From a virus, in IMG/VR virus record IMGVR_UViG_3300033064_002218, positions 1-24,689 of that record: a DNA stretch of 24,689 nt; one strand, given 5' to 3'. Position numbers and translations under genes: made by a program. Below the pieces are notes generated by a model, which saw only the letters and a list, made by a program, of their open reading frames with translations, had not been told where the DNA came from and did not search any database. How positions within the stretch are numbered: the stretch's first letter is position 1; each line of letters starts with the position of its first letter. Below, piece after piece: positions 1 to 24,689 of this stretch.

Positions 1-444
1 ATCCCATACGTGTATCGTAGAACTCTATCAACCGGTCTTTTCCCACAATCAACACTTGTAAAAACAGGACTTGCGAAATGGGATATTAAAAATCTTGAGC
101 TGATGGAATGGTGGAACGGAACAGGTGCGGCTGGTTGGTCTGGATTCTCCTCTGCGTGTGAGATGATGGGAGTTGGTTCTTCAAAGGAAGACGGTGTTTG
201 CGGGCATCAAGTTTCCAAACTCTTTTGGGAAGATCATGATATTGAAACTATCAACTCGTATTGTATGAAAGATGTGATTAAGTCTGTGCAATTTGCGATT
301 GCACTTTCGGATGAACGGTTGAAAAAACGACACGAGACAGTGTTGTACGATTACCTTCAACGAATGGATAAAAAAACACAAATGACATCTAATTCGGCGG
401 CAGTTACCGAGGATTCCTCGTCAACTGAATTCTCCGACGAATAG
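1..444 (+). CDS. 3'-5' exonuclease, PolB-type DEDDy family (C-terminal part, 5' end missing)
   Basis: The reading frame is open from base 1, so the start lies upstream and only the last 147 codons are present. The visible part matches the end of the phage/bacterial 3'-5' exonuclease family related to the DNA polymerase B exonuclease domain (Pfam DNA_pol_B_exo2 type). It shows a CEMMGV segment, a G-HQVSKLFWE segment and then INSYCMKDV, which holds the Y-x-x-x-D exo III motif of DEDDy nucleases (Y and D at about bases 268-282). The family removes nucleotides from 3' ends, so a role in replication proofreading or DNA processing is inferred. The DxE exo I motif would lie outside the window. The tail after the fold is polar, Ser/Thr-rich and probably disordered. 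A GTG at base 10 should not be taken as the start, because homology-like sequence continues upstream of it. Confidence 0.7.
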   Translation: MPYVYRRTLSTGLFPQSTLVKTGLAKWDIKNLELMEWWNGTGAAGWSGFSSACEMMGVGSSKEDGVCGHQVSKLFWEDHDIETINSYCMKDVIKSVQFAIALSDERLKKRHETVLYDYLQRMDKKTQMTSNSAAVTEDSSSTEFSDE

Positions 445-505
445 TGGATTAACCCGAATTTGTAACTTTCGACAATCAACATACACTGACAAAGGGATTT
501 GAAGC

Positions 506-817
506 ATGATAAAAGGACGTAAATCTAAAAAAACTTCCAAGAGATCCAACATCATTGAATCTATAATTAAACGAGGACAAATTTACTGTATCAATAACAA
601 AAAAAACAAAACCCCATACTGGAGTAATGAAATTTGTGATACACGTATCCACCACGACAATAAAATTGTTCAGTTTGTTTGTTCGACGTGTGTTTCCAAT
701 ATGATGCCTGCGCCTGTTCCATATAATGCACCAAAGATTGATCCCCTAACAGGTGAGAAACGCAAACGTGGTCGTCCAAAAGGAAGTAAGAACAAGGCAG
801 CAACAACAAAATCGTAA
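506..817 (+). CDS. Small zinc-finger-like protein with C-terminal AT-hook
   Basis: This 103-residue basic protein has four cysteines spaced C28-x15-C44-x14-C59-x2-C62, which looks like one zinc-binding unit. The second pair is followed by NMMPAP, and the C-terminus carries a classical AT-hook, KRGRPKGSK (about residues 87-95). A DNA-binding role in AT-rich minor grooves is therefore likely, but the partner or process is unknown. The protein at 10866-11249 has almost the same cysteine spacing and the same Cys-x2-Cys...M-x-P signature, so the two are probably paralogues. The ATG follows GGGATTTGAAGC, a weak ribosome site. About 60 bases without an obvious promoter separate it from the exonuclease gene, so it may be co-transcribed. 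It could also be a small transcription or nucleoid factor; no function is proven. Confidence 0.7.
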   Translation: MIKGRKSKKTSKRSNIIESIIKRGQIYCINNKKNKTPYWSNEICDTRIHHDNKIVQFVCSTCVSNMMPAPVPYNAPKIDPLTGEKRKRGRPKGSKNKAATTKS

Positions 818-867
818 GTCCTTGATTTATAAGAACTTAAAAAGTTATCCACATTTGCATTTTTTGC

Positions 868-898
868 TTGGAATTGTGGGATATATGCCGTAGATTTG
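868..898 (+). promoter_or_regulatory. Early-type promoter TTG-N20-TAGATTTG
   Basis: TTG at 868-870, 20 bases, then TAGATTTG at 891-898. This fits the Bacteroidota primary-sigma pattern TTG/TTTG-N19-21-TAnnTTTG exactly. It shares TTGGAATTGT and the preceding CGTA context with the site at 1676. The expected transcript start is about 905, which rules out the TTG codon at 903 as the start of the next gene. Seen in sequence; promoter activity is inferred. Confidence 0.65.
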
Positions 899-938
899 TG
901 TATTGAAATTCTTTAACAACACGGGGTATCACGAAGTA

Positions 939-1154
939 ATGAATGATTCAAGTTTAACAGTTATGGACAACTACACTGCTATTGCAATTGCGGAAGGTTT
1001 CCAAGAACCCGATTGTGAACAACAACTGATTGATGCATGGCAACATCTTGTTGACACAGGTTTGTGTTGGCAGCTCCAAGGGTGGTTCGGTCGCACTGCC
1101 CATGAACTTATTCAAAACGGAATCATTAATCCACCATCACAAGGACTTTGTTAA
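939..1154 (+). CDS. Small conserved phage protein of unknown function
   Basis: A 71-residue protein if it starts at ATG 939; a second in-frame ATG at 963 is possible. The core reads like a small-protein family common in tailed phages: an acidic helical stretch, then the signature LVDTGLCWQLQGWFGRTA and HELIQNGII near the C-terminus. I recognise the pattern (hydrophobic helix, TG-x-x-WxLQG, GRTA-x-x-LI-x-x-G) but no function is known to me. I chose 939 because the promoter at 868-898 would begin transcription near 905, which excludes a TTG start at 903. The ribosome site is weak (ACGAAG six bases ahead). The gene lies two bases upstream of the next start, so the two are probably translated from one message. 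Confidence 0.6.
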   Translation: MNDSSLTVMDNYTAIAIAEGFQEPDCEQQLIDAWQHLVDTGLCWQLQGWFGRTAHELIQNGIINPPSQGLC

Positions 1155-1155
1155 A

Positions 1156-1662
1156 ATGGGACATGACATTTCAGCATATATCAAACCAAAGTTTGAATCA
1201 AATGATAGTTCTTTACCTGATAACGAAGCTGCGTTTTTTCGTATAAACGCATTCAACACGAAACGACAAAAACTTTTTTACGGAATACTTCATGGTTCCG
1301 ATGTTGCAAACGCTGGTGTGTCTGGTAATGGTTCAACAATAGAATTTACCCGTGAAGACATTAAAACCGCAATATCTGCCTGTAAGTATTACTTGGATGA
1401 TGAAGCTGCGGTGGATGAAAATTTTCTACAAAGAATTGACGAAGCTGATTCAAAAACGGAAATTTTCGTAAAGGTATTCAAAGATTTGTTTCCTAACAGC
1501 AGTTCATTGTTCCACGAAGGTGATTCAAATTTGGATGAAATTCGTGATGAAATTCGTGAAGATATCGTTGACATTTGGAAGTTTCACGAGGATATTTTAT
1601 CAGAATATGATGATGTAAAGAAGAGTGGTGTTCAAGCAGAAATTCAAATTTATTTTGGGTAA
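1156..1662 (+). CDS. Conserved phage protein, MGHDIxAY family, unknown function
   Basis: A 168-residue protein beginning MGHDISAYIKP. The N-terminal MGHDI-x-AY start, the FRINAFN-like segment and the NAGVSGNGS glycine-rich stretch followed by FTREDIKTAI resemble a family of unknown function seen in T4-like phages. The C-terminal half is acidic and predicted helical (repeated DEIRDEIREDI), ending in QIYFG. The frame is open further upstream to 1030, but that part overlaps the preceding gene and lacks a ribosome site. ATG 1156 follows two bases after the upstream stop codon. The stop TAA (1660-1662) overlaps an ATG at 1662 that I do not regard as the next start. It probably shares the transcript begun at the 868 promoter. 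Confidence 0.65.
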   Translation: MGHDISAYIKPKFESNDSSLPDNEAAFFRINAFNTKRQKLFYGILHGSDVANAGVSGNGSTIEFTREDIKTAISACKYYLDDEAAVDENFLQRIDEADSKTEIFVKVFKDLFPNSSSLFHEGDSNLDEIRDEIREDIVDIWKFHEDILSEYDDVKKSGVQAEIQIYFG

Positions 1663-1675
1663 TGTACCAATTAAG

Positions 1676-1706
1676 TTGGAATTGTCAGATTTTTTTCGTA
1701 CATTTG
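1676..1706 (+). promoter_or_regulatory. Early-type promoter TTG-N20-TACATTTG
   Basis: TTG at 1676-1678, 20 bases, TACATTTG at 1699-1706. It has the same geometry as the site at 868 and the same TTGGAATTGT upstream half. The predicted transcript start is near 1713, inside the frame open from 1662, which argues that the following gene starts at ATG 1740. Seen in sequence; activity inferred. Confidence 0.65.
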
Positions 1707-1739
1707 TATTATATCATATACCACATTACAGGTAACACA

Positions 1740-2009
1740 ATGAAGAGATTCCGAAAAGTAGAACCATTTAATTGGTCACGGATACCATCAAGAGAAGGTA
1801 TTTTTAAAGTCTTCTTTGCCGACGCCAAATCGTACTCACCACTTGGTAGATATATTACAAAGGATGAACTTTGTAATTCTTTGGAATTTTATACCAAGAT
1901 TAAACAACTTGAACAGAAGAAACAATTCTTCAAGAACATGTTCTTATTCACCCTTGCAATGATTCCATTTTTCTTTTTATTTTACAATATTTTTATTGGA
2001 GTTTTTTGA
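1740..2009 (+). CDS. Small single-span membrane protein, unknown function
   Basis: An 89-residue protein with a basic, soluble N-terminal part (MKRFRKVEPFNW...), a helical middle (YTKIKQLEQKKQFFKN) and one C-terminal hydrophobic segment of about 20 residues that ends the protein (LFTLAMIPFFFLFYNIFIGV). This resembles a tail-anchored inner-membrane protein facing the cytoplasm. The frame is open from ATG 1662, but the promoter at 1676-1706 would start RNA after that codon, and ATG 1740 has AGGT seven bases upstream, so 1740 is preferred. The stop TGA overlaps the ATG of the next gene (TGATG), suggesting coupled translation. I do not recognise a family. Membrane insertion is inferred from composition only. 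Confidence 0.6.
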   Translation: MKRFRKVEPFNWSRIPSREGIFKVFFADAKSYSPLGRYITKDELCNSLEFYTKIKQLEQKKQFFKNMFLFTLAMIPFFFLFYNIFIGVF

Positions 2010-2344
2010 TGAGTATTCCTCGTAATCACCAAAATGCAATTGTTGTCACTCCGGCAACATTAAAGCATCAAATCATTACACGAATAAATACACTGGTACA
2101 TAAGGCAGGTGGTTCATACTATGGACATAACACTGAATGTCTTCTTTCAATTCAAGGAAAAGATATTTACGGATTGAAAACAAAAGGGCGAGACGTGTAT
2201 GTTATGATGGTTGTTCATGACGGTGATGAACTCACACCATACAATGCAACTGAATTCTTCATTGAAGAACTTTGGAAAATTTATTTGACATGTAATCCAA
2301 TTTATGCACTAAATACTGCGATCTATGGTTCAAGCCAAGAGTAA
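2009..2344 (+). CDS. Hypothetical phage protein
   Basis: A 111-residue soluble protein starting at ATG 2009, which overlaps the previous stop. An in-frame TTG at 2006 is less likely. Visible features are an N-terminal helix-rich part (TLKHQIITRINTLVHKAGG), a YYGHNTECLLSIQGKDIYGL central stretch that looks like beta strands, and a C-terminal helix (FFIEELWKIYLTC). I recognise no motif with a known activity. It sits second in a chain of short genes that overlap end to start (1740, 2009, 2325), so it is probably expressed from the 1676 promoter. Confidence 0.55.
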   Translation: MSIPRNHQNAIVVTPATLKHQIITRINTLVHKAGGSYYGHNTECLLSIQGKDIYGLKTKGRDVYVMMVVHDGDELTPYNATEFFIEELWKIYLTCNPIYALNTAIYGSSQE

Positions 2345-2564
2345 TCTTTTAATCGGTAAAAAAACATTTGCTAGATACTCCGATGAGTATAATGATTTAC
2401 AGATAAACTTTATACCGATTTATTTTATAGAAGATCAGAAAAATTTGTATATTGGTATAATGAATGATATGGTTGGCACACAGAAAGGATCGTTTCCACT
2501 TAATTATCTTATTGGAACGAATCAAATAAATTCAAAGTATTTATCAAAAACTTATAAAAAATAA
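2325..2564 (+). CDS. Hypothetical small protein
   Basis: A 79-residue protein whose ATG lies 20 bases inside the end of the previous gene. It starts MVQAKSNLLIGKKTFARY and is rich in aromatic and basic residues, with alternating strand-like segments (LQINFIPIYFIEDQ, NLYIGIMND) and a lysine-rich end. There is no signal peptide, membrane span or catalytic motif. The overlap suggests coupling with the upstream gene. Codon use looks like its neighbours. The in-frame ATG codons downstream would leave a much shorter product, so 2325 is kept with moderate confidence. Confidence 0.5.
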   Translation: MVQAKSNLLIGKKTFARYSDEYNDLQINFIPIYFIEDQKNLYIGIMNDMVGTQKGSFPLNYLIGTNQINSKYLSKTYKK

Positions 2565-2573
2565 GGAGTATTT

Positions 2574-2780
2574 ATGGCATTTTATCTCACAAAAATTCAA
2601 TTTGAAATCTCCCATGAAAATGGTAAGGTGAAAAAGCAATCTCGTTCATACATGGTAAACGCCGTGTCTGTGACAGATGCCGAGGTTCGAGTAAACAAGT
2701 ATCTTTCAACGTGTGTTGACCCATTTGAGGTCAAAACTATTTCAGAATCAAAAATTGTGGACTATATCAATGAACAATAA
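2574..2780 (+). CDS. DUF4494-like small phage protein
   Basis: A 68-residue protein with a strong ribosome site, AAGGAG, seven bases before ATG 2574. Its arrangement is that of DUF4494-type proteins of Bacteroidota and their phages: an initial strand, a basic turn (HENGKVKKQ), then the signature YMVNAVSVTDAEVRVNKYL and a final strand pair ending in a short helix. In that family the segment V-D/N-A-x-S-x-T-(D/E)-AE is the most conserved. The biochemical function is unknown; family membership is inferred from pattern memory only. Its stop lies 11 bases inside the next gene, so the two are likely to be translated together. Confidence 0.55.
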   Translation: MAFYLTKIQFEISHENGKVKKQSRSYMVNAVSVTDAEVRVNKYLSTCVDPFEVKTISESKIVDYINEQ

Positions 2781-3192
2781 TTTTAAGCAATTACTCGAAC
2801 AATTCTCCGAACAATGGAACGACGTTACTAAATCTTCAAATCTTGAAGAAGTTAAATCTAGTTTTTTTAATCTAGAACAAACTCGTGAGACTATCTTAGA
2901 ATGGGTCTTCAAAAACACAGATGAAGGAGATGAACAAGGTTCTTATTTTTATGATTTCGGTGAATTAGAATCAAAACTTTTGGAATCTTCAGACGGTATT
3001 CCAATTTTTGATGATAATTTTAACATCTATGAATCATTCGACGAATATGAAGCATACTACCAACGATATGGATGTATGGTGCCAGAGTTTGTTATTTCAT
3101 GGGATGATACACGACTTTTGTGGTCGGACGATCTGACCATTGATTTTATCGAACGCCCCGACGTTCTTATGAATGGGAATCATTTGAACTAA
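2770..3192 (+). CDS. Acidic hypothetical protein
   Basis: A 140-residue, strongly acidic protein. I place the start at ATG 2770, overlapping the end of the DUF4494-like gene. The frame is open from 2713, but there it only shadows the neighbour. The sequence is helical and acidic (EQFSEQWNDV, LEEVKSSFFNLEQTRE), followed by an aromatic/acidic stretch (YESFDEYEAYYQRYG) and WDDTRLLWSDDLTIDF. Such composition is common in phage proteins that bind or inhibit host proteins, but nothing here proves that. It is the last gene before the terminator hairpin at 3247, so it closes the first transcription block. Confidence 0.55.
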   Translation: MNNNFKQLLEQFSEQWNDVTKSSNLEEVKSSFFNLEQTRETILEWVFKNTDEGDEQGSYFYDFGELESKLLESSDGIPIFDDNFNIYESFDEYEAYYQRYGCMVPEFVISWDDTRLLWSDDLTIDFIERPDVLMNGNHLN

Positions 3193-3246
3193 TTATCGTT
3201 TTTCATGGGAACACGTAAAAAGAGTATCCATGATTGATTGATATAT

Positions 3247-3283
3247 AAGGACTTACATGCTACATGTGAGTCCTTTAGTTTTA
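3247..3283 (+). terminator. Hairpin terminator after the first gene block
   Basis: Left arm AAGGACTTACATG (3247-3259), loop CTA, right arm CATGTGAGTCCTT (3263-3275): 13 pairs with one G-T wobble, followed by TTAGTTTTAAA. The U tract is short and interrupted, so termination may be incomplete. It lies 55 bases after the stop of the gene ending at 3192. Confidence 0.6.
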
Positions 3284-3327
3284 AAACAATCAAACCCACT
3301 GTTTATCGTGTTTTAAGGTGTTTTTAT

Positions 3328-3381
3328 TGGTCGGGTATAGTTCTCTGTGTGTAATAATATAAAAACGTCCCTACGGGGACG
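3328..3381 (+). promoter_or_regulatory. Leader with GGTCGG(G)TATA element and UACG-tetraloop hairpin
   Basis: TTGGTCGGGTATAG at 3327-3340 matches the element repeated at 4239 (+) and at 4862-4877 (-). Downstream, TGTAATAATATAAAAA (3350-3365) leads straight into a hairpin CGTCCC-TACG-GGGACG (3366-3381). Its C(UACG)G loop is of the exceptionally stable UNCG class. The next gene starts at 3406 with ACGAGG ahead of it. The layout (element, TGTAATA, UNCG hairpin, gene) is the same as at 4239-4281. This could be a phage-specific promoter plus 5' stabilising hairpin; the role is inferred. Confidence 0.5.
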
Positions 3382-3405
3382 GAATCGGTCAAAAACGAGG
3401 TATCT

Positions 3406-3723
3406 ATGACATCTATCTTAATGGCTTTATCACTTTTTTTCGTAACACCCAATCAAACCTGTGATTATAAGATTTTTGTAACAAAAAACAGATATGTGGC
3501 AGATCTGTGGGTTTGGAAATCTAAAAACAGATATGAGTCAAAAAATAGAGAAGAATTTTGGACTGAAGTACGTTTAAAATACCAAGCTGATTTTACAGTA
3601 AGATACGTAAAGACAAAGTATAATGCAGATTTGGTTATATACTTCACTGACTCAAAATATCAATCAGGTTGGAAGAAAAATCATAGGTTAAAAAATATTT
3701 TGCATAAAGTTTATGCTAAATGA
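3406..3723 (+). CDS. Probable secreted repeat protein, DUF6150-like
   Basis: A 105-residue protein. The first 14 residues are hydrophobic (SILMALSLFFV) and could be a signal peptide or anchor, although the usual basic start is missing. The rest is a repeat of a strand-turn unit: KIFVTKNRYVADLWVWK, then an imperfect FWTEVRLKYQADFTVRYVK, then TKYNADLVIYFTDSKYQSGW. The recurring (K/D)-x-x-Y-x-ADL-x-V pattern followed by a terminal G-W and a basic end is what I know as DUF6150. Those proteins have no established function. The gene is isolated, with its own leader (UACG hairpin at 3366-3381) and ACGAGG ribosome site. An envelope or surface role is inferred only from the hydrophobic start. Confidence 0.55.
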   Translation: MTSILMALSLFFVTPNQTCDYKIFVTKNRYVADLWVWKSKNRYESKNREEFWTEVRLKYQADFTVRYVKTKYNADLVIYFTDSKYQSGWKKNHRLKNILHKVYAK

Positions 3724-3732
3724 AAAAATAAC

Positions 3733-3763
3733 TTGACTCGTATTGATTTATTTTGTATCTTTA
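3733..3763 (+). promoter_or_regulatory. Early-type promoter TTG-N20-TATCTTTA
   Basis: TTG at 3733-3735, exactly 20 bases, TATCTTTA at 3756-3763 (TAnnTTTG with the last base changed). ACTTG and GTATCTT are shared with the site at 4187. It lies ten bases after the previous stop and would transcribe a 150-base structured leader before the gene at 3917. Confidence 0.6.
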
Positions 3764-3802
3764 AAGTGAACACGGGAAAAAACTGAACAGTAGAAAAAAA
3801 AG

Positions 3803-3909
3803 ATATTATATAATATAGTAATAGATATGTTATTATATATACTGCTATAGTAGTACTGTAATATTGGTATTACAATATATAAATTTAAAATAATCAATAT
3901 TACCGGAGG
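3803..3909 (+). promoter_or_regulatory. Palindrome-rich AT leader ending in a ribosome site
   Basis: Successive inverted repeats: ATATTATATAATAT (3803-3816, perfect palindrome); TACTGCTATAGTAGTA (3840-3855, one G-T); and TGTAATA-TTGG-TATTACA (3857-3874). An alternative longer stem joins GTAATATTG plus ATTA (3858-3872) with TAAT plus CAATATTAC (3891-3903), giving 13 pairs with a two-base bulge. The second arm ends one base before CGGAGG (3904-3909), the ribosome site of the gene at 3917. The two stems are mutually exclusive, so they could control translation; they could equally bind a dimeric protein or mark an origin. TATAAATT at 3878-3885 resembles a T4-type late promoter. Confidence 0.45.
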
Positions 3910-3916
3910 TTATGTT

Positions 3917-4180
3917 ATGACTAATAATATCATTAGAGTAAATGAAAACTTGTATCTTATTCGTAGAATATTGTCTGAATCTACTACTGAAGAACAAGCA
4001 ACAAAAATACACCATAGCCTTAGTACTGATACACTTCTTCGAAATAATATAGGTAAGTGGTTTTGTTGTATGTTAGTGCGGGAAACTGAATTTAAAGACA
4101 TAGAAATCGTCAAAACTGAACCAGCTGAAGACTTCTCACATACACAATTTGAACTCAATGATAACGGTGGTATTGGATAA
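3917..4180 (+). CDS. Hypothetical small protein with structured leader
   Basis: An 87-residue soluble protein starting at ATG 3917, seven bases after a strong GGAGG. The nearby ATG at 3912 reads only two codons before a stop. The sequence is mixed charge (NLYLIRRILSESTTEEQATKIHH), with one aromatic/cysteine patch (GKWFCCMLVRETEF) and an acidic, polar C-terminus. No known domain is recognised. It forms its own unit between the promoter at 3733 and the promoter at 4187. Its 150-base leader with alternative hairpins is the longest in the window, suggesting special control of expression. An early host-takeover or regulatory role is possible but is conjecture. Confidence 0.55.
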   Translation: MTNNIIRVNENLYLIRRILSESTTEEQATKIHHSLSTDTLLRNNIGKWFCCMLVRETEFKDIEIVKTEPAEDFSHTQFELNDNGGIG

Positions 4181-4186
4181 AAACAC

Positions 4187-4217
4187 TTGGAATTCTTATT
4201 TTTTTATCGTATCTTAA
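4187..4217 (+). promoter_or_regulatory. Early-type promoter TTG-N20-TATCTTAA
   Basis: TTG at 4187-4189, 20 bases, TATCTTAA at 4210-4217. The first half TTGGAATT matches the sites at 868 and 1676; the second half GTATCTT matches 3733. Transcription would start near 4224 and give a leader of about 100 bases to the transglycosylase gene. Confidence 0.55.
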
Positions 4218-4238
4218 TAAAAAATGAATATATATAAG

Positions 4239-4255
4239 TGGTCGGTATAATGTTG
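4239..4255 (+). repeat. Left arm of inverted repeat flanking the transglycosylase gene
   Basis: TGGTCGGTATAATGTTG. Its reverse complement recurs at 4862-4877 with one base deleted (16 of 17). A third, less similar direct copy lies at 3328-3340. Confidence 0.6.
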
Positions 4256-4284
4256 TTGTAATACACTTATGTCTTCGGACACAA
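4239..4284 (+). promoter_or_regulatory. GGTCGGTATAAT element and UUCG-tetraloop hairpin
   Basis: TGGTCGGTATAATGTTG at 4239-4255 contains a perfect TATAAT directly after GGTCGG. It is followed by TTGTAATACAC and by a hairpin TGTC-TTCG-GACA (4270-4281), extendable to seven pairs with one mismatch (4267-4284). C(UUCG)G hairpins are known from T4 transcripts. The same order of elements is found at 3328-3381. The first 17 bases recur inverted downstream of the gene at 4862-4877. Confidence 0.5.
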
Positions 4285-4324
4285 AGAATGAAAATATATA
4301 TTATCCACAAAAGAGAGAGTTGAT

Positions 4325-4816
4325 ATGACTAACAAATGGAAACGGGTTGCAATTACCCTTCTTATAATCATCTCGTTAATTGCCTTGATTGCAATGAGTC
4401 CTCTGAACAGAGGTATGATTATGAAGGATGTTTTGTATTCATCTATCGTTTGGGTTGAGTCGAAAGGCAATGCAAACGCAAAATCAAAAGATGGTTCGGT
4501 TGGAATTATCCAAATCAAACCAGTCATGGTCAAGGAAGTAAATCGTATCTGTAAGATAAAGGGAATTGATAAAAAATTCACACTTGTAGATCGTATAAAT
4601 CCAACCAGGTCATCCGAAATGTTCTGGATTTACCAGGAGTACTATAATCCTGAACTTAATAGAGACTCACTTTCAAATAATGATATGGAAATCATGGCAA
4701 GAAAGTGGAATGGTGGACCAAAAGGACATATAAAGAAAGCCACTAAAAAGTATTGGCGTAAAGTTTTTAAACGTGTACAATTGGAGTTAGACGATCGTAA
4801 TTTAACTAAGATTTAA
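4325..4816 (+). CDS. Membrane-anchored lytic transglycosylase (SLT domain)
   Basis: A 163-residue protein with a basic N-terminus and one hydrophobic span (about residues 8-24), then a small lysozyme-like domain. The probable catalytic glutamate is E45 in SIVWVESKGNANA, followed by the SLT hallmark DGSVGIIQIKP (G-x-x-Q-(I/L)-x-P). The fold closes with ARKWNGGPKGH, equivalent to the YNGG/WNGG motif, and KATKKYWRKV. Such enzymes cleave the MurNAc-GlcNAc bond of peptidoglycan non-hydrolytically. Orientation with the domain in the periplasm suggests a role in host lysis or local wall opening, held back as a signal-anchor protein. ATG 4325 follows AGAGAGAG. The gene is a single unit with promoter 4187 upstream and is flanked by the 17-bp inverted repeat, which is unusual for this phage. 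Confidence 0.8.
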   Translation: MTNKWKRVAITLLIIISLIALIAMSPLNRGMIMKDVLYSSIVWVESKGNANAKSKDGSVGIIQIKPVMVKEVNRICKIKGIDKKFTLVDRINPTRSSEMFWIYQEYYNPELNRDSLSNNDMEIMARKWNGGPKGHIKKATKKYWRKVFKRVQLELDDRNLTKI

Positions 4817-4861
4817 AACGATGGAACGGAAGAAAATTATATAACGTGAGTACTGTAGTCT

Positions 4862-4877
4862 CAACATATACCGACCA
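4862..4877 (-). repeat. Right arm of inverted repeat flanking the transglycosylase gene
   Basis: CAACATATACCGACCA on the + strand, the reverse complement of the left arm (4239-4255) less one base. Just upstream, TGAGTACT and AGTCTCA (4847-4863) can pair imperfectly, and ATTTTTTCTTC follows, so part of this gap may also act as a weak terminator. If the element is a promoter motif it points back into the transglycosylase gene. No minus-strand gene is present. Confidence 0.55.
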
Positions 4878-4966
4878 AATTTTTTCTTCTATTTCCTTCT
4901 TTTACACAAAAGAGATACTATTTATGTTTATGTGAAATTTATCGTAAAAGTATTCGGAGATCGTTT

Positions 4967-5230
4967 TTGGAATTTATTATTTACTTTATAGTTGGATTCA
5001 TGACAACGTGGGTCATTGCACGAGAAGTTAATTTTTTATCGCAAAAAAAAATATGTCCTATGAAAGAATATGTACATAATTTAACAATGTGTAAAACGAA
5101 TGACAAACAACTTATGAAAAACTTAAAACATTATTCTCTTTTAAAAATACAAGATGGTCACTTTGAATATCAAGAAATTTTAGAATCCTTAAAGACGGAA
5201 AATAATAAAATTAATAAATCAAAATCTTGA
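4967..5230 (+). CDS. Small N-terminally anchored protein, TTG start
   Basis: An 87-residue protein read from TTG 4967, which has CGGAGA (4955-4960) six bases ahead; the in-frame ATG at 5000 would remove half of the membrane segment. The first 19 residues are hydrophobic (FIIYFIVGFMTTWVIA) and form one likely membrane span. The remainder is cytoplasmic-looking, basic and helical, with two cysteines (KKICPMKEY and TMCKTND) and a lysine/asparagine-rich end. The codons for QKKI contain a run of nine A bases (5043-5051), a possible slippage site. No known family. It starts the second block of overlapping small genes. Confidence 0.5.
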   Translation: MEFIIYFIVGFMTTWVIAREVNFLSQKKICPMKEYVHNLTMCKTNDKQLMKNLKHYSLLKIQDGHFEYQEILESLKTENNKINKSKS

Positions 5231-5240
5231 AATAAAATCA

Positions 5241-5693
5241 ATGATTAGTAAAATAAAGTCAATTCTTAATTACTACCAAATTGATCTTGGTGGAATTAAA
5301 AGTGAAAAGATGACAAAGAATAAGAAAAAAGAATTCTTAGACAGATTCAATGCCAATTATGATGCATACACCGTTCTAGATATTCTCGATAAGATAAAAG
5401 AAAGATTTCCTGATAAGCTGATGGAAAACCCAGAAGATGAAATGGGCATGAATGAAGATATGGGAGATATGGAAGATATATTCGGAAATCTTGACGACCA
5501 CATACATGATGATGATGCAGAGACGGAAAATGAAATTAATCCATTCGATAAAAAACAATCAAAAGATATTGACGAGTTTATCAACTGGATTTCTTCGGTT
5601 TTATATTCGGCTAACCATAAAGTTATAATTACAAAAGATGGTTTAACCACGAATATTAAACTGGTAAAAATAAAGGGTGGAAAGAAAAAGTGA
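5241..5693 (+). CDS. Acidic hypothetical protein
   Basis: A 150-residue protein from ATG 5241. The N-terminal third is basic and helical (KIKSILNYYQIDLGGIKSEKM). The middle is very acidic with a Met/Asp/Glu-rich low-complexity stretch (EDEMGMNEDMGDMEDIF) and a DDHIHDDD cluster that could bind metal. The C-terminal third looks folded (DEFINWISSVLYSANHKVIITKDGL). No recognised domain. Its end overlaps the next gene by 17 bases. The acidic linker is probably disordered, as in several phage accessory proteins, but I infer no function. Confidence 0.55.
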   Translation: MISKIKSILNYYQIDLGGIKSEKMTKNKKKEFLDRFNANYDAYTVLDILDKIKERFPDKLMENPEDEMGMNEDMGDMEDIFGNLDDHIHDDDAETENEINPFDKKQSKDIDEFINWISSVLYSANHKVIITKDGLTTNIKLVKIKGGKKK

Positions 5694-5955
5694 TTATATA
5701 AATTGGATCTTCTCTCTAGAAGATACACTAAAAGAACTGAAAATAGAATTATCAGATTATGATGAATTTCACATACACGAAGCAATAGAAGAAACAGAAA
5801 GATTAATAAAACAACAAATGATAACAAATCAAAATATCTTTACTGAAAAAATGATTGATGAGTATATGACTAACGCTATAAAAAAAGAGCCCTCTAAAAG
5901 AGATTACTACGAAACAATTTCATACTATGTCAAAAAAAGATTACTCCCACATTGA
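5677..5955 (+). CDS. Hypothetical small acidic helical protein, GTG start
   Basis: A 92-residue protein read from GTG 5677, the only credible start in frame before a conserved-looking sequence (DYINWIFSLEDTLKELKIEL). It appears wholly helical and acidic (EAIEETERLIKQQ), with a basic tail. It overlaps the upstream gene by 17 bases and the downstream gene by 29 bases. There is no motif of known function. The start is uncertain because the ribosome site is weak (AAAGG directly before GTG). Confidence 0.45.
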   Translation: MERKSDYINWIFSLEDTLKELKIELSDYDEFHIHEAIEETERLIKQQMITNQNIFTEKMIDEYMTNAIKKEPSKRDYYETISYYVKKRLLPH

Positions 5956-6292
5956 ACATAATGATATTTCACTTTGGAAGTATCACACGTATATAAACTT
6001 TAAAACATCGGCTCAACTGTTAGAATGGGCATCAAACGATAAAAAAAACTTCATCCTGTCCGATAAAGTTTATGATGCAATGTTATATTGTTTGGAGAAT
6101 GACATAGAAGAATCTATTGTTATGACGATACTTGTTGAAAATGGAGTATCGCTTGATGTTGCAATCAGAAAACCAAACTTTCAAAAGATTCTGAATGTAT
6201 ACACTAAACGTTTATTGGATGTTGAAAACTATGAGAAATTGTCATCAATAAAACAAGAAATAGAAAAATATAATTTGGAAATATCAAACTAA
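5927..6292 (+). CDS. Hypothetical helical protein
   Basis: A 121-residue soluble protein from ATG 5927, nested 29 bases into the previous gene. The sequence is mostly predicted helix: HNDISLWKYHTYINFKTSAQ, LLEWASNDKKNF, DAMLYCLENDIEESIVM, then a coiled-coil-like end (NYEKLSSIKQEIEKYNLEI). No catalytic or binding motif is recognised. It ends right at the palindrome 6295-6313, so it is probably the last gene of the unit that begins at 4967. Confidence 0.5.
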   Translation: MSKKDYSHIEHNDISLWKYHTYINFKTSAQLLEWASNDKKNFILSDKVYDAMLYCLENDIEESIVMTILVENGVSLDVAIRKPNFQKILNVYTKRLLDVENYEKLSSIKQEIEKYNLEISN

Positions 6293-6294
6293 TT

Positions 6295-6333
6295 TGTTAA
6301 ATTAGATTTAACATTATTTATCATTTACTTTTG
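6295..6333 (+). promoter_or_regulatory. Perfect inverted repeat plus TACTTTTG box before the thyX pair
   Basis: TGTTAAATTAGATTTAACA (6295-6313) is an 8-bp perfect inverted repeat with a 3-base centre. At 6326-6333 TACTTTTG fits the TAnnTTTG -7 box, but no TTG sits 20 bases upstream; the position is occupied by TAG inside the palindrome. A dimeric regulator on the palindrome could therefore cover or replace the -33 region. It could instead be a weak AT-rich terminator. The predicted start near 6340 would give an almost leaderless message for ATG 6343. Confidence 0.35.
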
Positions 6334-6342
6334 TATAGAATT

Positions 6343-6537
6343 ATGGGACGAGATTACAGACACAGGGCAAATAAACCCGAAAAATTTGATGATGGTTATG
6401 AGATGTTCAAGGAAAGAAAATTGGACTCATATGACCGAACCAAAGGCCGAAAACAAAACAAAATCGATCTAAATCATTTTGAAGTTGATGAGGACGATGA
6501 AATTATTGAAATGAATTGGGAAGAAGGTGTGACTTAA
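6343..6537 (+). CDS. Small charged hypothetical protein upstream of thyX
   Basis: A 64-residue, highly charged protein beginning MGRDYRHRANKPEKFDDGYE. It has a basic first two thirds (FKERKLDSYDRTKGRKQNK) and an acidic end (FEVDEDDEIIEMNWEEG), and is likely disordered in isolation. The frame extends upstream to a TTG at 6331, but the ATG at 6343 gives a natural start after the AT-rich control region. Its stop TAA is immediately followed by the thyX ATG, so the two are co-expressed. I do not know the family. Its polar two-faced composition would suit binding a partner protein or nucleic acid, which is conjecture. Confidence 0.5.
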   Translation: MGRDYRHRANKPEKFDDGYEMFKERKLDSYDRTKGRKQNKIDLNHFEVDEDDEIIEMNWEEGVT

Positions 6538-7218
6538 ATGTCAGTTAAGTTAGTTTCAATTACACAACCGTCCCTTGAAAAAGAGATGACACCAGAAGAG
6601 TTTGTTGTGTATATCGCTCGTGTATCCAACCCATCAAATCAGATGAATACAGAAACAACTCCACGTCTTATCAATTATCTTATCAAACACAAACATTGGT
6701 CTCCATTTGAGTTTGTTGATATGACTGTGGAAATCGTAACACGACGTTCGATTGCCGCACAAATTCTAAGACATTCAAGTTTTTCGTTTCAAGAATTTTC
6801 ACAAAGATATTCTTCTGTAACAAACATTCAAGAGATTGAACTTCGTAAACAAGCTGAGAAGAATCGTCAAAGTTCTGCTGAACTCTATAACCCTGATTGG
6901 GTAGCCGGTGTTCAACTATCCGATATTGTAAGTGGACATTTTCAGGCATCACTCAATCTCTACAATGAGATGATTGACGCTGGTATAGCTCGTGAAGTTG
7001 CCCGTGATATTCTACCACTTGCAACAGAAACAACAATGTACATGAAAGGAAGTCTGCGATCTTGGATAACGTATCTAAATGTTAGACTACACAATACTAC
7101 TCAAAAAGAACACAGAGATATTGCTGTTCAAATCAAAGAAATACTGATACAACAATTTCCAATCATATCTTCTGCTATGCATAATTTTGATGGATTTGAA
7201 GAGAACAGGATTGACTAA
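6538..7218 (+). CDS. thyX: Flavin-dependent thymidylate synthase ThyX
   Basis: A 226-residue protein of normal ThyX length. The family makes dTMP from dUMP using methylene-tetrahydrofolate, NADPH and FAD, as a homotetramer. Seen motifs: HWSPFEF (residues 53-59); the ThyX signature region as RHSSFSFQEFSQRYS (78-92); AREVARDILP (151-160); SLRSWITYLNVRLH (172-185), with the substrate-binding arginine region; and Q-x-EHR near 189-193. The hallmark RHRx7S appears here as RHSx7S: the third residue is serine (S80) in place of arginine. All other signature positions look intact, so activity is likely. AAGAAGG stands ten bases before the ATG. It will raise thymidine supply for AT-rich phage DNA. Confidence 0.93.
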   Translation: MSVKLVSITQPSLEKEMTPEEFVVYIARVSNPSNQMNTETTPRLINYLIKHKHWSPFEFVDMTVEIVTRRSIAAQILRHSSFSFQEFSQRYSSVTNIQEIELRKQAEKNRQSSAELYNPDWVAGVQLSDIVSGHFQASLNLYNEMIDAGIAREVARDILPLATETTMYMKGSLRSWITYLNVRLHNTTQKEHRDIAVQIKEILIQQFPIISSAMHNFDGFEENRID

Positions 7219-7248
7219 TATATATCTCCATATTTCAGAGACAATTAT

Positions 7249-7488
7249 ATGGAGGACGTAAATGAGTTTTACGAAGAGTTCCTGAATTTCAATTGGGAGA
7301 TGTTGGAAGAAAACCCTAATTACTTCATAGAAATGACTGCAATGACTGATTTTCAAAAATTAGATGAACTATATGATATGTATATCTATTTTCTTGAAAA
7401 AGACGAATTTGAGAAGTGTACAGTGGTACAAAACAATATTACAACTATAAAAAACAAATATCATAAAGTGATAGGAAGGAAAAATTAG
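7249..7488 (+). CDS. Hypothetical acidic helical protein
   Basis: A 79-residue, acidic, aromatic-rich helical protein (EFYEEFLNFNWEMLEENPNYF, then KLDELYDMYIYFLEKDEFEK) with a basic end. The start is ATG 7249, preceded by CAGAGA. Unusually, a better ribosome site, GGAGG (7251-7255), lies just inside the gene and points at an out-of-frame ATG at 7262 that encodes only seven residues. No family is recognised. The gene is 30 bases downstream of thyX and 2 bases before the next start, so it probably belongs to the same message. Confidence 0.5.
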   Translation: MEDVNEFYEEFLNFNWEMLEENPNYFIEMTAMTDFQKLDELYDMYIYFLEKDEFEKCTVVQNNITTIKNKYHKVIGRKN

Positions 7489-7490
7489 GT

Positions 7491-7802
7491 ATGACTGATA
7501 CTGAAAAGATTGTGGCCCGCGTATTAAAAAAAGTACCAGTTGCAAAAATGCTTGTGGATTCTGAAAAAAATTTATATATTGATGTAAATGGTGTGAATCT
7601 ATCGGAAGAACATCTACTCCCCCCAACTAAAGATATCCACACGGCATGGGAAATGGCTGATTTGAGTATAAGAATGACACAAAATTTCAATAGAACACAT
7701 CCATTAAAAACCGATTGTTACTCTTCAAAAGAAAAGAAAGCTAGAATTATAAAACGAAGAAATATTGTAATTGATTATTATGAAAACTACAAGCTTGATT
7801 GA
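7491..7802 (+). CDS. Hypothetical basic protein
   Basis: A 103-residue protein from ATG 7491, preceded by AAGGAAAAATTAGGT. The N-terminal half looks like a small alpha/beta unit (KIVARVLKKVPVAKMLVDSEKNL at the start, then YIDVNGVNLSEEHLLPPT). The second half is helical and ends basic (SSKEKKARIIKRRNIVIDYYENYKLD). No motif of known function is seen. It overlaps the methyltransferase-like gene by 23 bases, suggesting translational coupling and perhaps a shared task. Confidence 0.5.
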   Translation: MTDTEKIVARVLKKVPVAKMLVDSEKNLYIDVNGVNLSEEHLLPPTKDIHTAWEMADLSIRMTQNFNRTHPLKTDCYSSKEKKARIIKRRNIVIDYYENYKLD

Positions 7803-8337
7803 TGAAATACTAAGATATGGAATTCAAAAAAATGAATCCATAGTTCACTTCGGTGCCGGATATAAATCAGGATACTTCTTATCCGATTTTTATCAAAATG
7901 CTTTTCTGGATAAAAATTTGGATTTAAAGTATACTGGTGTTGAAGTTGATTCTCTAAGATTAGATACAACAAAGGAAATTCTAAAAACAATAGAAGGTGG
8001 TGATGCAATATCACTCATTCAAACTTCTATGCAAGATTTCATAGTTGATAATAACAACCAATACGATTGGGCTTTGATAACTGGTATTTTTGATAAAAAT
8101 GTGTATGGGGATACCCAGTTCAATTTTATCCACTCGGTTATAAATGAGATGTTTAATTTTGTTGACGATGGTGTGATATTCACATACAATTCGTCGGAAT
8201 ACCAAGAAGAAAACTATAACATCCATTACATGAATGCGTATATACAGAATAACTATAGCAGATACTCGATAGTCAGAATTAATGAAAACGAATATATATA
8301 TATTATACACAAATATTTTACCTCTTATACTAACTAA
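7780..8337 (+). CDS. Class I SAM-dependent methyltransferase-like protein
   Basis: A 185-residue protein from ATG 7780 (a TTG at 7771 is less likely). It has the order of a Rossmann methyltransferase: a helix, then SIVHFGAGYKSGYFL (motif I, here GAGYKSG in place of G-x-G-x-G), the acidic strand end YTGVEVDSLRLD (motif II, E/D to bind the ribose), SLIQTSMQDF, and NQYDWALITGIFDKNVYGD at the motif IV position. The hydrophobic C-terminal strands carry FVDDGVIFTYN. The motif IV residues do not show NPPY or DPPY, so a DNA-base amino methyltransferase is unlikely. Protein, small-molecule or RNA targets remain open. The motif I glycine pattern is relaxed, so the domain could also be a degenerate binder. 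Confidence 0.6.
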   Translation: MKTTSLIDEILRYGIQKNESIVHFGAGYKSGYFLSDFYQNAFLDKNLDLKYTGVEVDSLRLDTTKEILKTIEGGDAISLIQTSMQDFIVDNNNQYDWALITGIFDKNVYGDTQFNFIHSVINEMFNFVDDGVIFTYNSSEYQEENYNIHYMNAYIQNNYSRYSIVRINENEYIYIIHKYFTSYTN

Positions 8338-8346
8338 GGAAAAGTC

Positions 8347-8664
8347 ATGTTGATTCCATCTATTATTTTTATTGTACTTGTTGTTGCTGGTCTTGGTTTT
8401 TGGTTCTATAATAAACGTCAACTTGAATCTCTCGTTAATAATATTGACGATAAGCAAGCAATTATCAATGCTCTTCAAACACACGTTGAAACAGTGACAC
8501 CTGTGAAAAATACACCAAACAAGAAGACTCATACAGGTGTAAACAAAAAGAAGAAGAATACCGTCGCAATTCAATTCAAGTCTGGATCAGATGTTGCTGT
8601 TGATTTCAAACAAGAAAAGAAGAATCGTCCAAAGACAAGTATAAAGCCGAAGAAACAACAATAA
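8347..8664 (+). CDS. Small membrane-anchored protein with long basic tail
   Basis: A 105-residue protein with an AAGGAAAAGTC site seven bases before ATG 8347. Residues 3-20 are hydrophobic (IPSIIFIVLVVAGLGFWF), making one membrane span that starts almost at the N-terminus. A short helix follows (QLESLVNNIDDKQAIINALQ), then a Thr/Lys-rich, strongly basic, probably disordered tail (KNTPNKKTHTGVNKKKKN, KKNRPKTSIKPKKQQ). Basic tails of this sort can bind nucleic acid or acidic lipid. Family unknown. It is the last gene before the perfect terminator hairpin at 8688. Confidence 0.6.
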   Translation: MLIPSIIFIVLVVAGLGFWFYNKRQLESLVNNIDDKQAIINALQTHVETVTPVKNTPNKKTHTGVNKKKKNTVAIQFKSGSDVAVDFKQEKKNRPKTSIKPKKQQ

Positions 8665-8687
8665 TTCCGAAATAGAATACTTTTATA

Positions 8688-8721
8688 AATGGGAAACAAA
8701 TGTGTTTCCCATTGTTTTTTT
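8688..8721 (+). terminator. Strong rho-independent terminator
   Basis: A perfect 11-pair stem AATGGGAAACA (8688-8698) / TGTTTCCCATT (8703-8713), four-base loop AATG, then GTTTTTTTA. It ends the second block and lies across an ATG at 8689 whose frame is open into uvsE, so that ATG cannot be the real uvsE start. Confidence 0.88.
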
Positions 8722-8760
8722 AATTATATTGTATCTCATATTATTCATCATAGGATTGTT

Positions 8761-9672
8761 ATGAATCTCGGCTATGCTTGTATCAATATGACGCTTGGTG
8801 TAAGTAAAATTACTACCAACCGGTCTATGATAAAGAAAACATTTCTCCAACGTGGTGTCAATTATGCCGCCGAGTTGGGAGTCCAAAACGTCAAGGACTT
8901 GGAAACCATCATCAAATGGAACGTAGAGAATGACATCAAATTGTTCCGTATCTCGTCAGATATGTTCCCATGGGCATCAGAATACGGTATTCAAAACCTC
9001 CCTAACATCACGGAAATTGCAGAGGTGATGAAACGTACTGGTGAGTATGCAAAATCCCATGGCGTTCGTTTAGGGTGTCATCCTGGTCCTTTTAACGTAC
9101 TCTGTTCGGCGAATAATAAGGTTGTTGAAAACACAATCAAAGACCTTGAACTTCACGGTAAAGTATTAGACCTTTTGGGATTAGAACGTTCTCCATACAA
9201 CAAAATTAATATCCATTGTAATGGTGTATATGGTGACAAGATTGCATCTATGGAACGTTTCTGTCAGAACTATGACAGATTGTCAGATTCCGTAAAAACT
9301 CGTCTTACAATTGAAAATGATGATCGAGCCAGTATGTATAGTGTCAAGGACTTGATGTATATACACGAACGTATTGGTATTCCAATTGTGTTTGATTATC
9401 ACCACCATAACTTTAACACAGGTGGTCTTTCTGAACAAGAAGCATTAGAACTTGCGATGTCAACATGGTCTGACAGCATTACTCCTGTTGTTCATTATTC
9501 ATCATCCAAATCAAAAGAAACGGGTAATCCAAAAGATAAACCACAAGCCCATGCGAACTATATTTTAGAAAAGATAGATAATTATGGTCATAACATTGAT
9601 GTTGTTTTAGAATGTAAAGCAAAAGAACTTGCTTTGCTTGAATATCGTAACACATTAGGGAACATACAATGA
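8761..9672 (+). CDS. uvsE: UV damage endonuclease UvsE/UVDE
   Basis: A 303-residue TIM-barrel repair nuclease that nicks DNA 5' to UV photoproducts. Motifs in order: MNLGYACINMTL at the start; FRISSDMFPW (62-71); LGCHPG with H107; INIHCNGVYGDK with H152; LTIENDD with E185; FDYHHHNF with D212 and H214-H216; VVHYSSS with H245; AHANYI with H264; DVVLECKAKELALL with E284. These correspond to the three-metal site of the family. In enzymes I remember, a lysine stands two residues before the histidine of the HxSS motif; here that position is V243. The start is ATG 8761 (AGGA six bases ahead), because the frame upstream runs through the terminator. The last bases overlap the next ATG (ATGA). It probably repairs phage DNA in sunlit water. 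Confidence 0.92.
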   Translation: MNLGYACINMTLGVSKITTNRSMIKKTFLQRGVNYAAELGVQNVKDLETIIKWNVENDIKLFRISSDMFPWASEYGIQNLPNITEIAEVMKRTGEYAKSHGVRLGCHPGPFNVLCSANNKVVENTIKDLELHGKVLDLLGLERSPYNKINIHCNGVYGDKIASMERFCQNYDRLSDSVKTRLTIENDDRASMYSVKDLMYIHERIGIPIVFDYHHHNFNTGGLSEQEALELAMSTWSDSITPVVHYSSSKSKETGNPKDKPQAHANYILEKIDNYGHNIDVVLECKAKELALLEYRNTLGNIQ

Positions 9673-10859
9673 CATCTAAAATATTCAATCTCAAAAATCT
9701 TATTTGGTTTTGTGCGATTGGGTTAGCAACATTTTCAGGGTACTACTCTGTATTTGGTATATCTAAGCTTTTTTCCGGTGGATCTTGGTCTATATTAGGT
9801 ATGGCTGCAATGTTGGAAATTTCTAAACTTGTTGTTGTTACTTTTCTCCACGATCACTTCAAAACACTCAAACTTCTTTTCAAGGGATACTTGGTTTCCG
9901 CTGCCATAATTCTAATGGTTATCACATCTATCGGTGTATATGGTTATCTAACAAATTCTTATCAGGAAACCGCCAAGATTATGTATAAGGCACATAATGA
10001 AATAACACTTCTTGATCAAAAGAAAGAATTGTTCATTCAACAAAAGACACAGATAGACAAATTAGTTGAAGAAAAGAATGGGCGACTTAAATCACTTGAT
10101 AACATTCGTGCATCTCAACAGAATGCGTATACGCAACAATTGACACAGAAAAGAGGAACAGGTGGACTTTCCCGTAGTATATCAACTGTTGATAAAACAT
10201 CTGAAAATCTGAATACCGAAATATCTATACTTACCACAAAATCATTTGCACTTTCAGATTCTATCGCAAAGATTGACGCTACAAAACAGACGGTTTCAAA
10301 TGAAACATTCTCATCGGAACTCGGTCCGCTTCTTTATTTGAGTCGTATCACTGGTATTCCAATGGACAACGTGGCTAATTGGTTTATTCTTATTTTGGTT
10401 AGTGTGTTCGACCCACTTGCTATTAGTTTAGTAATTGCCGCAAATCATTTGAGTGGTAAAGAAAAACAAAAAAAGATACTCGATGAACTAACAGAGAATG
10501 GTCAAGAAACAGATATGTGTGGTGGAGAATCAGAAAATATTCCTGTTGTAGATGAAATGATTCAGGAGATAATTGAACCGGGCTCACGTATGGATCTTCT
10601 TATTCAGGAAGCGGAAACAGAGTTACGAGACATTGTTGAACAACCCTATGTTGACGAGATAACAATAAAGACGAAAAAGAAACGTTTGAATACAAAGAAA
10701 AAAATTAGTATATTAGATACTAATAAAGAACAACGTAATTTTTATGATGAAACAAATCAAGAAAAAAATAAAGAAGAAGTTGAACAACAAGTAAAAAAAG
10801 AAGTACAAAAAAGTGATTTTGATAACCCGTGGATATCTAAAAAACCATTTAGAAGATAA
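9669..10859 (+). CDS. Multi-span phage membrane protein with coiled-coil domain
   Basis: A 396-residue protein. Three hydrophobic spans come first (about 12-31, 40-60 and 72-94). A long coiled coil (about 100-210, e.g. NEITLLDQKKELFIQQK) is interrupted by a glycine-rich KRGTGGLSRSIST. A fourth span follows (237-257, with FILILVSVFDPLAISLVI), then a charged cytoplasmic tail ending in KKPFRR. With a cytoplasmic N-terminus and tail, the coiled coil would lie in the periplasm. The segment GPLLYLSRITGIP before the last span and FDPLA inside it look strongly conserved, and I recall similar proteins in aquatic T4-like phages without a function. It overlaps uvsE by four bases. A role in envelope remodelling, exclusion or lysis control is possible, not shown. 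Confidence 0.6.
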   Translation: MTSKIFNLKNLIWFCAIGLATFSGYYSVFGISKLFSGGSWSILGMAAMLEISKLVVVTFLHDHFKTLKLLFKGYLVSAAIILMVITSIGVYGYLTNSYQETAKIMYKAHNEITLLDQKKELFIQQKTQIDKLVEEKNGRLKSLDNIRASQQNAYTQQLTQKRGTGGLSRSISTVDKTSENLNTEISILTTKSFALSDSIAKIDATKQTVSNETFSSELGPLLYLSRITGIPMDNVANWFILILVSVFDPLAISLVIAANHLSGKEKQKKILDELTENGQETDMCGGESENIPVVDEMIQEIIEPGSRMDLLIQEAETELRDIVEQPYVDEITIKTKKKRLNTKKKISILDTNKEQRNFYDETNQEKNKEEVEQQVKKEVQKSDFDNPWISKKPFRR

Positions 10860-10865
10860 TGATGT

Positions 10866-11249
10866 ATGAAAAATGTTTCCTGTCAAAATAATAAATCAGA
10901 TGGCAAATACTTCAAAGGGAGAATTTGTTATGAAGAAATTTTAGTAGATGACAACACACAATCTGCATTGTGTTGGAAATGTACGGCAAGCATGATACCA
11001 CCACCAGAAGAAAAAAAATCTTCCGGGTATCCTCGTGGTTGGAAATTTATGGCGGAGTTTGTTGATAAAGTAGGTAACGTTTATCATAAGGGTGAGATAC
11101 AAGAAAATCTTTTTGGAACATTAACACCAACGGAAATACGTCCTTCTAAAAAAAGAATAAAAAAAGAATCACTTGATGATAAGATTGAATCTGAAGTAAA
11201 AAATAGAATTAAGATACGAAAGATTAAAAACACTAAAAGGAGAAAGTGA
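10866..11249 (+). CDS. Zinc-binding small protein, paralogue of the protein at 506-817
   Basis: A 127-residue basic protein with cysteines at C6-x14-C21-x14-C36-x2-C39 followed by TASMIPPPEE. The protein at 506-817 has C-x15-C-x14-C-x2-C followed by VSNMMPAPVP, so they share a common zinc unit. Here the AT-hook is replaced by a PRGWKFMAEFVDKVGNVYHKG stretch and FGTLTPTEI, and then a very basic tail (KKRIKKES, RKIKNTKRRK). The F-V-D-K-x-G-N-V-Y/F-H-K-G pattern recurs in proteins of unknown function from marine T4-like phages, as far as I recall. Nucleic-acid binding is inferred. ATG 10866 has only a weak ribosome site (GAAG). The gene ends one base before the peptidase gene, whose ribosome site lies inside its last codons. 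Confidence 0.65.
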   Translation: MKNVSCQNNKSDGKYFKGRICYEEILVDDNTQSALCWKCTASMIPPPEEKKSSGYPRGWKFMAEFVDKVGNVYHKGEIQENLFGTLTPTEIRPSKKRIKKESLDDKIESEVKNRIKIRKIKNTKRRK

Positions 11250-11250
11250 T

Positions 11251-11910
11251 ATGACAAATCTTTATGACGAAGAAGAAAAATTAGCATCACAAAATAAGAG
11301 TGTGAGCGAAAACAAAAATACAGATGATATACCAGTCAAGTGGAAAGAAGCTTTGTCTCAAATTGATTATGGTCTTGATATTGAGGCATCAACCATTTAT
11401 ATGTTTGGTGACATTGGAGATGGTACACTTTATGACTTTATATTAAGAGTTCGTGCCGTTTTACACATGCGGGATGACGAGAAGAAAAATGATCCAATTA
11501 ATATTATTATCAACTCCGATGGTGGTGATGTTTATGAGGCACTTGGTATGATTGATTATATTCAATCATTGGATATAAAAGTAAATACAATATGCCGTGG
11601 AAGAGCAATGTCAGCTGCCGCACTAGTACTGTGTTCAGGAACAGGTATTCGTGCTGTCTCAAAGAATAGTACGATCATGTTTCATGAAATCAGTTCTGGT
11701 ATTTATGGTAAGTCTTCCGATATGAAAGCAAATGTCCAACATACAGAAAAGTTGGAAGATATTCTTATCAATATTATTACAGCAAATTCAAAGAAAGATT
11801 CTAGTTTCTGGAAAGAAAGAATTTTAAAGGACTATTATCTTTCACCAGAAGAAGCGCTTGAATTGGGTGTAATTGATTTGATAATTCAACCTAAACTCAC
11901 GAGAGTATGA
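11251..11910 (+). CDS. ClpP-like serine peptidase
   Basis: A 219-residue crotonase-fold peptidase with an AAGGAG site nine bases before ATG 11251. The catalytic triad can be placed: S121 in GRAMSAAALVLCSG, H145 in STIMFHEISSGIYG and D194 in LKDYYLSPEEALELGVID. The spacings (24 and 49) are close to those of E. coli ClpP. Oxyanion-type glycines occur in INSDGGDVYEALGM. The first 45 residues are an acidic extension not found in ClpP. No ClpX/ClpA-like ATPase is encoded here, so it may act alone, pair with the host unfoldase, or serve as a phage maturation protease. The virion cluster begins only 2 kb downstream, but no capsid genes are visible to decide this. Confidence 0.85.
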   Translation: MTNLYDEEEKLASQNKSVSENKNTDDIPVKWKEALSQIDYGLDIEASTIYMFGDIGDGTLYDFILRVRAVLHMRDDEKKNDPINIIINSDGGDVYEALGMIDYIQSLDIKVNTICRGRAMSAAALVLCSGTGIRAVSKNSTIMFHEISSGIYGKSSDMKANVQHTEKLEDILINIITANSKKDSSFWKERILKDYYLSPEEALELGVIDLIIQPKLTRV

Positions 11911-11911
11911 C

Positions 11912-12241
11912 ATGATATTTCTTGTTTCATTTTTAATTATTCTATTATTAGTTGCTTCGTATGTAATATATAATCTGCATACAAAGTATTTAAGATTGGA
12001 ATCGGTGGCTATTGAAAATCATGATTTTATTCTTGCCATAAGAAAAAGAGTAATGAGTCAACGTTCTTATTTAAAACAAATAGATAGAATCGGATCTTTT
12101 GAAGCAGATGACGAAGTTGGGTTCTTCTTCAAGGAACTTAAAAAGATTATCAATGATATATCTTTATATGTTGAAGACGACGTGGAAGATGAATACGTAG
12201 ATGGAAAAACTAATATTGTTTCAAAATTGACAAGAATGTAA
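11912..12241 (+). CDS. Small single-span membrane protein
   Basis: A 109-residue protein. Residues 2-20 are hydrophobic (IFLVSFLIILLLVASYVIY), giving an N-terminal anchor. The rest is a helical cytoplasmic or periplasmic domain (LRLESVAIENHDFILAIRKR, SQRSYLKQIDRIGSFEADDEV, GFFFKELKKIINDISLYVED) with an acidic end. The EADDEVGFFFKELK stretch looks conserved, and I recall similar small membrane proteins beside gp55-like genes in aquatic phages. No function is known. It starts one base after the ClpP-like gene and precedes the sigma factor by 11 bases, so all three are co-transcribed. Confidence 0.55.
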   Translation: MIFLVSFLIILLLVASYVIYNLHTKYLRLESVAIENHDFILAIRKRVMSQRSYLKQIDRIGSFEADDEVGFFFKELKKIINDISLYVEDDVEDEYVDGKTNIVSKLTRM

Positions 12242-12252
12242 GATACACAAAT

Positions 12253-12984
12253 ATGATAGAACAAAAGAAAAAACAAAATGTGTATTTTACACAAGATACC
12301 GAAGACGCTATTATAGAGCATAATAAGTGTGATGACACAATTATCAGAAATAAAATATATTCGGAAAGAATCCACCCTGCTTTCTATAAGTTGTGTGAAA
12401 TAATGATTCACCGTTTTAAGTTTTATAATTTTGATATTCCACATGAAGATGTAAAACATGAAGTAATATCATTCCTTCATGAAAAAATTGGTAAATACGA
12501 TGGAGATAGCGGCTTTAAAGCTTTCTCATATTTTTCAATTGTTGCTAAAAATTATTTGATTGCTGAGAATAACAAAAATTATTACCAGTACAAAAAGAAG
12601 TATGATTTAGAAACTATTGATAAAGAAAGAAACGTTGTAAACGAACAAATACGAAATGATTATATTGATGAACAATCTGATTTTATTGACATATTTACTG
12701 ATCTGATGGAAAAGCATTTGGCGCTAATATTTACAAAAAATAGAGACATACAAATTGCTGATTCAATAATTTACCTTTTCAAAACTCGTAGTAATATAGA
12801 GAACTATAACAAAAAGGCTCTTTATATCTTAATACGAGAACGTACACGTGTAAAAACACAATATATAACAAATATAATAACTAAAATAAAAATAATTTAT
12901 GGACGTCTTTACGAAGCTTACAAAGCTGGTGTAGACATAATTGATATGGGATGGTATGATTTCAGAGACATTATTGATCACTAA
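12253..12984 (+). CDS. T4 gp55-like late sigma factor
   Basis: A 243-residue protein resembling the reduced phage late sigma factors. It has an N-terminal VYFTQDTEDAIIEHNKC segment, then a helical region with HPAFYKLCEIMIHRFKFYNF. The region 2-like core is KAFSYFSIVAKNYLI (residues 89-103), matching the F-S-Y-F-x-x-I-A-x-N core that contacts the polymerase clamp and melts the -10 region. The C-terminus is basic and helical. T4 gp55 directs host RNA polymerase to late promoters with TATAAATA, helped by gp33 and the sliding clamp. I see no convincing TATAAATA before the downstream cluster, so the promoter sequence here is probably different. The gene lies directly before the virion genes. Confidence 0.8.
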   Translation: MIEQKKKQNVYFTQDTEDAIIEHNKCDDTIIRNKIYSERIHPAFYKLCEIMIHRFKFYNFDIPHEDVKHEVISFLHEKIGKYDGDSGFKAFSYFSIVAKNYLIAENNKNYYQYKKKYDLETIDKERNVVNEQIRNDYIDEQSDFIDIFTDLMEKHLALIFTKNRDIQIADSIIYLFKTRSNIENYNKKALYILIRERTRVKTQYITNIITKIKIIYGRLYEAYKAGVDIIDMGWYDFRDIIDH

Positions 12985-12998
12985 TATAGTTATAGTAT

Positions 12999-13385
12999 AT
13001 GGGATTTGATATAGAAATATTTGGAAGTAAAAAATTTTCAGATTTGTTAAAAGACATTTACGATAATCAAAAGAAGAAAGATCGTCAAATAAATCTTTTG
13101 ATCGCTGATTTGAAACCTCTTATTACAGGGATAAATGATGCTGCTATCCTTGTTCCTATAATCAAAGACTATATGGAAGTATCCGTTAAAAATGATGAAC
13201 ATCTTGTAAAACTTGCGGCGGTCATACAACGTATGGTTTCCAACAAGCCAGAGGAAGGAAATTCATTCTTGACGGATGAGGAAAAAAACGCTCTGTTAAA
13301 AGAGATAAAACAAATTGGTGACTCAGTAGAGGAAATCAAAGTAGATGAATCCACAAAAGACCATAATCAACGGACTGGAATATGA
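12999..13385 (+). CDS. Conserved helical protein preceding the hub gene
   Basis: A 128-residue helical protein, MGFDIEIFGSKKF then DIYDNQKKKDRQINLLIADL, likely coiled coil, and KNDEHLVKLAAVIQRM, with an acidic end. No enzymatic motif is seen. Its last 41 bases overlap the next gene, which suggests coupled translation and a role in tail or baseplate assembly (inferred from position). A late chaperone, coactivator or minor structural protein are alternatives. The gap before it (12985-12998) contains TATAGTTATAG and no clear ribosome site. Confidence 0.55.
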   Translation: MGFDIEIFGSKKFSDLLKDIYDNQKKKDRQINLLIADLKPLITGINDAAILVPIIKDYMEVSVKNDEHLVKLAAVIQRMVSNKPEEGNSFLTDEEKNALLKEIKQIGDSVEEIKVDESTKDHNQRTGI

Positions 13386-14928
13386 GTTAGTACCTGCTGA
13401 GGTGATAGATGTTGACTTTAGTGGTAAAAACAAAGAAAAACTATATACCATTGTTTGTAAACTCATTGGGGCGTATGGTTCACAAGCTGCATCAAATTTG
13501 GTACAAGCAAGATCGATAGATGCAAACATAAAGAATATTCCAATCGCTGGTGAAGTTGTCATGTTAATGAAGGCACCGACTGCCTATAATAGTTATTTTG
13601 GAACCTCCCAGGAATTTTATTACACCAATCCAATTTCAATTCAAAGTTCTGTACATCATAATGGTTTACCTGGTGCCACAGAAACAAGAAAAGAATCAAG
13701 TACAAAAGATTCACAAAAAAGAAATGGTTCCCAAGATGGTGTAACAACTTCTACTAAAAAAAGATTAGAAGTACAAACAAAAATAGACCCCGCCTTCCCT
13801 GAAAGATTAGATGTTTATCCGATACAACCGTATTCGGGTGATATAATCCTTGAAGGAAGATGGGGTCAATCTATTAGATTAGGTTCCACAGTAGATGAAA
13901 GAAGAGAATATCCAAATAAACCATTATGGCAAAAAGGACTTGGGGCAACTGGTAATCCTATTTTAATAATTTCAAATGGAACAAACCCAAAGAAAAAAAA
14001 GCATAATGAATTTATAGTAGAAAATCCAGATGAAGACGATTCTTCTATATGGATGACATCGGGTCAAGCTGTTAAGTTTAAACAAGCTTCTGTTTATACA
14101 CCTTCAATAAAAGATAAAGAAGTTGAGTTGTATAAAAAAAATGAGTTTGGTGGGAATCAGGTAATAATCGCATCAGATAGAATTATATTCAATGCAAGAA
14201 AACAAGAAATACTTGCGTATAGTAAAGAAAGTATAGGTCTGTCTTCTGAAAAAGTTATTTCGATTGATGGTAAAGAATTAATTGAAACAGAATCTAAGAG
14301 AATCAATCTTGGTTTGAATGCAACATCGCCAGTTCTTCTTGGTGATAGAACTATGGATTGGTTGGATACACTTTGTGATATTATTTCAAAGTTTATAACA
14401 ACAACAACACAAATAACAGTTCCTACTGGTGTGGGACCATCTGGTCCTCCTATAAACATACCCGCATTCTTGGAAGTAAAAACAAATTTGTTACAACTTC
14501 AACAAGAAATTGAAAAATTACAATCACGACTTGCGTTTGTGAATGAAAAATCAAATGGACCATCCGAAGAAGCAAAATCATCGGCAGAAGAAAGACAATC
14601 AGTTCAAGAACAACGAGAAGCCGGACAAGAGCCACCAAGGAAAAAAACTGATGCAGAAGGTGCAGATCTGGCCGATAAAGTTGAACCTACAAGTGTTACT
14701 GGGGCAGGTGGCACATTACAAGATCCAGTTGAAACAGAGGATGCTCAATCTGGTCAACACGCAACCGTTTATGGTGTTAGACAACCTGATGCTAAAACTT
14801 GGGAATATGATAAAGAGTATGAAAAGTATATTAACGCACTTCCGACGGAAGATGGTGGGAATAAGAGATCTGATTCTTCGTTTGATAGTCAAGGATTAAA
14901 AGATAAATTTAATACTAACAGGGATTAA
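13345..14928 (+). CDS. Baseplate hub / central spike protein (gp5- or gpV-like)
   Basis: A 527-residue protein. Residues 15-95 look like an OB-fold (VIDVDFSGKNKEKLYTIVCK, IPIAGEVVMLMKAP) as in the N-terminal domain of gp5/gpV spike proteins. A polar linker follows (110-145), then YSGDIILEGRWGQSIRLGST (163-182), a segment typical of the spike of T4-like phages from water. Next come strand-rich repeats ending in VLLGDRTMDWLDTL (about 330-345), a coiled-coil helix (about 375-400), and a polar Glu/Gln/Ser tail of about 125 residues. The gp5 lysozyme domain is absent, and the next gene (GH19) may supply that function. Start ATG 13345 lies in the previous gene; a GAGG is 12 bases upstream. Confidence 0.62.
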   Translation: MNPQKTIINGLEYELVPAEVIDVDFSGKNKEKLYTIVCKLIGAYGSQAASNLVQARSIDANIKNIPIAGEVVMLMKAPTAYNSYFGTSQEFYYTNPISIQSSVHHNGLPGATETRKESSTKDSQKRNGSQDGVTTSTKKRLEVQTKIDPAFPERLDVYPIQPYSGDIILEGRWGQSIRLGSTVDERREYPNKPLWQKGLGATGNPILIISNGTNPKKKKHNEFIVENPDEDDSSIWMTSGQAVKFKQASVYTPSIKDKEVELYKKNEFGGNQVIIASDRIIFNARKQEILAYSKESIGLSSEKVISIDGKELIETESKRINLGLNATSPVLLGDRTMDWLDTLCDIISKFITTTTQITVPTGVGPSGPPINIPAFLEVKTNLLQLQQEIEKLQSRLAFVNEKSNGPSEEAKSSAEERQSVQEQREAGQEPPRKKTDAEGADLADKVEPTSVTGAGGTLQDPVETEDAQSGQHATVYGVRQPDAKTWEYDKEYEKYINALPTEDGGNKRSDSSFDSQGLKDKFNTNRD

Positions 14929-14942
14929 TTGGAGTAATTTAA

Positions 14943-16058
14943 TTGACACAATTTAATACCATACAAGATGATAAACCAAAAACTACTACGAGGGACAAAA
15001 AATCTCTTCAAGATACTCGTATTGATAATTTTGATGATCTTACTATTCCAGAAGAAGAACTAGTTGCTGCAACACCACCACAAAAATCTTCTGGAAAAAA
15101 TAATTCCAATAATAGAGGAAAAGAATATAAAACCCCAGAGATAGAAAAATCTATCGCAAAAGAAAAAGGTACAAGTTCTCCTGCCGGAGGCAAAACATCA
15201 ACTCAATTGACACAAGATCAAAAAAATAAAATTAATGCCATTAAAACACCACAAGAAACAAAAAGTTTTTTGCAAAAGGCAACAAATATACTTCGATTTG
15301 ATAAACACACACCATCTTATTTTGTAGATGCTCTCCCTATTATAGTCAATGCCCCGTATAATATAAACACACCAGAACGACTTGCTAATTTTATGGGTCA
15401 GTGTATGGCGGAATCCGGTCTCTTCCCCAAATCAGAAGGAATGGGATATACATCACAAAACATATTCGATAATTTTTTTAAAAGTATTGGTGGTAGTCGT
15501 AGACGAGCCAATGAGCTTGCATCAAAAGGTTCATCTAAATTAGGTGGATGGGCAGATGTTATTTATGGTGCAAAAAATGGAAACACGGTTGGAAAAATAT
15601 CACCGGCACTAGATGGTAACAAAGGTACCCCAGAAGGATATACTTATAGAGGACATGGGTTGATACAGAGTACTGGCAAGACTAAGTATCTTGGATTTGA
15701 TGAAAAATTTGCAGGATATGATGAATCCGGTGTATCAAAGGTAAAATCTCTAACAGGATTCGACGATGTTCGCCCAATTGTTAAAGGTTCTGATCCAAAA
15801 AATGATCCACCTGGTTCAAAACCAAGAATGGTAGAGGAAGGACACTTTACAATATTTCCAGATATAACTTCAAATCCAAAAGATCCAATATGGGCAGTGA
15901 TTACTTCATTGGAATATTTTAGAAAAAATAAAAAACTTTTGGTTAATAATGTTAGCCCAACAACTTCAAAACTATTAACAACACTAGTTCGTGGAATACC
16001 TGGTGGATACCAACTTAGACATAAATGGGCAAGCTATTTTTTTGATAAACTAAAATAA
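14943..16058 (+). CDS. GH19-family muralytic enzyme, tail-associated
   Basis: A 371-residue protein starting at TTG 14943 with GGAG eight bases upstream. Residues 1-110 are polar, Lys/Ser/Thr-rich and probably disordered. From about 113 there is a GH19 chitinase/lysozyme domain: TPERLANFMGQCMAESGLF with catalytic E157; a second acid region SEGMGYTSQNIFDNF (164-178); then YRGHGLIQSTGKTKYLGF (235-252), the family's G-x-G-L-I-Q-x-T-G signature. GH19 enzymes in phages hydrolyse peptidoglycan. Its place between the hub and the wedge genes suggests a virion-borne wall-opening enzyme used at DNA entry and replacing the lysozyme part of T4 gp5. A free endolysin is the alternative, but there is no separate promoter or holin beside it. 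Confidence 0.8.
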   Translation: MTQFNTIQDDKPKTTTRDKKSLQDTRIDNFDDLTIPEEELVAATPPQKSSGKNNSNNRGKEYKTPEIEKSIAKEKGTSSPAGGKTSTQLTQDQKNKINAIKTPQETKSFLQKATNILRFDKHTPSYFVDALPIIVNAPYNINTPERLANFMGQCMAESGLFPKSEGMGYTSQNIFDNFFKSIGGSRRRANELASKGSSKLGGWADVIYGAKNGNTVGKISPALDGNKGTPEGYTYRGHGLIQSTGKTKYLGFDEKFAGYDESGVSKVKSLTGFDDVRPIVKGSDPKNDPPGSKPRMVEEGHFTIFPDITSNPKDPIWAVITSLEYFRKNKKLLVNNVSPTTSKLLTTLVRGIPGGYQLRHKWASYFFDKLK

Positions 16059-16073
16059 CAAGGATTAAAGGTC

Positions 16074-16490
16074 ATGGATACAAAAAACTTTCTTAAAGAA
16101 ATTCGTTCTATTATTAGAGAAGAAATAGAGTACGCTTTAAAAAGACAACAGAATGAATCAACAAAAAAATCAACAAATGAAACTATACAACATGGTATGA
16201 AAATGTATGAGGAGGTACAAAAACCAATTTCAAAAAAGAAATCACAACCAAGTGGAAACTTTTCAAGCGTTCAAGATATATTGAATGAAACGAGAAGAAC
16301 TTTGGAAGAAAGTTCGTACACGGAAAACGAATTTAAATTTACATCCAATGATGTGAATGCATTCGCTCAACCACATAGTGCAATTCCATCTGGAATAAAC
16401 TCTTCTGATGTCGCACCCGAAGTTGTTAAAGCTTTGACAAGAGATTACTCCGCCCTAATGGCAAAAATTAATGAGAAAACAGGGAGTTAA
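16074..16490 (+). CDS. Small structural or assembly protein, unknown
   Basis: A 138-residue protein with AAAGG before ATG 16074. It begins with an amphipathic helix (MDTKNFLKEIRSIIREEIEYALKR is helix-like up to residue 24). A polar linker rich in Lys/Ser/Asn follows (EVQKPISKKKSQPSGN), then a segment SSVQDILNETRRTL and a C-terminal VVKALTRDYSALMAKI helix. It is likely a partly disordered helical adaptor. Position between the GH19 enzyme and gp25 suggests a tail or baseplate role; the family is not recognised. Confidence 0.55.
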   Translation: MDTKNFLKEIRSIIREEIEYALKRQQNESTKKSTNETIQHGMKMYEEVQKPISKKKSQPSGNFSSVQDILNETRRTLEESSYTENEFKFTSNDVNAFAQPHSAIPSGINSSDVAPEVVKALTRDYSALMAKINEKTGS

Positions 16491-16493
16491 TAA

Positions 16494-16994
16494 TTGGCTA
16501 TTTACAGAAGAAAAACAATCGTTATAAATGAACCTAGTTCATCAATAAACCCGTATACAAAACCAATAGGTGTAACTATACCATTTAATAACCCAAATGG
16601 TGTATTCTTTCAAAGTTACACAAATAGAGTTCAGGTTTTTTCAAATGTAAAAAATTTATTACTTACTGCCAAGGGTGAACGATATATGCAACCGGATTTT
16701 GGAACAGAATTACGGTTTATATTGTTTGAAAATATATCTAGTGAAGATGCTTTTGCGGAGCGTATTCGTGGTGAGATTATTTCCGCCATAAATACTTGGT
16801 TGCCGTATCTTAGTGTCAAAAATTTAGAAGTAAATTTGAATATGACATCCGACGGTCGAGTTGATAATCCAAATCATGCGGTAGGAGTTAAATTAGAATT
16901 ACAGATAGTTGGAACTAACATATATTTACCAATTCAGATATTTATATCAGATACAGGCAATTTGACCATTGACGAGGCAGTTTATAATGGCTGA
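16494..16994 (+). CDS. Baseplate wedge protein gp25-like
   Basis: A 166-residue protein starting at TTG 16494 with GGGAG eight bases upstream. The GPW/gp25 signature is clear: NVKNLLLTAKGERYMQPDFG (51-70), followed by TELRFILFE; the L-x-T-x-x-GER-x-x-x-x-x-x-FG pattern defines the family. The fold is a small alpha/beta domain at the sheath-baseplate junction, nucleating sheath assembly in T4 and in contractile injection systems. Length is somewhat longer than T4 gp25, with an extra N-terminal arm (residues 1-50). It overlaps the gp6-like gene by eight bases, the usual order in this module. Despite old naming, lysozyme activity is not expected. Confidence 0.9.
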   Translation: MAIYRRKTIVINEPSSSINPYTKPIGVTIPFNNPNGVFFQSYTNRVQVFSNVKNLLLTAKGERYMQPDFGTELRFILFENISSEDAFAERIRGEIISAINTWLPYLSVKNLEVNLNMTSDGRVDNPNHAVGVKLELQIVGTNIYLPIQIFISDTGNLTIDEAVYNG

Positions 16995-18882
16995 TTTAGT
17001 TAAAAAAGATATACGTTACCTTTCAAGGGACTTTCCATCATTAAAGCAAAATCTCATAGACTTTGCCAAGAACTACTTTCCAGACACATATCAAGATTTT
17101 AACGAATCATCTCCTGGTATGATGTTTTTGGAAATGGCCGCATATGTTGGAGATGTATTATCTTACTACACTGATGTTACTCTTCAAGAATCTTTGATAC
17201 TACAATCAACTGAGCGCCAAAATATTTTAAATATAGCCCAGTCACTTGGTTATAAACCAAAAACAAAAATAGCTTCAAATGTTAAGCTCGATGTATTTCA
17301 ATTAGTACCTGCCATCGGTAGTGGTACAAATAATGTACCAGATTATTCTTATTCATTTGCAATAGAAACAGGGATGGTCGTTGCTTCTGATAACAACAAT
17401 GTTACGTCTCAATTCAGAACCATTGATTATTTAGATTTCAAACATAGTAGTAGTATTGATCCAACAGAAGTTTCTGTTTTTGAATATAATACTTCAACAA
17501 AAGAACCAACATATTATCTTTTGAAGAAATCTGTAAATGCAGTTTCGGGTGTAGTTAAAAAGATCGAATATGATTTTGCCGATCCAAAACCTTATGATAA
17601 GGTCAATTTAGAAGATAACAATATAATTGATGTGCTTTATGCAATTGATTCTGATGCTAATAAATGGTATCATGTTCCATACCTTGCACAGGATACAATT
17701 TTTGAACCAACTGCAAATATTGCTAGAAATGATAGAGAACTTTCAACTCATAGGAATGAAACACCTTACTTGTTAAAGTTGAGAAAAATATCAAGACGAT
17801 TTATAACAAGACAAACTGCAAACGGTGTAATGGAAATACAATTTGGTGCAGGTGTATCAAACTTAGATGATGAATTACTAATCCCTAATCCAGATTTGGT
17901 AGGATCATCATTGACAGGAATAGAATCAGCTGCATCTTTGGACATAGATCCTTCAAACTTCTTATATACAAAAACATATGGACTTGCACCGAACAACACA
18001 ACATTAAATGTTTATTACACTGTTGGTGGTGGTATAAAAGATAACGTTCCAAGTGACACTATAAACAGAATTATTTCGAGAACAATTTTACTAGATGAAA
18101 CTGGTCTTAATAAAACCATATATAATCAGACAATTGGTAGTTTGGCCATAACAAACCCAGAACCCGCAACGGGTGGTAAAGAAGGTGAAGAGATAAATGA
18201 AATTCGTCAGAATGCACTTGCATACTTTGCTTCACAAAATCGTGCTGTAACAAAAGAGGACTATATAATCCGTGCTTACAGTTTACCGCAAAAATATGGT
18301 TCTATTGCAAAAGCATATATAACGAAAGATGACCAATTAACAAGAGAATCTATATACAATAGTGATCGTATTTCAAATCCATTGGCCTTGAATTTTTATG
18401 TTCTTGGATACGATGCTGACGGTAAGCTAACAAGAATAAATGATGCTACAAAAGATAACTTAAAGACATATCTTGGGTATCATAGAATGCTTACAGATGC
18501 AATCAACATTAAAGATGCTTACATTATAAACATAGGAATTGAATTTGATATTATATCAATGCCAGATCAAAACGGAAATCAAGTCATTCTTCGTTGTATT
18601 GATAGATTGAAGAAATACTTTGATATCAAAAAATGGCAGATTAATCAACCTATTGTGATTAGTAATGTATATACAGAACTTGACAAAGTGGAGGGTGTTC
18701 AAACTGTTGTTGATGTAAAGTTTACAAATCAAACAGACCCATCACTTGGTTATTCTTCAAACGCATACAATTTACAACAGGCAACAAAAGATGGGATAAT
18801 ATTCCCATCTCTTGACCCATCTGTTTTTGAAATAAAGTATTATGACAATGACATAATTGGTAGAGTGAGGGCTTTCGGATGA
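16987..18882 (+). CDS. Baseplate wedge protein gp6-like (baseplate J family)
   Basis: A 631-residue protein from ATG 16987. The N-terminal pattern DIRYLSRDFPSLKQNLIDFA, then DFNESSPGMMFLEMAAYVGD and SYYTDVTLQESLILQST, is the well-known start of T4 gp6 homologues in aquatic phages. The baseplate J-like part is in the second half, with QNRAVTKEDYIIRAYSLP (about 416-433), where N-R-A-V-T-x-x-D-Y is characteristic. The length is close to that of T4 gp6. In T4 two gp6 copies per wedge form the inner iris of the baseplate that opens on contraction. The start in the frame could extend six codons upstream to 16969, but ATG 16987 gives the conserved MADLVKKDIRYLS start. It overlaps the next gene by four bases (ATGA). 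Confidence 0.9.
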   Translation: MADLVKKDIRYLSRDFPSLKQNLIDFAKNYFPDTYQDFNESSPGMMFLEMAAYVGDVLSYYTDVTLQESLILQSTERQNILNIAQSLGYKPKTKIASNVKLDVFQLVPAIGSGTNNVPDYSYSFAIETGMVVASDNNNVTSQFRTIDYLDFKHSSSIDPTEVSVFEYNTSTKEPTYYLLKKSVNAVSGVVKKIEYDFADPKPYDKVNLEDNNIIDVLYAIDSDANKWYHVPYLAQDTIFEPTANIARNDRELSTHRNETPYLLKLRKISRRFITRQTANGVMEIQFGAGVSNLDDELLIPNPDLVGSSLTGIESAASLDIDPSNFLYTKTYGLAPNNTTLNVYYTVGGGIKDNVPSDTINRIISRTILLDETGLNKTIYNQTIGSLAITNPEPATGGKEGEEINEIRQNALAYFASQNRAVTKEDYIIRAYSLPQKYGSIAKAYITKDDQLTRESIYNSDRISNPLALNFYVLGYDADGKLTRINDATKDNLKTYLGYHRMLTDAINIKDAYIINIGIEFDIISMPDQNGNQVILRCIDRLKKYFDIKKWQINQPIVISNVYTELDKVEGVQTVVDVKFTNQTDPSLGYSSNAYNLQQATKDGIIFPSLDPSVFEIKYYDNDIIGRVRAFG

Positions 18883-20051
18883 TATACACTATATATGCTC
18901 AAAAAGATGCTACGATCTATGAAAGAACGGAATCCTTAAATACGGGTTTTGATCAAATTTTAGAACTTTCACATCAACTAGTTGGTACTTCATCAAAGTA
19001 CAATAGTAGAATACTTATAAAGTTTAACACTTCTGATATAGAAGCGAGAGTAAATTCTGGAAAAATAAAGTCAGGAAGTGCAAGTTATTATCTGTCTCTT
19101 AGAGCCGCCGAGGTAAAAGAAATACCACAAGAATACGAGGTGTATGCGTTTCCTTTAAGTTCATCATGGATTAACGGATCGGGTAGATATTACAATGATC
19201 CAATAACGACGGATGGTGCATCATGGAAATTTAGAACTTCAAAATCAGTAGGGACGGAATGGAATGTACCCCCAGTGACATCTAGTTTTGAATGGGACGA
19301 AGTTTCTGATTTGTGGGTTGATGCTAATGCTCTTTTTGGTGTAAATTTGTCCGCAGATGTTACATCATCATATCTTTCAGCTGACGGTGGTGGTACTTGG
19401 TGGACGTTTGCTGGTTCAGAATGCACGCAATCTTTTTCTTTTGAATCTGCCGACATCTATATGAACGTAACTTCAATTGTTAAAAAATGGATAACTGGTT
19501 CTGGTAGATTTGATAACGATGGTTTTATTTTAAAGTTTGATGATGAAACTGAACAATCAAATGAAACAGTTCATTCGCTTAAATTTTTTGGAACTGATAG
19601 TAATACTATATATGTTCCAAGATTACACGCAATATGGGATGATTCTGTTTTTATAACAGGAAGTTTAACACAAATAAGTGATGAGAATCTTGTTGTAAAT
19701 GTAAAACTAAAAAAATATTATTCACAAGATGAACAAGCAAAAATACGTGTTGTTGCGAATACAAGATATCCACAAAAAACATACACAACACAATCATACT
19801 ATACTAAAAATTATTACCTACCAACATCTTCTTATTATGAAATAAGAGATGCACACACGGATGAAATTGTATTGCCTTTTAACACAACCGGTTCAAAACT
19901 AAGTTGTGACTCGACTGGTAATTATTTCAATCTTTGGATGAGCTCATTCCAACCTGAACGATTTTATCGCGTAGTGGTAAAAACAGAAACATCGGGTGGT
20001 GATACAGTTCAGATGTTTGATAACAATTATTACTTCAAGGTAATCAGATGA
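18879..20051 (+). CDS. Tail structural protein with DNRLRE-like domain
   Basis: A 390-residue, beta-rich protein. The first half resembles the DNRLRE/disaggregatase-type beta-sandwich: DATIYERTESLNTGFDQIL, then SRILIKFNTSDI, SYYLSLRAAE, VYAFPLSSSWINGSGRYYND and a late VTSIVKKWITGSGR. In that domain class the D-A-T-I-Y start, the L-I-K-F strand and the W-x-x-G motif recur. The rest carries Thr/Tyr/Ser-rich strands (NTRYPQKTYTTQSYYTKNYY) as in tail-fibre or baseplate-attached proteins. It follows gp6 by four-base overlap and probably sits on the wedge periphery or as a short fibre. Carbohydrate contact is possible; no catalytic site is visible. The C-terminal part has no recognised relative. 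Confidence 0.55.
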   Translation: MIYTIYAQKDATIYERTESLNTGFDQILELSHQLVGTSSKYNSRILIKFNTSDIEARVNSGKIKSGSASYYLSLRAAEVKEIPQEYEVYAFPLSSSWINGSGRYYNDPITTDGASWKFRTSKSVGTEWNVPPVTSSFEWDEVSDLWVDANALFGVNLSADVTSSYLSADGGGTWWTFAGSECTQSFSFESADIYMNVTSIVKKWITGSGRFDNDGFILKFDDETEQSNETVHSLKFFGTDSNTIYVPRLHAIWDDSVFITGSLTQISDENLVVNVKLKKYYSQDEQAKIRVVANTRYPQKTYTTQSYYTKNYYLPTSSYYEIRDAHTDEIVLPFNTTGSKLSCDSTGNYFNLWMSSFQPERFYRVVVKTETSGGDTVQMFDNNYYFKVIR

Positions 20052-21229
20052 TCAACTTAGTTGAGTTTCTTTTTCTTGAAGATATAGACCCATCACAGGC
20101 GGAGTCAATATTAGAAACGTATGAAAACATAACGTTTGATACGGTTCAAAAATTTTATGACTTTTTTAAATCACACTCGGTTGTTTTAAGAAAAGTATCT
20201 AAGAATGCAGCCGGAGCAACATTACTGGAAAGATTGAAATCATTTAAGCAATCTTATGAATACGATGTTGTCAGGAATTACATAGAAGAACAAAATAAAA
20301 TTAAAAAGTTATTGTCAACTAATTCGTCTGATATTACAGTTATTCAAAATACATTGGAAAGTGTATCTCGGTATAATCTGGACACTTTTGATTATTACAT
20401 TGTTAGAAAATTAATAGATCAAACTGGTTCTTCAAATGGAGTTTTACCATCGGATGAATTAAAAACACTTCTTGAGTCTTTAATAGAAAGAAAAAATGCG
20501 GTAACTATAAACGAAGAGGGTTCCATAAACTTTGATAAAAATCTGAGAGACGAGTCTGAAAGGGCAATAACATTTCAAAACATGTATAAGAACTCTGGTA
20601 GATATAGAATTCCTGTGTTAGATGAAAGATTTTACTTTAAGGATTTTGATTACGTTGTTAATAGAAATTTTGAATCACTTCCAGAAGCATCATCGGCCGA
20701 AGTAAATCTTTTAACAAAACTTGCAAATGTTACAGATATTGATGCATTTTTAACAGATCTAACAAAGATTACAATAGAAAATGAAAACTCTATTACAGGT
20801 CTAAATGTAAAGATTCAACGACTTGAAGACATTATAGAAATAAAACAACAAGAAGTTAAATCTTATGTTGATGCACAGATAGAAAACGAGGCATTTATTG
20901 ATAGTATCGCTTTTGATAATTTGAAGAAAGACGATGAAATTATACAGAAAGATGAGTCAATCAACCAATTGAATGAAACTATTACAACTACATTATCTGA
21001 ACTTGAATCAAATGTTGCAAATCAAATCAATAATATAAATGCGGCACAAAATGCAGAAATTACTGCATTGAAGTCACAAATAGCGGCACTACAATCAACA
21101 ATTACATCGTTAAGGGCATCTAAACCACCCCTGTTACCGAACGTTACTATAACAACAACCCCAGTACCAACATTTGGTGGTCCCAATCCAGCAAACGTAG
21201 GAACCCCAACCTTGGGCGGCAACATATAA
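20048..21229 (+). CDS. Coiled-coil tail or baseplate structural protein
   Basis: A 393-residue protein overlapping the previous stop by four bases. Residues 1-230 are helical globular (LVEFLFLEDIDPSQAESILE, ending near DERFYFKDFDYVVNRNF). Residues 235-350 form a long coiled coil with heptad-like spacing (ITGLNVKIQRLEDIIEIKQQ, LNETITTTLSELESNVANQI, ALKSQIAALQSTITSL). The end is a Pro/Gly/Thr-rich tail (PPLLPNVTITTTPVPTFGGP). The shape suggests a trimeric fibre stalk or connector joined to the wedge. The family is not recognised; the role is inferred from position between baseplate genes and the giant tail protein. Confidence 0.6.
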   Translation: MINLVEFLFLEDIDPSQAESILETYENITFDTVQKFYDFFKSHSVVLRKVSKNAAGATLLERLKSFKQSYEYDVVRNYIEEQNKIKKLLSTNSSDITVIQNTLESVSRYNLDTFDYYIVRKLIDQTGSSNGVLPSDELKTLLESLIERKNAVTINEEGSINFDKNLRDESERAITFQNMYKNSGRYRIPVLDERFYFKDFDYVVNRNFESLPEASSAEVNLLTKLANVTDIDAFLTDLTKITIENENSITGLNVKIQRLEDIIEIKQQEVKSYVDAQIENEAFIDSIAFDNLKKDDEIIQKDESINQLNETITTTLSELESNVANQINNINAAQNAEITALKSQIAALQSTITSLRASKPPLLPNVTITTTPVPTFGGPNPANVGTPTLGGNI

Positions 21230-21230
21230 T

Positions 21231-24200
21231 ATGGCAAACTTTGAATACAAAAATATTGATGATATTTTAAACACCAATCTTCCGATTAGAGGTGTTAGAC
21301 GGTCATTGGATGATTTAAAACTTTTAAAAAAAACACCACCACTTGTACCTGCAATAGACAAACAAACTGGTGTTGTAGAATTCCATACGTTTTTACCTAA
21401 TGGTGCATATCTTAGTTCTTTATATAATACAGATACTTGGAGATTGGAAGATCCACTACCAGGTTCATCTGTTCCTGTTATATCACTTGATTTACACAAA
21501 GATTTTAAGAATAGTGAAAATCCAGCAGGAACATATAAAGTAGTTTACAATTTTTTTAAAAACATAATTGGTGCACACGATGCTCCAAAAATGTTTATAT
21601 CTAAAATATCATCTGATAGAACAGAATTAGAATTAACTCTTATAAACAGAACACCACAAGAAGATCAAAAAATTCTTGCTGATTTTGTTCTTTCATACTT
21701 AAAGGCAAAAGAGATACTACCAAATGTAGTTATCAATTTTGGTGAAAATAAAATTATAGATGTAATAAACTTAATCTCAGATGGTAGTAGATTTAGTTTT
21801 TTCATAAAATTGTATGAAGGTCTTCCAGCCGATCTAGATTTGTATTTTGAATGTTGGATTCAAGAACAATTATTTAAACCATTCATAGACACGATACAAC
21901 ACGTACCAGAAGAAATAAGAACAGAACTACCTACTCTTAAAGGACCAAACTTTGAAGTAGATTATGATTATTGGACATCGGGTGAAACTGAGTATAAATC
22001 ATGGAACGAAATACTTTCTTCAAATGTACAGACATCACAGGAAATACTTGATCGATATATTTCATCAAGTAATTCGCCGGTACAATTAAATGTAAATTAC
22101 AGAGAATTTGAAAACTTTATATTTTATTCTTCAGCCGAGGAAAGGGTAGATAATTTTGTTTATAAAGTTGAATTGGTTGAGTCGTATAGCAATCAGTTAG
22201 CATTGTTAAATACATTTACTGGTTCTATCTCATCAAACAAGATTAAAATTACTTCTTTGCGTGATAAAGCTATAAGTGGGTTTGATAACTTTGAAAAATG
22301 GTTATATTACGAAACAACTGCTAGTAATTATTATACATCACAGGCGACTGCATCAATTACACCATACCCTAAATATTTGGTAACTGGTAGTAATTATACT
22401 ATTGCAACGAAAGAAGGAAAATCTAATTTATATCCAAGTAGTTCTTTGGAAGTTACCACTTGGTACAATGATCTTATTACAAAGTCAATAAATTATGATT
22501 TAAAAAATTACAATTCACTTAACAAGGCAATACCTGAACATTTGAGAGATAGTGGAGATAACGAACAATTTACAACATTCGTTAACATGATAGGTCAACA
22601 CTTTGACATCATGTATCTCTACACCGATCACATTCTTAAAAAGAACTTACGAGAAGAGCACCCAAAAGATGGTTTATCACAAGATCTTATTTATGAAGCA
22701 ACACGAAATCTCGGATGGACACTATCCCACGGAACACAGGCAAAAGATCTTTGGGAATATGCATTTGGTATAAGTGGAAGTGGTGATCCTATTTGGACAG
22801 GAAAAACAACCACAAATAAATATCTTACTAAATCATATGAAGAAAGAACGAAAGAAGTTTGGAGAAGAATTTTTAACAATCTCCCTTACATATATAAAAC
22901 AAAGGGAACTGCTCGTGGTGTAAAAGCTCTTCTTGCTGCGTATGGTATTCCACAAACTCTTTTAACGATACGTGAATTTGGTGGACCAGATAATGCTGAT
23001 TTGGGTTTAATTCCAAGAGCAGAATGGGAAAAGCACACCCACTATTTAAATTTTAAAGGGTCATACCCGGTTCCACCAACACAAAGTTATATATCTGTAC
23101 CATGGCAAAGGGTAAATGACGCAACAGGTTCATTTAAATATCCAGATGCCATTTCTTTCCGTTGGAAAATGGAACCAGACGAAACTTATAGCTATGGATC
23201 AGATCCACATCAAACACTTTTACAAAAGAATTCGGGTTCTCGTGTTGACTGGTTCGTTACTGTAAATAAGAATGGTACTGATGTAGAAAAGGGAAGTGTT
23301 ACTTTTTATATTGGTGACGGAACAACATATAAATCTGCATCTATTACAGATGAGTTTATGTATGATGATGTTCCTCTCAATATATTATTGAGAAGAAGTG
23401 CTGATAGTGATTTAACTTCTACAAATCAGACATATGAACTTACACTTAAAACTTCAAAGTATGGAAAGATTGCAGTTGAACGTTCTGCTAGTGTTAGTAT
23501 TAATGGTGGAACTGAGCCAAATAAAAATAGAGCATGGGTTTCTAGTGGTACACTTTTTATTGGGTCTGGTTCAAACCCACAAACGAGTAATATACTATCT
23601 GGTTCAGTATTTGAATTAAGATATTGGTCAAATATTTTAAGTACAAGTTCATTTAACAACCACGTACTTGCACCAAGATCTTACAATGGTAATACTGAAA
23701 CTTCATCATTCTATGATTTACAGGCACAATTTAAGTTCTGGCAAAAGTTTAATGTTGCGGTAACAACAAGTATATCAAGTTCCCATCCAAATCAAAATCA
23801 AACAAGATTTGAAATCTCACCAAAACTTGCAACATTTAATGGATTTACTTCCGAATCTTTTGAATCAATAACAGAAACTTACAATATGGAAGTTGCTACA
23901 TTGGCAAACAACACACCATATGCAGAAAAAGTTAGAATAGATTCTGGTTCATTGATTGGCTCTTTGAGTAAAGATAGAAGTGCAGAAGTATCTGCATTTG
24001 ACACATACTCAAATGACTCGGATAAATTGATGATTGCGTTCTCACCACAGGACGTAATAAATGAAGACATCTATGAGAGTTTGGGATATGTTCAGCTTGA
24101 TGATTATATTGGTGAGTATGGGAATATTAAGAAAGATCAGTATCCAAACTTGAAATGGTTGGCAAGAGATTATTGGAAAAAATATGCAAATAAGAATGAT

Positions 24201-24689
24201 TTTACTGCTTACTTAAAACTCATATCTGTTTTTGATTTTAGTGTATTTGACCAAATACGTCAAACACTACCGGCGAGAAGTAATCCAATATTGGGTGTTG
24301 TCATTCAACCCAATGTTCTTGAAAGATCAAAAGTCGGTGGTATAGGTAGAAACATAAATGGAAATCCAAATAACAGCATACCTTTAAATGAATTGTCTGC
24401 ACCCGTCAATGTTTTTGCAACATATGGTGTAAAAGAAAGTACAATATTAATTGGATTTGATGGTGAAGGTGAAGTGGATGATATTCAAGGTGAATATGAT
24501 TTGGATAAAGAAATCTTACCATCCACACACAACGTCTCTCTTACAAAATCATTACCAGTTGCAAGATCCCTTAAAGTGGACTACACAGTGAAAGAAAGTT
24601 TACTACAACACGAACTTTCAAAAAAATTGATTAAAGTAGACTACACCGTAAAAGAAAGTTTACTACAACACGAACTTTCAAAAAAATTG
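21231..24689 (+). CDS. Very large tail/baseplate structural protein with LamG-like domain (3' end missing)
   Basis: The frame is open from ATG 21231 to the last base (1153 codons, no stop), so the gene continues beyond the window. The ATG follows one base after the previous stop. Seen parts: an N-terminal globular part; at residues about 460-575 a conserved wedge/tail-protein segment with FVNMIGQHFDIMYLYTDH, RNLGWTLSHGTQAKDLW and LPYIYKTKGTARGVKALL, then AYGIP and IREFGGP. A concanavalin/LamG-like beta-sandwich follows at about 610-800 (DAISFRWKMEPDE, then SGTLFIGSG and FELRYWSNIL). A further structural part contains SVFDFSVFDQIRQTLPAR, and the end is a 20-residue tandem repeat. The KTKGTARG-x-x-ALL-x-x-YGIP motif recurs in large tail proteins of T4-like and flavobacterial phages, to my recollection. 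A gp7-like wedge role is possible. Confidence 0.7.
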   Translation, partial: MANFEYKNIDDILNTNLPIRGVRRSLDDLKLLKKTPPLVPAIDKQTGVVEFHTFLPNGAYLSSLYNTDTWRLEDPLPGSSVPVISLDLHKDFKNSENPAGTYKVVYNFFKNIIGAHDAPKMFISKISSDRTELELTLINRTPQEDQKILADFVLSYLKAKEILPNVVINFGENKIIDVINLISDGSRFSFFIKLYEGLPADLDLYFECWIQEQLFKPFIDTIQHVPEEIRTELPTLKGPNFEVDYDYWTSGETEYKSWNEILSSNVQTSQEILDRYISSSNSPVQLNVNYREFENFIFYSSAEERVDNFVYKVELVESYSNQLALLNTFTGSISSNKIKITSLRDKAISGFDNFEKWLYYETTASNYYTSQATASITPYPKYLVTGSNYTIATKEGKSNLYPSSSLEVTTWYNDLITKSINYDLKNYNSLNKAIPEHLRDSGDNEQFTTFVNMIGQHFDIMYLYTDHILKKNLREEHPKDGLSQDLIYEATRNLGWTLSHGTQAKDLWEYAFGISGSGDPIWTGKTTTNKYLTKSYEERTKEVWRRIFNNLPYIYKTKGTARGVKALLAAYGIPQTLLTIREFGGPDNADLGLIPRAEWEKHTHYLNFKGSYPVPPTQSYISVPWQRVNDATGSFKYPDAISFRWKMEPDETYSYGSDPHQTLLQKNSGSRVDWFVTVNKNGTDVEKGSVTFYIGDGTTYKSASITDEFMYDDVPLNILLRRSADSDLTSTNQTYELTLKTSKYGKIAVERSASVSINGGTEPNKNRAWVSSGTLFIGSGSNPQTSNILSGSVFELRYWSNILSTSSFNNHVLAPRSYNGNTETSSFYDLQAQFKFWQKFNVAVTTSISSSHPNQNQTRFEISPKLATFNGFTSESFESITETYNMEVATLANNTPYAEKVRIDSGSLIGSLSKDRSAEVSAFDTYSNDSDKLMIAFSPQDVINEDIYESLGYVQLDDYIGEYGNIKKDQYPNLKWLARDYWKKYANKNDFTAYLKLISVFDFSVFDQIRQTLPARSNPILGVVIQPNVLERSKVGGIGRNINGNPNNSIPLNELSAPVNVFATYGVKESTILIGFDGEGEVDDIQGEYDLDKEILPSTHNVSLTKSLPVARSLKVDYTVKESLLQHELSKKLIKVDYTVKESLLQHELSKKL
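24570..24689 (+). repeat. 60-bp tandem repeat in the last gene, two copies to the window edge
   Basis: Unit 1 is 24570-24629 and unit 2 is 24630-24689. They differ at four bases, three of them silent, and the last 39 bases are identical. Each unit encodes KVDYTVKESLLQHELSKKL preceded by Leu (unit 1) or Ile (unit 2). The window stops exactly at the end of unit 2, so more copies may follow and an assembly break at the repeat is plausible. Confidence 0.9.

Follow-up and report, generated by a model that had tools for sequence, protein, structure and literature searches.

The window analysed here, the whole of IMG/VR record IMGVR_UViG_3300033064_002218 (24,689 bp, classed linear), ends in two repeat units with which a longer in-frame array probably begins; they lie in the gene for a large baseplate-region protein of a contractile-tailed phage. 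As the window is the complete linear record, its right edge is the contig end. The array site is shared by relatives, where the number of units changes in steps of 18 to 20 codons.

Two near-identical repeat units at the contig end

The last 119 bases of the window consist of two head-to-tail, in-frame 60-bp units (Table 1). Tandem Repeats Finder reports 24571-24689 with a period of 60, 2.0 copies, 94% matches, and a score of 217, the strongest tandem repeat in the window, with the next best of the 15 rows scoring 52. When aligned, the two units agree at 56 of 59 positions (95% DNA identity), the three differences, at unit positions 8, 17, and 20 (GTG/GTA, ACA/ACC, and GTG/GTA), all being synonymous changes at third codon positions, and the last 39 bases show no mismatch. 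When the sequence is compared with itself at in-frame lags, the best 48-nt identity reaches 0.96, and 20 codon shuffles give no value above 0.62, which places the in-frame, head-to-tail arrangement beyond chance.

The first-pass annotation had described two 20-residue units, nearly identical in DNA and with a uniform 39-base end, and the unit alignment bears this out. Its span of 24570-24689 needs a small correction, as the repeat starts at 24571 (24570 only in the register of the sister contig described below), and unit 2 lacks its last base. Recent duplication or gene conversion, also proposed there, is supported by the 95% DNA identity and the exclusively synonymous differences. Two relatives also have recently duplicated units at this site, L060 (internal units 82% and 86% identical in DNA to their neighbors) and L013 (best 48-nt window 94%), which further supports recent duplication.

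Table 1. Positions of the repeat units, the gene that carries them, and neighboring baseplate genes in the window.
Feature	Position	Strand	Description
gp25-like baseplate wedge gene	16494..16994	+	PF04965, phrog_261
gp6-like baseplate wedge gene	16969..18882	+	phrog_219
Open-ended array-bearing gene	21231..24689	+	at least 1153 aa
Predicted laminin-G/pentraxin-like jelly-roll domain	23030..23887	+	residues about 601-886; structure model, Foldseek, VIA-align
Conserved head segment directly before the array	23901..24566	+	77-82% identical to the three nearest relatives over 223 alignment columns
Repeat unit 1	24571..24630	+	60 bp; encodes (K)VDYTVKESLLQHELSKKL(I)
Repeat unit 2	24631..24689	+	59 of its 60 bp present, cut by the contig end; 3 synonymous differences from unit 1

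The array-bearing gene and its baseplate context

The reading frame that carries the units is still open at the end of the record. The full-length gene in the three nearest relatives encodes 1366, 1406, and 1442 aa, and the gene in the window is probably missing about 213-289 aa. If the window resembles these relatives, the missing part would hold some 3-7 more units and a C-terminal domain.

The gene comes after the gp25-like gene (PF04965 at 35.1 bits versus a cut-off of 27.2) and the gp6-like gene (phrog_219, E 3.7e-19), which together mark a contractile-tail baseplate block of the T4 type. The earlier label "tail protein" was right in kind, given the position in this block and the predicted laminin-G/lectin-like domain. 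Two other genes of the window are of note. The gene at 8689-9672 encodes a UvdE-type UV-damage endonuclease (Pfam PF03851, E 3.5e-66; phrog_8420), possibly a phage-carried DNA repair gene. At 11251-11910, next to the T4-like baseplate block, there is a head maturation protease with the ClpP fold (PF00574, phrog_94) in place of the gp21 type of T4.

The array-bearing protein family has no name in the libraries searched, PHROGs and Pfam. At E 0.001 the window protein matches nothing in PHROGs or Pfam, and even at 0.1 it matches no PHROG and no PDB sequence; a search for named families among 20 members returned sub-threshold matches only. Phage_RBD_prop, Collagen_bind, and phrog_28678 were considered as names and set aside because of their sub-threshold scores. 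The literature search, which covered parts of the published texts, returned nothing on this family.

The structure model of the window protein, built with 20 sequences, has a mean pLDDT of 52 and is good in parts only, the array region lying below 50. We therefore interpreted only residues about 601-886, where the model is good in most of the region. Here VIA-align gives a Z score of 15.4 with 7ufg_B (rmsd 3.8, 207 aligned residues), and many laminin-G, pentraxin, and neurexin chains are matched as well by VIA-align and Foldseek, so that the region is predicted to fold into a laminin-G/pentraxin-like jelly roll. Domains of the laminin-G, pentraxin, and neurexin types often bind carbohydrate or protein; a shared jelly-roll fold does not itself show a function. 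An AlphaFold2 model of the C-terminal part of the relative L006, including its array (12 sequences), had a mean pLDDT of 29 and was discarded.

Near relatives carry arrays of differing length

The array site is crossed by three contigs, L051 (also L058), L059, and L060, which share about 79-81% protein identity with the window in this gene. Segmented by hand, their arrays hold about 5, 7, and 9 units, respectively, mostly of 19 aa (57 bp), and behind each array follows a conserved C-terminal domain of about 155 aa (segment 153-157 aa) which is absent from the window's gene. The array segments measure 98, 135, and 173 aa, in steps of about two units, and the array is the sole gene segment that changes length among the relatives compared. 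The other segments are constant (N-terminal 600, lectin 290, head 224, and C-terminal 153-157 aa), where the N-terminal and lectin segments are fixed cuts by residue number and the constant head length shows that the register is kept.

The array is also the most divergent segment in all six pairs compared: its identities are 0.38-0.71, those of the three preceding segments 0.80-0.96, and those of the C-terminal domain 0.65-0.90. Between L059 and L060, the end units correspond by eye on both sides and internal units make up the difference. Tandem Repeats Finder detects 3.2 copies of 57 bp in the L060 array. The units of L051 are divergent (best 48-nt identity 0.65).

The window unit KVDYTVKESLLQHELSKKL matches unit 3 of L051 at 11 of 19 residues, a value reached by none of 2000 shuffles of the L051 array; its matches to units 1, 2, and 4 are 7, 6, and 4 of 19. 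BLASTP, unprompted, aligns window unit 2 with the same unit 3. The unit profile built from the relatives scores the window units below 3 bits (0 found), so homology rests on the shared site and on L051.

The prediction that a longer array continues past the edge is thus supported by about 5, 7, and 9 units followed by the C-terminal domain in all three near relatives. Copy number was likewise expected to vary, and the counts in related genomes, from about 5 to 9 or more at the same site, agree with a variable array. That the window's own array would be both long and near-identical is an extrapolation, since most units of the relatives differ widely from one another.

Two contigs end within the same repeat

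A sister contig, L009 (IMGVR_UViG_3300017784_004852, 9315 bp), aligns to window positions 15353-24665 with 71 mismatches in 9316 columns (99.2% identity over 9.3 kb), and with this number of mismatches it is not the same sequence as the window. It breaks off part-way through unit 2, and the window runs on for 24 bp more. Two differences between window and sister contig fall in the last 765 bp, one of them exactly at the unit junction (A at window 24630 versus C at L009 9220, encoding I in the window and L in L009).

The exact stop on a unit boundary had been offered as evidence of an assembly break; we rejected this argument, because where a tandem unit is taken to begin is a matter of choice and the sister contig ends mid-unit. 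The break itself is supported by the sister contig: two differing sequences end no more than 24 bp apart, both inside a repeat, which suggests a systematic cause (near-identical units or mixed variants), and most likely the repeat array broke the assembly. A short-read assembler would have stopped where it could not resolve near-identical units or mixed copy numbers. Should L009 and the window share a sample or project of origin, the two breaks would be less independent. Overall, the longer array, its variable copy number among relatives, and the assembly break stand from the first-pass annotation, and the unit-boundary argument falls.

Searches for the other side of the break covered viral contigs and cellular genomes. 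A degenerate pattern for VDYTVKESLLQHE matched only L009 across the viral contigs. Profile searches there gave 15 loci with the C-terminal domain and 3 loci with the C-terminal domain of L051 as query, none of them beginning inside an array; no contig of the viral collections starts in the array, and the window's own continuation was not found among them. The head-segment profile gave 8 loci, of which only L009's contig ends in the array. The bacterial and archaeal genome collection held no relative of the C-terminal domain.

The main competing explanation is that the array here stops after unit 2, having arisen by a single recent duplication, and gives way to degenerate units or unique sequence, with the contig ending through strain variation or low coverage. 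The window indeed contains no more than two units, the homologous units of L051 (0.65) are too divergent to stop any assembler, and the base difference between window and sister contig at the unit-2 junction is a sign of strain variation. We nevertheless consider a two-unit array unlikely, since all three near relatives have at least 5 units before the C-terminal domain and two would make the shortest array known here; degenerate units past unit 2, moreover, would still be an array.

The array in the wider family

The wider set comprises 28 genes, from the viral collections and Microcystis phage Mel-JY01. Left out were same-contig repeats (L002, L003, L004, and L011), near-copies (L019, L028, L029, L030, L036, L039, L049, and L050), the fragment L022, the distant loci L007, L053, and L054, and L059 and L060, which were fetched later. 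In 26 of the 28 genes, excluding for lengths L027 (frame cut short upstream) and L008 (end motif not found), the part before the LPAR motif measures 1010-1044 aa, and the stretch from LPAR to the C-terminal GYG motif ranges from 176 to 446 aa.

The unit profile finds 60 units in 29 C-terminal parts, a count which is partly built in, as the 28 seed units come from the same arrays searched; of the controls, 29 N-terminal parts contain none and 140 shuffled sequences contain 4. L052 has 13 profile units, L006 has 7, L013, L014, and L048 have 6 each, L005 and L010 have 4 each, and L012, L015, L017, and L051 have 2-3, with 0-1 in the other 17 relatives. In L012, L015, and L017, where the profile gives no more than 2-3 units, arrays can be made out by eye. 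More distant relatives carry arrays of 18-aa units at the same place, with at least 13 units in L052, and Tandem Repeats Finder reports arrays of period 54 in L013 and L052. The longest array, L052 5069-5683, has at least 13 units of about 18 aa and contains a 108-bp higher-order repeat, a two-unit duplication. At the same gene site in another lineage, L017 5850-5963 shows a recent one-unit duplication of 57 bp (best 48-nt identity 0.92).

Units resemble each other more within arrays (mean identities 0.30-0.47) than between lineages (0.20-0.27), the excess being clearest in L013 and L052 and hardly present in L048. L005 and L010 are a close pair, and between them each unit is most similar to its positional counterpart (0.72-0.83 versus 0.36). 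Within-array likeness together with this positional match suggests that units multiply within a lineage and afterwards keep their places for some time, and the sequences are consistent with a turnover by occasional duplication rather than constant exchange. Slippage or unequal recombination between near-identical copies would add or remove units, which would then diverge.

Spacer or surface

The array may act as a spacer or shaft of beta-strand-like units, which would set the distance between the lectin-bearing, baseplate-anchored part of the protein and its C-terminal domain. A triple beta-spiral, the trimeric fibre shaft built of short beta repeats, was considered as a possible form. It might instead be a surface for host contact or for escape from defence, where diversity rather than length is selected, a reading suited to the fastest-evolving segment of the gene and to its position near the lectin-like domain. 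Such a role seems doubtful to us because the length changes by whole units, the conserved core (V-x-Y-x-x-K-x-S) looks structural, and relaxed constraint on a spacer also yields fast divergence. We give hardly any credence to a third reading, in which unit 2 at the extreme contig end would be one unit walked twice by the assembler, an error of a kind that happens at contig ends; it was rejected because all three differences between units 1 and 2 are present also in L009, showing that unit 2 is no artefact, and because relatives carry true arrays at the site.

Comparison with known systems

The IMG/VR relatives (L051, L059, and L060; L006, L010, L013, L014, L017, L048, and L052) have in-frame units at the same site of the same gene, with the unit core hydrophobic-x-Y-x-x-K-x-S and a C-terminal domain behind the array. 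They differ in unit length (18 or 19 aa versus 20 aa in the window), and most of their neighboring units are less similar to each other than are the two in the window.

The nearest match among phage records is the hypothetical protein WWT39511.1 of Mel-JY01, 53% identical over 95% of the query, whose gene order after a "tail lysozyme" gene is shared with the window. It differs in having no profile units at 3 bits or more, with about three degenerate units seen by eye. The other five matched phage records, four of Flavobacterium phages and one of an uncultured phage, lie near 28-29% identity.

Collagen-like repeats are Gly-X-Y triplets. One study reports that such repeats separate distinct domains of the receptor-binding protein in the antireceptors of Streptococcus thermophilus phages (PMC5601072). 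The likeness lies in repeats placed between domains of a phage protein, whereas triplets there stand against 18-20-aa units here, and the phages are different. VrlC, which is reported to take the place of T4 Gp7 in pelagimyophages and cyanomyophages (PMC7029224), is comparable by description as a baseplate protein of T4-like phages with unusual baseplates; the window's protein has no PHROG match at E 0.1.

Implications

The array accounts for two contigs of one phage stopping at the same place, and it points out a place at which short-read assembly may get a phage structural gene wrong. Variation in repeat number is already familiar from phage tail proteins, and the present family is a further case, a baseplate-region protein varying in whole repeat units with surroundings of fixed length. 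A more far-reaching proposal, which we regard as rather improbable, is that the array is a length-tunable, self-homogenising spacer, in which units would be gained, lost, and overwritten fast enough for strains in one water body to differ in copy number, altering the reach of the C-terminal domain and hence adsorption.
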